64,000 nt of DNA from Orenia metallireducens (lineage in GTDB: Bacteria > Bacillota > Halanaerobiia > Halobacteroidales > Halobacteroidaceae): NCBI RefSeq assembly GCF_003001995.1, contig NZ_PVNB01000003.1:124001-188000 (forward strand), given 5' to 3'. A model generated the notes under the pieces. That model did not search any database and was not told the DNA's origin. It was given only the letters and a program-made list of their open reading frames with translations. A program made the translations under genes and the position numbers. This document shows positions 1 through 64,000 of this stretch, in pieces (positions within the stretch are counted from its first letter, which is position 1; the number at the start of each line of letters is the position of its first letter).

Positions 1-1100
1 GAGACATGAACCCCTGATAGAGCCTCATAGATAACATTGGCTCCACGTTTAAATAATTGATTAATCGTTCTACCAACAGCTCTGGCATTACCAGGAATAG
101 CTGTAGCAGAGACAACGATAGTGTCGCCATCCTCTACACTAATCTGGTGATGGTCTCCTCTTGCCATTCTAGTCAAAGCAGCCATACGTTCCCCTTGACT
201 TCCAGTCATCAATAGTACTACCTTATCCTCAGGAAGACTACTAACATCTTTTAAATCTATTATTAGCCCTTCAGGAACCTGCAAATAACCTAAGTCCAAG
301 GCTATGTGAACATTATTAACCATACTACGCCCACTTAAGGCAACCTTACGTCCATATTTTACAGCTGAATCAAAAACCTGCTGAATACGATGGATATTTG
401 AAGCAAAACTAGCGATAAATAGCTTCTTCTCAGCTTCACTAAAGCTCTCATCGATCGTCTTACCGACTTCCTTCTCAGACATAGTAAAGCCTTCACGCTC
501 TACATTGGTACTATCAGAAAATAGTGCCAATACCCCTTTACTGCCTAAGTCAGCCAACTTATGAATATCAGCCATCTTTCCATCAATTGGGGTCTGGTCA
601 AATTTAAAGTCACTTGCATAGACCAAAGGTCCAGCAGGAGTATGGATAGCCAATGCACAAGAATCAGCAATACTATGGTTTACCCTAATAAATTCAACCT
701 TAAATGAAGCAACTTGTACCGAATGACCAGGATATACATGCCTTAAATAAGTATTTCCTAACATGTTGTGGGATTTTAACTTTCCACTTAACAATCCTAA
801 GGTCAGTTTAGTTCCATAAACTGGAACATTTAACTCCTTTAATACATACGGTAAAGCCCCTATATGATCTTCATGACCATGAGTCAGTACTATCCCCTTA
901 ACTCTATCCTTATTTCTAATCAGATAAGAGATATCTGGGATTACCAAATCGACTCCATAAAGTTCATCCTCAGGAAACTTTACACCAGCATCTACTATCA
1001 AAATCTCACCATTGGCTTCAACCACCATCATATTTTTACCGATTTCCCCTAGTCCCCCTAAAGGAATTACTGTAACTTCTCCTATTCTATTGTTTGACAT
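1..1100 (-). CDS. rnj: Ribonuclease J, C-terminus cut by window edge
   Basis: RNase J degrades and matures RNA by combined endonuclease and 5' exonuclease activity in the cytoplasm. The visible 366 residues carry the metallo-beta-lactamase fold, with the metal motif HGHEDH at about residues 74-79, and continue into the beta-CASP part. Family members are about 550 residues, so roughly the last third lies beyond base 1. The start ATG at 1100 sits 12 bases after GGAGGTG, with AAAGGA nearer. It follows dapA as in Bacillus, where the rnjB gene follows dapG-dapA, but a strong terminator after dapA implies its own promoter. The family call is firm; J1 versus J2 cannot be decided. Confidence 0.95.
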   Translation of the reverse strand, partial: MSNNRIGEVTVIPLGGLGEIGKNMMVVEANGEILIVDAGVKFPEDELYGVDLVIPDISYLIRNKDRVKGIVLTHGHEDHIGALPYVLKELNVPVYGTKLTLGLLSGKLKSHNMLGNTYLRHVYPGHSVQVASFKVEFIRVNHSIADSCALAIHTPAGPLVYASDFKFDQTPIDGKMADIHKLADLGSKGVLALFSDSTNVEREGFTMSEKEVGKTIDESFSEAEKKLFIASFASNIHRIQQVFDSAVKYGRKVALSGRSMVNNVHIALDLGYLQVPEGLIIDLKDVSSLPEDKVVLLMTGSQGERMAALTRMARGDHHQISVEDGDTIVVSATAIPGNARAVGRTINQLFKRGANVIYEALSGVHV

Positions 1101-1550
1101 TCCTTTAACAAACACCTCCGCAATATTAACTTTCATTCATTTTCTTTTTCTCTTATATTCACTTATCCCGTCTTCGCATCTTATAAATAAGAAAATATAG
1201 ATTACATATGAATATTTATTTATTAATTAAATTTTAATCAGTCAATTCCATATAATCATGAATAACAAGTGATCAGTGCTCAATAAAAATTAAAAAACTT
1301 TAAATAATCATCTCGTTATTCCTTCTTTAAATTATGAAATCCCCTGAAATTAATAATCAGAATTAAATTACCTATAAAGCAACCCGATGATAAAATTATA
1401 AAGTAAAATACAGTTAATGCTAGTCCGCTTTCTTCTTTTTCCTAACCAAATAAAAAAGAAAATATAAATCCCGTTCTAATTACTCTACTTTTTATTATAA
1501 ATTATTTCACTTACAAATACAAGTAAAGTTTGGGTTTTTCAATAAAAAAA
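1101..1550. other. AT-rich intergenic region before rnj
   Basis: About 450 bases with no convincing gene. It should hold the rnj promoter, because the dapA transcript ends in a terminator just upstream. A short piece at about 1262-1284 resembles the degenerate AGTGATCAGTG intergenic repeats seen elsewhere in the window. I see no clear riboswitch or conserved structure. Confidence 0.5.
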
Positions 1551-1578
1551 GAGAAATGGTTGATTTCAACCATTTCTC
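1551..1578 (-). terminator. Terminator of the lysine/dipicolinate operon
   Basis: A perfect 13-bp stem (GAGAAATGGTTGA and its complement, 2-base loop) is followed on the minus strand by a run of seven Ts. It lies 24 bases after the dapA stop. A T-rich stretch on the plus side means it could also work in reverse. Confidence 0.9.
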
Positions 1579-1601
1579 TTTTCTTTAATTTATATATTCT
1601 A

Positions 1602-2483
1602 TTAATCTAGTAAATTGTACTCCGCTAAAACACTTTTTAGTCTCTTTTCTAAATCATCATTAAGACCTACTAATGGTGGTCTTAAGCCCCCAACCTCTTT
1701 ACCTACTAAATTTAAAGCCACTTTGACAGGAATAGGATTTGTACTGATAAACATAGTACTGAATAATTTATTTAACCTGGCATTCTGCTGTGCTGCTTCT
1801 TTGATCTTACCAGCTTTAAAATCAGCAATCATCGCTTTAAGCTCATTACCAACTAAATGAGATGCTACACTTACCACACCCTCTCCTCCGATAGAGAGAA
1901 TAGGTAAGGTCAAACTATCATCACCACTATAGATTTTGAAGCTATCATCAGTTAGACTCCTAATCTTAATTGCTTGGTCAAGGTTACCACTTGCTTCCTT
2001 AACAGCAACGATATTATCAATCTCTGCTAATTTAGCAATAGTTTCAGGTTCAATATTTCTACTGGTCCTTCCAGGGACATTATAGAGCATAACTGGTAGG
2101 TCAGTTTCTCCAGCAACCATCTTAAAGTGCTTATATAATCCCTCTTGTGGTGGTTTATTATAGTATGGAGTTACTAACATAACACCATCTACTCCAATCT
2201 CTTCAGCCTTTTTAGTAAAGTCAATACTTGCTTGAGTAGAATATGACCCTGTTCCAGCGATTATCTGTGCTTTATTACCTACTGACTCCACTATCACTTC
2301 TAATAACTTAATCTTCTCTTCACCACTTAAAGTAGGAACTTCACCAGTAGTACCCAAAACTACCAACCCATCAGAACCATTATCTACTAAGTAGTTTGCC
2401 AAGTCTATTGCTTTTTCATAATTTATCGTTAAATCCTCATTAAAAGGAGTCACCATTGCTGTCAATACTTCACCAAAGCTCAT
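1602..2483 (-). CDS. dapA: 4-hydroxy-tetrahydrodipicolinate synthase
   Basis: DapA condenses pyruvate with aspartate semialdehyde, the first step of the lysine, diaminopimelate and dipicolinate branch. The 293-residue length is normal. The TIM-barrel landmarks are present: GTTGEVPTL near residue 45, YYNKPPQEG near 107, and the Schiff-base lysine in VAVKEASGN near 160. The ATG has a GGAGGTG site 7 bases upstream. It is the last gene of the operon, 17 bases after lysC, and a terminator follows. It supplies both cell-wall diaminopimelate and spore dipicolinate. Confidence 0.97.
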   Translation of the reverse strand: MSFGEVLTAMVTPFNEDLTINYEKAIDLANYLVDNGSDGLVVLGTTGEVPTLSGEEKIKLLEVIVESVGNKAQIIAGTGSYSTQASIDFTKKAEEIGVDGVMLVTPYYNKPPQEGLYKHFKMVAGETDLPVMLYNVPGRTSRNIEPETIAKLAEIDNIVAVKEASGNLDQAIKIRSLTDDSFKIYSGDDSLTLPILSIGGEGVVSVASHLVGNELKAMIADFKAGKIKEAAQQNARLNKLFSTMFISTNPIPVKVALNLVGKEVGGLRPPLVGLNDDLEKRLKSVLAEYNLLD

Positions 2484-2500
2484 TTGAGCACCTCCAATCC

Positions 2501-3739
2501 TTAATCACCTAAAGAAAATTTATCATGTAAAGCCTGTAATCCTTTGCTTTCATCCTCTATCTTAATCAAACAGGAGATAGTAGTATGGGAATCTGTGGTC
2601 TGATAAATTGCAATTCCAGCTTCTGTTAAAGCATCTACTACCCTAGCCATAATTCCCGGTACTCCAGTCATTCCAGCCCCAACTACAGATATCTTAGCAA
2701 AATCCTGAAAGACCTCATATTTATATTCCTGAGCTGTTAATAAACCACAGGCTTCTTCCACTACATCTTTATTAACCATAAAAGTGATCAAATCAGGTCG
2801 CACATTGATAAAATCAACACTTATCCCTTCACTAGCCAGTTCTCTAAAACAACCTAAAACACTAGCACTCTCTAACAGAATATGCTCTTCCACCTCTTGT
2901 TGAGGTAGAATTTTAAATAATGCCATATTAGAGCGACTTGTTACACCACTAACTGGTCTATCACCTTTAATCTCTATATCATCCTGCTTAAACGCATCTG
3001 ATATCACTGTTCCTTGGGCATCACTAAAAGTAGAACGAACAATCACTGGCACCCTCTCCCTCATAGCTATCTCAGCAGCCCGAGGATGGAGTACCCTAGC
3101 ACCTTGATAAGCTAGCTCACAGACCTCATTATATGTCACATGCTTTAAGGTCTTAGCATTTGGTACAATCCTTGGGTCAGCAGTCATCACACCTTCAACA
3201 TCAGTATAAATTTCAACCATCTCTGCATGTAAAGCAGCACCTAAAGCACATGCAGTCGTATCAGAACCTCCACGACCTAAGGTAGTTATCTCTCCACTTT
3301 CAGAGACCCCTTGAAATCCTGCTACTACAGGAATTTTATTATCTTCAAGTATATCTAATATCCGTCTAGCATTAATCTCTTTAATTCTGGTATCTCCAAA
3401 GTTCTCATCAGTGATGATACTAGCTTGAGCCCCTGTTAAAGGCTCAGCATCATACCCTCTTCTTCTTAATGCTTGGGTGATAATTACTGTAGAAATGACT
3501 TCACCACAAGACATTAATAAGTCCTTTGCTCTAGGATCTATCGCCTCATATACATCCTGAGCAAAATTAATCAAAGTATCAGTAGCATAGGGAGCACCTT
3601 TTCTACCAATAGCCGAAACAACTATGACAGGCTTATATCCCTGATTGATAGCATTGATAATCTTATCGATTACCTGCTCCCTTCTTTCAGCGGTGGCCAC
3701 TGAGGAACCACCAAACTTCTGTACTACTATATTAGGCAT
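2501..3739 (-). CDS. dapG: Aspartate kinase (DapG type)
   Basis: Phosphorylates aspartate at the entry to the aspartate family pathway. The 412-residue protein begins with the kinase signature KFGGSSVA at residues 8-15 and has TLGRGGSDTTA near residue 152. Two ACT domains follow, the usual sites of allosteric inhibition. Its place between asd and dapA matches Bacillus dapG, the diaminopimelate-sensitive isozyme, but which amino acid inhibits this enzyme cannot be read from sequence. It starts with ATG after GGGGTGA and lies 14 bases from asd, so it is cotranscribed. Confidence 0.95.
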   Translation of the reverse strand: MPNIVVQKFGGSSVATAERREQVIDKIINAINQGYKPVIVVSAIGRKGAPYATDTLINFAQDVYEAIDPRAKDLLMSCGEVISTVIITQALRRRGYDAEPLTGAQASIITDENFGDTRIKEINARRILDILEDNKIPVVAGFQGVSESGEITTLGRGGSDTTACALGAALHAEMVEIYTDVEGVMTADPRIVPNAKTLKHVTYNEVCELAYQGARVLHPRAAEIAMRERVPVIVRSTFSDAQGTVISDAFKQDDIEIKGDRPVSGVTSRSNMALFKILPQQEVEEHILLESASVLGCFRELASEGISVDFINVRPDLITFMVNKDVVEEACGLLTAQEYKYEVFQDFAKISVVGAGMTGVPGIMARVVDALTEAGIAIYQTTDSHTTISCLIKIEDESKGLQALHDKFSLGD

Positions 3740-3753
3740 TAGCTCACCCCATT

Positions 3754-4758
3754 TTATCCTTGAACCAGCCTCTCAGCAATTTGAATCGTATTTAAAGCAG
3801 CTCCTTTTCTTAAATTATTAGCCACAATCCATAGATTTAGTCCCTTTTCAATAGTATTGTCCTCTCTAATTCTACCGACTAATACATCATCATTATTCTC
3901 AACATCTATTTGCATTGGATAAGCTAACTCTTCTGGTTTATCAACTACACTTACCCCAGGAGCATTATCTAACAATTCTTTAGCCTCTGAGACTGTCAAT
4001 TTCTCTTTAGTCTCTATATTAAGTGATTCAGCATGACCATAAACAACAGGAACTCTTGCTGCTGTAGCAGTCACTTTAATGCTGTCATCACCCATAATCT
4101 TCTTAGTCTCGTTAACCATCTTAATTTCCTCTTTAGTATAGCCATCATCAAAGAAAATATCAATATGTGGCAATACATTAAAAGCAATCTGATAAGGATA
4201 TACTTCTGACTTGACCTCTTCATCAGCTAAAATAGCTTTAGCCTGCTCTCTTAACTCATCAATAGCTGCTTTTCCAGTTCCAGATACTGCTTGATAAGTA
4301 GATACTACAATTCTTTCAATTCCTACTTTATCATAAATAGGCTTTAAAGCTGCTACCATTTGAATTGTAGAACAGTTTGGATTAGCAATGATTCCTTTAT
4401 GTTTGAAGATATCCTCTGGGTTTACCTCTGGGACTACTAAAGGAACCTCTGGGTCCATTCTCCATTGGCTACTATTATCTACTACAACTGCACCCCTTTT
4501 AGCAGCCTCTGGAGCAAACTTCTTACTAGCACCAGCCCCTGCACTAAATAATGCAATATCTACACCTTCAAAAGATTCTGGAGTAGTTGCTTCTACAGTA
4601 TACTCCTTACCCTTACAGGTCATCTTCTTACCTGCAGAACGCTCACTTGCTAAAAGCTTTAAATTATCAAAAGGAAATTCTCTCTCTTCTAAAATACTCA
4701 ACATCTCTCTACCTACTGCTCCAGTTGCACCTACTACCGCTACATTATACTTCTTCAT
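3754..4758 (-). CDS. asd: Aspartate-semialdehyde dehydrogenase
   Basis: Reduces aspartyl phosphate to aspartate semialdehyde with NADPH. The 334-residue enzyme shows the nucleotide-binding GATGAVGRE near the N-terminus and the catalytic cysteine in NPNCSTIQ near residue 127. The ATG at 4758 is preferred to the GTG two codons upstream, because GGGAGGT then lies 8 bases away. It sits between dpaB and dapG exactly as in the Bacillus spoVF-asd-dapG-dapA order. A short palindrome (GCTGTCAGC...GCTGACAGC, about 4790-4821) separates it from dpaB. Confidence 0.96.
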   Translation of the reverse strand: MKKYNVAVVGATGAVGREMLSILEEREFPFDNLKLLASERSAGKKMTCKGKEYTVEATTPESFEGVDIALFSAGAGASKKFAPEAAKRGAVVVDNSSQWRMDPEVPLVVPEVNPEDIFKHKGIIANPNCSTIQMVAALKPIYDKVGIERIVVSTYQAVSGTGKAAIDELREQAKAILADEEVKSEVYPYQIAFNVLPHIDIFFDDGYTKEEIKMVNETKKIMGDDSIKVTATAARVPVVYGHAESLNIETKEKLTVSEAKELLDNAPGVSVVDKPEELAYPMQIDVENNDDVLVGRIREDNTIEKGLNLWIVANNLRKGAALNTIQIAERLVQG

Positions 4759-4824
4759 ACTCACTACCTCCCAAATTATTTTAATTTATAGCTGTCAGCC
4801 ACTAGCTATTAGCTGACAGCTAAA

Positions 4825-5424
4825 CTATATTCCTCTGTACTCAATAAATACAGGTTGTATCTGCTTACCTGCTACTGCATACTCAATACAATCTACAATT
4901 AAATCCATCCTTGCTACTAAAGAATTAGGCTTAGCAACAGGTTTATCCTGCCCTAAAGGGGCTAAATAAATATTTGAAGTATTCATTAATAACCCAATAT
5001 TTTGAGCATTATTACCCAAACCATCATTAGTCGCAATTGCTAAAACTACTGGTCTTTGATTTCTCAAATGTGCTTTAACAGCCATTGTTACTACTGTATC
5101 TGTAATACCATTTGCTATTTTAGCCAATGTATTACCTGTGCAAGGAGCTACAACTACTACATCTAATAACCCTTGTGGTCCAATTGGTTCAGCCTCTGGG
5201 ATAGTTGTTATTGGTTGATTGCCTGTGGTCTTAATCACCTGCTCTTTCCATTTTTGAGGGGTACCAAAGCGAGTTTTATCCCTTAGCACACTCTCTGATA
5301 AAATAGGAAAGACCTCTGCTTTTCTTTCTACTAAATCTTCTATAGCCGGTAACACCTTAGCTAAAGTACAATGAGAACCAGTTAAAGCAAATCCAATCTT
5401 CTTACCAGTAAAGTCGATAGACAA
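4825..5424 (-). CDS. dpaB: Dipicolinate synthase subunit B, copy 1
   Basis: The flavoprotein-like subunit of dipicolinate synthase, which with DpaA makes the spore-core chelator dipicolinate in the mother cell. The 199 residues carry the flavin-fold start KIGFALTGSHCTL and the conserved PCTGNT and IATNDGLG segments. The likely start is TTG at 5424, 7 bases after GGAGGTG; an ATG at 5430 lies too close to that site. It closely resembles the second copy at 6635-7234 at identical length. A sigma-K-like promoter lies about 50 bases upstream and an inverted copy of its start region at 5492-5511. Confidence 0.93.
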   Translation of the reverse strand: MSIDFTGKKIGFALTGSHCTLAKVLPAIEDLVERKAEVFPILSESVLRDKTRFGTPQKWKEQVIKTTGNQPITTIPEAEPIGPQGLLDVVVVAPCTGNTLAKIANGITDTVVTMAVKAHLRNQRPVVLAIATNDGLGNNAQNIGLLMNTSNIYLAPLGQDKPVAKPNSLVARMDLIVDCIEYAVAGKQIQPVFIEYRGI

Positions 5425-5471
5425 GCACATGCACCTCCTTTGGTAAAAACTGTTTTAGGTTAAATCACTAA

Positions 5472-5508
5472 CAGTATATGTACTACCACTTGGAGTAGTG
5501 CTTGTCTG
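5472..5508 (-). promoter_or_regulatory. Candidate sigma-K promoter for dpaB copy 1
   Basis: On the minus strand the element reads AGACAAGCAC, 17 bases, then CATATACTG. This fits the mother-cell sigma-K pattern (AC, 16-17 bases, CATA-N3-T). The same arrangement, including the AGACAAGCAC block and a shared TGTTA-N-TGATT tail, precedes dpaA at 8335-8370, so the two are probably duplicates. The block also resembles the SpoIIID consensus WWRRACARNY (9 of 10 here). Confidence 0.5.
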
Positions 5509-5687
5509 TATCATTTTATATTATTATACCTATTGAATTACTCATCCAAACTTTAGAGTGAGGTATGAAAATAATTTTAAGTTTTTTATTTTTTATAAAG
5601 TTTCACTCTAAGATTGAACATCTATAATTATAACATAAAATTAAAGCTATAAATGATAAAATTAAGAATTTTTGTCTAATATAATAC

Positions 5688-5710
5688 TTGTCACTCATCA
5701 CTCGTCACTG
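5688..5710. repeat. Short-period intergenic repeat (GTGA family), partial
   Basis: A TCACTCATCACTCGTCACTG tract just after the dapB stop. It is one arm of the degenerate GTGA/GAGTA family found as larger hairpins at 6533, 11024 and 33464. Confidence 0.6.
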
Positions 5711-5714
5711 TATT

Positions 5715-6506
5715 TTAAATATCAATTAAATTTTCAACACCATAAACCACACCTTCAATTTCATCGATTCTGTTAATTGCCAGCTCTAAGCCTGGCATAA
5801 AGGATTCTCGACTGATTGAATCAAAACGTATAGTTAGCGTCTGCCCTAATCCCCCAAAGATAACCTCTTGATGTGAAACAAATCCAGGTAGGCGTACACT
5901 ATGGATATTAACTCCATTCATTTCTCCGCCACGTACCCCTGTTATCTTCTCAAGCTCTTCAACATCATCTTTATCCTCAGATAAGATCTCACCAATTAAT
6001 TCAGCCGTCTTCACAGCAGTTCCCGAAGGTGACTCTGCCTTACGATTATGATGTAACTCTATGATCTCTACATCCTTCATAAACTTTACTGCCTTTTTAG
6101 CAAATTGCATCATTAATACTGCACCAATAGCAAAGTTTGGTGCCATAATAATCGAATTCTTTCCTTGAGTTAACTTTCTTATCTCAATCAGCTCTTCTTC
6201 AGAGATACCAGTTGTCCCAACTATCATATCTATATCTTGTTCAACTACTATCTGAATATTATCAGCTACCACCTCAGGAGTAGTAAAATCAATCGCCAAA
6301 TCTGGCTTAACAGCTTCTAATAATGAAGATAAATCTTTATCTATTCTAATAGTTGGAGCATCTAACCCGAGAATCTGATGAATGTCCTCTCCAACTCTAG
6401 TGACATCAACTGCTCCTACCAATTCAAAATCTTGCTTTTGAGCAATCATCTTGACTACAGTTCTTCCCATATTACCATTTGCACCAACCACTACTATCCT
6501 CTTCAC
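5715..6506 (-). CDS. dapB: 4-hydroxy-tetrahydrodipicolinate reductase, copy 1
   Basis: Reduces the DapA product on the way to diaminopimelate. The 263-residue protein starts with the NAD(P)-binding VVVGANGNMGRTV and has the catalytic ELHHNRKAESPSGTA near residue 150. The frame is open for 34 more codons, but those translate an intergenic repeat. GTG at 6506, preceded by GGGGTGGAG, matches the N-terminus of the second copy (8474-9268), which is nearly the same length. Two complete dapB genes in one operon are unusual; both keep the catalytic motif, so neither looks dead. Confidence 0.94.
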   Translation of the reverse strand: MKRIVVVGANGNMGRTVVKMIAQKQDFELVGAVDVTRVGEDIHQILGLDAPTIRIDKDLSSLLEAVKPDLAIDFTTPEVVADNIQIVVEQDIDMIVGTTGISEEELIEIRKLTQGKNSIIMAPNFAIGAVLMMQFAKKAVKFMKDVEIIELHHNRKAESPSGTAVKTAELIGEILSEDKDDVEELEKITGVRGGEMNGVNIHSVRLPGFVSHQEVIFGGLGQTLTIRFDSISRESFMPGLELAINRIDEIEGVVYGVENLIDI

Positions 6507-6532
6507 AATCTCCACCCCACTCTTTGTTATGC

Positions 6533-6631
6533 AGCAACGAGTGAGCAGTGATGAGTAAAAGCTTTCTTCATACTTCTGCTTTATTGATCTTTTGTCTTTA
6601 CTCTTCACCCATCACTCATAACTGTTAACTG
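6533..6631. repeat. Degenerate palindromic intergenic repeat (GTGA family)
   Basis: Arms made of AACGAGTGAGCAGTGATGAG and the roughly complementary CTCTTCACCCATCACTCATAAC face each other around an AAAGCTTTC-rich centre, so the stretch can fold into a long imperfect hairpin. It fills the gap between dpaB copy 2 and dapB copy 1 and causes a spurious open extension of dapB. Confidence 0.75.
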
Positions 6632-6634
6632 AAT

Positions 6635-7234
6635 TTAAACTCCTTTATGTTCAATGACAACTGGTTGCAGCTGTTTACCATTTAAAGCATATTCAACTGT
6701 ATCCACTACCAAATCCATCCTAGATACCAATGAATTTGGCTTGCCCTCTGGTGCATCTTGACCAAAAGGAACAAAATAAAGATTTGGAGTATTGATTAAA
6801 TAACCTATGTTCTTAGCATTATTACCCAGTCCATCATTGGTAGCAATCGCTAAAACAACAGGTCTTTCATTTCTAAGCTGAGCTTTGATTGCCATTACAA
6901 CAGCAGTATCAGTAATAGCATTGGCAAGTTTAGCTGTAGTATTCCCAGTACAGGGTGCTACAACAAGTATATCAAATAGATTCTGAGGACCAATAGGCTC
7001 AGCCTCTGGAATAGTAGTAATAGGTTCATTTCCTGTTATATCTATAACTTGGCTTCTCCATTTCTCAGGAGTACCAAAGCGTGTTTCATGGGTCAATACC
7101 GCTTCTGATAAGATAGGGGTAAGTTCAGCCCCCTCATCTACCAATTCTTCCATTACAGGCATCACTTTATCTAATGTACAATGAGAACCTGTCAAAGCAA
7201 ATCCAATCTTCTTTCCTGTAAAATCAATTCCCAT
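6635..7234 (-). CDS. dpaB: Dipicolinate synthase subunit B, copy 2
   Basis: Second copy of the dipicolinate synthase flavoprotein subunit, 199 residues, directly downstream of dpaA and so in the usual partner position. It shares the KIGFALTGSHCTL start and the PCTGNT and IATNDGLG segments with copy 1. The ATG at 7234 lies 7 bases after AGGAGGTG. A longer open frame to 7303 is discarded because its extra residues encode an intergenic repeat. Which copy supplies the sporulation enzyme is not visible; both appear intact. Confidence 0.94.
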   Translation of the reverse strand: MGIDFTGKKIGFALTGSHCTLDKVMPVMEELVDEGAELTPILSEAVLTHETRFGTPEKWRSQVIDITGNEPITTIPEAEPIGPQNLFDILVVAPCTGNTTAKLANAITDTAVVMAIKAQLRNERPVVLAIATNDGLGNNAKNIGYLINTPNLYFVPFGQDAPEGKPNSLVSRMDLVVDTVEYALNGKQLQPVVIEHKGV

Positions 7235-7251
7235 AGATAAGCACCTCCTAT

Positions 7252-7300
7252 AAGAGCAGTGAATAGTGACCAGTGAATAGTGATTAGTTACAATTAAAAA
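7252..7300. repeat. GTGA-family intergenic repeat arm
   Basis: A tract of AGTGAATAGTGACCAGTGA-like units with 7-base steps between dpaA and dpaB. A loose complementary tract rich in TTCACTCTTCACTTC lies at about 7390-7415, so the dpaA-dpaB gap could fold as an imperfect hairpin. Confidence 0.65.
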
Positions 7301-7414
7301 CAATTAGCTATTTTAAATATCTTAATAACTACCGCTTCTTAAATTTAATATCTCTTCACTATCCTCTGTTCTTTATTATTTGTTCTTTGTTCTCAACTTT
7401 TCACTCTTCACTTC

Positions 7415-8302
7415 TTACCCTTCATTTAATATTATTCGAGGGATAACCTTACCTAAAATCTGTCCTGCACTCTTAGGAGCAACCTTCCCTGGAAGACCCA
7501 AAGCCAACTCCGCCTTAAGACCTAGTCTCTTAGCTGCTTCAAAGTCTGTACCCCCAGGATAAGAGGCTAAATCGATAATAATAGCATCCTTTTTAACATG
7601 TTGTAATAGCTCTTCATCTAATATTAAAACTGGAACGGTATTAAAGATAAAGTCTGCTTTAGATATCTCTTGCTCTAAATCCTTAAAAGCAACCTGTTCA
7701 AATCCCATATCTAAAGCTCTAGCAAAGTCCTTGTGCTTACGTGCTACACCATAAACCTTGCTTCCCATCCCTTTTAACATTCTAGCTAGGCTAAAACCAA
7801 CTCTACCTAAGCCTAAAACGAAGGAATTATTACTATGTAAAGTAATTGGCATCTCACCCATTGCAATTTCAATAGCACCTTCTGCTGTTGGAATTGCATT
7901 TAAAATCGCTACTTCATCTAAGGCAGCCAACTCTGTCAACTCTATCCCATGCTTGTGCGTCCAGTCTTTAATCTCTGGCTTAGCAAAACCGATAAAGAAC
8001 TTAGTTCCAGCTTTTAAACTTGAGAAGAATTCTTCAGTTAAGATTACTTCTTTATTAGTAAAGGTCTTCTTAACTTGAAGCTTCTCATCAGTTCCTGTCA
8101 TGGGAGCTATTACTGCTATTACATCATCATCAATCTCTTCTAGCGAAGCAACCACTTCTATACTCTCAGAGTCAATCCCAGGAGGTTGACCGATTATCTG
8201 TAAAGCTGCTTCTTGATCTAATAAGATAGATATCAACTCTATTTCACGATCATCTCCACCTAATAGAGCAATCTTCTGATTAACTAAAGTTTCAGTATTC
8301 AA
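7415..8302 (-). CDS. dpaA: Dipicolinate synthase subunit A
   Basis: The NAD(P)-dependent subunit of dipicolinate synthase (SpoVFA). The 295 residues have the usual N-terminal domain with the segment APMTGTDE near residue 86 and a Rossmann motif GLGRVGFSLARML near 165. The start is TTG at 8302, 7 bases after GGGGG. Only one dpaA is present against two dpaB genes. A candidate sigma-K promoter sits 30-60 bases upstream, consistent with late mother-cell expression on top of riboswitch-controlled read-through from dapB copy 2. Confidence 0.95.
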   Translation of the reverse strand: MNTETLVNQKIALLGGDDREIELISILLDQEAALQIIGQPPGIDSESIEVVASLEEIDDDVIAVIAPMTGTDEKLQVKKTFTNKEVILTEEFFSSLKAGTKFFIGFAKPEIKDWTHKHGIELTELAALDEVAILNAIPTAEGAIEIAMGEMPITLHSNNSFVLGLGRVGFSLARMLKGMGSKVYGVARKHKDFARALDMGFEQVAFKDLEQEISKADFIFNTVPVLILDEELLQHVKKDAIIIDLASYPGGTDFEAAKRLGLKAELALGLPGKVAPKSAGQILGKVIPRIILNEG

Positions 8303-8334
8303 TATTTATCCCCCTTTCTTAAATTAATCAATAA

Positions 8335-8370
8335 CATTATATGTTTAGGGTACTTAAGTGTGCTTGTCTA
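8335..8370 (-). promoter_or_regulatory. Candidate sigma-K promoter for dpaA
   Basis: The minus strand reads ATAGACAAGCAC, 16 bases, then CATATAATG, fitting AC-N16-CATA-N3-T. The upstream ATAGACAAGC matches the SpoIIID consensus WWRRACARNY in full. TATAAT is embedded in the -10 region, but no sigma-A -35 is visible at the right distance. A homologous element precedes dpaB copy 1. Confidence 0.5.
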
Positions 8371-8394
8371 TGGGGAATTAATTATTTTAGTTTG

Positions 8395-8475
8395 AGTTTA
8401 ACACTAAGTTTAATTAAGAACTAAAAATCACTTAGGCTTAATCTTAATCTTAAGCTTGAACTCAATCTTAGTCTT
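8395..8475. repeat. Short-period TTAAG/CTTAG intergenic repeat
   Basis: Six-base steps of TTAATC, TTAAGC, TTGAAC and TTAGTC fill the gap after dapB copy 2. It belongs to the second degenerate repeat family, also at 11231, 14533, 45138, 47353 and 61062. Confidence 0.6.
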
Positions 8476-9268
8476 ATAAATCAATTACATTATCAAGTCC
8501 ATAAACTACCCCTTCAATCTCCTCTAACTTTCTAATAGCTAGCTCAACTCCAGGCATAAAGGACTTGCGATTGATTGAATCATGTCTAATAGTTAGAGTC
8601 TGACCTAAGCCACCAAAGATAACCTCTTGGTGAGCTACTAATCCTGGCAGACGAACACTATGAATATGGATATTATCATGCTCTCCACCACGTGCTCCAG
8701 AAATCTTTTCAATCTGCTCTATCTCATTCTTATCTTTAGATAGGTTCTCACCGATTAATTCAGCCGTCTTAATTGCTGTTCCCGATGGAGCATCGATTTT
8801 ACGGTCATGGTGTAACTCTATAATCTCAACATGATCCATAAACTTAGCAGCTTGCTTAGCAAATTGCATCATTAAAATTGCTCCAATGGCAAAGTTAGGT
8901 GCAATAATTACCTTATTAGTAGCTCCTTGGTTCATCTCTTTAATTCTATCTAAATCAACCTCAGTAATACCAGTAGCACCAACTACTACATCTATTTCTT
9001 TCTCCATAGCTACTTTAACATTGTCCATAACTACCGTTACATTAGTGAAGTCGACCAATACATTGGCATCAGTCTTCTCTAGAGTTAGTGCTAAATCATC
9101 ACTTATCTCAACGGCAGGAGCATCTATTCCTAAAAGTTGGTGGATATCATCTCCAACATTACTAACATCAACAGCTCCTACCAGTTCAAAGTCCTCTTGC
9201 TCACTAATCATTCTAATAACCTCTTGCCCCATCTTACCATTAGCTCCAGTTACGATTATCTTCTTCAT
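8474..9268 (-). CDS. dapB: 4-hydroxy-tetrahydrodipicolinate reductase, copy 2
   Basis: First gene of the operon after the lysine riboswitch. The 264 residues show VTGANGKMGQEV at the N-terminus and the catalytic ELHHDRKIDAPSGTA. Divergence from copy 1 is spread along the protein while motifs and length are kept, so the duplication is not very recent. The ATG follows AAGGAG at a good distance. Being closest to the riboswitch, this copy is likely the lysine-responsive housekeeping enzyme; that division of labour is inference. Confidence 0.96.
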   Translation of the reverse strand: MKKIIVTGANGKMGQEVIRMISEQEDFELVGAVDVSNVGDDIHQLLGIDAPAVEISDDLALTLEKTDANVLVDFTNVTVVMDNVKVAMEKEIDVVVGATGITEVDLDRIKEMNQGATNKVIIAPNFAIGAILMMQFAKQAAKFMDHVEIIELHHDRKIDAPSGTAIKTAELIGENLSKDKNEIEQIEKISGARGGEHDNIHIHSVRLPGLVAHQEVIFGGLGQTLTIRHDSINRKSFMPGVELAIRKLEEIEGVVYGLDNVIDL

Positions 9269-9287
9269 TCTCTCACTCCTTCAATTT

Positions 9288-9384
9288 CAGTAATGAGTAA
9301 CAGGTGACGAGTAACGAGTAAAAAATTTAATAATAATTATTACCAAATATCTATACCCTATACTCTTACTTCCTACTCCTTATT
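9288..9384. repeat. GTGA-family intergenic palindrome
   Basis: GTAATGAGTAACAGGTGACGAGTAACGAGTA is followed 40 bases later by the roughly complementary TATACTCTTACTTCCTACTCC. It sits between the riboswitch terminator and the dapB start. Confidence 0.6.
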
Positions 9385-9403
9385 ATTTAGTATAACATAA
9401 ATA

Positions 9404-9434
9404 AAAGCGATTGGTAGTACTACCCAATCGCTTT
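9404..9434 (-). terminator. Riboswitch terminator hairpin
   Basis: The minus strand reads AAAGCGATTGG, a short loop containing GTAGTAC, CCAATCGCTTT, then TTTATTT. It follows the lysine aptamer by about 20 bases and precedes dapB, as expected for transcription attenuation when lysine is bound. Confidence 0.85.
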
Positions 9435-9453
9435 ATCAAGATAAAATAGCGAT

Positions 9454-9624
9454 AAGATAGCACCCCACTAGAAAGACTAGTGACAGTTCTGTATCTATTA
9501 AATACAGACCCAACCTAATTGGCTAGCCAAGCCAAACTAGATTTCGGCAGTAACCCCTTTTATTATGGTTCATCACTGGCTAGCTCCCCATAACTACTGA
9601 TGATTCCTGCACCTCAATCTTAAT
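9454..9624 (-). promoter_or_regulatory. Lysine riboswitch (L box)
   Basis: The minus strand carries the family landmarks in order: GAGGTGC at the 5' P1 side, an AGTAG loop, AAAGGGGTTACTGCCGAAA, GGCTTGGCTAGCC, GGTTGGGTCTGTA with its hairpin, ACTGTCACTAG, and the closing GGGGTGCTATCTT. AAGAT at the 5' end pairs with ATCTT at the 3' end to close P1. A terminator follows. It should shut the dapB-to-dapA operon when lysine is high, and so also limit riboswitch-driven dipicolinate gene expression. Confidence 0.95.
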
Positions 9625-9777
9625 CCTAATATTATATTCACTTATAAACTAACAATTTGAAAATTATTAAGTCCAGTAATTCAATAATATTTTCTAATAT
9701 TTTATTCCATTTGTCAAGTTAATTTATTATATTTTCTAAATTAGCTTAAGAGTATTAATTGATAGAAATAGATAGCT
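9625..9777 (-). promoter_or_regulatory. Probable promoter region of the lysine riboswitch operon
   Basis: An AT-rich stretch. TATAAT on the minus strand (9633-9638) ends about 7 bases before the riboswitch, so transcription could begin right at P1, but its -35 is weak. A second candidate has TTGACA at 9712-9717 with a poor -10. No gene is visible here. Confidence 0.4.
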
Positions 9778-10671
9778 CTAATGATTGGCTATATCATAAG
9801 CTCCAAATTCCTTTAACTTAGCAGCAACATCATTTAATCTCTCTTCATCATCATCCTCTACTGCTACCAAAACCTTTCCTTGCTCTACCTCTGCACCATA
9901 TCTCTCACCAGCTTGCTGATCAATTCCATAATCAATCAGTCCACCTGCTACTCCACCAGCTGCTAATCCTGCCAACCCTGCTGCTATTGGTCCTGCAGCT
10001 AAAACTGGTCCTAATCCTGGAATTGCCAATAATCCAGCTCCAGCTAATAATCCTGCTGCTCCACCTAAAGCACCACCAAGGGCAGCACCATCTACTAGAT
10101 TTTGACCTTCTGTTCCCATATAATCTGCTTCTATATCATTACCTTCACCATAATTATCAACTTCAGTACCATCTACTAAATCCTGCCCCTTCTCTACAGC
10201 TTCTCCTGCCACACCTAATTGACCAGCTTCCATATCTGCTTCTTCCTGGTCCTGATTTTCTTCAGTATCTTCTTGACCTAACTCTCCTGCTTCCATATCC
10301 TCCTCACCATATCCACCATCTCCTGTTCCAGCATTAGCTAAAGAATCTATTACTAGTGCTCCATCAGTGGCACCAGCATTGACTAGATTCTGGCTATCAA
10401 CTGCCAAATCTGCTGCTTCAGTATCAACTTCTTGATTATTCTCTAGATTCTCTTTTTCATACCCCTCACCTTGTTTATCTTCCAATTCTCCAAGCTCTCC
10501 AGCTTCCATATCATCTTGATTTCGCTTGACTACTAAAGAGATTTTACTTTCATCAATCCCCAACTCTTTAATAGCCTCTACTGCCTTTTTAGCTTCCTCT
10601 TCATGGTGAAATAATCCTACAACTTTGTTATTATCCATATCTAGCTCATCTCCTATACTAAATCGAGGCAT
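9778..10671 (-). CDS. Acidic repeat protein with stress-type (YflT-like) N-terminus
   Basis: Function unknown. Residues 15-50 (KVVGLFHHEEEAKKAVEAIKELGI) match the start of general stress protein 17M/YflT-type domains. The middle, 52-195, is strongly acidic and carries repeats of DMEAGELG (54, 125, 147, then a weaker DIEADYMG) and Q-N/D-LV-N/D-G (94, 163, 190). Residues 195-245 are a glycine/alanine-rich hydrophobic hairpin like those of membrane-inserting surface-stress proteins. The C-terminus resumes the alpha/beta domain (GKVLVAVEDDDE). So the stress domain appears split by a long insert. ATG at 10671 has AGGAGG 6 bases upstream; a second ATG 12 codons in is also possible. Monocistronic by position. 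Confidence 0.8.
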   Translation of the reverse strand: MPRFSIGDELDMDNNKVVGLFHHEEEAKKAVEAIKELGIDESKISLVVKRNQDDMEAGELGELEDKQGEGYEKENLENNQEVDTEAADLAVDSQNLVNAGATDGALVIDSLANAGTGDGGYGEEDMEAGELGQEDTEENQDQEEADMEAGQLGVAGEAVEKGQDLVDGTEVDNYGEGNDIEADYMGTEGQNLVDGAALGGALGGAAGLLAGAGLLAIPGLGPVLAAGPIAAGLAGLAAGGVAGGLIDYGIDQQAGERYGAEVEQGKVLVAVEDDDEERLNDVAAKLKEFGAYDIANH

Positions 10672-10727
10672 AACTAACCTCCTTTTTGTAATTTGGTACT
10701 ACAATTATAGTCTATCCAGAGCAGTTG

Positions 10728-11003
10728 TTAATATTCAAATTGGGTAAAGTATTGCTCGTAATTGTCAGAGTTTAAATCTACTATGATTACCTGTTCGCCT
10801 ATCTTGATTACAGAATCCCAAGGAATAGATAGATACTTCTCTGAGCTGAATATGCTTAATATCCCGCTATATTGAGGAATCAAAATCGACTCCAACTCCC
10901 CACTTCTAGGATTGAAGATTAAATCAGAACCTGCTATCATCCCAACTCTATTACCATCATAGATATTGATTATCTCTTTTCCTTCTAACTCACTTAGATT
11001 CAT
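10728..11003 (-). CDS. YlmC/YmxH family PRC-barrel sporulation protein
   Basis: A 91-residue protein with the family start MNLSELEGKEIINIYDGNRVG, a PRC-barrel beta fold, and the typical IPWDSVIKIGEQVIIVD C-terminal segment. In Bacillus, ymxH lies just before spoVFA and is expressed in sporulation; the same neighbourhood is kept here, with the acidic repeat protein and riboswitch in between. The molecular role is not established. The start ATG follows AAAGGAGG. The family call is firm. Confidence 0.88.
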   Translation of the reverse strand: MNLSELEGKEIINIYDGNRVGMIAGSDLIFNPRSGELESILIPQYSGILSIFSSEKYLSIPWDSVIKIGEQVIIVDLNSDNYEQYFTQFEY

Positions 11004-11023
11004 AATATCCCTCCTTTATTTTA

Positions 11024-11093
11024 GTGACGAGTAACAAGTGATGAGTAGAGCTTCTTACTTCTTACTCGTTACCCGTCACTTGTCACTGATTAC
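11024..11093. repeat. GTGA-family palindrome, near-complete hairpin
   Basis: AGTGACGAGTAACAAGTGATGAGTAGAGC faces CTTCTTACTCGTTACCCGTCACTTGTCACT, giving a long stem with few mismatches. This is the best-preserved example of the family together with 33464-33536. It lies directly upstream of the ylmC ribosome binding site. Confidence 0.8.
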
Positions 11094-11192
11094 TAAAGTG
11101 TCGCAATATCCCCTTATGTGACAAACAAAAAATAACCTACTTTATATTTATGCTGATACTAGAATAAAATATTAATTATACCATAATAAAAA

Positions 11193-11211
11193 GAGCACAA
11201 TTACTGTGCCC
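11193..11211 (-). terminator. Terminator after dut
   Basis: The minus strand reads GGGCACA, 5-base loop, TGTGCTC, then TTTTTATT. It lies about 50 bases after the dut stop. Confidence 0.75.
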
Positions 11212-11230
11212 TCCTTTATTTATTACTTTT

Positions 11231-11262
11231 TAGTTTAGACTTAAACTTTAACTTAGACTAAA
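11231..11262. repeat. TTAAG/CTTAG-family short repeat overlapping dut stop
   Basis: A palindromic tract of TTTAGACTTAAAC and GACTAAAC units that includes the dut stop codon. It is a member of the second degenerate repeat family. Confidence 0.5.
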
Positions 11263-11978
11263 CTCCTGTATGCCCATAGCCACCTTCACCACGTTGGCTC
11301 TCAGATAGCTCTTCTACCTCTTCCCACTCTACACTTTCATACTTCTCTATGATTAATTGGGCTATTCTATCACCTTGATTGACCTTAAAGTCTTCCTTTC
11401 CATGATTAATCAAGACGATTCCAATCTCTCCTCGATATCCTGGATCAATGGTCAGTATTGTTATCCTAAAGGCTTTTTATCCTTCAGTTCTTACAGTTAC
11501 CTGTAAGCTCGGCATATCTTTTCTCTTTTTCAAAGAGTCGCAGCCTCGTGGGCGGATTATATTCTTATTTATTTTAAGTTTCACCACCTATGCTCTGCCC
11601 CTGACTGTACTTTTAAATTCAGCCTTCGGTTCGGGTTACCCTTGTCACAGGGCTTTCCCGCTTAATTCTGCGATTTTATGAGGGCTAAAAATTGGAAATT
11701 TAATCTTCTTTTTAAATTTAAAACATTATTTAATATTAACCCTCAGCATTTAAAACAGTGATCCCATGTTTTAAAGCTAGTCCACTTCTAGGTGCTACCT
11801 TGCCCATATAGCCACTAGGTAGACTGATAGCAATTCCAGTTTTGAAGATTTTATACTCCCCCGCTTTGATAACACCTGCTTCAACAGAGTGCAAATCCAT
11901 CCCTGCATCCTCAACAGCACCATGCTGATATTTAGGTATAATAGCTTCATCATTTACTCGTTTAATCTGAACCTTCAT
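11258..11978 (-). CDS. dut: dUTPase, interrupted by a group I intron
   Basis: Hydrolyses dUTP to dUMP and pyrophosphate, keeping uracil out of DNA. The first exon (11739-11978, 80 codons) holds motif I (DAGMDLHS) and motif II ([10 protein letters not shown]) and ends at VLNAEG, followed at once by TAA. The second exon (11258-11452) resumes in frame with TIDPGYRGE (rest of motif III), motif IV (GDRIAQLII) and the glycine-rich tail [10 protein letters not shown]. Joined, they give a complete 144-residue enzyme with nothing lost. The 286 bases between them (11453-11738) are a group I intron. Unspliced mRNA would give only an inactive 80-residue fragment. The start follows GGAGGAG. Confidence 0.93.
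11453..11738 (-). ncRNA. Group I self-splicing intron in dut, no ORF
   Basis: The exon end TGAGGGT (11745-11739) pairs with the internal guide GCCCTCA (11685-11679), leaving the diagnostic U-G pair at the 5' splice site. The intron ends in G (11453), the expected last base. Core parts are visible: P3 (TCGCAG at 11668-11673 with CTGCGA at 11538-11543), GCGGGAAA at P4/J4-5 with CCCG returning at 11632-11635, a P5 hairpin CCCT...AGGG, P8 (11523-11537, CTCTTT/AAAGAG), AAGATAT just before the 3' strand of P7, and a P9 hairpin with a GTAA loop (11490-11507). P7 itself is only partly resolved (GGC/GCC). No endonuclease gene is present, so it is not mobile alone. Confidence 0.9.
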
Positions 11979-11999
11979 TATTTACTCCTCCCGACTTAA

Positions 12000-12080
12000 T
12001 TGTTAGTTGGTGGATAGGTGGTTAGACGGCTAGATAAGTAGATTCTGTAATTCTAACTATCTAACTCCTATCCCTCTTCA
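12000..12080. repeat. Third-family palindromic repeat (TAGGTGGTTAG)
   Basis: GGATAGGTGGTTAGACGGCTAG faces CTAACTATCTAACTCCTATCC around a short centre, forming an imperfect hairpin between dut and the VanW gene. A related element lies at 27012-27082. Confidence 0.6.
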
Positions 12081-12109
12081 CTAAATTGTACCTTCTCAAT
12101 TATCCCTTG

Positions 12110-12976
12110 TCAATTCAACTCACTACTACCTAAAATCTTAATTATTAGTTGATTTCCTACTATCTCTACTTTAATAATAATAGGCTTAGCAAAGTTATTC
12201 TTAAATTTAAAGTCCAAATACTCCCAAGCCACAGTGGCATCCTTACCATCAGGAACATAACTTATATCTCTAGAATGGGTATGTCGTTCTATAATTTGAA
12301 ACCGATCGGCTTTTAGCGCATTAAATAGGGTACTAGAAACCTGACAGATTCCTCCACCTACCCCTAAACTCAACTCACCATTAATAATCTCAGGCGCCTC
12401 CTTAAATCCTCTCTTCTTAGTTCTAGGGCCTACAACTTCATTAAAAGAGAATATATCTCCAGCTAAAATTATCTGATTATTGATAAACTCAGCAGCTATC
12501 CTAATATTCTCCCTTCTCTCTTTTCTTCCAGTTATAATGGTCTTATAAGTACCAATAACTTTAGTTATCTTCTCCAAGTCTTCCTGATAAAGATTGGGAT
12601 TAATCCTATATTTAATTGCTTTTAACTCTGTATTCTCTTCAGCATTGAAGATACTCTCTAAGTTAGCTGTAATATCTATAATCTCACCATTAACCTCTGA
12701 AAGAATCTTTCCGCTCTTAGGGTCAATAGTAGCAGCCACGGGATATACTATGTGATCTTTGGAATAATAATAAATTAAAGACTCAACTTCTTTTTTCAAA
12801 TATCCACTCAACTCTTGCTTTTGCCAAATAACCCCCTTTTCTACCCCCCAGATAACTCTAATAAATCTATCTACTTCAGCAACGAGTCCTAAGAGCAGGA
12901 TAACAACTAAGATTATTATACTTAAGATTATTATCCCCTTCTGTAGATGATGTAAAGTTCCCTCCTTCTTATCCAT
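12110..12976 (-). CDS. VanW-family membrane-anchored protein
   Basis: A 288-residue protein with one N-terminal membrane segment (about residues 13-32) and an extracellular VanW domain. That domain is marked by FSFNEVVGPRTKKRGF and the conserved GVGGGICQVSSTLFNAL near residue 200. VanW proteins are widespread in Firmicutes and linked to cell-envelope contexts, but their biochemical role is unproven. It follows two polysaccharide deacetylase genes by 15 bases, suggesting one envelope or spore-cortex unit. The start ATG follows GGGGAG. Confidence 0.87.
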   Translation of the reverse strand: MDKKEGTLHHLQKGIIILSIIILVVILLLGLVAEVDRFIRVIWGVEKGVIWQKQELSGYLKKEVESLIYYYSKDHIVYPVAATIDPKSGKILSEVNGEIIDITANLESIFNAEENTELKAIKYRINPNLYQEDLEKITKVIGTYKTIITGRKERRENIRIAAEFINNQIILAGDIFSFNEVVGPRTKKRGFKEAPEIINGELSLGVGGGICQVSSTLFNALKADRFQIIERHTHSRDISYVPDGKDATVAWEYLDFKFKNNFAKPIIIKVEIVGNQLIIKILGSSELN

Positions 12977-12991
12977 AATTATATACTCCCC

Positions 12992-13729
12992 TTACTCCAA
13001 CAACTCAGAGACAGTTACTAGCTTATATCCTTTACTCTGTAACTTTTCAATTATCTGGGGTAGAGCCTCTGCTGTTGGCTTAGTAGGATGCATCAGAACA
13101 ATTCCACCATTACTTGCTTTATCAATCACCCGCTTGATAATCACCTCAGCTGCTGGTCTTTGCCAATCAATCGTATCAGCACTCCACATAATCGTCTTAT
13201 AACCGATCTCTGCTGCCACTTGAGCTACTCTATCATCAACCTCACCATAGGGCGGAGCAAACAAATCAGTCTGATAACCGGTAGTCTTATTGATAAGCTT
13301 CTCATTATCTTTAATCAGTTTAATCAATCGTTCTTTATCCAGTTGCTTAGGATGTAGATGTCTAAAACCATGATTCCCTAATTCATGGCCGCGCTCATGA
13401 ATCTCCTTTATCTTCTCAGGAAATTTCTCTACCCATCTTCCTACAAAAAAGAAGGTAGCCTTGACATTGTACTTATCCAAAGTATCTAACATTGATGGTA
13501 AAAACTCTTCCCCCCAAGCCACATTAATCGTTAAAGCCATAGCTTGCTTATCTTCAGGACCATTATAAATCGCTTTATTCTGTTGACTAAATACAGTCTG
13601 CTCATTTATATTATTAGAATTATCAAAATGAATAAATCCAAAGCTTAATAGGATTATCAATCCAACAAAGCCTAAGATTACATCTCTATTTAAAGGTAAA
13701 TAGAATATTCTAACCTTTCTTCTAGACAT
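12992..13729 (-). CDS. Polysaccharide deacetylase-like protein (YlxY-type), motif 1 altered
   Basis: A 245-residue NodB-homology protein with an N-terminal membrane anchor (about residues 17-34). The first NodB motif, normally TFDDG or TxDxxWG, reads LTINVAWGEE, so the catalytic-base aspartate is missing. The metal-type histidines are kept in GNHGFRHLHP, as are FAPPYGEVDD and GGIVLMHPT. Bacillus ylxY, in the same place after pnp, also belongs to this group. A structural or inactive role in cortex building is possible. It begins 2 bases after the paralogue upstream, so the two are translationally linked. Confidence 0.88.
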   Translation of the reverse strand: MSRRKVRIFYLPLNRDVILGFVGLIILLSFGFIHFDNSNNINEQTVFSQQNKAIYNGPEDKQAMALTINVAWGEEFLPSMLDTLDKYNVKATFFFVGRWVEKFPEKIKEIHERGHELGNHGFRHLHPKQLDKERLIKLIKDNEKLINKTTGYQTDLFAPPYGEVDDRVAQVAAEIGYKTIMWSADTIDWQRPAAEVIIKRVIDKASNGGIVLMHPTKPTAEALPQIIEKLQSKGYKLVTVSELLE

Positions 13730-13731
13730 CT

Positions 13732-14508
13732 CTATTCAGCTCCTCTCTGCTTTTGAATTCCTGTATGTGTTTCAATATAATAGTTATCCTTATAAATCAA
13801 TTCAGAGACTGGTACAACCTTATAGCCTCTCTGCTTTAACTCTGGCAAGAGCCTAGTCAAAGCTTCTGGAGTATTCTTAGCATTATTGTGCATCAAGACT
13901 ATATCACCAGGGCTTAGATTATCAAGGACACGCTTAACTATAAAATCAGCACTGACATCCTTCCAATCTAAAGAATCTATACTCCACTGTATTGGATAAT
14001 AACCTAGCTTCTCACAACTCTTAATTACTTGATTACTATACTCACCAAAGGGTGGACGAAATACTGTCGGCTGCTTACCCGTTAAATTCTTAATCAACTC
14101 ACCAGTCCGATTTAGCTCCTCTTCAATCTGGCTTGCACTTAAAGAAGCCATATGGGGATGGGTATAACTGTGATTACCCACTTCATGACCATTAGCAGCT
14201 ATTTCCTTGACTAGATGGGGATACTCTTCTAACCAATTGCCACCGAAAAAGAAGGTAATCTTGACACCATTCTTCCTAAAAATTTCTAATAAACGGGGAG
14301 TATTCTTAGCACCCCACATTCCATCTAAGGTAATTGCTATCTTCTTTTCTTTAGTACCCACCTTATAAATTGGAACCAGTTTATTAGAACTGACTCTAAT
14401 TGCAGGATTATTGAAAGTATCACTGACAAATAGACCCAATAAAAAGAAGGTCACACTTAACACCACACAGAAGACCAGTAAATCCTTCTTAGTCAACCTT
14501 ATATCCAT
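13732..14508 (-). CDS. Polysaccharide deacetylase (sporulation PdaB-like)
   Basis: A 258-residue NodB-family protein with an N-terminal signal anchor (about residues 10-28). It keeps the catalytic aspartate in ITLDGMWGAK, the metal histidines in GNHSYTHPH, the FRPPFGEYS motif and the late GDIVLMHNN. It probably removes acetyl groups from peptidoglycan sugars outside the membrane, as PdaB-like enzymes do during cortex formation. It is the first of three tandem envelope genes (this, its altered paralogue, VanW). AGGAGGAG precedes the ATG. Confidence 0.9.
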   Translation of the reverse strand: MDIRLTKKDLLVFCVVLSVTFFLLGLFVSDTFNNPAIRVSSNKLVPIYKVGTKEKKIAITLDGMWGAKNTPRLLEIFRKNGVKITFFFGGNWLEEYPHLVKEIAANGHEVGNHSYTHPHMASLSASQIEEELNRTGELIKNLTGKQPTVFRPPFGEYSNQVIKSCEKLGYYPIQWSIDSLDWKDVSADFIVKRVLDNLSPGDIVLMHNNAKNTPEALTRLLPELKQRGYKVVPVSELIYKDNYYIETHTGIQKQRGAE

Positions 14509-14532
14509 TTATTAATCTCCTCCTTCTCTGCA

Positions 14533-14600
14533 AGATTAAGCTTAAGTTTAAGGTTAAGTTCAACTCAACCTCAGACTTAAACTTAGACTCAGACTAGAAT
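14533..14600. repeat. TTAAG/CTTAG-family palindromic repeat
   Basis: GATTAAGCTTAAGTTTAAGG faces CCTCAGACTTAAACTTAGAC. It occupies the divergent gap between the deacetylases and the amidase. Confidence 0.65.
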
Positions 14601-14772
14601 ATAGATATTTTCGCCAAAGTTGCAGATGAACTATAATTATAGACTACTATAAATATATGTAATAACTAAAAACTATTATGAAAGGAATCAAGGTGGAATA
14701 TTTTTCTCTGAATATTATTACCTTTATCTAATATACTTTTATAAGCAATCCCTAGATAAAGGAGGTTGTTAT

Positions 14773-15921
14773 ATGAAAAAAATAAAAGTATTCTTTATTA
14801 CTCCACTAAAGATCACTTTAGCTATCCTAGCCATCTTTTTACTGAGCTTCTTTCTTACTTTTACAGTAAAGAGTACTACCGTAATGTCAAAGATTGATAA
14901 GACTATAGTAATTGATGCTGGTCATGGGGGGATCGATGCTGGAACAAACCATGGAAATATTCTAGAAAAGGATATCAATTTAGCTATCGCAAAAAAATTA
15001 GAGAACTTCTTTACTGGACGGGGTAACATTAATGTAATAATGACTAGAGATACTGATGAACTCTATCAAAAGGATAGGAATAAGGATATTGTTCATCGGG
15101 TTAAAGTAGTTAAAGAGAGTAAAGCCGACCTGCTAATAAGTATTCATGTCAACAGCTTTCCTGGCTCTCAATCCTTTGGAGGGCAGACCTTTTATAAGGC
15201 TAATTCAGAAGAGAGCAAAAAACTAGCAGATTTTATTCAGAAGAAATTAATAGAGATTCAACCAGAAAATTATCGAAAGATTAAAGAAGGACCTTATTAT
15301 GTGCTCCGCAAAAGCCCTGTTCCCGCTGTGATTGTTGAAGTAGGATTTATCAGCAATTCTAAAGATAGAAAGAGAATCTCTAATTCAAAAGAACAGGATA
15401 AGATCGCTCAAGCTATTGGGGAAGGAATTATAGATTACTTTAATAATAACCTAAGCTCAGCTCTAGCAGAAGAGAATAACCCTAATATGACTATTAATTC
15501 TAAAAATCAGATTAACTTGTATTATGGCACCTATAATCAAAAAGGAATAGAAGATTTAGCTAGAGAAGAGATTCAACTCAACAGCTTAAAGGTAAGTAAG
15601 TCAACAGGTAGGTCTAAAGTTGAAGAGGTAGCTACCAAGATTATTGACAGCTTATTAGCAGGCCCCCAGATCAAAGAGCACTTAAGATTGATTCCTCAAT
15701 CGACCAAATTGTTAAATCTTGAAATCAAAGATAATATCGCTTATGTTAATTTTAATAAAGATTTGATATCAATCAATTCAGGTGGTGATGGTGAACTATT
15801 AAAGATTAACTCTATCATCTACTCCTTGACTCAACTACCAGAGATTAATCAAGTACAGGTATTAATAGAAGGTAAAAGTTTTAATAATGGTGATCTATAC
15901 TTTGATACCCCCTTAAACTAA
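14773..15921 (+). CDS. N-acetylmuramoyl-L-alanine amidase fused to GerMN domain
   Basis: Cleaves the amide bond between muramic acid and the peptide stem. The 382 residues comprise a membrane anchor (10-30), an Amidase_3 catalytic domain from about 43 to 225, and a GerMN domain from about 247 to the end (INLYYG, then LLAGP and NIAYVNFNKD). The amidase domain has zinc motif DAGHGGIDAG, the ISIHVNSFPG histidine and the VIVEVGFISN glutamate. GerM in Bacillus and CwlD-type amidases both act in cortex formation and germination, so the fusion suggests a spore-cortex enzyme. AAAGGAGG precedes the ATG. It is divergent from the deacetylase operon. Confidence 0.92.
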   Translation: MKKIKVFFITPLKITLAILAIFLLSFFLTFTVKSTTVMSKIDKTIVIDAGHGGIDAGTNHGNILEKDINLAIAKKLENFFTGRGNINVIMTRDTDELYQKDRNKDIVHRVKVVKESKADLLISIHVNSFPGSQSFGGQTFYKANSEESKKLADFIQKKLIEIQPENYRKIKEGPYYVLRKSPVPAVIVEVGFISNSKDRKRISNSKEQDKIAQAIGEGIIDYFNNNLSSALAEENNPNMTINSKNQINLYYGTYNQKGIEDLAREEIQLNSLKVSKSTGRSKVEEVATKIIDSLLAGPQIKEHLRLIPQSTKLLNLEIKDNIAYVNFNKDLISINSGGDGELLKINSIIYSLTQLPEINQVQVLIEGKSFNNGDLYFDTPLN

Positions 15922-15953
15922 GTTAAGTCAGATAGAATCTGACTTAACTTTTT
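15921..15953. terminator. Shared terminator between convergent genes
   Basis: A 13-bp stem AGTTAAGTCAGAT/ATCTGACTTAACT with a 3-base loop, followed by TTTTT on the plus strand. It ends the amidase transcript and overlaps the last codons of the convergent DUF4126 gene. Confidence 0.85.
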
Positions 15954-16507
15954 CCATTTAAAGCCCAAAAAATCTGCCTAATTAAGAAAAAAAACAGAAC
16001 AAGGATAACTATAAACGAAGTAATTGGAGCAAGCATCATTAACAACGATATTGAAGCTGCACTACAGGTCTCTCTAGTACTAAATAAGACTCCCTTTAAA
16101 TTCATATTATTAGCACTAATAGAGTTTCTTTTACTCTCTAATCTCTGTTGATTTACAATTGCTGAAGTTCCTCCTCCAGCAATAATTGCTAGCACCCAAC
16201 CCAACATAGGGCTTAAATCTACAACAAAAGAGGACATAATAATAGTCCCCGCCACCATTGTTGTTGGCTTAGAAACCTTCTCCAAAAATTCATCTATTGC
16301 AGGAAGATAATAAGCAGCAGCCTCTATTATCGTTGCTACTATAAATATAGATAACGCCGAATAACTCCCTATCCATTCAAAGTTTTCAGCCAAGATCAAA
16401 TCACCTGATAAAGCTGAAATACTCATTATCAATAAGGGAATAAAGACCCTAAAACCCGAAGCTGCACTTAAGCCAATACCAATTAAAATATTCAATACTA
16501 AGCTCAA
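15944..16507 (-). CDS. DUF4126-type membrane protein
   Basis: A 187-residue integral membrane protein with several hydrophobic segments and the family-like start GIGLSAASGFRVFIPLL. The conserved glycine-rich stretch AIIAGGGTSAIVNQQ lies near residue 110. Its function is unknown. The start is TTG at 16507, about 8 bases after GGGGTGG. The gene stands alone on the minus strand; its final codons lie within the shared terminator hairpin. Confidence 0.8.
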   Translation of the reverse strand: MSLVLNILIGIGLSAASGFRVFIPLLIMSISALSGDLILAENFEWIGSYSALSIFIVATIIEAAAYYLPAIDEFLEKVSKPTTMVAGTIIMSSFVVDLSPMLGWVLAIIAGGGTSAIVNQQRLESKRNSISANNMNLKGVLFSTRETCSAASISLLMMLAPITSFIVILVLFFFLIRQIFWALNGKS

Positions 16508-16662
16508 TTAAATCCACCCCATCATAAAATTAATTTGTTAAATTTAAAGTAATTCTCTCTATTTAAAAAATCTATATGTATCTATATTCAAAAAAGCTGT
16601 TTATTAATACTCCCTAACCTCTAGTGCTCACATAGAAACTGATATAATTAATAGATATTAGA

Positions 16663-16765
16663 ACCCTTTTACTTCAGTGTACAGTGGTTTGCACGAAGAG
16701 TCTTGTCTTTTAGACTCGTAGGGATGGTTGACAGTTAGGGTCTTTAAAACTGAAGAAAATTTTTG
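16663..16765 (+). ncRNA. Candidate small structured RNA
   Basis: CTTCAGT (16672-16678) can pair with ACTGAAG (16749-16755) just ahead of AAAATTTTTG, and encloses a GAGTC...GACTC hairpin. ACCCT (16663-16667) can instead pair with AGGGT (16737-16741), crossing the first pairing. This may be a pseudoknot or two alternative folds. No known family is recognised, and neither neighbour begins close by. Low certainty. Confidence 0.3.
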
Positions 16766-16893
16766 TTTAAACGAAGCAAATATTCTAAAGAAAAAATAAT
16801 AACAATATAATCTTTGAAGTAGAACTCTTAGATTTCATCACTTCAATAGATATTGATTGCGTAGTAAGTTGTAATTTTCTTCTAGACCTTTTG

Positions 16894-16950
16894 GTGACTT
16901 TTGTGGCAATGACAAAAGTCACTCGGGAAAAAAGCTCGTAAGCTTTCCCG
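16894..16950. repeat. Two adjacent perfect hairpins
   Basis: GTGACTTTTGT/ACAAAAGTCAC (11 bp, 7-base loop) is followed one base later by CGGGAAA...AAGCT/AGCTTTCCCG. There is no strong T run, so these are not clear terminators and could be a REP-type element. Confidence 0.5.
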
Positions 16951-17045
16951 AAAAGTATTTTAATAATTTTGCTAACTTTTTAAAGTAAAAAGTGTCGCAA
17001 TATTTCCATTAATCATCACTATTTATATTAAAATTCAAATAGTAT

Positions 17046-17111
17046 AACTTAATATATATAGAAAAGCCTTTCTCTAAATTTAGAGAAAGGCTTTTCTATA
17101 TATATTAAGTT
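17046..17111. terminator. Perfect 66-bp palindrome ending the sleB-like gene
   Basis: Two 33-base arms are exact complements with no loop, centred on AAATTT at 17076-17081. The palindrome includes the stop codon of the minus-strand hydrolase. The inner GAAAAGCCTTTCTCTAAA stem followed by TCTATATATA would serve as a terminator in either direction. Confidence 0.75.
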
Positions 17112-17956
17112 GCAAAATAATGTCTTCCAATCTGAGTAATTACAGGTCTAGTGTAAATCCAATAAGAGGTTACTTTAACTGGATTATAATAAAAAGTAGC
17201 TCCTCCCGTTGGGTCCCAACCCTTTAAGGCATCTATCACAGCTTGTCTAGCAGTTCCCTTAGGCTCTAGCCAGAATTGACCATCATGCACCGCTGTAAAG
17301 GCCCAAGGTTCAAAGATTACATCTTTAATCGTATTTGGAAATCTCGGATGTAAAACTCTATTTAAGATAACAGCTGCCACAGCAACCTGCCCTTTATAAG
17401 GCTCACCTCTTGCTTCAGAGTACACAGCCCTTGTTAACCAATCCAACTCCTGTGCTGTTACCTGTAATCTATAATTAGACCTACTTTGAAAAGTATAAGC
17501 AGAAGTTGTATTTGGACCTGCTTGTGGAATATTTAACTTTTCACCTACATAAATAACATCAGTATACAGGTTATTATTAACTTTAATCTTCCAAACTGTA
17601 GTATTAAATTTATTAGCAATCTTTGAAAGATTATCCCCTGCTTTGACAGAGTATTTAATATACTTCTCTGCTTTTAATTTATCAATTGTACCCCTTCCTG
17701 CAATACCGTCTATGACTAACCCCTGATCTTTTTGAAATTTAATTACAGCTTTCTCTGTTCCCTTTCCATAAATACCATCGGGAGCACCTACATTATAGCC
17801 CCATTGATTTAATTTAATCTGTAAGTCCTTGACATCTTCTCCAACCTTACCAAACATTAATGTTCTTGACCCTAATGTGTACGCCTCAGCAATAATCGAA
17901 GAACCTATAAGTAATACCATAGCAACAACAATCGCCATTATAATCCCATTCTTCAA
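17105..17956 (-). CDS. sleB: SleB-type spore cortex/cell-wall hydrolase
   Basis: A 283-residue secreted protein: signal peptide (1-25), a peptidoglycan-binding domain with VGEDVKDLQIKLNQWGYNVG and YGKGTEKAVIKFQ, one LysM (YSVKAGDNLSKIANKF), and a C-terminal Hydrolase_2 domain with LTRAVYSEARGEPYKGQVAVAAV. The last contains the catalytic-type glutamate of SleB lytic transglycosylases, which degrade cortex at germination. The extra LysM departs from classic SleB. The start is TTG after GGGGGG. A TTGATA-N18-TATAAT promoter lies about 50 bases upstream. Confidence 0.9.
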   Translation of the reverse strand: MKNGIIMAIVVAMVLLIGSSIIAEAYTLGSRTLMFGKVGEDVKDLQIKLNQWGYNVGAPDGIYGKGTEKAVIKFQKDQGLVIDGIAGRGTIDKLKAEKYIKYSVKAGDNLSKIANKFNTTVWKIKVNNNLYTDVIYVGEKLNIPQAGPNTTSAYTFQSRSNYRLQVTAQELDWLTRAVYSEARGEPYKGQVAVAAVILNRVLHPRFPNTIKDVIFEPWAFTAVHDGQFWLEPKGTARQAVIDALKGWDPTGGATFYYNPVKVTSYWIYTRPVITQIGRHYFAT

Positions 17957-18327
17957 TCATTACACCCCCCTTTGATATATTTATCTCACTTTTATAATTA
18001 TAATATATGTAAGCTGAGTTTATCAAAGGAATTTGTTGGATTTTTATTGAATTTAGTGGTATAAATATACTTTTGACAAAAGACTGTGATAAGTAATGAA
18101 TGACTGGTAACGAGTAAAAAACAGACTTTAACTGATAGAGGAGATTGGATGGAGCTCATTGAAATAAAAGGATATTAGCACACATCTCTTAGCTATATTT
18201 AGCAGAGCCATCTTAACAATAGTATATTTATTAATAATAATATATTGAATAAGTTTAAAACTGCATAAATACTATGATGACAGACAAATAAATATAATTT
18301 TAATTAAAATATCTAAGGAGGGACAAA
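17957..18327. other. Divergent intergenic region
   Basis: About 370 bases. The minus side carries the sleB promoter (TTGATA-N18-TATAAT near 18000-18030). A remnant of the GTGA repeat family (AAGTAATGAATGACTGGTAACGAG) lies at 18091-18116. No gene is seen in the rest, which is AT-rich. Confidence 0.5.
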
Positions 18328-18592
18328 ATGAATAAATCCACTGAATCTTCTAAAAAAAAGTTTGATCGATAAAATCAAATTAAAGAGAAGGGTTGGAAAT
18401 ATATCATTAATTTTTCTGATTATTTTTTATTTTGCTTATACTGTTGCTGAAATAATTATTCCTAATTTCGGTGATATGAGAGAGTTTATGATTTTCTTTT
18501 TATTAGTACTTATAGCTAGTCTGATTTTAGATGGATATAGATTCATCATTGAAGTCTTAGAACTTATAAATATTAACGAAGATAATAACTAA
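18328..18592 (+). pseudogene. Small membrane protein with an A-run frameshift
   Basis: A good ribosome site AAGGAGGG precedes ATG at 18328. That frame reads MNKSTESSKKKFDR and stops. The +1-shifted frame from 18362 encodes IDKIKLKRRVGNISLIFL and continues to 18592 with two hydrophobic segments and an acidic tail, but has no ribosome site of its own. The switch point is a run of eight As at 18352-18359; one base fewer would give a continuous protein of about 87 residues. It may be a sequencing error, a slippage site or a dying gene. No family is recognised. Confidence 0.55.
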
Positions 18593-18601
18593 ATTAAAGA
18601 G

Positions 18602-19399
18602 GTGATTCCAATAGTCTCTTATTACTTTGATCACAAATTTGATAAGTTTGAAATGAAGAGGTGCTCCAATACTCTTCACGCAGAAAGAGAGCATTTTCAT
18701 CAAGAACTATCAATTGGCTTAATTGAAGAAGGTACTACCTTAGTAGAGTTTGAAGGAGTAAGTTATAACTTTAGTAAACAGGATTTAATTATAATTCCTC
18801 CGAGATTGATTCATAATTGTAATCCCATTGATATCAATAGCTGGAAATTTACCATGGTCTATATTGACTATGATTGGTTTTATAAGATCTTTGAACTCAA
18901 GCTAAACAGAAATATATTATTATATTCTAAATTAAAACAAGATAAATTTACAGAAATAAAAAGCTACTTTTCTTCTCTAGAAGATAGCCTCAATCATAGC
19001 ACAAAAGAACTATTTTTAATAGAATTTCTAAAAAAATATTTAATTGATAATATAAAGTTTAAAAGCCTTGAGTTAAATTCATTAAAGAGAGATAAAATAA
19101 AAAAATTAAAAGTATATATTGACCATAACTTTAATCAAAAAATAACTTTGGATGAATTATCAGATATTTCAGGGATAAGCAAGTATCATTTAATCAGAAA
19201 TTTTAAGAAAATATATAAGATATCACCTCTAACATATCAAAGAAATTTAAGGTTTAATTTTGCTAAAAGAGAGCTTAAAGAAGGAAAGGATCTCGCTAAA
19301 ATTGCAGTTAACTTAGGCTATTATGATCAAAGTCACCTTACTAATGAATTTAAAAAATTTTCAGGAACAACTCCCAATGATTATAGAGAAAATCTATAA
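18602..19399 (+). CDS. AraC-family transcriptional regulator
   Basis: A 265-residue regulator: an N-terminal cupin-like sensing domain (HFHQELSIGLIEEG, residues 33-46; IIPPRLIHNCNP near 79) and a C-terminal pair of helix-turn-helices (ITLDELSDISGISKYHLIRNF, then LAKIAVNLGYYDQSHLTNEFKKF). It lies 66 bases before a DMT exporter, which it probably controls. The start is unclear: the GTG at 18602 is part of the perfect ribosome site AAAGAGGTGATT. The only codon at proper spacing is ATA at 18611, and the first in-frame ATG is about 16 codons in. Confidence 0.9.
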   Translation: MIPIVSYYFDHKFDKFEMKRCSNTLHAEREHFHQELSIGLIEEGTTLVEFEGVSYNFSKQDLIIIPPRLIHNCNPIDINSWKFTMVYIDYDWFYKIFELKLNRNILLYSKLKQDKFTEIKSYFSSLEDSLNHSTKELFLIEFLKKYLIDNIKFKSLELNSLKRDKIKKLKVYIDHNFNQKITLDELSDISGISKYHLIRNFKKIYKISPLTYQRNLRFNFAKRELKEGKDLAKIAVNLGYYDQSHLTNEFKKFSGTTPNDYRENL

Positions 19400-19465
19400 A
19401 GAGCAACTTTTTACAATACTATTCCCTTTTAAAATAATAAGATAAGAAAAAAAGGAGCGATACAT

Positions 19466-20344
19466 ATGAACAGGAATAGTATTGAAGGTTATCTATTAGC
19501 ATTCTTTACAGTTTTTATTTGGGCAACAACATATATCTTCACCAAAAATCTCTTAAAGAACCTGACCCCTTATGAAATTTTATTCTATAGGTTCACCCTA
19601 GCTTATCTGATATTATGTATTATCTACCCTAAATTTAATTTTGATATAAATTTAAAAGAAGAGCTTCTCTTTTTAACTTTGGGGTTTTTAGGAGTAACTG
19701 CTTATTATTTATTAGAGAATATAGCCTTAAAATATACTCAAGCTTCAAATGTAGGATTGATCGTTTCATCAATACCGATATTTACCGCAACTATTGCACA
19801 TTTCATGCATGAAGATGAGCCCTTTCATAAGCATTTATTGTATGGGTTTATATTTTCAATCTTAGGTATCTTTCTTGTAATCTTTAATGGAAAGTATATT
19901 TTAAATTTAAATCCTCTAGGCGATATCTTGGCACTTATAGCTGCTATAATATTCTCAATATACTCTAGTCTTTTGAAGAAGACAGATAATAAATTAAAGC
20001 AGTTGCTTGTAATCAGAAAAATCTTCTTTTATGGTCTAATCACAATGATACCAATTGTATTTTATAATAATGTCAGATTTGAGATGGCAAAATTATGGCA
20101 GCTAAATATTTTGAGTAGCTTTTTATTTTTATCCTTATTAGCTTCAATATTGGCTTTTATCATGTGGTCACAAGCAATTAAATTAATTGGTGCTACAAAA
20201 ACCAGTACTTTTATCTATTTAGTTCCTTTAATAACGATGATCTCCTCATCTCTGTTTCTAGCTGAAGAGATAAATGGTGTTATGATTGGTGGTGGGATTT
20301 TAATCTTATTTGGAGTATATTTAAGTGAAAGAAGAACTATTTAG
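19466..20344 (+). CDS. EamA/DMT-family transporter
   Basis: A 292-residue membrane protein with about ten transmembrane helices in two EamA repeats (residues about 9-137 and 149-290). The start has the usual AFFTVFIWATTYIFTKNLL, and the second repeat ends in LAEEINGVMIGGGILILFGVYL. Family members export amino acids, metabolites or drugs; the substrate is unknown here. It follows the AraC regulator on the same strand with its own AAAGGAG, a typical regulator-exporter pair. An imperfect inverted repeat lies downstream. Confidence 0.9.
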   Translation: MNRNSIEGYLLAFFTVFIWATTYIFTKNLLKNLTPYEILFYRFTLAYLILCIIYPKFNFDINLKEELLFLTLGFLGVTAYYLLENIALKYTQASNVGLIVSSIPIFTATIAHFMHEDEPFHKHLLYGFIFSILGIFLVIFNGKYILNLNPLGDILALIAAIIFSIYSSLLKKTDNKLKQLLVIRKIFFYGLITMIPIVFYNNVRFEMAKLWQLNILSSFLFLSLLASILAFIMWSQAIKLIGATKTSTFIYLVPLITMISSSLFLAEEINGVMIGGGILILFGVYLSERRTI

Positions 20345-20391
20345 ATTAATGTAGGAACTATAAAGATGGATATTGCAATGCTTTTGAAAGC

Positions 20392-20453
20392 AGTTCTCTG
20401 AAATCTGGAACCTGTCTTTTTAACTAATTTCCAACTCCTGATTCCAGAGAACT
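20392..20453. other. Inverted repeat between convergent genes
   Basis: AGTTCTCTG (20392-20400) is complementary to CAGAGAACT (20445-20453), and GCTTT/AAAGC flank them. There is no T run, so terminator function is uncertain. Confidence 0.4.
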
Positions 20454-20517
20454 AAAGCATCTCAATAGTCTCCTATAACACCATATTTGAATTTAATTCT
20501 AAAACCGGCTGATTATC

Positions 20518-21342
20518 TTAAACATAAACCCCTTCTTGTGGCACTGCTATCTCATCAAAATTTACTACTAAGTTCTCCAATTGCTCCCTTAGCTTCTTCC
20601 CTTTTATAGGTAATCCATGGCTTGAAATCAACATCTCTGGATTTAAGTCTTTAATAGTCTTTACTGAGTTCTTAGCTGAATCCCAATCGGTAGTAAAATA
20701 AGCAGGAGGACCATTAAGTTCTTTCTCCTTATTTAAAACAGCTTCCGCAGAGTCCTGCTTTAAAGTAGTGATTGCATCTCCAGCTATTAAAATTCTATCC
20801 TCATCCCTAAATAAAGATACATGCCCTGGGGTATGACCTGGTGTATGAACCCAGCGCCAGCCAAACATTCCTGGTATTCCCCCATCAGCAGGTAATGCTT
20901 GAACACGATCACCTAAGTCAATACTCTGGTTAGGAAAAGTAGGCGATATCTGTGCTATTAACCCCTCACTGACATTAGGGTCAGCAGGCGGATAATCCCT
21001 TTCTCCTTTTAGATATGGTAGCTCTAATTGATGGGCATAAATAGGTGAATTCCATTGATTAGTAAGTTCAATTATAGCTCCCACATGATCAAAGTGACCA
21101 TGGGTCAAAATGATAGCTGTAGGTTGACTACCTTTGCCAAAGTAGCTCTCTGCTTCCTTAATAATAGCTTTGGCAGTGTGTGCCATACCTGCACCAATTA
21201 AAGCCCATTCACCACTCTCAGCCTGAGGGTCTCCAACTAAAATGGCATTAACTAAAGGAAACTGTACTAAGAATATATCCTTAGTAATCTGTTGAGATGA
21301 TACTGGTTTTTTCGTTATCTCTTGCAATATATTTTTTTCCAT
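20518..21342 (-). CDS. MBL-fold metallo-hydrolase
   Basis: A 274-residue metallo-beta-lactamase fold enzyme. The metal ligands are visible: LTHGHFDHVG near residue 83, HTPGHTPGHVSL near 167, GDAI near 188, and a late SSHGLPIKG histidine. This resembles glyoxalase II or general thioester/lactone hydrolases, but the substrate cannot be named. It is a single gene on the minus strand with GGGGTGG before ATG. It is divergent from the structured RNA region at 21460-21780, with which it may share promoter space. Confidence 0.88.
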   Translation of the reverse strand: MEKNILQEITKKPVSSQQITKDIFLVQFPLVNAILVGDPQAESGEWALIGAGMAHTAKAIIKEAESYFGKGSQPTAIILTHGHFDHVGAIIELTNQWNSPIYAHQLELPYLKGERDYPPADPNVSEGLIAQISPTFPNQSIDLGDRVQALPADGGIPGMFGWRWVHTPGHTPGHVSLFRDEDRILIAGDAITTLKQDSAEAVLNKEKELNGPPAYFTTDWDSAKNSVKTIKDLNPEMLISSHGLPIKGKKLREQLENLVVNFDEIAVPQEGVYV

Positions 21343-21459
21343 TAACTATAACCACCCCACTTATTCTTTTGATTTGAAATCTATTTCATCTATTATTATG
21401 TTTAAGTTTAGATTGGAGTATTAATCTTTCTTATTTATAAACTATCCTGTAAATTATCT

Positions 21460-21489
21460 TTGATTCAATTAACTATATTATGATATAAT
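21460..21489 (+). promoter_or_regulatory. Sigma-A-like promoter of the structured RNA
   Basis: TTGATT (21460-21465), 18-base spacer, TATAAT (21484-21489). Transcription would begin near 21496, just before the hairpin region. Confidence 0.6.
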
Positions 21490-21495
21490 TGGAAT

Positions 21496-21778
21496 ATAAA
21501 AGTTAAGGGAGGTTCTATAAGATGATTATTACTACTTGCTAATTGATTTTCATAACTGAAAATTAATTCAAGAGAAGTTTTTGAAACACCTAATTTATTA
21601 GGTTTATTTGTCATGCACTTCTTTTGAGTAACAAGTAGCAGGGCTCATCTTATAGAACTAAAATTAAAACTTTACTTTTTGATTATATGGCTAAGATATT
21701 GACCTTAATTTGTCATATTCACATAGAAAAGTATTAATTTTAGACTGTAAGTAGGTGTAGCCTATTTACAGTCTTTTT
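21496..21778 (+). ncRNA. Candidate structured noncoding RNA of unknown family
   Basis: A 14-bp outer stem (21512-21525 with 21645-21658) and a second stem CTACTTG/CAAGTAG (21532-21538 with 21632-21638) are separated by a 6x6 internal loop. They enclose two arms: AATTGATTTTC/GAAAATTAATT (21541-21568) and a 10-bp CAAGAGAAGT/ACTTCTTTTG stem (21569-21626) topped by ACCTAA/TTAGGT. This makes a three-way junction. A promoter lies just upstream and an intrinsic terminator at 21743-21777. A six-codon ORF (MIITTC) starts at 21521 inside the stem. It could be a free RNA, or a leader regulating the GNAT gene at 21860. I recognise no known riboswitch core. Confidence 0.6.
21743..21777 (+). terminator. 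Terminator of the structured RNA
   Basis: GACTGTAAGTAGG, 5-base loop, CCTATTTACAGTC, then TTTTTCT. It lies 85 bases ahead of the GNAT start, so the RNA could either end here or regulate read-through. Confidence 0.88.
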
Positions 21779-21859
21779 CTGTTCTATAACAACTTAATAA
21801 ATTAGGGAAGAGAGATTGAAATTATAAAATTGAATGACCATAATCAGGAGGTTATAAAT

Positions 21860-22768
21860 ATGACGATTAAGCTTAGACCTTATAATCATGAAGAAGATTA
21901 TAATTTAGTTGGAAATTTTTTAATTGAAACTTATCAGCCAGGTAAAGAAATTATCAATTGGATGCAGACACGCTGGGAATATATGTTCCATCATCCTTAT
22001 TTATTTGAAAAGGGATTAAATAAATATCTTGATAAAATTGGGATTTGGGAAGATGAAGGCAAAATTGTTGGCGTAGCAAATTTTGAACATCATTTAGGAA
22101 CGGTTTATGTCCATATCAATCCTGAGTACCATAAATTAAAGGCTGAAATACTAGAATATGCTCAAAAGAACTTAACAGGAATATCAGATAAAGGTAAGCC
22201 CTATATAAGTGTTTATATCAAAGATAACGATACTGAATTTGAAGCTATTGCTGAATCTATGGGCTTTGAAAAAGGAGACCAGTATCTAGAAGCTATGTCC
22301 CAGTATCAAATCCCTGAAATCTTTCCAGAGATTAGTCTACCAGAAGGATTTAAACTAAAGAGTTTGGCTGATGATAATGATTTGGATAAGGTCAATAGAG
22401 TGCTGTGGAGGGGTTTTGACCATCAAGGTGAACCTAACCCAGATTTAACAGGTCGTAAGCTGATGCAATCTGCACCTAACTATAGAAAAGACTTAAATAT
22501 TATAGTCGAAGCTCCTACTGGAGAGTTTGTATCCTACTGTGGAATGTGGTATGACCCAGTTAATCAAGTAGGCTATGTTGAACCAGTAGCCACTGACCCA
22601 GACTATCGCATGATGGGGCTTGGCAAAGCAGCTGTCTTAGAAGGAATTAGAAGATGTGGTAAATTAGGAGCTACTGTTGCCTATGTAGCTACAGATAAAA
22701 AGTTCTACTTAGCAATTGGCTTTGAAAAATTATTTGATAGATATCCTTGGTTTAAAGAATTAAAATAA
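21860..22768 (+). CDS. GNAT-family acetyltransferase
   Basis: A 302-residue protein that appears to hold two GNAT folds. The second has the acetyl-CoA loop region VEPVATDPDYRMMGLGKAAVLEG near residue 242, a clear R/Q-x-x-G-x-G/A type site. The first (RPYNHEEDYNLVGNFL...) is weaker. The substrate is unknown. The ATG at 21860 lies 8 bases after AGGAGG; a longer TTG-initiated frame is discarded. The gene follows the structured RNA and its terminator on the same strand, so it may be under that element's control. Confidence 0.88.
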   Translation: MTIKLRPYNHEEDYNLVGNFLIETYQPGKEIINWMQTRWEYMFHHPYLFEKGLNKYLDKIGIWEDEGKIVGVANFEHHLGTVYVHINPEYHKLKAEILEYAQKNLTGISDKGKPYISVYIKDNDTEFEAIAESMGFEKGDQYLEAMSQYQIPEIFPEISLPEGFKLKSLADDNDLDKVNRVLWRGFDHQGEPNPDLTGRKLMQSAPNYRKDLNIIVEAPTGEFVSYCGMWYDPVNQVGYVEPVATDPDYRMMGLGKAAVLEGIRRCGKLGATVAYVATDKKFYLAIGFEKLFDRYPWFKELK

Positions 22769-22780
22769 AGAACGGCATAT

Positions 22781-22814
22781 AAAAAGGTCAGAACCCTAGG
22801 GCTCTGACCTTTTT
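22781..22814. terminator. Bidirectional terminator
   Basis: AAAAAGGTCAGA/TCTGACCTTTTT with a 10-base loop. It serves the GNAT gene on the plus strand and the SleB-like gene on the minus strand. Confidence 0.9.
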
Positions 22815-22816
22815 AT

Positions 22817-23749
22817 TTATCTAGCAAAAACATGATCTCCAATCTGAACAATAGTTTCACGAGTTTTAAACCACCATTGATATTTGGCAGTCCGAGGGTT
22901 ATAGAAGTAACTAGCTCCCCTTGTTGGGTCTTCCCCTTTTAGAGCTGCTCTAGCTGCTCTATACGCCGTTCTATTTGGTCTTAAATTAATCTGTCCATTA
23001 GCTACTGGACTGAACTGCTTAGGCTGATAAATAACATCTCTTATTGTATTAGGGAAATAAGAATCTATTACTCGATTTAAGACCACTGCCCCTACAGCTA
23101 CTTGACCAATATAAGGCTCACCACGGGCTTCACCATAGATTAACCTAGCCAATAATTCAAACTCTTCATCACTAATAGTATGATATAAGACCTCTTTAGG
23201 TGTGAGATTATTAATCGGCAACTTAATTCTGTCACCCAAGCGGATAATAGAGTTATTAAGACCATTTAATGCTTTAAGCACATCAATACTAGTATTAAAT
23301 TCTCGAGCCAAATCATAAAGGTTGTCTCCCTGTTTAATATAATAATCTAGGGTTCTTAAGTGCCTCACATCAATCTTCTTTCTCTTATTATCCTCTATCT
23401 TGACTGTATACTGCCGATTAGAATCTAGTTTATATTCCTTAAGCTCGTCCTTTCTCTTATAAAGCACAAATTCAACATCATCCTTAACCTCATCATAGAG
23501 ATTTAAATTATAATTTTCAGGGACTATTAACTTATCCCCAACTCTAATGAACTGATTCTTAGTAAGATTATTAGCCTCTCTAATTTCATTGACAGTTACA
23601 CCAAATTTCTTAGCTATATTGATTAAAGCATCACCCTGGGCAACAGTATAAACCAGCTCTACTTTGAAGGTTGGTGCTGCTAAAACAACCTCTCCTCCAA
23701 TCAAAAAAACTAACATAAGACATAAAAACATAATAACCTTTGCTCTCAT
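22817..23749 (-). CDS. Double-LysM SleB-type cell-wall hydrolase
   Basis: A 310-residue secreted protein: signal peptide (1-24), LysM (YTVAQGDALINIAKKFGV, about 34), a linker of about 50 residues, a second LysM (YYIKQGDNLYDLAREFNT, about 131), and a Hydrolase_2 domain (LLARLIYGEARGEPYIGQVAVGAVVLNRV, about 199 on). It is a paralogue of the 17105-17956 gene but with LysM replacing the peptidoglycan-binding domain. It probably cuts cortex or wall peptidoglycan as a lytic transglycosylase. AGGGAGG precedes the ATG. Confidence 0.9.
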   Translation of the reverse strand: MRAKVIMFLCLMLVFLIGGEVVLAAPTFKVELVYTVAQGDALINIAKKFGVTVNEIREANNLTKNQFIRVGDKLIVPENYNLNLYDEVKDDVEFVLYKRKDELKEYKLDSNRQYTVKIEDNKRKKIDVRHLRTLDYYIKQGDNLYDLAREFNTSIDVLKALNGLNNSIIRLGDRIKLPINNLTPKEVLYHTISDEEFELLARLIYGEARGEPYIGQVAVGAVVLNRVIDSYFPNTIRDVIYQPKQFSPVANGQINLRPNRTAYRAARAALKGEDPTRGASYFYNPRTAKYQWWFKTRETIVQIGDHVFAR

Positions 23750-23951
23750 CTTTTAGTACATGCCTCCCTCTAAACCACATTTTGTAGCTAATAAGATTTA
23801 ATTAATCATAATTATCTTTCTACTATAGCTATTAGTATAACAGGCAATTTTTCTTTATACATAATTATACACTAATTATTAAACTTCTACATCTATACTC
23901 TAAAACCTTCTTGTTAAATAAAGTAAAGCTGGTCACTAATCCCTATTAAAA

Positions 23952-26072
23952 TTAGATAGATGCTCTAATCTTATCAGTTAAAGAATTTAAATTATCTGTT
24001 AATATATTACATCCACTAGGTAGAGACTTTAAGAATATCTTCCCATAGCGTTTAGTAATCACCCTATTATCTAAAATTACAATCCATCCTTTATCCTCTT
24101 TAGTTCTAATCAGCCTACCAAAGCCCTGCTTAAATTTGATTACAGCCTTTGGTACCATATACTTCATAAATGAATTTTGAGATGCCGCTTCCAATTTCTC
24201 TAGCTTGGCAGAGATTACAGGTTCACTGGGAACTACAAAAGGAAGTTTAGCAATAACCACACAGCTTAATTCTTCACCAGGAATATCTACTCCTTCCCAA
24301 AAACTTGATGTTCCTAATAATACAGCCTTCTTTTTATTTTTAAACTCTTCAACCAAGTATTGGCGGGACTTCATGCCTTGACAATAGATATTATTAACTT
24401 CTAAACTATCTAATTGGGTTTCTAGTGAATTATAAACCTTATTCAGCATTCCATAGGAAGTAAAAAGAACCAAAGTTCTTCCTTTAGTAGCTTGAATAAT
24501 CTCTTTAACACTGGCAATTACAGCATCTATAAAGGCAGGGTGGTTTGGTTGGGGTAGATCCTTAGCAACCCCTAAGCATAGTTGGTTTCTATAGTCAAAG
24601 GGGCTTCCAACCTCCAAAGTCTCTACATCCTCCTCTATCAATCCCAGATTATCTTTGATAAATTCAAAGGATTTATCCACTGTTAAGGTAGCGGAGGTTA
24701 GCACAACTGAGTCCATCTTCCCTAAGAGGTTATCCTGTAACTGTTGAGCTATATTTATCGGAGCAGAATGTAAACTACAATCTTCATCATATCCTTCTAG
24801 CCAATAAACATAGTCCTCTTCAGGAAAATTGACTAACTCAGCAATATCAGCACCTACCTTTAAAATCGACTCAACCTTAGCCTTCAATTCTAGCTTGACT
24901 GCATCTATCTCATCTATCTCATCCTCATAAGAAATTACATCCTCTAGTAACTCACTTAGATTCTTACCTAAATCATTTAGATTAATTAATAGGTTCTCAA
25001 ACTCAATCATCAAATTATCTTGCCAATAATCTTCTGCTCTAATAGATTCTAACAGCCTTAACTTTCTATCTCTTCCCTTAGTCTTATTATCTATAAATTT
25101 AATTAGATTATTGAATAGGCTATGGCTTAAATCATTTACCTTTCTAACTAAAGGTACTAATTTATTATCTATATTCTGTTGAAGATTCTGCTTAACATTC
25201 CTCTTTAAAGAACTTATTGCAGCTCTAGTCTGTAGCAAAATACCTGTCTGTTGATCAAAATTATACAGGGATTCTACAAGTTTAATAACTCCTCTTCTAT
25301 TGACCCTAAAACCTAAATAACTAGTGGCTACCTCTTCTATATTATGGGCTTCATCAAAAATTACCTGCTTATAAGGAGGAAGTACAGCATTTTCCCCTTC
25401 TAAGCCTCTTTCTTGGCGTAAAGATAAATCTGCAAATAATATATGGTGATTTACTACTAAAATATCTGCTTCCTGAGCTTCATCACGGGCAAAGATGAAA
25501 TGGCATTGCTCATAATAGGGACAAGCTGCTCTTAGACAGAGATCACTCTCAGAAGAGATATTATCCCAAATATTATAGTCAACTCTAAAATCCAAATCAG
25601 ATCGACAACCTGTTTCTGTTTCTAAGACCCAATTATGTACCTTAGATAAGGTATTATAACCTTGATTATCTAGCTGAGCTGATTTCCCAAACTGCACCAG
25701 CCTTCTAATACAGATATAGTTTTTTCTCCCTTTAACCAATACCGCCTTAAAGTCCAAGTTAAAAATTTCTTGTAATAAAGGTATATCTTTTTTAATTAAT
25801 TGTTCCTGTAAATTGATCGTATTAGTAGAGATTATCACCTTCTCTTCTTCCTTTAAAGCCATTAAGATACTTGGTACTAAATAAGCCAAAGACTTTCCAG
25901 TACCAGTCCCTGCCTCTACCAGCAAATGTTCTTTTTTAGAGAAGACTTCAGCAATCTTAACTGACATCTCCTGTTGCTCAGGCCGATATTCATATTTGTC
26001 AAAATAGGAATCTAATCTATTCCCTGGTGCAAAAAAATCGCTTACCTCTTGTAAATACTCTTTTTGATTCAT
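23952..26072 (-). CDS. dinG: DinG-family ATP-dependent DNA helicase
   Basis: A 706-residue superfamily 2 helicase. Walker A is EAGTGTGKSLAYLVP near residue 55, the DEAH box is VIFDEAHNIEEVA near 240, and the arginine motif is QGFGRLIRTKEDKG near 660. The four-cysteine pattern of an iron-sulfur domain is present (YICIRR, then CLRAACPYYEQC near 180-190), followed by DILVVNHHILFADL. Such helicases unwind DNA during repair and resolve R-loops. It ends the nfo-dinG pair (11-base gap). Confidence 0.92.
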   Translation of the reverse strand: MNQKEYLQEVSDFFAPGNRLDSYFDKYEYRPEQQEMSVKIAEVFSKKEHLLVEAGTGTGKSLAYLVPSILMALKEEEKVIISTNTINLQEQLIKKDIPLLQEIFNLDFKAVLVKGRKNYICIRRLVQFGKSAQLDNQGYNTLSKVHNWVLETETGCRSDLDFRVDYNIWDNISSESDLCLRAACPYYEQCHFIFARDEAQEADILVVNHHILFADLSLRQERGLEGENAVLPPYKQVIFDEAHNIEEVATSYLGFRVNRRGVIKLVESLYNFDQQTGILLQTRAAISSLKRNVKQNLQQNIDNKLVPLVRKVNDLSHSLFNNLIKFIDNKTKGRDRKLRLLESIRAEDYWQDNLMIEFENLLINLNDLGKNLSELLEDVISYEDEIDEIDAVKLELKAKVESILKVGADIAELVNFPEEDYVYWLEGYDEDCSLHSAPINIAQQLQDNLLGKMDSVVLTSATLTVDKSFEFIKDNLGLIEEDVETLEVGSPFDYRNQLCLGVAKDLPQPNHPAFIDAVIASVKEIIQATKGRTLVLFTSYGMLNKVYNSLETQLDSLEVNNIYCQGMKSRQYLVEEFKNKKKAVLLGTSSFWEGVDIPGEELSCVVIAKLPFVVPSEPVISAKLEKLEAASQNSFMKYMVPKAVIKFKQGFGRLIRTKEDKGWIVILDNRVITKRYGKIFLKSLPSGCNILTDNLNSLTDKIRASI

Positions 26073-26083
26073 ATCAAAGCTCC

Positions 26084-26923
26084 TTATTCTACTAAACTTT
26101 TAATAGTAGCTAAATTATCTTGATCATTCTTCTGCTCATCAACAGGGGTCTCCAAGATAAAGGCTTTGTCCTTTAACTTAGGATGATTGACTAAATTTCT
26201 AAAACCTGCTAATCCAATTTGCCCCTCACCGATATGATGATGGCGATCTTTATTTGAGCCCAAATCACCAATCGAATCATTGGCATGGATTACCCCCAGC
26301 CTATCAAGACCAATACGGCAATCAATTTCCTCCAATAATCTATCTACCTCTTCTTTCTGTCTAATATCATAGCCTGCTGCAAAACCATGGCAGGTATCAT
26401 AACAGATTCCTAAATTATTATGATTATTTGTTTGCTTTATTATTCTCTCTAACTCTTCAATATTCCTGCCAATTGCAGTCCCTGCCCCTGCTACATTCTC
26501 TAATAGAATATTTACTGCTGGTTTGCTTTTTGCTATTACCTCCAGCAAGCCCTTAGCAATATTCTCTATGCCCTGCTCAATGCCTGCCCCTGTATGGCTT
26601 CCAGGATGTAAGACCATATATTTAGCCCCTATCTGGTCAGCTCGCTTTATCCCTGCAATTAGAGCAATAATTGACTTCTTATAGATATGCTCTTTAGGTG
26701 AGGCTAAATTGATCAAATAAGGGGTATGAACTACTACAGTTTCTAAATTATATTTAGCCAATGCATCTTTAAAACTTTGAGCTTCTTTATCACTTATCTC
26801 TTTAGCCTTCCAACCTCTAGGATTGGTAGAGAATATCTGAAAAGTTCCACAATCTAGCTTGGCTGCTCTAACTACTGCTTGGTCAATTCCTCCAGCAATT
26901 GAAGTATGTACTCCAAATTTCAT
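26084..26923 (-). CDS. nfo: Endonuclease IV (AP endonuclease)
   Basis: Cuts DNA 5' of abasic sites in base excision repair. The 279-residue TIM-barrel enzyme has the family metal-binding signatures: HTSIAGG at residue 5, HPGSHTGAG near 110, ICYDTCHGFAAGYD near 175, HANDS near 215 and DRHHHIGEGQIG near 227. It is paired with dinG downstream, forming a small DNA repair unit inserted in the otherwise translation-dominated region. GAGGTGA precedes the ATG. Confidence 0.95.
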   Translation of the reverse strand: MKFGVHTSIAGGIDQAVVRAAKLDCGTFQIFSTNPRGWKAKEISDKEAQSFKDALAKYNLETVVVHTPYLINLASPKEHIYKKSIIALIAGIKRADQIGAKYMVLHPGSHTGAGIEQGIENIAKGLLEVIAKSKPAVNILLENVAGAGTAIGRNIEELERIIKQTNNHNNLGICYDTCHGFAAGYDIRQKEEVDRLLEEIDCRIGLDRLGVIHANDSIGDLGSNKDRHHHIGEGQIGLAGFRNLVNHPKLKDKAFILETPVDEQKNDQDNLATIKSLVE

Positions 26924-27011
26924 TATATCACCTCATTTTAATACTTTCTAGCATTTTTCTCTTATACTAAGTTAATAGTGTCTTCATTATTAAGATAAAG
27001 AGACAATTTAG

Positions 27012-27082
27012 ATATTGGGTAGATAGGTGGTTGGTAATTAGATTAAACAGCCTAACCATCTAATCCCAAACTACCAAGAAAC
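27012..27082. repeat. Third-family palindromic repeat (TAGGTGGTTGG)
   Basis: GGGTAGATAGGTGGTTGGTAATTAGATTA faces CCTAACCATCTAATCCCAAACTACC. It is related to the element at 12000-12080. Confidence 0.55.
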
Positions 27083-27117
27083 AAAGTATCATAATATCTC
27101 TCAATAAATATTAAAAA

Positions 27118-27147
27118 ACATAAACCAGAAAAAACTCCAGTTTATGT
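27118..27147 (-). terminator. Terminator after pnp
   Basis: The minus strand reads ACATAAACTGGAG, Ts, CTGGTTTATGT, then TTTTTTAATATT, about 30 bases after the pnp stop. Confidence 0.85.
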
Positions 27148-27175
27148 CTTAAAATCAACAATAATCTATTTTAAT

Positions 27176-29290
27176 TTATTGATTCTCTTCATCTTTCTGA
27201 TTTAAAGCATCCTTTCTAGATAGATTTATTCTACCTAAATCATCGATACCGATTACCTTAACTAGTACTTCATCTCCAGTTTTAAGAATGTCTTCTACCT
27301 TCTCAACACGTTCCTCTGCTAATTTAGAGATATGCACTAGACCTTCTTTACCTGGTAAAACCTCTACAAAGGCACCAAAACCTGTTGTACGTTTAACCTC
27401 ACCTAGATACATCTCTCCAACCTCTACTTCTTTGGTCAGCTGTTCAATCATATCTATTGCATTTTGACCAGCTTCTTGATTTTCAGCAGCAATAAAGATA
27501 GTTCCATCATCTTCAATATCGATCTTAACTCCTGTTTCATCGACGATGCTCTTGATGGTTTTACCACCTTTACCGATAACATCTTTAATCTTTTCAGGAT
27601 CGATATTCATAGTAAGAATACTTGGAGCATATGGTGACAGTTCAGCACGAGGCTTAGAAATAGTCTTCATCATTTCACCTAAGATATGAAGTCTACCTAT
27701 ACGAGCTTGCTCTAAAGCTTCCTTTAAAATCTCATTAGAAACACCTTTAATCTTCATATCCATCTGTAAAGCAGTAATTCCATCTTCAGTTCCTGCTACC
27801 TTAAAGTCCATATCACCATTAAAGTCTTCTAGACCTTGAATGTCAGTTAAGACAGCTACATTATCATCTTCTTTCATTAATCCCATTGCAATTCCTGCAA
27901 CTGGTGCTTTAATTGGTACTCCTGCATCCATTAAAGCTAAAGTACAACCACAGATACTTGCCTGAGAAGTAGAACCATTAGAAGATAATACCTCAGAAAC
28001 CATTCTGATTGTATAAGGAAACTCTTCAGCAGAAGGAATCATCGGCCTAAGAGCTCTCTCACCTAAAGCACCATGTCCAATCTCTCTTCGCCCAGGAGAC
28101 CTTAAGGGGCTTGTCTCTCCAACACTATATGGTGGGAAGTTATAATGATGCATATATCTTTTTGATTCTTGCTCTTCTAATCCATCTAATACCTGCTCAT
28201 CACCTACAGCACCCAAAGTTGCTACTGTAAGAGCTTGGGTCTGTCCACGAGTAAATACCCCAGAACCATGAACTCTAGGCAATATCCCTACTTCACACCA
28301 GATAGGTCTTACTTCATCTAACTTACGACCATCAACTCTGATTCTCTGATTTAATACTAGACTTCTGATTGACTCTTTAGAGATCTTATCTAAATAAGAT
28401 TTTACCTTACTTATAATCTCCTCTAAATCTTCAGCTTCTTGATATTTATCTCTAAAGTATTCTGTTACTTCATCATAGACTGCATCCTTTTCACTTCCAC
28501 GTGTCTTCTTATCTTTATTCTGTAAGGCTTCAATTAATTTGTCACCTACATATTCTCTAATCTCTGCTTCCAACTCTTCATCATCTACAACCTCTAGTTC
28601 TACCTCTGCCTTCTCTTTACCTATTTCAGCAACAATCTTCTCTTGGAATTGAACCAACTTCTGAACCTCTTGATGTCCAAAATCTATTGCTTCAATCATA
28701 TCCTCTTCTGAAACCTCATTAGCTCCAGCCTCTACCATCATTACTGCATCTCCAGTACCTGCCACAGTTAAATCTAAAGCACTAGATTCATACTGTTTTA
28801 TAGTTGGATTGATAATATATTCTCCGTCAATCAAACCTACCTTAACACCAGCAATTGGTCCATCAAATGGAATATCTGAGATAGATAAAGCAGCAGAAGC
28901 CCCTATCATTGCAGCAATATCAGCAGGATTATCCATATCTAAAGATAATACAGTAGCGACAACCTGTACATCATTTCTAAATCCTTTTGGGAATAAAGGG
29001 CGTAAAGGTCTATCAATCAAACGGGCTGCTAAAGTAGCTGCATCACTTGGTCTTCCCTCACGCTTAATAAATCCTCCTGGTATCTTTCCAACAGCATATA
29101 ATCTCTCCTCATAGTTAATCATTAAAGGAAAAAAGTTCATACCAGGACGAGGATCAGACATAGTTGCAGTTACTAAAACTACAGTCTCTCCATACCTTAC
29201 TAAAACTGAACCATTAGCCATTTCAGCTAGTTTACCAGTCTCAATTGTTAAATCTCGACCTCCAAACTCTATTGACCACTTATGTGACAT
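27176..29290 (-). CDS. pnp: Polyribonucleotide nucleotidyltransferase (PNPase)
   Basis: Phosphorolytic 3'-5' exoribonuclease in mRNA turnover. The 704 residues hold two RNase PH domains with a helical linker (the second begins near [14 protein letters not shown], residue 345), a KH domain ([17 protein letters not shown], about 565) and a C-terminal S1 domain ([23 protein letters not shown], about 622). It follows rpsO as in nearly all bacteria, but rpsO has its own terminator, so pnp likely has a separate promoter in the 430-base gap. Confidence 0.97.
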
Positions 29291-29685
29291 AAATTCTTAA
29301 CTCCTTTCTATATTAAGCTATCCTTATCTTATGTATTTAATAATATAATTATAAAAGAATAATAAGAAGACTAAAATCAACTATTATATATACACCTTGT
29401 ACTAACTAAATTTAAATGATAAAGAGTTTTTTTTATGAATATATTGCAACATTTCTGGTATTAGATTGCTAAATTCATTGTTTTTGCTATTAGCACAGGG
29501 ATTTATATATTTAAATTTTATCTTTACTAGAGTAACCTAGAGAATAAATTATTATAGTAATCTATAGTTTATCCCTATTTCTCAAATAATATCAAGTATC
29601 TTATCTATAAAATTTCATATTATGTAACAATCCTGTTTAATTATGAAAATGGATTTATTGACAAAATTTGCTCAATCATTAAAAG
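29291..29685. other. rpsO-pnp intergenic region
   Basis: About 395 AT-rich bases with no visible gene. It should contain the pnp promoter and leader. I see no strong structure apart from the rpsO terminator at its upper end. Confidence 0.45.
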
Positions 29686-29711
29686 TTAAGAGCGGGTATT
29701 CCCGCTCTTAA
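29686..29711 (-). terminator. Terminator after rpsO
   Basis: TTAAGAGCGGG, 4-base loop, CCCGCTCTTAA, followed on the minus strand by CTTTTAAT. It lies 8 bases after the rpsO stop. Confidence 0.88.
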
Positions 29712-29718
29712 TAATCTA

Positions 29719-29988
29719 CTATTTTGCTCTAATACCTAAATCTGCAACTAAATTACGGAATTGCTCGATATCTTTATTTTTTAGGTATCTAAGTAATCTT
29801 CTTCTTTTTCCAACCATCTTTAATAGACCACGTCTTGAACTATGATCTTTTTTGTGTACTTTTAAATGCTCAGTAAGTTCACCAATTCTTGCTGTTAAAA
29901 TAGCAATTTGAACTGGAGCTGAACCAGTATCACCTTCGTTGATAGCATACTTATCAATGATTTCTTGTTTTCTTGCTTCAGATAACAT
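29719..29988 (-). CDS. rpsO: Ribosomal protein S15
   Basis: An 89-residue small-subunit protein that binds 16S rRNA early in assembly. The full family length and signatures are present: [22 protein letters not shown] and [25 protein letters not shown]. It lies between ribF and pnp, the standard order. GGGGGTGA precedes the ATG. Confidence 0.98.
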
Positions 29989-30212
29989 TAACTTTCACCC
30001 CCTATTTTCTTCAAATCCCCAATTACCAAGTCAATCGCTGGGAAACGAGCAACCTAGTTAATGGTTAATTCCATATAATATTGTAGCATAATAAGACTAA
30101 AATGTAAACTATATTAAATATTTTTTTAGATTAATAAATTCTATGAATTCCATCAATAAATATCTTTCTTTATCAAAACTTTTATCATATTATCCTAAAA
30201 AACATCTTCTAC

Positions 30213-31133
30213 CTAATCTAGCTTATTTAAAATTTCTCTAGTAATCCTAACATCATCTTTCATTCTAGCTACCAACCCTTCTACAGTAGGGAATTTCTCT
30301 TCTGGCCTAATCCTCTTTATAAATTCCAATTCTAAAGATTGGTCATATATATTCTGATTAAAGTCTAGAATGTGGACTTCAATACTAAATTTATTCTTAT
30401 CAAAGGTAGGTAGAAGACCTAAATGGACTGCTCCACCGTAAAGCTTACCTTCTAGCCTTACTCGACAAGCATAGACCCCTAGAGGAGGTAGAACATAATC
30501 AGCTAAAGGGTCTAAGTTAGCTGTAGGAAAACCAAGTTTTCTTCCTCGCTGATCACCTTGAACTACTTTACAATCTAAAGTAAAGTTTCTACCTAGCTGC
30601 TCTTTAACCTTGGAAACCTTCCCCTCTAAAATCAGATTTCTAATATAGGTACTACTTATTTCTCGATTATTAAGCTTTATACTAGGAATAGCTTCTACTT
30701 CAAATCCAAATTCTTCTCCCAACTCTTTTAGCTTAGCTGGAGTACCTTGACCTCCAGACCCACATCTAAAATCTTCCCCTACAATAATCTCTTTGACCTT
30801 AAAACGTTTCACTAGGTATTCTTCTACAAATTGTTGATAAGGTATTTGGGAGAATTCTTCATCAAAATTCTGTACAATTAATTGATTTATCCCTAGTGAT
30901 TGAATAAGTCTTTTTTTTTGACTCCAGCTTGTTAAAGCTTTAGGGGCTTTATCAGGAGATATAGCTTTTAGAGGATGGGGAAAGAAGGTAAATAAACAAC
31001 TATCATAACCTAGTTTTTTAGCTCTTTTTACTGCTAGATTAATTATCTGTTGATGGCCTAGATGTACTCCATCAAAGGTTCCTAGAGTCATTACTGTAGG
31101 TCCAATTTTAGCTTGATTGTAGTATATCTCCAT
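30213..31133 (-). CDS. ribF: Bifunctional riboflavin kinase/FAD synthetase
   Basis: Makes FMN and then FAD from riboflavin. The 306 residues have an N-terminal nucleotidyltransferase domain (TLGTFDGVHLGHQ at 17; VGEDFRCGSGGQG near 118; SSTYIRNLI near 161) and a C-terminal kinase domain (GRKLGFPTANL near 199, GVYACRVRLEG). It follows truB by 73 bases and precedes rpsO. AGGTGTG precedes the ATG. Confidence 0.97.
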   Translation of the reverse strand: MEIYYNQAKIGPTVMTLGTFDGVHLGHQQIINLAVKRAKKLGYDSCLFTFFPHPLKAISPDKAPKALTSWSQKKRLIQSLGINQLIVQNFDEEFSQIPYQQFVEEYLVKRFKVKEIIVGEDFRCGSGGQGTPAKLKELGEEFGFEVEAIPSIKLNNREISSTYIRNLILEGKVSKVKEQLGRNFTLDCKVVQGDQRGRKLGFPTANLDPLADYVLPPLGVYACRVRLEGKLYGGAVHLGLLPTFDKNKFSIEVHILDFNQNIYDQSLELEFIKRIRPEEKFPTVEGLVARMKDDVRITREILNKLD

Positions 31134-31206
31134 TTAGCACACCTCTTCTTTCAAGAGATAATTAAAATCAAATTTGAGGATAAACTGTCAAATTATATCT
31201 AAGTAT

Positions 31207-32106
31207 CTAAACGAATATTCTTTCAGGTTTAAAGATATCTTTATTATGATAGACATACACACCTATAAACTCGTCCTTAGAATTATAGACTCTAAATCTC
31301 TCTCCAACTTTTACATTATGACTTAAACCATTTAATAAATTATCCCATTCTATAGATACCCCATTACTGATAGGTTCATCAAATTCTGCTTTAACCTGAA
31401 TCATCTTTAAATGCTTTAAAGCTCTATCTAATGGTTCAAGGACTCCCTCCACTCTATCCTTTGCCACTAAGAATTCAAGTTCCTCTAAAGTTACTGCTTT
31501 ATCTAAAGAAAACTCTCCTACTTTAGTTCTAACTAAGAAGGACATATAAGCACCTGCTTCTAATCTCTTCCCAATATCAGCACATAAAGTTCTAATATAA
31601 GTTCCTTTAGAACATTCCACATCTATGGTCAATTTCTGACCATCAAAAGCTATCAACTCTAAATCATAAATAGTGATCTTCCTAGGCTTTCGTTCAACCC
31701 TTTTACCCTGCCGTGCCAATTCATAAAGCCTCTTTCCTTTATGCCTGATAGCTGAATACATTGGTGGAATCTGCTCACTCTCTCCCTTGAACTCTTCTAA
31801 AACATTTCTGATTTCTTCTTCACTTATGCTAAAGTCTTCAACACGATTAGTAACTTCACCAAAAGCATCAAGTGTGGTAGTTTCAGTACCAAATTCCATC
31901 TCTGCTCGATAAACTTTGTGAGTTTCTGTTAAAAAGGGGACGACTTTAGTAGCTCGTCCTATACAAATTGTTAAGACTCCTGCTGCTCCAGGATCTAAAG
32001 TACCAGCATGACCAATCTTCTTGATCCCAAAAAGCTTTCTACAAAAGAAGATAACATCAAAGGATGTCATCCCTGGAGGTTTTAAAATATTGATAATTCC
32101 TTTCAT
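31207..32106 (-). CDS. truB: tRNA pseudouridine-55 synthase
   Basis: Forms pseudouridine 55 in tRNA. The 299-residue enzyme has NILKPPGMTSFDVI at the N-terminus, the catalytic aspartate in HAGTLDPGAAGVL near residue 39, the conserved tyrosine region MYSAIRHKGKRLYELAR and the KGTYIRTLCADIG motif near 172. The C-terminal extension beyond 230 suits a PUA-like domain. It begins one base after the nrnA stop, so translation is coupled. Confidence 0.97.
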   Translation of the reverse strand: MKGIINILKPPGMTSFDVIFFCRKLFGIKKIGHAGTLDPGAAGVLTICIGRATKVVPFLTETHKVYRAEMEFGTETTTLDAFGEVTNRVEDFSISEEEIRNVLEEFKGESEQIPPMYSAIRHKGKRLYELARQGKRVERKPRKITIYDLELIAFDGQKLTIDVECSKGTYIRTLCADIGKRLEAGAYMSFLVRTKVGEFSLDKAVTLEELEFLVAKDRVEGVLEPLDRALKHLKMIQVKAEFDEPISNGVSIEWDNLLNGLSHNVKVGERFRVYNSKDEFIGVYVYHNKDIFKPERIFV

Positions 32107-32107
32107 C

Positions 32108-33085
32108 CTAGTTCACCTGACTTAGTTCTTTTTTAATTGTAGAAATTACAGCATCTTCTGCTTTAATTAGAGTATCATTAATAGTACATCCTGCAGCCTT
32201 GGCATGACCTCCACCACCAAATTGATGGGCTATCTTATCAACAGAAAAATAATAGTTAGACCTTAAACTAACTCTAACTGTCCCATCTTCAACCTCTTTA
32301 AATAAAACCCCTATCTCTACACCAGCTAAGCTTCTTGGATAATCTACCAATCCATCAGCATCCTCTAAAGTAGAGCCAGTGTCTTTTAATAAATCTTGAC
32401 TAACCTTTATCCAAGCTACTTTCCCAGAATCATCAACTTTAAGATTTTCTAATACCTTACCTTTTAACTTTAAGCTTGCATAGGAGTATGTATCAAAAAC
32501 CTCTTTGCAGATCTTAGCTGTGTTGACATTATAGGTCAACAGGTCTGCCATAATCTGATGGGTCTGAGCTGTTGTATTAGAATAACGAAAAGATCCTGTG
32601 TCAGTAATTAACCCTGTAGCTATAGCAGTAGCAATTTCTTTGTCCATCTTTATCTCTTCAATTTCCGATATTAATTGATAGACTAGCTCTGCTGTAGCTG
32701 CAACATCACCCAATAAGTTATAATCACCAAAAGAAGGGTTATCACCATGATGGTCAATGTTAATAATTGTTTTATCAGCAAGGAGCTCTTCAACTCTAGC
32801 AATCCGTTTAAAATCACTGCAATCCAATATGAAGCATAGATCAAAATCTACCTCCATATCACTTTCATAAGAAATAATTTTATCAATATCAGGTAGAAAA
32901 GAGAAAGAGCTTGGCAGAGTATCATCTATTATCATTACTGCTTTTTTACCCATCTGCTCTAAAGCTAACTTTAATGCAGTAACTGAACCCAAATTATCAC
33001 CATCTGGACTGACATGACTTGTAATTAGAAATTTATTATTCTTTCTAATTAAATTAATGATTTCATTAATCTTCTTCAAGCTCAT
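32108..33085 (-). CDS. nrnA: DHH-family oligoribonuclease/pAp phosphatase NrnA
   Basis: Degrades very short RNAs and dephosphorylates pAp. The 325-residue protein shows the DHH-type metal motifs SHVSPDGDNLGS (about 22-33), LDCSD near 88 and NIDHHGDN near 110, and the DHHA1 signature FGGGGHAKAAGC near 290. It overlaps rbfA by 20 bases, an ordinary coupling, and sits in the rbfA-nrnA-truB order seen across Firmicutes. Confidence 0.95.
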   Translation of the reverse strand: MSLKKINEIINLIRKNNKFLITSHVSPDGDNLGSVTALKLALEQMGKKAVMIIDDTLPSSFSFLPDIDKIISYESDMEVDFDLCFILDCSDFKRIARVEELLADKTIINIDHHGDNPSFGDYNLLGDVAATAELVYQLISEIEEIKMDKEIATAIATGLITDTGSFRYSNTTAQTHQIMADLLTYNVNTAKICKEVFDTYSYASLKLKGKVLENLKVDDSGKVAWIKVSQDLLKDTGSTLEDADGLVDYPRSLAGVEIGVLFKEVEDGTVRVSLRSNYYFSVDKIAHQFGGGGHAKAAGCTINDTLIKAEDAVISTIKKELSQVN

Positions 33086-33437
33086 CTATCCCATCTTTTT
33101 TATCATGATTTATCTCTTCTAAGATCTTAAAGACTCTAGTTCCTGTTTCGATTGTAGTATCATATCTAAAGATAACTTCAGGAACATGGCGTAATCTAAT
33201 TCTCTTGCCTAGCTCTTTACGAACAAATCCTGTAGTAGCTTCTAAACCTGCCATAGTCTCCTCTTTATCCCCATTTAAAATACTAATAAAGATCTTAGCA
33301 TGTCTTAAATCTCCAGATACTTCAACATCAGTTACAGTAACAAACCCTATCCGTGGATCCTTGATATCCTTTTGTAATAAATCACTTACTTCTTTTTTAA
33401 TCAATTCTGCAAGACGCTCTGGACGATGACCAGACAT
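33066..33437 (-). CDS. rbfA: Ribosome-binding factor A
   Basis: Helps mature the 30S subunit and 16S 5' end, especially in the cold. A 123-residue KH-type protein with the family pattern HRPERLAELIKKEVSDLLQ, DPRIGFVTVTDVEVSGDLRHAKIF and a late LRHVPEVIFRYDTTIETG. The ATG at 33437 lies 9 bases after AGGAG and is preferred to a TTG three codons upstream. A GTGA-family palindrome separates it from infB. Confidence 0.96.
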   Translation of the reverse strand: MSGHRPERLAELIKKEVSDLLQKDIKDPRIGFVTVTDVEVSGDLRHAKIFISILNGDKEETMAGLEATTGFVRKELGKRIRLRHVPEVIFRYDTTIETGTRVFKILEEINHDKKDGIDELEED

Positions 33438-33463
33438 ATCTATCAACTCCTATCAGTTTAGTA

Positions 33464-33536
33464 AATAGTGAGTAGTAAGTAGTGAGTAGCAACAGCTTTC
33501 TTGCTGTTCACTCATTACTTCTCACTCATCACTGTC
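33464..33536. repeat. GTGA-family palindrome, well-preserved hairpin
   Basis: ATAGTGAGTAGTAAGTAGTGAG, then an AACAGC/GCTGTT inner stem, and CACTCATTACTTCTCACTCAT returning. It lies between infB and rbfA inside an operon, so it is transcribed. Confidence 0.8.
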
Positions 33537-33537
33537 C

Positions 33538-35478
33538 TTATAATGTTCTTTTTACTTCTTCAAAGTCATAAATCTCCATAATGTCGCCTTCTTTAAGATC
33601 ATTATACCCTTCTATACCGATTCCACATTCATATCCTTCGGCTACTTCCTTAACATCATCTTGGAACCTCTTTAGTGAACCAATCTCACCTTCGTGAATA
33701 ATAGTTCCATCTCTAAGTAACCTTACCTTTGCATTTCTGTTAACAGTACCATTAGTTACATAAGCACCAGCAATAGTTCCAATTTTAGGTACTTTAAAGG
33801 TCTGTCTTACCTCTACTTGACCTAATACTACCTCTTTATAATCTGGATCTAATAATCCTTCCATGGCACTCTTAACATCATCAATTGCTTTATAGATAAC
33901 TCTATAAGTCCTAATATCTACATTCTCTTTTTCAGCAACTTTACGTGCATTTACACCAGGACGAACATTAAATCCAATAATAATCGCATTAGAAGCAGCA
34001 GCTAACATAACATCAGTTTCTGTAATACCTCCAACACCACCATGAAGCATCTTAACTTCAACTTCATCAGTACTTAATTTTTGTAGAGACTGCTTAACTG
34101 CCTCTACAGAACCCTGTACATCAGCCTTAACAACAATATTTAATTCTTTAACTTCACCTTGTTGAATTTGGCTAAATAGATCTTCTAAGTTAACCGTTGT
34201 ATTTCTACTTAACTCATCTTCTCTTCTCTTATTCTGTCTCTTTTGAGCAATATCTCTTGCACTTTGATCATCTTCTACTACTTCTAACAGATCTCCCGCA
34301 TTAGGTACGTCCGATAGTCCTAGTACCTCTACTGGTGTAGCAGGTCCTGCTTCTTCAACTCTCTCACCTTGATCATTGATCATTGCTCTAACTCTACCTG
34401 ATGCTAATCCTGCTACAATAGCATCTCCAACTTTTAAGGTACCATTCTTAATTAAGATAGTGGCTACTGGACCACGACCTCTATCCAACTCTGCTTCAAC
34501 AATAATACCGTTAGCTGGTCTAGTTGGATTAGCCTTTAACTCTTCCATTTCAGCTGTTAATACAATCATCTCTAATAGTTCATCTAAATTTTCCCCTTTA
34601 AGTGCAGAGACTGGAACACAGACTGTATCTCCACCCCAATCCTCAGGGATCAATCCATGATTCATTAACTCTTGCTTAACTCTATCTGGTTGTGCATTTG
34701 GGCGGTCCATCTTATTAATAGCTACTATAATTGGAACTCCAGCTGATTTAGCATGGTTAATAGCTTCGATAGTCTGTGGCATAATACCATCATCTGCAGC
34801 AACTACTAGAATAGCTATATCTGTTGCTTGTGCTCCCCGAGCTCTCATAGAAGTAAAGGCCTCATGACCTGGTGTATCCAAGAAGGTAATCTTCTGTCCA
34901 TTTACCTTTACCTGATAAGCACCAATATGCTGAGTAATCCCACCAGCTTCACTTGCAGTTACCTCCGTTTTTCGGATAGCATCCAATAAAGTTGTCTTAC
35001 CATGGTCAACATGACCCATTACAGTTATAACAGGAGGTCTTGATTTTAAATCCTTTTGCTTATCTTCTATATCATTTACTAAACCAAAAAGATTATCCTC
35101 TTCTTCCTCCTCCTCTTCTTCAACTACATAACCATACTCTGCTGCTACTACTTCAAGTTGATCAGAAGTCAATTCCTGATTGATAGTAGCCATAATTCCT
35201 AATCCAATTAATTTAGCCATTAAAGTACTTGGATCAACATCTATCTCTTCTGATAATTCCTTTACAGTCATAGTTCCTTCTACTTTAAGTACCTTACTAT
35301 CATCCTCTTGTGTACCCTCTTCTTCACCTAAAACCATATCCATTATCAACTCTGCAGTCTCTTCATTGATTGTACTCATATGACTTGTTACATCAACACC
35401 TAAATCCTGCAACATCTTAATTAATTCCTTATTTGATAATTCCAATTGCTCAGCTAATTTATAAATTCTAATACCCAT
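33538..35478 (-). CDS. infB: Translation initiation factor IF-2
   Basis: GTPase that brings initiator tRNA to the ribosome. The 646 residues are at the short end for the family. The N-terminal IF2-N modules ([25 protein letters not shown] and [13 protein letters not shown]) are present with a short acidic linker. G-domain motifs are [12 protein letters not shown] near residue 156, DTPGHEAF near 202 and NKMD near 256. Domain IV follows to the C-terminus. GGAGGTG precedes the ATG. Confidence 0.97.
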
Positions 35479-35603
35479 TAACCGGACACCTCCACTATTA
35501 AATTCTTAGAACAGTAAAGTTCATATAATCACTAGCTAATAACTAAATAATTATAAAATCTACTGTTTTTCTTACTTTAATTCTCTCTAAACAAACTATC
35601 TAT
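35479..35603. other. nusA-infB junction lacking ylxR and ylxQ
   Basis: Only 125 bases separate nusA from infB. The YlxR RNA-binding gene and the L7Ae-like ylxQ gene, which usually sit here in Firmicutes, are absent, and no remnant is visible. Confidence 0.7.
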
Positions 35604-36638
35604 TTATGAAAGTTGTGATTCACTTTTAATATCTATCTTCCATCCAGTCAACTTAGCAGCTAATCTAGCATTCTGCCCCTCTTTACCAATTGCTAATGAC
35701 AGTTGATAATCTGGTACAATAACCTTAGCTACATTGACTTCTTCATTTACTTCTACCTTCAAGACTTCTGCTGGACTTAATGCATTAGCTATAAACTTCT
35801 TAGGCTCTTCATTCCATTGCACGATATCTACCTTTTCACCACTTAGCTCATCCACAATAGCTCTAACCCTTGACCCATTAGGACCTACACAAGCTCCAAC
35901 TGGATCTACATCCTCTTGAGTAGAATGTACAGCTATCTTAGAACGATGTCCAGCCTCTCTGGCTACTGATTTAATCTCAACAACACCATCATGTATTTCA
36001 GGAACTTCTAGCTCAAATAATCTCTTTAATAGCCCAGGATGAGTTCTAGAAACTAAAATATTAGGTCCTTTAGAAGTCTGATTTACTTCAACAATATAGA
36101 CTTTGATTCTATCACCTTGGTGATATCTTTCATTTTGAATCTGTTCAGTTGGAATCAAGACCGCTTCAGTCTTACCTAAATCAATAATAACATTATTCTT
36201 ATGCTGGCGTTGAACTAAACCAGTTAAGATATCCCCTTCTCGATTTACAAACTCTTCAAAGATAATATCCCGTTCAGCTTCACGAATCCTTTGAATAACT
36301 ACCTGTTTGGCCGTTTGTGCAGCTATTCTACCAAAGTTACCTGGAGTAACCTCAACCTCAATTTGGTCTCCTATAGAGTAATTTGGATTCTTTTTAATCG
36401 CATCTTCTAATAAGATCTCTTGTTCTGGATTTAGCACATCCTCTACAACAATCTTTTTAGAATAAACGTTTACTTCTCCAGTACTTTGATCAATCTCAAC
36501 ATCAACATTACCAGCAGCACCAAAATCACGCTTATAAGCTGATTTTAAGGCAGCTTCAATTGCATCTAATAAAGTAAGTTTAGGAATACCCTTATCCTTT
36601 TCGATATCTTCTAATGCCTGAATTAACTCAATATTCAT
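35604..36638 (-). CDS. nusA: Transcription termination/antitermination factor NusA
   Basis: Binds RNA polymerase and modulates pausing and termination. The 344 residues cover the N-terminal polymerase-binding domain (about 1-125), an S1 domain (GDILTGLVQRQHKNNVIIDLG, about 134) and two KH domains (GACVGPNGSRVRAIVDELSGEKVDIV near 250 and LAIGKEGQNARLAAKLTGWKIDI near 315). There is no acidic C-terminal repeat, as is normal for Gram-positives. It lies 24 bases after rimP. Confidence 0.97.
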   Translation of the reverse strand: MNIELIQALEDIEKDKGIPKLTLLDAIEAALKSAYKRDFGAAGNVDVEIDQSTGEVNVYSKKIVVEDVLNPEQEILLEDAIKKNPNYSIGDQIEVEVTPGNFGRIAAQTAKQVVIQRIREAERDIIFEEFVNREGDILTGLVQRQHKNNVIIDLGKTEAVLIPTEQIQNERYHQGDRIKVYIVEVNQTSKGPNILVSRTHPGLLKRLFELEVPEIHDGVVEIKSVAREAGHRSKIAVHSTQEDVDPVGACVGPNGSRVRAIVDELSGEKVDIVQWNEEPKKFIANALSPAEVLKVEVNEEVNVAKVIVPDYQLSLAIGKEGQNARLAAKLTGWKIDIKSESQLS

Positions 36639-36662
36639 TTTAAAATTCCTCCTTAATAGTAC

Positions 36663-37121
36663 CTAAAACTCAATCGCCAATCTAGTTTGAGCAATCTTAT
36701 CTCTTGGGATTGCCACTTCTTGATCATCTATCTTTATCTTAATCTCACCATCTTCTAAACCTAATAACTCTCCTGTCAACTTCCTTTGACCATTAATTGG
36801 AGCATATGTAGATACATCTATTAACTTACCTGTAAATCTCTTGAAATCTTTTTCAGTCTTTAAAGGTCGGTCAATCCCTGGGGATGAAACTTCTAATAGA
36901 TAAGAATTTTCAATTGGATCATTAGCATCTAAGCTATCACTTAAACTCCTACTTATCTCTTGGCAGTCATCTAAGGATACTCCACCTTCTTTGTCTATAA
37001 ACACCCTTAAAATCCAATTTTCTCCTTCTTTATTATACTCTACATCTACCAATTCTAACCCTCTTGCTGCTACAATAGGTTCAGCCACCTCTGCTATCAA
37101 ATCTTCTGTCTTTTTCCCCAT
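36663..37121 (-). CDS. rimP: Ribosome maturation factor RimP
   Basis: A 152-residue 30S assembly factor with the family motifs GLELVDVEYNKEGENWILRVFIDKEGGVSLDDCQ and LEVSSPGIDRPLK, each split across the two alpha/beta domains. First gene of the rimP-nusA-infB operon. AGAGGGG precedes the ATG. The 406-base gap before it (from polC) should hold the operon promoter. Confidence 0.96.
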   Translation of the reverse strand: MGKKTEDLIAEVAEPIVAARGLELVDVEYNKEGENWILRVFIDKEGGVSLDDCQEISRSLSDSLDANDPIENSYLLEVSSPGIDRPLKTEKDFKRFTGKLIDVSTYAPINGQRKLTGELLGLEDGEIKIKIDDQEVAIPRDKIAQTRLAIEF

Positions 37122-37434
37122 AAAAATCCCCTCTCTTTATATAATTTGCAGACACTTATTAGTAGTAATTAGCATTTGGTGATTGTAATCTATTCCAAAT
37201 CGAAAATAATTATTATCAATAAACTGCATCCCTTATCATCATCTAACTGCAAAAATTAACTCTATCTTAAAGCAAAGTCAGATAATAATGACAACTAAGA
37301 AGTAAGCAGTAATCAGCAAACCTCTAAAAAATATAAAATATACTTCGTTAAGCTTCACTTTATATTTCCAAAATTTTTGAAGAAATATTCTCATTATAAT
37401 TTTATTTTATTCTATTCAAGACTATTACATAACT
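37122..37434. other. Intergenic region ahead of rimP
   Basis: About 310 bases with no gene. It contains a GTGA-family remnant at about 37290-37320 (ACTAAGAAGTAAGCAGTAATC), and presumably the rimP operon promoter. Confidence 0.45.
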
Positions 37435-37460
37435 AAAGAGTGGGTCAGAACCCACTCTTT
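37435..37460. terminator. Hairpin after polC
   Basis: AAAGAGTGGGT, 4-base loop, ACCCACTCTTT, about 70 bases after the polC stop. The T run is weak on the minus strand (CTTTAGTTATG), so efficiency is uncertain. Confidence 0.65.
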
Positions 37461-37527
37461 TACCTAGTGACTATCGATTAATATGCATACTACATTTTAG
37501 CATATTATCAATGAATTTGCAACCACT

Positions 37528-40500
37528 TTACCCAAAGAGGGATAATTGATTGGTTTCAGGCCAGCCATCTAAAGAACCATGTTCTTTCATAACTTCAATT
37601 ACAGTCTTACTCAAACCTGCTCTATTACTTAAATCTTCGATAGAGGTAAACTCCCCTTCTTCTCTAGATTTAACAAGGTTCTCAGCTGCACTCTGTCCCA
37701 ATCCTTGTAAACTGATAAACGGTGGTAATAGTCCCTCTTTAGTAATTTCAAACTCTTTAGCCTTAGATTTATAAACATCTACCTGGGTAAATTTAATTCC
37801 TCTAGCCATAGCTTCAACAACAATTTCAAGTACAGTCAGTGTATTCTTATCTTTAGCTGTTGCATCATTACCTTTCATTTTAATCTCTTGAATCTTCTTC
37901 TCAACAAATTCCCTACCCTGTAATACAATCTGGGCATCAAAGTCATCGGCTTTGATTGTAAAGTAAGTATTATAAAAAGCCTCAGGGTAATGGACTTTAC
38001 AATAAGCAATTCTAAAGGCCATCATTACATAGGCAGCTGCATGAGCTTTTGGGAACATATATTTAATTCGTTTACAAGACTCAATATACCAGTCAGGAAC
38101 ATTATGTTCTTTCATCACCTGCTCCTCTTTTTCAGTCAATCCCCTACCTTTACGAACATGCTCCATCATCCAAAAGGCATCGGAAGGATCTATTCCTTTA
38201 TGAATTAAGTAGTTCATAATGTCATCACGTACTGAAATCACTTCAGATAATTCAGCTACTCCAGCCTTAATAAAGTCTTGAGCATTGTTCAGCCATACAT
38301 CAGTACCATGAGATAATCCACTAATCCGGATCAATTCAGCAAAGGTTGTCGGCAGGGTCTCACGAAGCATCCCTCGTACAAAGCTAGTACCAAATTCAGG
38401 AATACCCAAGGTTCCTATCTTGACTCCAATCTCCTCCTCTGTCACTCCTAAGGGCTCAACACTAGAGAAGATAGCCATAGTTTTGGGATCATCTAAAGGA
38501 ATATCCTTAGGATCAACTCCTGTGATATCCTGTAACATTCTAATACTGGTCGGATCATCGTGACCGAGTATATCCAGCTTTAATAGATTATCATGAATAG
38601 AATGGAAATCAAAATGAGTCGTTAAGGTATCAGTATCCATATCATTAGCTGGTTTTTGGATTGGAGTGAAATCATAAATTTCCATATCACTAGGTACAAC
38701 TATCTGACCTCCTGGATGCTGACCTGTTGTTCTTTTGACCCCAGTACATCCAGAGGCCAATCGATTAATTTCAGCCTTTCTTAATATCAGAGCATTGTCC
38801 TCAGCATGCCCTTTAACAAAACCATAGGCTGTCCGCTCGGCTATGGTAGAGATAGTACCTGCTCTATATACATAGTCTTTCCCAAAAAGGGTCTCTGTAT
38901 ACTTATGAACCTCTGGCTGATATTCTCCAGAGAAGTTAAGGTCGATATCTGGTACCTTATCACCTTTAAAGCCTAAGAATACTTCAAAAGGAATATCAAA
39001 GCCATCCTTAATCAATGGTGTTCCACATTTAGGACAGTCCTTGTCCTCTAAGTCAGCCCCTACCCCGACTGAACCATCTGTAATAAACTCCGAATATTTA
39101 CATTCTGAACATCTGTAATGGGGGGGTAATGGATTAACCTCAGTAATTCCTGTCATCGTTGCTGCAAAGGAGGAACCAACAGAACCACGAGAACCTACCA
39201 GATAACCATCATCCAAGGACTTCTTAACGAGCTTTTGCGAGGTTAAATAGATAACAGCATATCCATTACCGATAATAGAGTTCAACTCTCTTTCCAGCCT
39301 CTTTTCTACCAACTCAGGTAATTGCTCTCCATACCATTCTTTAGCCCGATTATAAGCCATCTTTCTAACCTCTTGATCAGCACCTTCAATAGTTGGAGTA
39401 AATAGCTTATCAGGAATGATTTCCACCTCTTCAACCAGATCTGCTATCTTTTTAGGATTGTCAATAACTAGTTCTTTAGCAACGTCTTCTCCAAAATAAT
39501 CAAACTCTGCTAACATCTCATTGGTCGTTCTAAAATATAAAGGAGCTTGGTCTGCTGCATCACTAAAGCCTTGACCTTCCATCAAGATCTGACGATAGAT
39601 ACTATCCTCTGGATCTAAGAAGTGAACATCACCTGCAGCAATTACTGGTTTTCCTAACTTGTTGCCCAATTCATAGATCTTACGATTAATATCTTGTAAT
39701 TCTTCTAAAGAATTTACCTCACCTTTCTCCAGTAAGAATTTATTATTACCTATTGGTTGAATCTCTAAGTAATCATAAAACTTAGCTAACTTTTCTAACT
39801 CATTATCAGGTTTTCCTCGTAAAATCTCTTTATATAATAACCCTGCCTCACAGGCTGAACCAACAATTAATCCTTCTCTCTTTTCCAATAAATCACTCTT
39901 TAAGATACGAGGCTTCTTATAAAAGTTCTCAATATGGGATTTAGAAACAAGCTTATAAAGATTCTTAAGACCTTTTTGATTCTTAACCAAAATAGTAGTA
40001 TGATGTGGGTAAATCCGTTTATAATCAATTTCGCTGGTTAATTGATTGACCTCTGTTAGATTAAAGATATCTTCTTCTTTCATTAGCTCAATTAATTCTA
40101 ACAATATCTCTGCTGTTACCTTAGCATCATCACTAGCTCGGTGGTGATTTTCTAAATTCTTATTAAAGTAATTAGCCAGTTTATTCAACTTATAACTCTT
40201 CAAATCAGAAACAACCGCCCTAGCCAAATTTAAGGTATCCATTGCTGGATTACTTAAATCTGCCTTACCTAACCTTCTTAGTTTGTCCTCAATAAAGCTT
40301 AAATCAAAGGAGAGGTTATGAGCAACTATTGTAGTCCCCTCAATAAACTCTAAAAATTCATCTATCACCTCTGCTAATTTAGGGGCATCAGCTACCATTT
40401 GATCATCAATCCCTGTTAGTTCTGTAATCTGAGCCGGAATCTGTCTTTCGGGATTGACAAAGCTTTGATATATATCTGTGATTTCTCCCCCCTTAACTTT

Positions 40501-41868
40501 AACTGCACCAACCTCTATAATCTCATTATTATGGGGATTAAAACCAGTTGTCTCTAAGTCAAAAACCACATAAGTCTCATCATCTAAAGCCTTATCGACT
40601 GGATTAATGATAATTGGTTCACCATCATCAACTAGATAAGCCTCTAAGCCATAAATAACCTTAATATCTTCACCTTTAGCAGCATTATAGGCATCAGGAA
40701 AGCTCTGGACAACTCCATGATCAGTAATAGCGATAGCAGGATGCCCCCACTCAATAGCCCGCTTAACAACACTTTTAACATCGACTATAGCATCCATAGC
40801 ACTCATCTTGGTATGGAGATGAAGCTCAATCCGTTTCTCTTCTGCCTCATCCTTCTTACCTTCAACATTAATTGGAATCACATCGTTAGCCATCATCGAT
40901 AGCTCCTGATCATACTTATCATGTTGTACTCTACCTCTTACTTTGACCCATTTTCCTTTACTTATCTTCTCTGATAGGTTATCACCTTTATTTTCAAAAA
41001 CTTTAATAGTAATCGAATCACTTTGATCACTAATTGAGAAGATTACTAGATTTCTACCACTTTTTAGCTCTCTAATATCTATTTCAAATATCTTACCTTG
41101 TAAGATAACATTATTATTCTCTCCAACAATCTCAGAGATAGCCATAGGATCTCCATCAAATTTTCTACCTAGCCAGACATTAGGATCATTGCTACTTTTA
41201 GACCTAGATTTATAATTATAGGATGAATTATTGAAATTATTAGAGTTATTATTACTAGAGTTACTACTCTTTTCAATGTTACTAATACTTTGCATCAAAC
41301 TATTCATATATTCATCCTTCTCTTTAGCCATCTTATCTTCCATCTCTGATAACTCTTGCTCAAAATCTCCTAATACAAAGTTAACTTTGATTCTCTTTTC
41401 ATACTCTTCTCTAATAATCTCCTGCAAAATATTATCACATTTCTTATTATTTAAAACCTCAATAGCTACTTTATTTTTAACCTCAACAGTTAAAACATCA
41501 CTTTGTAAGTTCCAACGACATAAAGATAACCAGCCATTGGTCTGAGGCACTTGTTCTCTTACCCTCTGTATTATCTCTTCCCAATAATTTTTTAAAATTA
41601 ATTCTAGAGGCAAGTCAGGATCATAATAATTGAGAGTATATTGAAATTCACCCTCAGCAAATAGTTCATCGCCTATATCCTTAACTATAGGGTCTAAATC
41701 GATACTTTCAGGAACCTTAAGATCAACTTTACAATGATTGTCTGTGAGGTCAACTTCTACTCTTCTAATCTTAATTGTCTCTAATAAGCCTTCAGAAATA
41801 TCCAACCTTTCCTTTAATTTATTTTTAAAAACATTAGTATCTTCAGCCTTAATTAATACTTTCGGCAT
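37528..41868 (-). CDS. polC: DNA polymerase III alpha subunit, PolC type
   Basis: Replicative polymerase of low-GC Gram-positives. The 1446-residue length is normal. In order: an N-terminal domain with a low-complexity serine/asparagine linker (about residues 198-230), an OB fold (VILQGKIFEIDIRELKSGR), a PHP domain (ELHLHTKMSAMDAIV near 350), and a proofreading exonuclease inserted in it (YVVFDLETTGFNP near 432, AHNLSFDLSFI). The polymerase core follows, with PDIDLNFSGEYQ near 965, and a helix-hairpin-helix near the end. The four-cysteine cluster (CSECKYSEF, CPKCGTP) is present. It lies 13 bases after the MgtC gene. Confidence 0.98.
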   Translation of the reverse strand: MPKVLIKAEDTNVFKNKLKERLDISEGLLETIKIRRVEVDLTDNHCKVDLKVPESIDLDPIVKDIGDELFAEGEFQYTLNYYDPDLPLELILKNYWEEIIQRVREQVPQTNGWLSLCRWNLQSDVLTVEVKNKVAIEVLNNKKCDNILQEIIREEYEKRIKVNFVLGDFEQELSEMEDKMAKEKDEYMNSLMQSISNIEKSSNSSNNNSNNFNNSSYNYKSRSKSSNDPNVWLGRKFDGDPMAISEIVGENNNVILQGKIFEIDIRELKSGRNLVIFSISDQSDSITIKVFENKGDNLSEKISKGKWVKVRGRVQHDKYDQELSMMANDVIPINVEGKKDEAEEKRIELHLHTKMSAMDAIVDVKSVVKRAIEWGHPAIAITDHGVVQSFPDAYNAAKGEDIKVIYGLEAYLVDDGEPIIINPVDKALDDETYVVFDLETTGFNPHNNEIIEVGAVKVKGGEITDIYQSFVNPERQIPAQITELTGIDDQMVADAPKLAEVIDEFLEFIEGTTIVAHNLSFDLSFIEDKLRRLGKADLSNPAMDTLNLARAVVSDLKSYKLNKLANYFNKNLENHHRASDDAKVTAEILLELIELMKEEDIFNLTEVNQLTSEIDYKRIYPHHTTILVKNQKGLKNLYKLVSKSHIENFYKKPRILKSDLLEKREGLIVGSACEAGLLYKEILRGKPDNELEKLAKFYDYLEIQPIGNNKFLLEKGEVNSLEELQDINRKIYELGNKLGKPVIAAGDVHFLDPEDSIYRQILMEGQGFSDAADQAPLYFRTTNEMLAEFDYFGEDVAKELVIDNPKKIADLVEEVEIIPDKLFTPTIEGADQEVRKMAYNRAKEWYGEQLPELVEKRLERELNSIIGNGYAVIYLTSQKLVKKSLDDGYLVGSRGSVGSSFAATMTGITEVNPLPPHYRCSECKYSEFITDGSVGVGADLEDKDCPKCGTPLIKDGFDIPFEVFLGFKGDKVPDIDLNFSGEYQPEVHKYTETLFGKDYVYRAGTISTIAERTAYGFVKGHAEDNALILRKAEINRLASGCTGVKRTTGQHPGGQIVVPSDMEIYDFTPIQKPANDMDTDTLTTHFDFHSIHDNLLKLDILGHDDPTSIRMLQDITGVDPKDIPLDDPKTMAIFSSVEPLGVTEEEIGVKIGTLGIPEFGTSFVRGMLRETLPTTFAELIRISGLSHGTDVWLNNAQDFIKAGVAELSEVISVRDDIMNYLIHKGIDPSDAFWMMEHVRKGRGLTEKEEQVMKEHNVPDWYIESCKRIKYMFPKAHAAAYVMMAFRIAYCKVHYPEAFYNTYFTIKADDFDAQIVLQGREFVEKKIQEIKMKGNDATAKDKNTLTVLEIVVEAMARGIKFTQVDVYKSKAKEFEITKEGLLPPFISLQGLGQSAAENLVKSREEGEFTSIEDLSNRAGLSKTVIEVMKEHGSLDGWPETNQLSLFG

Positions 41869-41881
41869 CCTTATCTCCCCT

Positions 41882-42553
41882 TCAATCTAGCTCTTTAATC
41901 TGCACCTCAATTATACCCGATATCTCCGTTAACAGAACAAATAAATAATTGACCTCTATATGTTTTGGCTTCTTAACCCTAAAATTTATATATATATTCG
42001 GTTCATTATAACAGTGCTCTATACTTATATCCCTAATAATTATATCATTATCTCCTAAAACAGAACCAACCTTCCCTAAAGGACCTGGCTGATCAAAGGC
42101 TTTGACTCTGATTAAATACTTTCTATGGACATTAGATATAGTCTTCTCTACTTTGCTTAATAGAGTTAAAGTTAGGATAACCAATAAAGTAGCCACCAGA
42201 GCACTTAAATAAAACCCCGCTCCTAATGATAAGCCAATACCAGCTACAGCCCATAACCCTGCTGAAGTTGTTAAACCCTTTACAGAAAAACCTTCTCTAA
42301 TTATTGTACCAGCCCCTAAAAAACCAACACCACTGATAACTTGAGCGGCAATTCTGCCTGGATCTACAGGCTGTATATGATTAAACTCTAAAAATAATCT
42401 AATAGAAACTATCATAGCTAAAGTTGAACCTAAGGATACTAAAATATTGGTTCTAAAACCAGCAGGTCTAGCATTTCTTTCCCGCTCAAAACCAATTGCT
42501 CCACCTAAAATACATGATAAAACTAATCTCAATATAATCTCTTTTTCTGACAC
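41882..42553 (-). CDS. MgtC/SapB-family membrane protein
   Basis: A 223-residue protein with about four to five N-terminal transmembrane helices carrying the family signature GGAIGFERERNARPAGFRTN, and LVSLGST and GVGFLGAGTIIREG further on. A soluble C-terminal domain (about 145-223) looks ACT-like. MgtC proteins influence magnesium stress and ATP synthase in other bacteria; the role here is unknown. The start is GTG. It is probably cotranscribed with polC, an uncommon partner. Confidence 0.88.
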   Translation of the reverse strand: MSEKEIILRLVLSCILGGAIGFERERNARPAGFRTNILVSLGSTLAMIVSIRLFLEFNHIQPVDPGRIAAQVISGVGFLGAGTIIREGFSVKGLTTSAGLWAVAGIGLSLGAGFYLSALVATLLVILTLTLLSKVEKTISNVHRKYLIRVKAFDQPGPLGKVGSVLGDNDIIIRDISIEHCYNEPNIYINFRVKKPKHIEVNYLFVLLTEISGIIEVQIKELD

Positions 42554-42573
42554 AGACTTATCACATCCCTAAA

Positions 42574-42613
42574 AATTTATAATGTTGGTTATTAATAACC
42601 AACATTATAAATT
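42574..42613 (-). terminator. Perfect 40-bp palindromic terminator
   Basis: Two exact 20-base arms (AATTTATAATGTTGGTTATT and complement), followed on the minus strand by TTTTTAGG. It closes the proS-glycosyltransferase transcript upstream of mgtC. Confidence 0.8.
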
Positions 42614-42643
42614 AATCATTATAATAAGTTGTCAACAATAATA

Positions 42644-43285
42644 TTATCTAACCTTTCTAGTGGTAGATAAGTTCTTTAATATCTCCCAATACATCTTTAA
42701 TCTTGACATAAAGCCTTTGATAAATCCCCTTTTTTCTTCCTTCATCACATGGGATAAATCCTCTAACACAACCTCTTTTAGCCTAATATTATTACCTTTG
42801 ATATGCTGGGTTAAGGCCATTTCCACACCAAAACGGGTCATATCCAAGTCAGGAATATCATCCAATATTCTTCTCCTTACTACTCGTTGTCCCGATAAAA
42901 AAGGCGCTATCTTCTGAGCTAAATCAGTAAACATTCTACCTTCTGCAAAGATACCTATAGTCGTCTCAGCATCCCCTTTGATTACAGGGATTAATAATTT
43001 ATCAATATGCTCCTCCTTAAGCCCCAATAAATCGGCATCTAAGAAGAGGATAATATCAGCTTGGCTCTGCTCAACCCCTGCCTTCATAGCTGCTCCCTTA
43101 CCTTTGTTAGTAGTTAAGTCAATCACCTTGACTCCTATTTTAGTAGCTATTTTGACAGTATTATCTGTTGAGCCATCACTGACAACAATCACTTCATCTA
43201 CTAATCTATGCCTATTAACTATAGTAGCTACCTCTTTAATCGTTTTTTCCTCATTATATGCTGGGATAACAGCAGTAATTTTCAT
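42644..43285 (-). CDS. Glycosyltransferase family 2 protein
   Basis: A 213-residue GT-A fold transferase: AVIPAYNEEKTI at the N-terminus, VVSDGSTDNT near residue 35, and the metal-binding LFLDADLLGL near 85. It resembles the GpgS/dolichol-phosphate-sugar synthase type, but has no transmembrane helix. Sugar donor and acceptor are unknown. The ATG at 43285 (or a TTG one codon before) follows AGGAGG; a longer frame would run into proS. It lies 22 bases after proS. Confidence 0.88.
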   Translation of the reverse strand: MKITAVIPAYNEEKTIKEVATIVNRHRLVDEVIVVSDGSTDNTVKIATKIGVKVIDLTTNKGKGAAMKAGVEQSQADIILFLDADLLGLKEEHIDKLLIPVIKGDAETTIGIFAEGRMFTDLAQKIAPFLSGQRVVRRRILDDIPDLDMTRFGVEMALTQHIKGNNIRLKEVVLEDLSHVMKEEKRGFIKGFMSRLKMYWEILKNLSTTRKVR

Positions 43286-43307
43286 CAAATATTTTCCTCC
43301 TAAAAGA

Positions 43308-45011
43308 TTAATCCAACTTGGCAATCAATTCTTTAATTTGAGATAAATACTGATCGATTTCAACTTTAAGTTCTTCACCAGTTTTTCGAAGCTTAACCTC
43401 TAAGGCTCCTTCTTTTAATGAACGCCCTCCAATAGTGATTCTAATTGGGCATCCAATTAAATCGGCATCATTAAATTTAACACCAGCTCTTTCTTTTCTA
43501 TCATCTAATAACACATCTATTCCTTCTGAAGTTAATTGATTATAAATTTGTTCAGCTTTTTCACTTACTTCATTATTCTTCCCTAAAACCAAAATTTCTA
43601 CTAAAAAAGGAGCTAAAGCTTTAGGCCAAACAATTCCATCCTCATCATAGTTCTGTTCAATTGCTGCTGCCACAGTTCGAGTAATTCCAATTCCATAACA
43701 TCCCATTACCATTGGCTTACTCTTACCATTCTCATCTAAGAAGGTTGCACCCAAAGGCTCACTATATTTGGTACCAAGCTTAAATACTTGACCAACCTCA
43801 ATACCTGGAGTTAAGCTCAAGTGTCCATCACAATGGATACACTTCTCTCCTTCTTTCACCTCTCGAATATCAGCAACCTCTGCTACTTTAAAGTCACGCT
43901 GAGGGTTGACATTGATATGATGTTTATCAGTTTGATTGGCTCCAGCTACCCCATTTACTACTTCCATTACCAATTCATCAGCAATAATTCTGACATCACC
44001 AAGGTTAACTGGACCAGTAAAGCCTTTAACTGTATCTAGACCCTCATAAGCATCATCATTTATAAGCTCTAAATTAACTATGTCTAGTAAATTTCCTAGC
44101 TTAATATCATTAACTTGATAATCTCCTCTTACTAATGCTAATATTATTTCATCTTTTCCTTGATATAATACAGCTTTAATCATCTTTTCTGCCGGTATAT
44201 CTAACTCTGCTACCAACTCTTCAATTGTAGTAATTGCTGGAGTGTCAATTACTTCTAATTCTTTAAGTTCTTCATCAATTTCAATCGTATCACTTTTAGA
44301 TTTGGCCAACTCTAAATTGGCTGCATAATTACAGTCTTCACAATAGACTACAATATCCTCTCCAGCATCAGCTAATACCATAAATTCATGGGAGTCGCTT
44401 CCCCCAATTGCTCCAGTATCTGCTTCTACAGGCCTATATTCCAAACCACATCTACTATAAATATTACAATAAGCATCATACATCTTCTGATAGCTCTCTT
44501 GTAAACCATCTTCATCGATATCAAAACTATAAGCATCCTTCATAATAAACTCTCGACCTCGTAAAACTCCAAAGCGAGGTCTAATTTCATCTCTATATTT
44601 ACTCTGAATTTGATAAAGATTTAGCGGTAATTCTTTATAAGATCTTACCTCATCACGTACCAAATCCGTGATTACCTCTTCATGAGTTGGTCCTAAACAA
44701 AAGTCCCTGCCATGTCTATCCTTTAATCTCATCAATTCTGGACCATAATTTTGGAACCTGCCAGACTCTTCCCACAACTCTGCTGGTTGTAAAGCTGGTA
44801 ATAATAACTCTTGTGCTCCAGCCTTGTTCAACTCTTCTCGGACAATATCCTCAAACTTTCTAATAACACGATATCCTAAAGGTAAATATGTATAGATTCC
44901 TGAACTTAATTTTCTCATCAAACCAGCTCTTAGCATCAATTGATGGCTAATAACCTCAGCATCAGCTGGTGTCTCCTTTAATGTTGGTATATACATCTGT
45001 GACATCTTCAT
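43308..45011 (-). CDS. proS: Prolyl-tRNA synthetase (bacterial type)
   Basis: Charges tRNA-Pro. The 567-residue class II enzyme has motif 1 near LMRKLSSGIYTYLPLG, motif 2 in the segment KYRDEIRPRFGVLRGREFIMKDAYSF (split by function across residues 135-165), the inserted editing domain from about 225 to 400, motif 3 GIGITRTVAAAIEQ near 437 and a C-terminal anticodon-binding domain. The order rseP...proS-polC is as in Bacillus. AGGAGG precedes the ATG. Confidence 0.97.
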   Translation of the reverse strand: MKMSQMYIPTLKETPADAEVISHQLMLRAGLMRKLSSGIYTYLPLGYRVIRKFEDIVREELNKAGAQELLLPALQPAELWEESGRFQNYGPELMRLKDRHGRDFCLGPTHEEVITDLVRDEVRSYKELPLNLYQIQSKYRDEIRPRFGVLRGREFIMKDAYSFDIDEDGLQESYQKMYDAYCNIYSRCGLEYRPVEADTGAIGGSDSHEFMVLADAGEDIVVYCEDCNYAANLELAKSKSDTIEIDEELKELEVIDTPAITTIEELVAELDIPAEKMIKAVLYQGKDEIILALVRGDYQVNDIKLGNLLDIVNLELINDDAYEGLDTVKGFTGPVNLGDVRIIADELVMEVVNGVAGANQTDKHHINVNPQRDFKVAEVADIREVKEGEKCIHCDGHLSLTPGIEVGQVFKLGTKYSEPLGATFLDENGKSKPMVMGCYGIGITRTVAAAIEQNYDEDGIVWPKALAPFLVEILVLGKNNEVSEKAEQIYNQLTSEGIDVLLDDRKERAGVKFNDADLIGCPIRITIGGRSLKEGALEVKLRKTGEELKVEIDQYLSQIKELIAKLD

Positions 45012-45137
45012 AACAAAAATCCTCCTCTATTATCCTAAGTAGCTCTTAAAATTCTATAAGACTAACTTAAATTTTATCAAGTATATATTTTATTGTCAAC
45101 GTAGTTGAATATCCATATATTCTTTTAATCAAATTTT

Positions 45138-45222
45138 TAGTACTAAGGCTAAGGCTAAATAAACAATAAAAATACTAGTCTAATCTTCGCTTAGACTTAT
45201 ACTTAAAATTAAAACTTAATAT
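45138..45222. repeat. TTAAG/CTTAG-family repeat
   Basis: CTAAGGCTAAGGCTAAATAAAC and CTAATCTTCGCTTAGACTTATAC, short-period units between ispG and proS. Confidence 0.55.
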
Positions 45223-46272
45223 TTAATCTAAATTCTCTATCTCCTTCATCAGTTCATCTACTAAATCTTCTGCTGGTACTCTTTTAATAACCTCTCCCTT
45301 TTTAAAGATCAGTCCTACATCCTTACCTCCAGCAATTCCTAAATCAGCTTCACGAGCCTCCCCTGGACCATTAACTACACAACCCATAATAGCAACTTCA
45401 ATATCCTTATCTAAATCTTTAATCTTCTCTTCTACTTGGTTTGCAATTTCAACCAAATTAATCTCAGTTCGTCCACAGGTTGGACAAGAGATGATATTTA
45501 CCCCACCCCTTCTTAAATTCAAAGCTTTAAGGATACTATAAGCAACCTCTATCTCCTCTACAGGATCTCCTGTCAAAGAGACTCTAATAGTATCCCCCAA
45601 ACCTTGTGCTAAGATTGCTCCTATACCTACAGCAGACTTAATAGTACCAGATTTGATAGTTCCAGCCTCAGTAATTCCAATATGTAAAGGATAATCAACC
45701 ACTGTAGCTATCAACTGATAAGCCTCTAAAGTTTTCATGACATTGGAGGCTTTTAAAGAGATGATAATATCCTCAAATCCATATTTCTCCAATAACTGAA
45801 CATGCTTTAAAGCACTCTCTACCATTGCTTTGGCTGTTGGATGTCCATATTTTTTCAACAATTCTCTCTCCAATGAGCCTGCGTTTACCCCTACTCGAAT
45901 TGGAACCTTCTTCTCCAATGCCTTTTGAGCTACCAATTTTACCTTCTCTTCATTACCAATATTTCCAGGATTGATTCTTAAACCATCAATTCCTTGTTCT
46001 AATACCTCTAAAGCTAATCTATAATCAAAGTGTATATCAGCAATTAAAGGTATTTTTATCTGACTCTTAATTTCACCGACCTTAGATGCAGCCTCTTGGT
46101 CTGGAATAGCTACTCTAACCAGTTCACAACCTGCCTCTTCTAGTCTTTTAATCTGCTCAACAGTTGCTTTTACATTTCTTGTATCTGTATTTGTCATAGA
46201 CTGGACGGAGATAGGTGCATCTCCGCCAATCTGTACATTTCCCATCTTTACTGCTTTTGACTCTCTTCTCAC
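45223..46272 (-). CDS. ispG: 4-hydroxy-3-methylbut-2-enyl-diphosphate synthase
   Basis: Penultimate step of the MEP isoprenoid pathway, an iron-sulfur enzyme. The 349 residues include SVQSMTNTDT near the N-terminus, DIHFDYRLAL near 85, and the three cluster cysteines in SCPTCGRTEINL (two) and MGCVVNGPGEA (one). Its start is probably GTG at 46272, with AGGTGA 8 bases away; a TTG two codons earlier is too close. It clusters with dxr, cdsA and uppS, all of isoprenoid or lipid supply. Confidence 0.96.
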   Translation of the reverse strand: MRRESKAVKMGNVQIGGDAPISVQSMTNTDTRNVKATVEQIKRLEEAGCELVRVAIPDQEAASKVGEIKSQIKIPLIADIHFDYRLALEVLEQGIDGLRINPGNIGNEEKVKLVAQKALEKKVPIRVGVNAGSLERELLKKYGHPTAKAMVESALKHVQLLEKYGFEDIIISLKASNVMKTLEAYQLIATVVDYPLHIGITEAGTIKSGTIKSAVGIGAILAQGLGDTIRVSLTGDPVEEIEVAYSILKALNLRRGGVNIISCPTCGRTEINLVEIANQVEEKIKDLDKDIEVAIMGCVVNGPGEAREADLGIAGGKDVGLIFKKGEVIKRVPAEDLVDELMKEIENLD

Positions 46273-46283
46273 TATCAATTCAC

Positions 46284-46841
46284 CTACTTTAAGCTATCGC
46301 AATTTTCACAATTCTCATTACAGTCTTTTCTATAAGGGTGTACTAACATATCTAGTCTTCTAATTCTCTGTAAAGCCTCTCCAAAATCAATCTTAACTCT
46401 ATGATGGGCTCCATCCTCTTGTTCATCCATATCATCAGCATCAGAAACCAACTTCTGTAAAGGGGTTAACTTTACATTCTTACTAACAGGGCTAGAACCA
46501 CTGTGAAATAATATAGCCAAAGCTATCTCCCTAGCTTTGCCCAAGTCTTCCCCCTTTAAAATTAAGAGCTCATGGGCTCGTTCAGCACCTTTAATGGTAT
46601 GAATATCGAATTCATTATAGGATTCAAAATCCCATTCACCATGCCTTTCCCAATTAGTATGCCCTATATCATGTAATAAAGTGGCTTTAGTAGCCAAATC
46701 TACACAGACCTTCCTTTTAACTGCCAACTCAAAAGCATATTCCGTAGCTGCCACCACATGGGCATAACCCGCTTTAGGAAGATGTTTCTTAGCAACACTA
46801 TCAGTAATCAAAGATTCTAAAGTTACATGCCTATCAAACAT
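46284..46841 (-). CDS. HD-domain protein
   Basis: A 185-residue HD-superfamily phosphohydrolase. Ligand residues: H at HVVAATEYAFEL (about 28), HD in ATLLHDIGHTNWE (about 52-53) and the later D in VSDADDMDEQ. A C-terminal cysteine motif CNENCENCDS could bind metal. The substrate is unknown. Its position between the zinc-ribbon gene and ispG suggests operon membership. AAGGAGG precedes the ATG. Confidence 0.82.
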   Translation of the reverse strand: MFDRHVTLESLITDSVAKKHLPKAGYAHVVAATEYAFELAVKRKVCVDLATKATLLHDIGHTNWERHGEWDFESYNEFDIHTIKGAERAHELLILKGEDLGKAREIALAILFHSGSSPVSKNVKLTPLQKLVSDADDMDEQEDGAHHRVKIDFGEALQRIRRLDMLVHPYRKDCNENCENCDSLK

Positions 46842-46923
46842 AGTACCCCTCCTTTGATAAACAGTAAATTAACAAGTGAGGAATAATAAGCAAGAGACTA
46901 ATAATAATCATTATTAAGCTTCT

Positions 46924-47343
46924 TCACTCTTTCCCTGCACATTTATCACAAAGTCCATCATTTCTCTGGACTTGAGCATAAGCCTCTTTACCGCATTTAC
47001 GACAATTTGTACCCATAATTTCAAAGCAAGTTTCACAAAAACCATGCTTTTGTACAAATTTAGGGTCTGCTTTACCGCAAGCACGGCAGACACAATCTTT
47101 ACAATACCCTTTGTTCTCTTGCACCTGCTTAGGGGCTACCTTTCCACATGCTTTACACGCATAATAGCCACCTTTTTTCTTCTCCAATTCTTTCACACAA
47201 TTCTCACAGATATTTTCATTCTTTAGAATTCTAACCTGTGTAGCCTCTGTTCCACATAATTTGCAATACCTTTTTGCCCTCCGACCTGTAACCCTATTAG
47301 GGTCTAACCATTTGCTACCACGTCTATTCTTCTGTTTAGCCAT
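46924..47343 (-). CDS. Small protein of four tandem zinc ribbons
   Basis: No named family is recognised. The 139 residues are basic at the N-terminus (KQKNRRGSKW) and then hold eight CxxC pairs arranged as four ribbons: CKLC/CENC, CKAC/CKDC, CRAC/CETC, CRKC/CDKC. Each resembles a rubredoxin-like knuckle separated by about 12-20 residues. RNA- or protein-binding is plausible for such arrays. The ATG at 47343 has GAGGTGA upstream; a longer frame into the intergenic repeat is discarded. It lies between rseP and the HD gene. Confidence 0.85.
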   Translation of the reverse strand: MAKQKNRRGSKWLDPNRVTGRRAKRYCKLCGTEATQVRILKNENICENCVKELEKKKGGYYACKACGKVAPKQVQENKGYCKDCVCRACGKADPKFVQKHGFCETCFEIMGTNCRKCGKEAYAQVQRNDGLCDKCAGKE

Positions 47344-47352
47344 ATCTATCAC

Positions 47353-47440
47353 CTCAACTGAGTTTAAGTTTAAGTATAAGCCCGAGCCTAAGTAAAAATT
47401 AATTGAACTCAACCTTAAACTCAGGCTTAAACTTATATTA
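47353..47440. repeat. TTAAG/CTTAG-family palindromic repeat
   Basis: GAGTTTAAGTTTAAGTATAAGC faces CTTAAACTCAGGCTTAAACTT with complementary arms. It overlaps the end of rseP. Confidence 0.65.
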
Positions 47441-48506
47441 TCGATCTTATATCTTTAATCATAATTACAACAAATAAAACCATTAATAATACAAAGCCTA
47501 CTAAATGAACCATCCCCTCTTTTTCAGGGTCAATAGGTTTACCTGTGATTAATTCCCACCCCAAAAAGACCAGCCTACCTCCATCTAAAGCAGGTATAGG
47601 TAATAAATTCATTATACCTAAATTTATACTAATTAATGCAGCAAACTCCATTAATCTTAACATACCTGCACGAGCTGCATCTCCAACAAACTGGGCTATC
47701 TTAACTGGTCCACTAACATCACTAGCCATCTGACCAGTGACCATCTTCCATAATCCCAAAATAAGACCATATATATATATACCAGTTCTTTGAATACCCA
47801 GCCAAATAGCTTCAAAGATATTAACCGACTTTCTATTATAGACAGGAATAATTCCAATAACACCAACTTCTCTACTCTCATCAAGTCTAGGAACAACATT
47901 TAAATCAAAGGTTTGATCGTCTCTCTCTACCTGTAGAGTAATTTCTTGATTAGGATTCTTATTTATCATCCCAGCTAACTCTTCCCAATTGCTTACTTTT
48001 TGATTATTAACAGCCAATATCTTATCCCCATCTCTTAAGCCAGCCTCATAAGCAGGTTGCTCAGGGAACACTTGACCTATTACCGTACTATCCGAAGTAT
48101 TTACTTCAACACCATAGATACTAAAAATTAGAGTAAAGAAGAGTGCTGCCAATAGGAAGTTCATAACTGGTCCCATAAAAATTACCCAAAACCTCTCCCA
48201 AACACTCTTTTGAAATAAACATCTCTCTTCTCTAAAAGCCTTCTGATAAAGTTCTACCTCTTCTTGCTTAACCTCGTCATCATCAACAGGCATCTCTCCT
48301 GTCATCTTACAATAGCCACCTAAAGGTAATAATCTAATAGAGTATAACGTCTCTCCATATTGCTTGCCAAAAAGTTTTGGTCCCATTCCAATAGCAAATT
48401 CCTCTACCTGAACCCCTACATATTTAGCTACCATGAAATGCCCTAATTCATGGAAGAAGACCAGAATTCCTAAAACAATTATGAATGAAACAATAGTTGT
48501 TAACAA
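47433..48506 (-). CDS. rseP: Site-2 intramembrane protease RseP/RasP
   Basis: Cuts transmembrane segments of anti-sigma factors and signal peptides. The 357-residue protein has the zinc motif FFHELGHFMVAKY near residue 17, a PDZ domain (about 130-215, GQVFPEQPAYEAGLRDGDKILAVN), and the second active-site motif NLLPIPALDGGR near 300. Several membrane helices flank these. The TTG start overlaps the dxr stop by a few bases, so translation is coupled. Confidence 0.96.
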   Translation of the reverse strand: MLTTIVSFIIVLGILVFFHELGHFMVAKYVGVQVEEFAIGMGPKLFGKQYGETLYSIRLLPLGGYCKMTGEMPVDDDEVKQEEVELYQKAFREERCLFQKSVWERFWVIFMGPVMNFLLAALFFTLIFSIYGVEVNTSDSTVIGQVFPEQPAYEAGLRDGDKILAVNNQKVSNWEELAGMINKNPNQEITLQVERDDQTFDLNVVPRLDESREVGVIGIIPVYNRKSVNIFEAIWLGIQRTGIYIYGLILGLWKMVTGQMASDVSGPVKIAQFVGDAARAGMLRLMEFAALISINLGIMNLLPIPALDGGRLVFLGWELITGKPIDPEKEGMVHLVGFVLLMVLFVVIMIKDIRSII

Positions 48507-49657
48507 ACTTTCTCACCTTCTTTCTGAGCCTCTACTCTAGCCCAAGTATCTGCTTCTATAATCTGATCTAAAGTTGGATCATCTACAACCTCATGAGCAG
48601 ACATCACCATCTTAATCAACTTAGGAATATCTATAAATTTAATCTTTCCTGCTAAAAACTTACTAACAGCAACCTCATTAGCAGCATTTAAAACCGCCGG
48701 CATCGTTCCACCCCTTTTCCCAGCCTCATAGGCATAGTCTAAACATGGGAATAATTCCTTTCTAGGCTCTTCAAAGGTCAGCTCTCCAACCTTAGCCAAA
48801 TTAAGGCTCTCTAAATTATTAGTATTTCTCTGGGGATAGGTCAATGCATATTGAATCGGAACCTTCATATCTGGCAGACCCAGTTCTGCAAGTATTGAAT
48901 GGTCTTTATACTCTACCAAAGAATGGATTATACTCTGGGGATGGACTACAACATCTATCTGTTCATAATCTAAATCAAATAGCCACTTAGCCTCAATAAC
49001 CTCCAAACCCTTATTCATTAAAGTAGCTGAATCAATTGTAATCTTCCCACCCATATCCCAATTAGGATGATTAAGAGCCTCTTCCACGCTAACCTCTGAC
49101 AACTTATCAGCCGATATAGTTCTAAAAGGGCCTCCAGAAGCCGTTAAAATAATCTTCTTAACCCCTGCTCTATCCTCTCCTTGTAAAGCCTGAAAAATAG
49201 CATTATGCTCACTATCTATAGGTAATATCCTAACATCATTCTCTTTAGCCTCTCTCATTACAATAGCTCCTGCTGTAACCAATGTCTCTTTATTGGCTAA
49301 AGCTATATCCTTACCTGCTCTAATTGCTGCTAAAGTAGGCTTTACTCCAATAGCACCAACTACAGCATTAACCAGCAACTCAACTTCATCTAATGTAGCA
49401 ACTTTAATCAATCCCTCTAATCCCGTTAGTATTTGGGTTTTATTATAGCTTAGCTTATATTTTAACTCATTAACCAAAGAGTCATTCATTAAAACTGCAT
49501 ATTTAGGTTTGAATTTATTAATCTGTTCAGCCAAAATTTCAATGCTACTATTTGCTGTAAGAGCCATCACCTTAAACTCACAATTTAATTCATCAACTAC
49601 TTCTAACGTTTGTTGCCCAATAGAGCCTGTTGAGCCCAAAATCGCTATCTTCTTCAT
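48500..49657 (-). CDS. dxr: 1-deoxy-D-xylulose-5-phosphate reductoisomerase
   Basis: Second step of the MEP pathway. The 385 residues show the NADPH site GSTGSIGQQTLEVV at 8-21, the metal and substrate motif PIDSEHNAIFQAL near 148, and HPNWDMGGKITIDSATLMNKG near 205. It sits between a YtvI-like gene and rseP; Bacillus has cdsA-dxr-rasP without the insertion. AGGGGGA precedes the ATG. Confidence 0.97.
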   Translation of the reverse strand: MKKIAILGSTGSIGQQTLEVVDELNCEFKVMALTANSSIEILAEQINKFKPKYAVLMNDSLVNELKYKLSYNKTQILTGLEGLIKVATLDEVELLVNAVVGAIGVKPTLAAIRAGKDIALANKETLVTAGAIVMREAKENDVRILPIDSEHNAIFQALQGEDRAGVKKIILTASGGPFRTISADKLSEVSVEEALNHPNWDMGGKITIDSATLMNKGLEVIEAKWLFDLDYEQIDVVVHPQSIIHSLVEYKDHSILAELGLPDMKVPIQYALTYPQRNTNNLESLNLAKVGELTFEEPRKELFPCLDYAYEAGKRGGTMPAVLNAANEVAVSKFLAGKIKFIDIPKLIKMVMSAHEVVDDPTLDQIIEADTWARVEAQKEGEKVC

Positions 49658-49668
49658 AGAACATCCCC

Positions 49669-50730
49669 CTACTCATCAATAATAATTGAAATAAATCCTG
49701 CTTGAAATACCGCTTTTAAGACTACTAAAGAAGCCGGACCGATAAAGAATCCAGCAACACCAAATAATTGGACTCCCAAATACATAGCAACTAAGATAGC
49801 CAATGGATGGATACCAATACTTCTACCAACTATCTTCGCTTCTAATATTTGGCGTGTAGCCCCCATTACACCATATAAGATAAAGAGTCCAATAGCAAAA
49901 CTAACATTTCCTACTATCAAGTTATAAATTGCCCAAGGAATAAAGATCAGACTAGGACCAATAACAGGAATCAAATCTAACAGTCCTCCAGTTAAGCCCA
50001 CTACAATCGAATAACTACTACCTAGAATACTTAGACCAATAATTGAAATTAAAGTTGTAATAGTAATTAAAAGAATTTGTGCTCGAATAAATCCAATACC
50101 TGCTTTCATTATATCGCCTTGAACCTGTTTTATCTTATGGCGCCATTTATTAGGAAAAGGTTTTAACAAGGCCTCTAAAATAAGCTCCTTATCTCTACTG
50201 ATAAAGAAGGTAGCTATTAAACTGATTAATAAAATAGTCGCAAAATTAGGAAGCTTTTTAACTACACCTAATAAAGTAGAGCTAGCTAATTGGATAATCT
50301 CCTTGGCTTTATCATAAAAATATTGAAAATTACTATTGATACTCTCTTTAAAGGACTCTGGAATCTTCAACTCTTCTATAACTCTACTCAACTGTTGATT
50401 CCGCTCTGATATCCAATCTAGTTGTTTACTAAACCCCTGATAATCTGGTAAATCATTTAGCAGATTATTCAATTCAATAAATAATCTAGAAAAACTGACT
50501 GTTAATATTAGACTTATAAAGATAATTATTATAGATAGAATAATTATTATCGAAAGACCCCGAGGCAGATTAGCCTTCTCTTCAAGTAGTTCTACAGCAG
50601 GATCAATTAAACTTGCTATAATAGCTGCTATCACAAAAGGAAGGAGATAACTTAATATATACTTTAAGAAAAAGATACTAATAACTATTAACAAAACCAA
50701 TCCTAAAGATAGCTTATAGATTTTCTTCAT
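49669..50730 (-). CDS. YtvI-like AI-2E family membrane protein
   Basis: A 353-residue membrane protein with about seven to eight transmembrane helices and the family end-section GLTGGLLDLIPVIGPSLIFIPWAIYNL. Length and topology match the sporulation membrane protein YtvI group, whose function is unknown; some AI-2E members are transporters. It lies between cdsA and dxr (12-13 base gaps), so it is in the lipid/isoprenoid operon. Sporulation role is inference. Confidence 0.82.
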   Translation of the reverse strand: MKKIYKLSLGLVLLIVISIFFLKYILSYLLPFVIAAIIASLIDPAVELLEEKANLPRGLSIIIILSIIIIFISLILTVSFSRLFIELNNLLNDLPDYQGFSKQLDWISERNQQLSRVIEELKIPESFKESINSNFQYFYDKAKEIIQLASSTLLGVVKKLPNFATILLISLIATFFISRDKELILEALLKPFPNKWRHKIKQVQGDIMKAGIGFIRAQILLITITTLISIIGLSILGSSYSIVVGLTGGLLDLIPVIGPSLIFIPWAIYNLIVGNVSFAIGLFILYGVMGATRQILEAKIVGRSIGIHPLAILVAMYLGVQLFGVAGFFIGPASLVVLKAVFQAGFISIIIDE

Positions 50731-50742
50731 ATCTTCCCCCTC

Positions 50743-51558
50743 TTACCTTAACACAACCCACTGTAAATAATAATAAACAACAGGTAAAGTAAATAACAAA
50801 CTATCAATTCTATCTAATATTCCTCCATGCCCTGGTATAATATCACCAGAATCCTTGATATTAGCATCACGTTTAAAGACCGATTCAGATAAATCACCTA
50901 ATTGAGCAAAAAGAGCAATTAGAATTCCTAATACTATGCCATGTAAATATCCAAAACCCAAGTATACACTAATAATCATAGTAAGCGCTATACTAAAGGT
51001 CAATCCACCAACCGCCCCTTCTATAGTCTTTTTTGGACTAATTTTAGGTGCCAAAGGGCTTTTACCAAAGTTCATTCCTGTAAAATATGCTCCAGTATCG
51101 GTTATCCAAGTTGCCAAGATTGGTAACCAAACAAATAAAGTGCCAATACCTTTACCATTACTGAGCTCTAAGTTATACAGTAGTATCAAATGGCTAAATA
51201 AACCTGCGACATAAAAGACCCCAAAAAAAGTAATAGCTGTTGTAAAGATAGCAGAGTTATCTACCCCGACAATCACCTGCTTTAATAAAATGACTAAAAA
51301 AGACAAGATCAAGAAACCATATACAACTGATAAATCGTTACTATTTAGATATGTAAGAAGAACTAAAATTAGACCAATCAAGATTCCTAAAAACCTGTTT
51401 GCCTTTATTCCTTTAGCTTTTACCAGCTTGTAATATTCATCCATCCCTAATCCAACAACCACCAGATTCAATAATAAAAAGGGAATATTGCCTATTTTTA
51501 AGATAATAATCAATATAGGAATAGCTATTACTGCACTTAAAATCCTTGTTTTCAACAT
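50743..51558 (-). CDS. cdsA: Phosphatidate cytidylyltransferase
   Basis: Makes CDP-diacylglycerol for phospholipids. The 271-residue protein has about seven transmembrane helices and the C-terminal signature SVFKRDANIKDSGDIIPGHGG. The ATG at 51558 lies 5 bases after AGGTGA; an upstream GTG is part of that site. It immediately follows uppS. Confidence 0.95.
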   Translation of the reverse strand: MLKTRILSAVIAIPILIIILKIGNIPFLLLNLVVVGLGMDEYYKLVKAKGIKANRFLGILIGLILVLLTYLNSNDLSVVYGFLILSFLVILLKQVIVGVDNSAIFTTAITFFGVFYVAGLFSHLILLYNLELSNGKGIGTLFVWLPILATWITDTGAYFTGMNFGKSPLAPKISPKKTIEGAVGGLTFSIALTMIISVYLGFGYLHGIVLGILIALFAQLGDLSESVFKRDANIKDSGDIIPGHGGILDRIDSLLFTLPVVYYYLQWVVLR

Positions 51559-51567
51559 TAATATCAC

Positions 51568-52356
51568 CTACTTTTTCTTAAGTCCGCCAAACCTTCTTTC
51601 CCTTTCTTGATAATCCTTTATAATCTCTAAAAAAGCTTCTTTATTAAAATCAGGCCAATATACTTCAGTAAAGCACAACTCTGTATAAGCAAGCTGCCAT
51701 AATAAGAAATTACTGATTCTCTTTTCTCCACCAGGTCTGATTAATAAGTCAGGATCAGGTTGTTGGTTGGTATATAACCCTTGGGATATTAATTGCTCAT
51801 CGATATCTTCAAGGCTTATCTTGCCATCAATTAGGTCTCTTCCAATATTCTTAACTGACTCTATGATTTCACTTCTAGCTCCATAATCTAAAGCAATATT
51901 AAGAACTAAAGTATTATTATTCTTGGTTCTTTCCATAGCCTGCTCTACTTTCTCTTTAACCCCTTGGGGTAGCCTGTTCTTATATCCAATTATATTAAGC
52001 CTCACACCCTCTTGATCTAATTCATCAAGTTCTTCTAAAAAGACCTTTTCAAATAACTTCATCAGAAAATTAACCTCTTTTTCAGGTCGCTTCCAATTCT
52101 CTGTAGAGAAAGCATAGGTAGTAATATATTTAACCCCTAAATTTTTAGATATTTTTGTGATCTCTTTTAAGGTCTTTACCCCTGCTTGATGTCCAACACT
52201 TCTGGGAAATCCCCTTTTTTTAGCCCAACGACCATTACCATCCATTATAAATGCTACATGTGTAGGTACTTCTTTCTGTTTAACTTCCGATACTAACTCT
52301 TCAAAAGTACTATTGTTTTTGAATTTATCTAATGCCTTATCAACAATACCCCACAT
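51568..52356 (-). CDS. uppS: Undecaprenyl diphosphate synthase
   Basis: Builds the C55 lipid carrier for cell wall synthesis. The 262-residue cis-prenyltransferase shows FIMDGNGRWAKKRGFPRS at about 38-55 with the catalytic aspartate, TYAFSTENWKRP, and the C-terminal LIRPGGEKRISNFLLWQ and AYTELCFTEVYWPDF. The ATG at 52356 follows AGGAGG by 7 bases. A terminator-like hairpin precedes it. Confidence 0.96.
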   Translation of the reverse strand: MWGIVDKALDKFKNNSTFEELVSEVKQKEVPTHVAFIMDGNGRWAKKRGFPRSVGHQAGVKTLKEITKISKNLGVKYITTYAFSTENWKRPEKEVNFLMKLFEKVFLEELDELDQEGVRLNIIGYKNRLPQGVKEKVEQAMERTKNNNTLVLNIALDYGARSEIIESVKNIGRDLIDGKISLEDIDEQLISQGLYTNQQPDPDLLIRPGGEKRISNFLLWQLAYTELCFTEVYWPDFNKEAFLEIIKDYQERERRFGGLKKK

Positions 52357-52382
52357 TAATAATCCTCCTATATTTATGAAAT

Positions 52383-52411
52383 AACCCCCTCTCAACCATA
52401 TAGAGGGGGTT
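52383..52411 (-). terminator. Hairpin between the 69-residue gene and uppS
   Basis: AACCCCCTCT, 9-base loop, AGAGGGGGTT, then ATTTCAT on the minus strand. It may partly terminate or process the frr-uppS transcript. Confidence 0.65.
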
Positions 52412-52426
52412 TAGTAACTGGGGTTA

Positions 52427-52636
52427 TTATTTATTATCTACCCCTAAGTAATAATCTTCATGACTGATTATTAACTCTACAACTTCTTTATTAATTAGCC
52501 TTTGTCCAATTACCCTTAATTCACCTAGACCAACTAACTTTCTTGGAGGTCTGGTATGACGAATTTGAAGTTTATAGTTATCCCTTGTTAATAAATCCTT
52601 GGCAGAATTATAATTTAAGGCAATAACATTTTTCAT
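52427..52636 (-). CDS. Small conserved-looking hypothetical protein
   Basis: A 69-residue protein with no recognised family. Its pattern (alternating helix, IRHTRPPRKLVGLGELRVIGQRLI, then VVELIISHED) loosely recalls a single PASTA-like unit, but this is speculative. It starts 2 bases after the frr stop and lacks a strong ribosome site of its own, suggesting coupled translation. Codon use looks like its neighbours, so it is probably a true gene. Confidence 0.6.
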   Translation of the reverse strand: MKNVIALNYNSAKDLLTRDNYKLQIRHTRPPRKLVGLGELRVIGQRLINKEVVELIISHEDYYLGVDNK

Positions 52637-52638
52637 AG

Positions 52639-53196
52639 TTATACTTCCATTATATCTGCAGTTTTATTCTCTAGCAAGGAATCTATTTTAGCAATATATT
52701 CATCAGTAATTTCCTGGATATTATCTAAACCACGGCGATAATTATCCTCAGAAATCTCTCCTTCCTTCTCTAGCTCTTCTAATTCACTATTTGCCTCGCG
52801 TCGAAGATTTCTAATAGAAATTTTGCCCTCTTCTGCTTTCTGCTTAACAACCTTAACTAGTTGCTTTCTTCTCTCTTCAGTCAGCTGAGGAATATTGATT
52901 CTGATTAAATCACCATCATTATTAGGATTTAGTCCTAAATCAGATTTTAAAATAGCTTTCTCAATATCACCTATTACAGTCTTATCAAAAGGAGCTACTA
53001 GTAATTGTCTTGGTTCTGGTGCAGAGATCTTTGCCATTTGATTAATTGGTGTAGGAGCACCATAATAGTCAGCCTTAATACCATCTAACAAAGATGCTTT
53101 AGCTCTTCCAGTTTGTATTTTTGTAAACTCCTGCTTAGTATTCTCAATCACCTTATCCATATCCTTTTTAGCCTGATTAGCAACCTCTTTAATCAT
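52639..53196 (-). CDS. frr: Ribosome recycling factor
   Basis: Splits post-termination ribosomes with EF-G. The 185-residue, helix-rich protein shows the family markers FTKIQTGRAKASLLDGI, PINQMAKISAPEPRQLLV and LTEERRKQLVKVVKQKAEE. It lies after pyrH in the rpsB-tsf-pyrH-frr order. GGGAGGT precedes the ATG. Confidence 0.98.
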   Translation of the reverse strand: MIKEVANQAKKDMDKVIENTKQEFTKIQTGRAKASLLDGIKADYYGAPTPINQMAKISAPEPRQLLVAPFDKTVIGDIEKAILKSDLGLNPNNDGDLIRINIPQLTEERRKQLVKVVKQKAEEGKISIRNLRREANSELEELEKEGEISEDNYRRGLDNIQEITDEYIAKIDSLLENKTADIMEV

Positions 53197-53230
53197 ATGT
53201 ATAACCTCCCTTTATCTAAATGTTTATATA

Positions 53231-53974
<744 letters not shown>

Positions 53975-54160
53975 CTATAATATACCCTAAATCCCTTTTT
54001 ATGATTAAAAATTTTACTATATTATTTAACGATCACTATTAAATATTGATATATATATTATATTTTATCACCTATTAACTTTATCACAATAGCTTTTAAT
54101 CTAACTTTTAAAATTGAAAGCATAATAAAATAAATGATAAAACTTAGAAAACTAACTGAC

Positions 54161-54200
54161 TCTAAAAAAAGAGAACACGAGAGTGTCCTCTTTTTTTAGA
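54161..54200 (-). terminator. Terminator after tsf
   Basis: CTAAAAAAAGAGGACACTC, short loop, GTGTTCTCTTTTTTTAG on the minus strand, with one mismatch in the stem. It separates rpsB-tsf from pyrH. Confidence 0.88.
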
Positions 54201-54206
54201 TAGATA

Positions 54207-55088
54207 TTATTTATTAATTTCACCCATTACTTCTGCTGCAAAATCTGTCTCTTCCACTTCAATACCTTCTCCAACTTCATATCGAACATAGTTTACAATA
54301 CTAGCATCATTTTGATCAACTAATTGTTGAATAGTTATATCTGAATCTTTAACAAACTCTTGTTCTAACAAGCAGTTTAATGTATAGAATTTACCTAATC
54401 TACCTTCAACCATCTTTTCTACTATATGCTCTGGCTTTCCTTCTGCAAGAGCTTGCTTTGTAAGGATTTCTCTCTCCTTATCAAGATCTTCACTAGGAAC
54501 ATCCTCTTTTGATAAGTAATTTGGTTTTACAGCAGCAATATGCATAGCAATATCTCTAGCTAAATCTTCATCTCCACCTTGAAGTTGAACTAAAACTCCA
54601 ATGTTACCACCCATGTGCAAGTATGTACCAAAGATCTCTTCAGCATTCTTTTCAAAGATTTGAAAGCGTCTAAAGGAGATATTTTCTCCAATTTTAGCAA
54701 TAGACTCTTTTAAGTATTTCTCTACTGTTTTGTCTTCTGCCTTTAAAGTTTGACTAAGAGCTTCTTCTACATCAGCAGGATTTTCTGCTAATACGTGATC
54801 TGCTAAAGCATCAACAACCACTTTAAAATTTTCATTTCTAGCAACAAAATCAGTTTCACAGTTGACCTCTAAAATAGCAGCTGTATCATCCACTGTTTTA
54901 AAAGCTACTAAACCTTCAGCAGCAGTTCTTCCAGCTTTCTTATCTGCAGAAGCGATACCTTTTTCTCTTAAGTATTCAACAGCTTTATCCATATCTCCAT
55001 CTGTCTCTTGTAAAGCTTTTTTACAATCTAAAATCCCAGCATTTGTCATTTCTCTTAACTTCTTTATATCAGCTGTAGTAATTGCCAT
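54207..55088 (-). CDS. tsf: Elongation factor Ts
   Basis: Guanine nucleotide exchange factor for EF-Tu. The 293 residues have the UBA-like N-terminus ([25 protein letters not shown]), and the family signature AAVLE-type [14 protein letters not shown] near 75-90. The rest is the dimer/core domain. It lies 99 bases after rpsB with an attenuator-like hairpin between. AAGGAGG precedes the ATG. Confidence 0.98.
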
Positions 55089-55133
55089 TATTGAACCTCC
55101 TTATAGTTTATGAAAAAACTTATTTAAAAAAAA

Positions 55134-55172
55134 GGCGCTTCACAAGGACGATTTACATCCTCATTACACGCC
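55134..55172 (-). terminator. Hairpin between rpsB and tsf
   Basis: An imperfect 15-bp stem from GGCGTGTAATGAGGA and TCCTTGTGAAGCGCC followed by eight Ts. It probably reduces tsf transcription relative to rpsB. Confidence 0.8.
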
Positions 55173-55187
55173 CTTTATTTATTATTC

Positions 55188-55919
55188 TTATTGTTGGTCT
55201 TCTTCTGTAGTTGCAGCTTCTTCAATCTCAGCTTGTTCGCCTTCTTGAGATTCTACAACTGCATCAGCGATAACTCCAGTTAATAATTTAACAGCTCTAA
55301 TAGCATCATCATTTCCTGGAATTAAATAATCAACATCATCAGGATCACAGTTTGTATCTACAATAGCTACTACTGGGATACCCAACTTCTTAGCCTCTGC
55401 TACCGCAATCTCCTCTCTACGAGGGTCAACAATAAATAACACATCAGGAAGACCATTCATATCTCTAATTCCACCTAAGTTACGAACTAATTTAGTTCTT
55501 TCCTTCTCTAACTGCATTACCTCTTTCTTAGGTAAGACCTCAAAGATTCCATCCTCTTCCATCTGTTCTAACTCTTCTAAACGCTCAATACGTTTACGAA
55601 TAGTTTTGAAGTTAGTTAGCATACCACCTAACCAACGCTCATTAACATAAGGCATTCCACATCTTTCAGCTTCTTGCTTAATAGTCTCTTTAGCTTGCTT
55701 TTTAGTTCCTACAAAAAGAACTGTTTTCCCTTCAGCTGCTAGTTCACGAACGAAGTTATAAGCATCTTCAGCTAATTTAACTGTTTGCTGTAGATCCACT
55801 ATGTAGATCCCATTTCTTTCTGTAAAGATGTATGGTTTCATCTTTGGATTCCATCTCTTAGTTTGATGTCCGAAATGAACTCCAGATTCTAATAATTGTT
55901 TCATACTTACTACACCCAT
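55188..55919 (-). CDS. rpsB: Ribosomal protein S2
   Basis: A 243-residue small-subunit protein with the family start [35 protein letters not shown] near 70, LWLGG-type [11 protein letters not shown], and [19 protein letters not shown]. The acidic C-terminal tail ([14 protein letters not shown]) fits a halophile. The ATG lies 8 bases after GAGGAGGTG. Confidence 0.98.
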
Positions 55920-56042
55920 TACTGCGGCACCTCCTCTCGGTTTTTAATCCTCCACTCTCTTCTTCCTCTGCTAAAACCCTAAGGGCACCTCTAGCAAAGT
56001 CCAAAAGTGTGTGTGATTGATGTTCTTCTAACACCATTAAAC
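55920..56042 (-). promoter_or_regulatory. Possible rpsB leader
   Basis: The minus strand has a TGCTA...TAGCA hairpin enclosing GAGGTGCCCTTAGGG (about 55972-56002). The octamer GAGGTGCC recurs at the rpsB ribosome binding site. Such duplicated mimics occur in r-protein autoregulation, but no established leader family is recognised here. Confidence 0.35.
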
Positions 56043-56105
56043 AGTATACCACATAAAAAAAATAATATCAACAAGATTTTTAATTATTTTTAAATTAAAC
56101 AAAGT

Positions 56106-56280
56106 TCTTAGGATTAGAGCTATAATTAAACTAAGATTAAGACTATATAAGTTCAATAAAATAGAGTAGATTCTCTACTTAAAATTAGATTCAAATTATG
56201 TAAAGCAAACACGATAAGGTATTATTAAATAACTTTATAGAATTAGATAAAACATTATTTTTGAGTTGCAAAAAAATAAA
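56106..56280. other. Intergenic region between rpsB and the motility operon
   Basis: Contains loose TTAAG/CTTAG-family units at 56106-56155 and otherwise AT-rich sequence without a visible gene. The rpsB promoter should lie here. Confidence 0.4.
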
Positions 56281-56297
56281 GACATCATTATGATGTC
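56281..56297 (-). terminator. Terminator of the motility operon
   Basis: GACATCAT/ATGATGTC hairpin followed on the minus strand by TTTATTTTTTT. It lies just after the YceG-like gene. Confidence 0.82.
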
Positions 56298-56315
56298 CTA
56301 AAACAGTTAAATCAT

Positions 56316-57107
56316 TCAATTATTTGAAGTTACTTGTAGTAATACCTCTTTAACTGATATAGGTAATTGAAAAGAGTAGGTGCCTGCCTTAATCTTAGTT
56401 TCAAGATTTAACTCATCTACCATAGCAATAAATTCATCTTTATCCTCAATTACCCCCTGATAGAGCAGTAAAGTAGATACCTCTCGACTGGATATCCCTT
56501 TTGGAATAGTTAATAGAACTTTTTTATTTTCCCTTTCTAACTCTTCTTTTATTTCCTTTTTTAGCTCTTTTTTTAACTGCTCTTTTAATTCTCTAGTCAA
56601 TTCCTCTCTAAGCTTCTTTTTAACATCATCACTATCTGCTTGTACCTTTTCTACAGCATCTTCTATGGCTGTCTCTATTTCATCCTCAGCCTTAAGATCA
56701 ATCGCCTCTTTAGAGTTATTATTATCTTTTGTCTGTGACACTCCAACTTCTGAAATTATATCAGCCTTTTCTGATTTTAATTTCTCTTCTCTAACTATAT
56801 TATTGTCTTGAATTAATAAACTTTGATCTACTAATTCTTCACCCTTTATTTCTTTATCAATATTATCTTCTTTTACAGAAGCAAACGCCCCTTCTAAATC
56901 ATAATTCTTCTTTAATTTAATATCCTGATCACTATAACTCTCTGCAGGAAAGCTCATCCCTAGCTTTCTAGCCTCTTTTATAATCTCTTCTTCAGTCATC
57001 ACAGTCTCTTTTGGTGAATTTAAATTAAATAGATTCAAATCTAAAGATAATAGTAATGCCATAATCACAAGTGTAATCCCTATCCCTAACAGAGTATGGC
57101 GTAACAT
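56316..57107 (-). CDS. Membrane protein with MltG/YceG-like LysM end, no catalytic domain
   Basis: A 263-residue protein: one N-terminal membrane helix (8-27), an acidic and lysine-rich coiled-coil middle (about 40-200), and a C-terminal YceG-like module (LLTIPKGISSREVSTLLLYQGVI and KIKAGTYSFQLP). MltG transglycosylases have this module before their catalytic domain, which is absent here. Such stand-alone forms may bind peptidoglycan. It shares one base with the stop of the gene before (TAATG), so it belongs to the motility operon. Confidence 0.75.
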   Translation of the reverse strand: MLRHTLLGIGITLVIMALLLSLDLNLFNLNSPKETVMTEEEIIKEARKLGMSFPAESYSDQDIKLKKNYDLEGAFASVKEDNIDKEIKGEELVDQSLLIQDNNIVREEKLKSEKADIISEVGVSQTKDNNNSKEAIDLKAEDEIETAIEDAVEKVQADSDDVKKKLREELTRELKEQLKKELKKEIKEELERENKKVLLTIPKGISSREVSTLLLYQGVIEDKDEFIAMVDELNLETKIKAGTYSFQLPISVKEVLLQVTSNN

Positions 57108-57616
57108 TAATTTTCCCTCCGATTATTGAATTTATAAATCAATTCGACTTCCCGACTTCCCATATTCATCTTCTTAGCTATCTCTGCCATACTTAAGCCT
57201 TCTTCTTTAAGTCTCTTTATCTGTTGATAAGCAGGATTTCCATTTGTAGGATTAAGTGTAGGTTTAGTATTTGTTTGACTATTTAAGAGATTAATATTCT
57301 TAATATTTTCATCTAGAATGTCCATTTTAATATCAACCTTTTCAACTTTATCAATTAATTTCTCAACCCTATCTTTTAAGATGATTATCTCTTCTTTATA
57401 TCTACCATTATCCAATTTATGATTTAGCAGCTGACCAAAATCATTACTTCCTACTATTGAGTTTATCTCATCCTCTAACTCTTCTTTTAAATTTCTAATC
57501 TCTGATAACATCTCAGTTGCTAAATAATAGTCATCATTATCCTGTTGAGAACGATAGGTTAAGAATAAAGAGATCATAATCACTACTAAACCTACAGCAA
57601 ACAAAATATATTCCAA
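57107..57616 (-). CDS. Membrane-anchored coiled-coil protein with HTH-like C-terminus
   Basis: A 169-residue protein: a membrane helix at the N-terminus, a coiled coil (about 35-105), a polar linker, and a C-terminal helix-turn-helix-like motif (QIKRLKEEGLSMAEIAKKMNMGSREVELIYKF), matching DUF6115-type proteins. Function is unknown. The TTG start at 57616 lies 7 bases after GGAGGT; the upstream ATG is inside that site. It is in the fapA motility operon. Confidence 0.78.
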   Translation of the reverse strand: MEYILFAVGLVVIMISLFLTYRSQQDNDDYYLATEMLSEIRNLKEELEDEINSIVGSNDFGQLLNHKLDNGRYKEEIIILKDRVEKLIDKVEKVDIKMDILDENIKNINLLNSQTNTKPTLNPTNGNPAYQQIKRLKEEGLSMAEIAKKMNMGSREVELIYKFNNRREN

Positions 57617-57631
57617 ATCTATTACCTCCAT

Positions 57632-57958
57632 TTATACCTTGATATCAATATATCGTCCTGCATTTAATACCTTAGCCTCGTTTTGACCTTCCTCTTCTTC
57701 ATTATCACCATTTCCATTCTCTATTCTTCTCTTCCTCTTTTGCCTTCTCTTCTCTTTCTTATCATCCTCTTTTTTAATCTTCTTATGCTCTGTCTTTTCA
57801 GATTTATTTACCCTATCCTGCTTTCTGACATCCTTTTGCTCTAACTCCTGCTGTAATTGATTTTGATAAATATTTGGTTTAGCTTTTCTACTCTGTTCTA
57901 ACTTACTGACATCTAAAGAACGAGAAAGTATAGTCTTAGGGTTGATAGGCTCTACCAT
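57632..57958 (-). CDS. Small highly charged hypothetical protein
   Basis: A 108-residue hydrophilic protein without a recognised family. The middle is a charged, lysine- and glutamate-rich tract (HKKIKKEDDKKEKRRQKRKRR) followed by acidic NGDNEEEEG and an ordered end AGRYIDIKV. The conserved-looking ends and perfect AAAGGAGG site support a real gene. It lies between fapA and the DUF6115-type gene. Confidence 0.65.
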   Translation of the reverse strand: MVEPINPKTILSRSLDVSKLEQSRKAKPNIYQNQLQQELEQKDVRKQDRVNKSEKTEHKKIKKEDDKKEKRRQKRKRRIENGNGDNEEEEGQNEAKVLNAGRYIDIKV

Positions 57959-57972
57959 AAGCCTCCCTCCTT

Positions 57973-59784
57973 TTAAGAGTAAGGTTTTGATTTAATTTGA
58001 TCATCATCTAGATAATACTGAACAAATTTATTAACCTCATCTATTCTTTTAACAAGGGTTCCTATATTTACAATAACTCCTGTATAAATAGTATCCTGAA
58101 CCTTAATCTTTCCTTCCTTACCTTCTTCTAACTTAGATTCTAACTTCTTCTTATCTTCTTTAATCTCTTCAATTTCAGCAGCAATAGAAAATCTCATCCT
58201 AGTAAGTTGATTCAATAAATCTTGTTTATTAGCTAAAAGCTTACCATTATTTTTCTCCCTTTGCTCCTTTAGTAACTTTATATTCTTAATAACCTGATCC
58301 AACTTATCTTGTTTATCTTTAAAGAGATTATTCTTATTATTATAATCATCCCTTGTTCCAGGGGTTATCCCTACAGAGACCTCTGTTGGAGTAGCTAGAT
58401 TAGAACCGATATTTTTCGCTACTATCTCTTTAGTAGCCCTGATCTTACCACCAACAATTAATCCCTTCTTCTCCTCTACAACCACCTTGTTACCAGCATC
58501 AATAGTACTATGCATAATAGCATCCTGTACTATTAAATCTCCTTCAGTTATAACTGTTCCATTCTCAATAAATTTAACATTAATATCTCCTTTTGCTCTT
58601 AAAGTTCCTTTAATCGCACCAATAAAGCCTTTTTTAATAATAATTTGACCATCGGCTTCTATATTTCCTCCATAAACACTACCTTCTATCAAAACATTTC
58701 CTTGGGATTTAATTTCCATACCATCATTTAGATTTCCACTTACTATTACACTCCCTGTAAAATCAATATTTCCTGTTGATAAATCAACATCACTCCTGAC
58801 AGTATATACATCTAAAACACTAATAGAATTATGATTATAAACTACTTGACCCTCAATTACTGCAGTTAATGACATTCCATCTTCACTTAATTGTACATTT
58901 TCGCCTACAGGTATATCTATATCTTTTACAGGTGGCGGAGCAACATCTTCTCCCATCACGTTCTTGCCTGGCTCCCCCTCTACTGCTAAGACTTTAGTAG
59001 CTAATAAGTCTCCAGGATCGACGTTAACAATTCTACCTAGATTACGAAAATCTGCACTACCATCATCTAACAGATTAACCTTCTTCTCAGAACTATTAAT
59101 ATCAAATTTAAAATCAATTCTGCCATCCTCTCCAGGAACAGGATCTTGTCCAGCTGCTATTAAAAAATCCTCTAGTGGCTTTTTAGAATTAAAAATCTCA
59201 GTAAATTCTTCTTTCTTTATACCAAAAACTATACCTTCTTTATTCAACTCTTCCATTATATCTTCAACTGTAAATCCTCTTCCTCCAAGGGGTGGAATAT
59301 GGCTTATATAAGCTTCCATCTTATCCTTACTTAACTTAAATTCTAAACTAGCATCACGATCTAACTCAGCTTTTCTATCAGCTATTTTGATCTTCTCTCC
59401 ATCTAAAGTTAAAGCTTCACTTACTGCAGTATAGTCGACTTCAACTATCTCCTTTTTCTCAAGAGTCTCTTCAATAGCATCCATCTTTACTTGTCTACCA
59501 TTACCTACAGGTTGTTTTACTATCAAAAATATTCCATCATCAGATATCTCAACTCTAAATTCACCATCTTTACTTTCAACTTCTTCTATTAACTCTAAAG
59601 TGGCTTGATATGAGTTTAAACCACCAAGTAATCCAAAGAACTTTTTCTTCTCTTCAAGTAACTCTATCGAGATATCCTCTAGACTAAATTCATCATCTAC
59701 TTTTTCATTAAATATCCTATAAGCCTCTTCCAATGCAATCTTTTTATTCTTTGCTTCAATCTCAACCTTTTCAATGATTGTCAT
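57973..59784 (-). CDS. FapA family protein (DUF342)
   Basis: A 603-residue protein. The N-terminus (about 1-65) resembles a Jag-N/KH-associated domain (KVEIEAKNKKIALEEAYRIF, KKKFFGLLGGL). Residues about 160-470 form the FapA beta-helix region (DIPVGENVQLSEDGMSLTAVIEGQVVYN, then VIVSGNLNDGMEIKSQGNVLIEGSVYGGNIEADGQ split over repeats). A coiled coil follows near 490-570. FapA proteins are linked to polar or flagellar placement. It lies 23 bases after sigD. Confidence 0.88.
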   Translation of the reverse strand: MTIIEKVEIEAKNKKIALEEAYRIFNEKVDDEFSLEDISIELLEEKKKFFGLLGGLNSYQATLELIEEVESKDGEFRVEISDDGIFLIVKQPVGNGRQVKMDAIEETLEKKEIVEVDYTAVSEALTLDGEKIKIADRKAELDRDASLEFKLSKDKMEAYISHIPPLGGRGFTVEDIMEELNKEGIVFGIKKEEFTEIFNSKKPLEDFLIAAGQDPVPGEDGRIDFKFDINSSEKKVNLLDDGSADFRNLGRIVNVDPGDLLATKVLAVEGEPGKNVMGEDVAPPPVKDIDIPVGENVQLSEDGMSLTAVIEGQVVYNHNSISVLDVYTVRSDVDLSTGNIDFTGSVIVSGNLNDGMEIKSQGNVLIEGSVYGGNIEADGQIIIKKGFIGAIKGTLRAKGDINVKFIENGTVITEGDLIVQDAIMHSTIDAGNKVVVEEKKGLIVGGKIRATKEIVAKNIGSNLATPTEVSVGITPGTRDDYNNKNNLFKDKQDKLDQVIKNIKLLKEQREKNNGKLLANKQDLLNQLTRMRFSIAAEIEEIKEDKKKLESKLEEGKEGKIKVQDTIYTGVIVNIGTLVKRIDEVNKFVQYYLDDDQIKSKPYS

Positions 59785-59807
59785 AATAACCCCTCCTCCC
59801 TATTAAA

Positions 59808-60590
59808 TCAAGCAAATAATAAATCTTTCTTCCTACTAAGATATCCTCTTAATCGGAAGATAGCTTTAGTATGCAACTGTGAAATACGAGCAGTTGTTAA
59901 GTCCATAATCTCCCCTATCTCGGTTAATGTCAAATCTTCATAATAATAAAGGGAGACAACCAATCTTTCTTTCTCAGGCAATTTATCTATCGATTCACCT
60001 AAAAGTTCTTTCATTTGATCATAGAAAAAGAGGTTATCAGGCTCCTTGTCAGCAGAGTCACTGATTAAATCCTTTAGTTCTATCTTATCTCCACCTTTAA
60101 CATTAAAAAAGGACTCTAAAGAGATATTCTCCGGAATATTGACATCAACCAATAAATTATTAAATTCCTCACAACTTAGTCCCAACTCTGCTCTTACCTC
60201 TTCATCATCAGGGTTTCTTCTTAGTTTTTTCTGTAATTTATTATAAGTATTACTAAGCTTTTTTGACTTTCTTCTAATTGATTGCGGAACCCAATCTAAC
60301 TTCCTAATCTCATCATAAATCGCACCTCTTATTCGCGGAACAGCATAGGTAGAGAATTTAATCCCCCTATCTATATCATATCTATTCATAGCATCTATTA
60401 GCCCCAAAAAACCATAGTTTAACAGATCATCAAAAGTAAATCCATCGGGTATCTTAGTAATGATCTTTCCTGCAACATGCTTTACCAAAGGGGTATAGCT
60501 TAGAATTAAATCTTCTTTAGATTGTTGGCAATTATTCTTTTTATACTTCTTCCATAAAATATCTTCTTTTAAGTTATCTGATCTCTTCAT
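59808..60590 (-). CDS. sigD: Flagellar/motility RNA polymerase sigma factor
   Basis: Sigma-28 family factor for flagellin and chemotaxis genes. The 260 residues include region 2 (FTFDDLLNYGFLGLIDAMNRYD; FSTYAVPRIRGAIYDEIRKLDWVPQSIRRKSK), region 3 and region 4 (PEKERLVVSLYYYEDLTLTEIGEIMDLTTARISQLHTKAI, split into -35 binding helices). It lies in the cheC-cheD-...-sigD order as in Bacillus. AGGAGGA precedes the ATG. Confidence 0.95.
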   Translation of the reverse strand: MKRSDNLKEDILWKKYKKNNCQQSKEDLILSYTPLVKHVAGKIITKIPDGFTFDDLLNYGFLGLIDAMNRYDIDRGIKFSTYAVPRIRGAIYDEIRKLDWVPQSIRRKSKKLSNTYNKLQKKLRRNPDDEEVRAELGLSCEEFNNLLVDVNIPENISLESFFNVKGGDKIELKDLISDSADKEPDNLFFYDQMKELLGESIDKLPEKERLVVSLYYYEDLTLTEIGEIMDLTTARISQLHTKAIFRLRGYLSRKKDLLFA

Positions 60591-60606
60591 TTAAGGATTC
60601 CTCCTA

Positions 60607-60996
60607 CTATTCCTGCTTTATACCTTTGATAATTTTCGCCAGTTTGTCTGAATCCTCATTAATAATATTTGTATTCTTATTATCTATACTTTCAAACTCT
60701 AAAGAGGTCATCCTATCTAATCCTTCCTCTTTTAGAGCCTCTTTAGAGTTACTACCTTCTGAATTAGATGCTACTTGCTTAATCGAGCTTTTCATCTCCT
60801 CTTCCATAATATCACTTAAATTTGAATTTATCAATTGCCCTATTATACCACCTATTATACTAAAAATTAATCCACCAATAAAGACTCTCTTGATAATAGT
60901 TGTTAAATCCAAATTCATAATTATTGAAACCATTAAGACTATAATAATAGCTACAATAGCAAATAACACCATAAATTGCTTGGTAAGGGAACTCAC
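60607..60996 (-). CDS. Small two-helix membrane protein in the motility operon
   Basis: A 129-residue protein with two transmembrane segments (about 8-28 and 35-55) and a polar cytoplasmic tail rich in S, N and E. No family is recognised. In Bacillus the sigD neighbour swrB is also a small membrane protein, but it follows sigD and no sequence likeness is visible. The start is GTG, 10 bases after GGAGGGG. Confidence 0.6.
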   Translation of the reverse strand: MSSLTKQFMVLFAIVAIIIVLMVSIIMNLDLTTIIKRVFIGGLIFSIIGGIIGQLINSNLSDIMEEEMKSSIKQVASNSEGSNSKEALKEEGLDRMTSLEFESIDNKNTNIINEDSDKLAKIIKGIKQE

Positions 60997-61061
60997 TATT
61001 TATAATCCCCTCCTTTACTAATTAATTATAATATAAATGCAATATTCTAAACTAATCTTAA

Positions 61062-61115
61062 ATCGACGGTTTAAGTATAAATTTGAGTATAAGTTAACCT
61101 TAAACTCAAATTTAC
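61062..61115. repeat. TTAAG/CTTAG-family repeat
   Basis: GGTTTAAGTATAAATTTGAG facing CTTAAACTCAAATTTAC, between cheD and the small membrane gene. Confidence 0.55.
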
Positions 61116-61606
61116 TATAATATTCTATCATCTTGTTTAACCGTTTTAATAACTACCTCTCCACTATTATTGTATAATTCCATTGTTCTTCCATAATTCT
61201 CTCCTACTTCAGCCCCAATTATTGGAATCCTCTTCTTCCTCATGATACTCTCAACAGCTTCAATATTGCGAGCCCCTATCCTAATTCTATCATTAGAGCT
61301 TGAGAAGTTAAACATTTGGGCTCCCCCAGCCATCTTGGCCTCTAAATTTCTAATATTAGCTCCTGCTTTTCTCAACTCTTCAATTAAAATATCTATTGCT
61401 GTATCTGCATATTTTTCAGGCTTACCCTGTTTACGGTTTGATGGAAACTCTGGCAACATAATATGAGCCATCCCTCCAATTTTACTAATACTATCATACA
61501 AGGTCAATCCAACACAAGAGCCCAAGCCTGACGTAATCAAAACATCACTCTCTTTTCCCACTTTAAGGTCAGCCATCCTTACTCTAATCTTATTACTAAT
61601 CAACAT
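61115..61606 (-). CDS. cheD: Chemotaxis protein CheD
   Basis: Deamidates glutamines of chemoreceptors. The 163 residues carry the catalytic cysteine in TSGLGSCVGLTLYD, the histidine in GGMAHIMLPEF, and AKMAGGAQMF and GRTMELYNNSG later. The start is ambiguous among GTG 61612, ATG 61606 and TTG 61603, all within the overlap with cheC; family length fits 61606 or 61603. CheC binds and modulates CheD, and their genes overlap here. Confidence 0.93.
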   Translation of the reverse strand: MLISNKIRVRMADLKVGKESDVLITSGLGSCVGLTLYDSISKIGGMAHIMLPEFPSNRKQGKPEKYADTAIDILIEELRKAGANIRNLEAKMAGGAQMFNFSSSNDRIRIGARNIEAVESIMRKKRIPIIGAEVGENYGRTMELYNNSGEVVIKTVKQDDRIL

Positions 61607-62225
61607 CAACACCTAGCCTCTTTAACATAAAGTCTAAAGATTCAGGATTGGGAATTACAAAAAACTGACCATTAACCTCTAAATTCCCTAAAATCTCTGT
61701 TTCGATTACTAATGCATAATCACCTATCTGACCTAATTCTATAAAAGCCACCTCTAAAATAGCACCAGCCATGTCATGGGCCAAAGCTGGAACATCAGGC
61801 ATTATTTTAATATCAAGCATTTGAGAGAAAGCATTCAAATTAGACCCTGTTAGTATATTTGCTACTTCTTTAAGAGCGGACTCTTCTAATTCTCCTATGT
61901 TATCTTCAATATTGACCTCTTCACCGATTAATAAAGAGATTAACTTGTTTGCACTATTATTTCCTAAGGTAAATAGAACACCTCCATTAATATCTCCCAT
62001 TATTCTAACTAAAATAGCAGCTATTAAATTATCTGCCCCTCCCATAATTTCTGGGACTAAATCTATTGGTAAGATGCTTACCTTAGGAACTTTCATCTGA
62101 ATCTTATCATTTAGCATCTCTGAAAGTGAAGTAGCTGCATTTCCAGCACCAATACTTGCAACTTCTCTTAATGCATCTAGCTGTATAGGACCCAATTTAG
62201 CCAACTTATCATCAATATGATTCAT
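61596..62225 (-). CDS. cheC: CheY-phosphate phosphatase CheC
   Basis: Removes phosphate from CheY-P and partners CheD. The 209 residues have both phosphatase helices: ALREVASIGAGNAATSLSEML near 20 and ALKEVANILTGSNLNAFSQML near 120, each with the E-x-x-N pattern. The ATG at 62225 lies 6 bases after AGGTGAGAG. It overlaps cheD. Confidence 0.95.
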   Translation of the reverse strand: MNHIDDKLAKLGPIQLDALREVASIGAGNAATSLSEMLNDKIQMKVPKVSILPIDLVPEIMGGADNLIAAILVRIMGDINGGVLFTLGNNSANKLISLLIGEEVNIEDNIGELEESALKEVANILTGSNLNAFSQMLDIKIMPDVPALAHDMAGAILEVAFIELGQIGDYALVIETEILGNLEVNGQFFVIPNPESLDFMLKRLGVDVD

Positions 62226-62254
62226 CAACTCTCACCTCTAAAATTATTTAATAT

Positions 62255-62953
62255 CTAAATTAAACCTTTCTTTCTTAATTCTCGTTGTTTAGCAAATACC
62301 CATTCAATTATCTCTTCTCTCAACTCAGTAGATATATCAACAAACTTAACCCCATAAACAGTAGTTATTTTATCAGTCCCATCCTCTTTTCTTTCTTCAA
62401 CTCTAACAATCTCACCATTTAATAGACTAATAGATAATTCTATAAAGTCTATCTTGAGCTCTAGTACTTGACCTATTTCAAAGTTATTGGCGCCTTTTAT
62501 AACTATCATAAGACCTCCACCACTAATATCAGCAGCTAATGCTTTATTAAACTCTTCTGAATAATCATTATACTCTTGCTTTTCTTTAATATCACAGTAA
62601 GCTACAACTCTATATTCAATCTCTTCTTGGACAGAAATCCTTACAAACCGTCTTCTTTGAATTCTTTCAACCTCACTAGAATTAAGAACTACCAGAGAAT
62701 ATACCGGTTTCTTCTTTCTTTTCTTTACCTTGCTTTCCATCTGATACAAGGCTGTTGCTCCTGTAAAAATTATCTTTAAAGGAGTCTTCTTTTTAATAGA
62801 TAGTGGTCTATTATCTTCATCAAATGGAAGCTCTATTTCTATAGTCTTATCATCAAAGTCCAATATTTTTGATCCATATTCACCTTTATAAGGACCATCT
62901 TCTATCTTTATTCTTACCCTTTGGTTAAGCTTTAATTGAGGTCTCTTTGCCAT
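62255..62953 (-). CDS. PilZ-domain YcgR-like protein, copy 2
   Basis: A 232-residue protein with an N-terminal YcgR-type domain (about 1-90) and a C-terminal PilZ domain that binds c-di-GMP: the RxxxR motif in IQRRRFVRISV and the D-x-S-x-x-G motif in ADISGGGLMIV. In other bacteria these brake the flagellar motor. The ATG at 62953 lies 7 bases after GGAGGT. Its paralogue is directly upstream. Confidence 0.9.
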   Translation of the reverse strand: MAKRPQLKLNQRVRIKIEDGPYKGEYGSKILDFDDKTIEIELPFDEDNRPLSIKKKTPLKIIFTGATALYQMESKVKKRKKKPVYSLVVLNSSEVERIQRRRFVRISVQEEIEYRVVAYCDIKEKQEYNDYSEEFNKALAADISGGGLMIVIKGANNFEIGQVLELKIDFIELSISLLNGEIVRVEERKEDGTDKITTVYGVKFVDISTELREEIIEWVFAKQRELRKKGLI

Positions 62954-62993
62954 AGAACATACCTCCATTTAAAATAATAAACCAAAACCTAAA

Positions 62994-63752
62994 TTAAATA
63001 AGCCCCTTCTTTCTTAATTCACGCTGTTTAGCAAATAACCATTGCATAACTTCATCTCGCTTACCTGTATCTTGGTGAATAAATTCAACTCCTATACTAT
63101 ATCGCTTTTCTCCTTGCTTAAACTCTGCAAAAACTCTAACCACTTTAGCTAAGAGTTTATCAAAAGGTAGATTAGCAAAACTAAAATCTACTTCTAAAAT
63201 CTGTCCCTCCCTTACAGAACTCTCTCTAGTAACCATCTTCAGCCCGCTAGCACTGATATCTCGAATAATAGCATTATACAGATTAGTACTATCGGAATTT
63301 AGTGATTTTTCAGAAAGAATCTCTTCTATACCTACATTTTCATCCAACTCTTTTAGATCTTCTTCGTTTCCAATCACTCTAAATTTTGCTTCTTGATAGA
63401 TATCCAATCTAAAAAAATTTCTCTCTTGTATCTTACTAACTTCTCCAATCAACTCTACTATTAATAAAGGGGTAACTTCAACCTCCCTCCTAATAACCTT
63501 TACTGGTATCTTATATAAGCCAGTACTCTCTCTAAGCATAATATCTATTTTAGTTCCAATTGCTATATTAACAACTTTACCTTCTGTAAAAGGAGTATTT
63601 ATAGCAAAAATAGAGTCACTTATAATATCAGCCACTTGCGAGGAATATTGTCCCTCATAGTTTCCGAAGGGAACAACTACATCTATCCTCTGATTAATAT
63701 TCACTTTTCTATTAAGATCAAATCTCTTTACTACTTGGGAGTTTCGTTTCAA
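62994..63752 (-). CDS. PilZ-domain YcgR-like protein, copy 1
   Basis: A 252-residue paralogue of the following gene with the same layout. c-di-GMP motifs: RNFFR in QERNFFRLDIYQ and RDISASGLKMV. The final segment MQWLFAKQRELRKKGLI is nearly the same in both copies, pointing to tandem duplication. The likely start is TTG at 63752, 7 bases after AGGAGGTG. It lies 28 bases after flhG. Confidence 0.88.
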   Translation of the reverse strand: MKRNSQVVKRFDLNRKVNINQRIDVVVPFGNYEGQYSSQVADIISDSIFAINTPFTEGKVVNIAIGTKIDIMLRESTGLYKIPVKVIRREVEVTPLLIVELIGEVSKIQERNFFRLDIYQEAKFRVIGNEEDLKELDENVGIEEILSEKSLNSDSTNLYNAIIRDISASGLKMVTRESSVREGQILEVDFSFANLPFDKLLAKVVRVFAEFKQGEKRYSIGVEFIHQDTGKRDEVMQWLFAKQRELRKKGLI

Positions 63753-63780
63753 ACTCCAACACCTCCTACTCAAGTCCCAA

Positions 63781-64000
63781 TTAAATACCTAATATTCTAT
63801 TAAATAATCCCCTAATCCCTTTAGACTCTTGGGGAGCTTCTGTATCTACTAGTTTAGTTGCGGTAAGATTAATACTTTTAGATGCCCTAGCCCTTGGAAA
63901 TTCCAAAAGAAATGGGCTACGACTCATTACAGATTTTACTACAGCATTATCCTTTGGTATAACCCCTAATAACTCAATATCCAGTTCAAGAAAATCATAA
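63781..64000 (-). CDS. flhG: FlhG-type MinD-like ATPase, only C-terminus in window
   Basis: The last 72 residues of a ParA/MinD-type ATPase (LGVIPKDNAVVKSVMSRSPFLLEFPRARASKSI, given in parts across the frame). FlhG sets flagellar number with FlhF. The region matches the typical C-terminal end of this group, and the neighbourhood (PilZ, cheC, cheD, sigD) supports it. The N-terminus lies beyond 64000. Confidence 0.8.
   Translation of the reverse strand, partial: YDFLELDIELLGVIPKDNAVVKSVMSRSPFLLEFPRARASKSINLTATKLVDTEAPQESKGIRGLFNRILGI

Follow-up and report, generated by a model that had tools for sequence, protein, structure and literature searches.

The region upstream of the tandem-GNAT gene

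The window analysed here is a 64,000-nt stretch of Orenia metallireducens DNA. In it, a gene for a tandem-GNAT acetyltransferase and a divergently oriented gene for a metallo-beta-lactamase-fold protein (20518-21342, minus strand) are separated by a region with a sigma-A-type promoter, a Shine-Dalgarno (SD) sequence with a six-codon upstream open reading frame (uORF), a three-way RNA junction, an AT-rich hairpin and an intrinsic terminator (Table 1). A preliminary description of this DNA had listed the promoter, a 14-bp outer stem, a 6 x 6 internal loop, a further stem, two arms and a classical terminator. The promoter lies where it had been placed, and folding recovered the loop, the further stem and both arms. 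The outer stem exists too, at a length of 15 bp. The terminator is strong and is separated from the junction by the AT-rich hairpin. The SD and uORF had been overlooked; because of them, the RNA can be taken as a probable attenuator of the ribosome-mediated kind rather than as unassigned.

Table 1. Positions of the elements upstream of the GNAT gene, numbered within the window
Feature	Position	Strand	Basis or remark
Sigma-A-type promoter, TTGATT-N18-TATAAT, TGn before -10	21460..21489	+	Scored 10/12
SD of uORF, GGGAGG	21507..21512	+	Direct reading; SD in every relative
Outer stem P1, 15 bp	21511-21525 (5' strand) with 21645-21659	+	Folding; two-sided changes in relatives
uORF, ATG ATT ATT ACT ACT TGC TAA (MIITTC*), six codons	21522..21542	+	Conserved in relatives
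Internal loop, 6 x 6, two weak pairs within	21526-21531 / 21639-21644	+	Folding
Inner stem P2, 7 bp	21532-21538 (CUACUUG) with 21632-21638 (CAAGUAG)	+	Folding
Arm P3 (hairpin)	21544-21565	+	Folding, relatives
Arm P4: apical hairpin ACCUAAUUUAUUAGGU and asymmetric loop	21566-21629	+	Folding, relatives
3' strands of P2 and P1	21632..21659	+	P1 part CUUAUAG (21649-21655) is the proposed antiterminator strand
AT-rich hairpin P5, junction-terminator gap	~21660-21741	+	Folding; proposed antiterminator apex
Intrinsic terminator and U-tract	21742..21780 (stem 21742-21774, 15 pairs)	+	5' arm contains CUGUAAG
SD of GNAT gene, AGGAGG	21846..21851	+	Direct reading
Tandem-GNAT acetyltransferase gene	21860..22768	+	Pfam PF00583/PF13508; proposed controlled gene

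The junction as a whole spans 21511-21659, and the GNAT gene starts downstream of the terminator. The pairing of the junction had been thought hard to explain by chance, and this is borne out by folding. The segment 21500-21665 reaches -52.9 kcal/mol compared with -27.2 +/- 3.5 kcal/mol in 200 shuffles (z -7.3; no shuffle folded as well), and the whole transcript (21496-21780) has a z of -8.35 against dinucleotide shuffles. The SD and the uORF, 9 nt apart, together make up the junction's 5' strand: the 5' strand of P1 contains the end of the SD, the spacer and the start codon, and that of P2 corresponds to uORF codons 4-6. All these parts apart from the spacer are predicted to be paired in the window (mostly so in the other intact relatives described below), in a manner exclusive with a bound ribosome. 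When both strands of the window were scanned for an SD with an ORF of 3-12 codons and, at this distance, a promoter scoring at least 9, only this site was found; at a score of at least 10, Markov resampling leads one to expect 0.03 such sites per strand.

None of the 4227 Rfam models reaches its gathering cut-off at this locus, and a sensitive search (E up to 10) returned just chance matches to microRNAs and snoRNAs, in agreement with the earlier view that no known riboswitch core fits. Like the RNA described here, 6S RNA (RF00013) is about 180 nt long and extensively paired, with an internal bubble. Identity with 6S RNA was rejected because that of this genome lies elsewhere (G000:C24:52487-52668, 100.8 bits, its only match); the 6S covariance model has no match at this locus. 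In the window as a whole, the one Rfam family to reach its gathering score is a lysine riboswitch (9450-9625, minus strand, 120.6 bits).

The predicted fold of the GNAT protein (pLDDT 90) has its best solved matches among tandem GNATs (MAB_4324, MshD and others, Z 18-20); this likeness names no substrate.

Relatives in other genomes

The genome of the window (G000) was compared with those of two other species of the same genus (G001 and G002). In G001, the element is found at the same place, between the divergent metallo-beta-lactamase-fold gene and the GNAT gene. G002 lacks both genes and the RNA alike. The RNA of G001 is about 90% identical to that of the window, with identical promoter boxes and spacing, and the stretches flanking the terminator only 40-50%; P5 keeps its arms there and has its apex partly deleted. 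The G001 uORF reads MIITTY* and starts with GTG. Its codon 6 is changed from TGC to TAC, and this is matched by a change from C to T in the stem partner, so that a G-C pair becomes A-U and the stem is kept. The last pair of P2 is accordingly G-C in G000 and A-U in G001, and it is G-U in G285a and G285b (see below).

Several side observations concern the neighbourhood of the element. The metallo-beta-lactamase-fold proteins of the window and of G001 (L047:8957-9781) are 92% identical. The GNAT gene is followed by a transposase-like gene in G001 (L047:5948-7477) and by a LysM/cell-wall hydrolase gene in the window. Directly 3' of the terminator (21782-21806), GTTCTATAA and CTTAATAAATTAGG are complementary to approximately 21650-21659 and to the apical hairpin of P4 (21589-21602); this complementarity is largely kept in G001 and was not found in G285. 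In the same region, CCTAATTTATTAGG is also a near-perfect palindrome.

Using a covariance model built from the window and G001 sequences, 398 genomes of the phylum were searched. Two copies were retrieved in G285 (E 3e-6 and 6e-4), and a second model added two more, giving four in total. One G285 copy carries ATG ATA ATT ACT ATT TGC TAA (MIITIC) before a SnoaL-like gene, and another carries ATG ATA GTT ACT ACT TGC TAA (MIVTTC) before a nucleotidyltransferase gene, both with an SD. A copy detected with the second model has MIITTC before a GNAT of the window's family. The truncated copy (L054:1501-1642) has an intact MIVTTC uORF and has lost the 3' half of the junction; it leads directly into the terminator and then to an endonuclease/phosphatase-like (exonuclease III-like) gene. 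A search with the uORF pattern identified one copy in G151, MIITTC*, before a GNAT gene. G285 and G151 belong to two genera of another class than that of the window.

The exact uORF pattern has six matches in the same 398 genomes, namely the window, G285 (four) and G151 (one), all of which carry an SD and a promoter, and the reversed control pattern has two, in unrelated genomes. When the pattern was loosened and the search confined to the 59 genomes of the class to which the window belongs, only the window, G001 and one match in G034 were retrieved. The last was taken as chance, as it lies antisense within an ABC binding-protein gene and has no SD.

Two further sites are incomplete. A second G151 copy (L062:5630-5650, gene downstream at 5927) is decayed: its start is ATA, its stop CAA and its terminator interrupted, so that start, stop and terminator were lost together. 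In a Clostridia MAG (L010:2942-2962), an SD and MSITTR* stand directly before a 51%-identical GNAT, 29 nt after TATAAT, in a leader with neither junction nor terminator. ORFs of 13 codons that resembled uORFs ahead of other clostridial GNATs were rejected since they lie within a regulator gene. BLAST matches in L003 and L004 are short, the former resembling coding sequence. Plasmids, phages and viral contigs yielded no relatives; one 53-nt plasmid match (E 7e-3) was disregarded.

Seven loci thus remain, apart from the decayed copy and L010: the window, G001, four in G285 and one in G151. At all of them, in four genomes of two classes, the uORF and its SD are conserved. The uORF consensus is M-I-[IV]-T-[TI]-[CY]-stop. 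The start varies between ATG and GTG only, codon 2 between the synonymous ATT and ATA, codon 3 between Ile and Val, codon 5 between Thr and Ile and codon 6 between Cys and Tyr; codon 4 is Thr in every copy and the stop is never lost. Since the P2 strand is kept both as codons and as stem, part of this conservation could be structural. In each case, 29-33 nt lie between the end of the -10 box of the best promoter-like pair and the uORF; this box matches TATAAT at all six positions in five loci. Every uORF is separated from a co-directional gene by a terminator, located 83-220 nt after the uORF start, whose 5' arm contains CUGUAA (six loci) or CAGUAA (G001). The genes behind the leader encode GNATs (four loci, 37-79% identity to that of the window, which is included in the count), a nucleotidyltransferase, a SnoaL-like and a phosphatase-like protein.

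The junction is kept in all copies except the truncated one. In an alignment of four sequences, 97.5% of the cells for the named pairs hold standard pairs; sliding the partners lowers this to 40-56%. Five pairs are changed on both sides, and the covariation score is reached by 1 of 500 shuffles; as the counted structure was the consensus of this very alignment and the four sequences include two that are closely related, this is good rather than final evidence. The preliminary description had named a lack of compensatory changes in homologues as grounds for abandoning the structure. Such changes are present: P1 is largely rewritten among relatives with pairing retained. G285c and G151 align poorly, and conservation of their junction letters is poor outside the uORF strand and the strand paired with it; the inner stem and the arms are formed in their own predicted folds, the outer stem being weaker. 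Loop letters of the junction are conserved within the G000/G001 and G285a/b groups.

Proposed attenuation and its alternatives

The preliminary description had allowed for either a free regulatory RNA or a leader of the GNAT gene. The leader is favoured, since a co-directional gene follows the terminator at seven of seven loci in four genomes and two classes, and the folded RNA very probably represents the 5' start of the GNAT messenger. On comparison of the sequences, promoter, SD with uORF, junction, terminator and their position in cis are established, each with its conservation between species. It is highly likely that we are dealing with a cis leader whose uORF is functional, and likely that the presence of a ribosome on it exerts control, either through the terminator or through translation of the gene. 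The element is best read as representing a new family of attenuator leaders that carry a uORF, narrow in distribution and with a mechanism of known kind. For the GNAT mRNA, we assign a probability of about 0.7 to ribosome-mediated transcription attenuation.

Attenuation would operate as follows. Transcription would start about 22-25 nt upstream of the uORF. When the six codons MIITTC are read freely and the ribosome leaves, nascent RNA would fold into the three-way junction, which would tie up the 3' strand of P1 and allow the terminator to form; transcription would then stop at about 21780, leaving a short transcript about 280 nt long. Arrest of a ribosome on the uORF, for which an antibiotic acting on ribosomes is the likeliest cause and another block of translation the alternative, would leave P1 and P2 with their 5' strands covered. 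CUUAUAG, once released, could then pair with CUGUAAG in the 5' arm of the terminator, extending P5 into an antiterminator, and polymerase would continue into the GNAT gene.

To model the uORF-blocked state, the leader was folded as far as the middle of the terminator. Under this condition, 12 of the 16 nt of the terminator 5' arm pair with the P1 3' strand in the window, compared with four, paired elsewhere, when the uORF is free. The pairing is CUUAUAG/CUGUAAG in the window and AUUAUAG/CUGUAAU in G151, longer in G285c and shorter in G001; in G285a and G285b it can hardly be made out. Compared with 200 shuffled terminator arms, the antiterminator energy is not significant (22/200 as good in the window, 48-175/200 in the others). 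The full equilibrium fold retains the terminator whether or not the uORF is blocked; antitermination would therefore have to rely on kinetics. For these two reasons the antiterminator is something that we infer, as we do uORF translation, stalling as the signal and the identity of the inducer.

As to the last, an antibiotic directed at the ribosome has about an even chance of being the natural signal, and the suggestion is a guess because the SnoaL-like and exonuclease III-like genes are not typical resistance genes. Phenicols and oxazolidinones stall ribosomes best with Ala as the penultimate residue and less with Ser or Thr (PMC8987054). Lincosamides and pleuromutilins are considered to act on the short uORFs MIN and MRI by stalling the ribosome during initiation or immediately afterwards (PMC10201436). 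By analogy, either the phenicol/oxazolidinone type of stalling, given the invariant Thr4, which would be the penultimate residue when Cys/Tyr6 is incoming, or the initiation type could apply. A text search of the literature for MIITTC, MIVTTC, MIITIC and MIITTY retrieved no paper, the sole match being an 1852 scan.

The uORF might instead control translation or stability of the downstream mRNA, in the manner of ermC or cat, with the terminator as a leaky constitutive brake. Persistence of the terminator in folding with a blocked uORF is consistent with this, as are the predicted pairing of the 3' end of the GNAT SD (21850-21855) and the cplR and vmlR leaders, which combine both layers (PMC10201436, PMC9226507). 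However, most of the GNAT SD (21846-21849) is predicted to be open, no conserved hairpin over the SD of the gene was seen, and the terminator is the strongest conserved element before each gene, which makes this explanation unlikely.

It is still less probable that the element is a free-standing, trans-acting RNA of about 280 nt, with a separate promoter for GNAT and an incidental uORF. Such an RNA would be in keeping with the strong promoter and terminator of its own, the latter formed in every equilibrium fold, and a weak promoter-like site (21816-21844) could serve GNAT. But the region between terminator and GNAT in which this site lies is poorly conserved (about 50%), a same-strand gene follows at all seven loci, four times from the same GNAT family, and the SD, start and stop of the uORF are conserved between classes.

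Codons 2-5 are Ile-Ile/Val-Thr-Thr/Ile in all copies, which would suit stalling at low levels of charged tRNA, as in biosynthetic operons. This kind of sensing appears improbable: there are just two codons each of Ile and Thr, and none of the controlled genes (acetyltransferase, nucleotidyltransferase and others) is biosynthetic for either amino acid. Least probable of all is a metabolite-binding riboswitch with the junction as aptamer and a secondary role for the uORF, as the large conserved junction, the loop letters kept within both groups and a transcription-terminating expression platform are set against the lack of an Rfam riboswitch match, the poor conservation of the other junction letters in G285c and G151, and L010, which retains the uORF without a junction.

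Known leaders and significance

Ribosome-mediated attenuation would place the element beside several described leaders. In the vmlR leader of B. subtilis, the role of anti-antiterminator falls to the stem-loop that carries the uORF, and the hairpin after it forms the tip of the antiterminator (PMC9226507). Common to both leaders, each of a few hundred nt, are a uORF in the first structure, a middle hairpin at the (here proposed) antiterminator apex and an intrinsic terminator (PMC9226507). They differ in the uORF (MIITTC, six codons, here; MIN there), in the first structure, which is a three-way junction here, and in the downstream genes (GNAT, nucleotidyltransferase and others here, ABC-F there); no sequence relation was seen.

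The cplR leader of Clostridioides/Clostridium, with the uORF MR[I/M], likewise has an SD-preceded uORF, a premature terminator and a single controlled gene (PMC10201436). Its uORF is different, and its terminator hairpin also sequesters the SD of the gene; here, another 85 nt come after the terminator. Antibiotic induction was demonstrated for cplR (PMC10201436) and is proposed for the present element. The Listeria rli80-hflXr leader, as far as covered by the portion of the report compared, is also a ribosome-dependent attenuator with anti-antiterminator, antiterminator and terminator; its uORF has 14 codons with an RLR motif, and that portion does not mention a three-way junction (PMC6310831).

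A leader family that senses stalled ribosomes indicates the purpose of the gene behind it. We tentatively suggest, at somewhat less than even odds, that the MIxTxC peptide within its three-way junction is a portable antibiotic-sensing module, copied before unrelated genes (tandem GNAT, nucleotidyltransferase, SnoaL-like and phosphatase-like) in two classes of anaerobes, where it would mark unrecognised translation-stress or drug-resistance genes. If so, M-I-[IV]-T-[TI]-[CY] would be a concrete peptide for drug-specific stalling, and a three-way-junction design would be added to attenuators that, in the parts of the literature compared here, have so far been described as simple stem-loops. The element would also point to candidate resistance or translation-protection enzymes, the tandem GNAT and the nucleotidyltransferase among them, in little-studied anaerobes.
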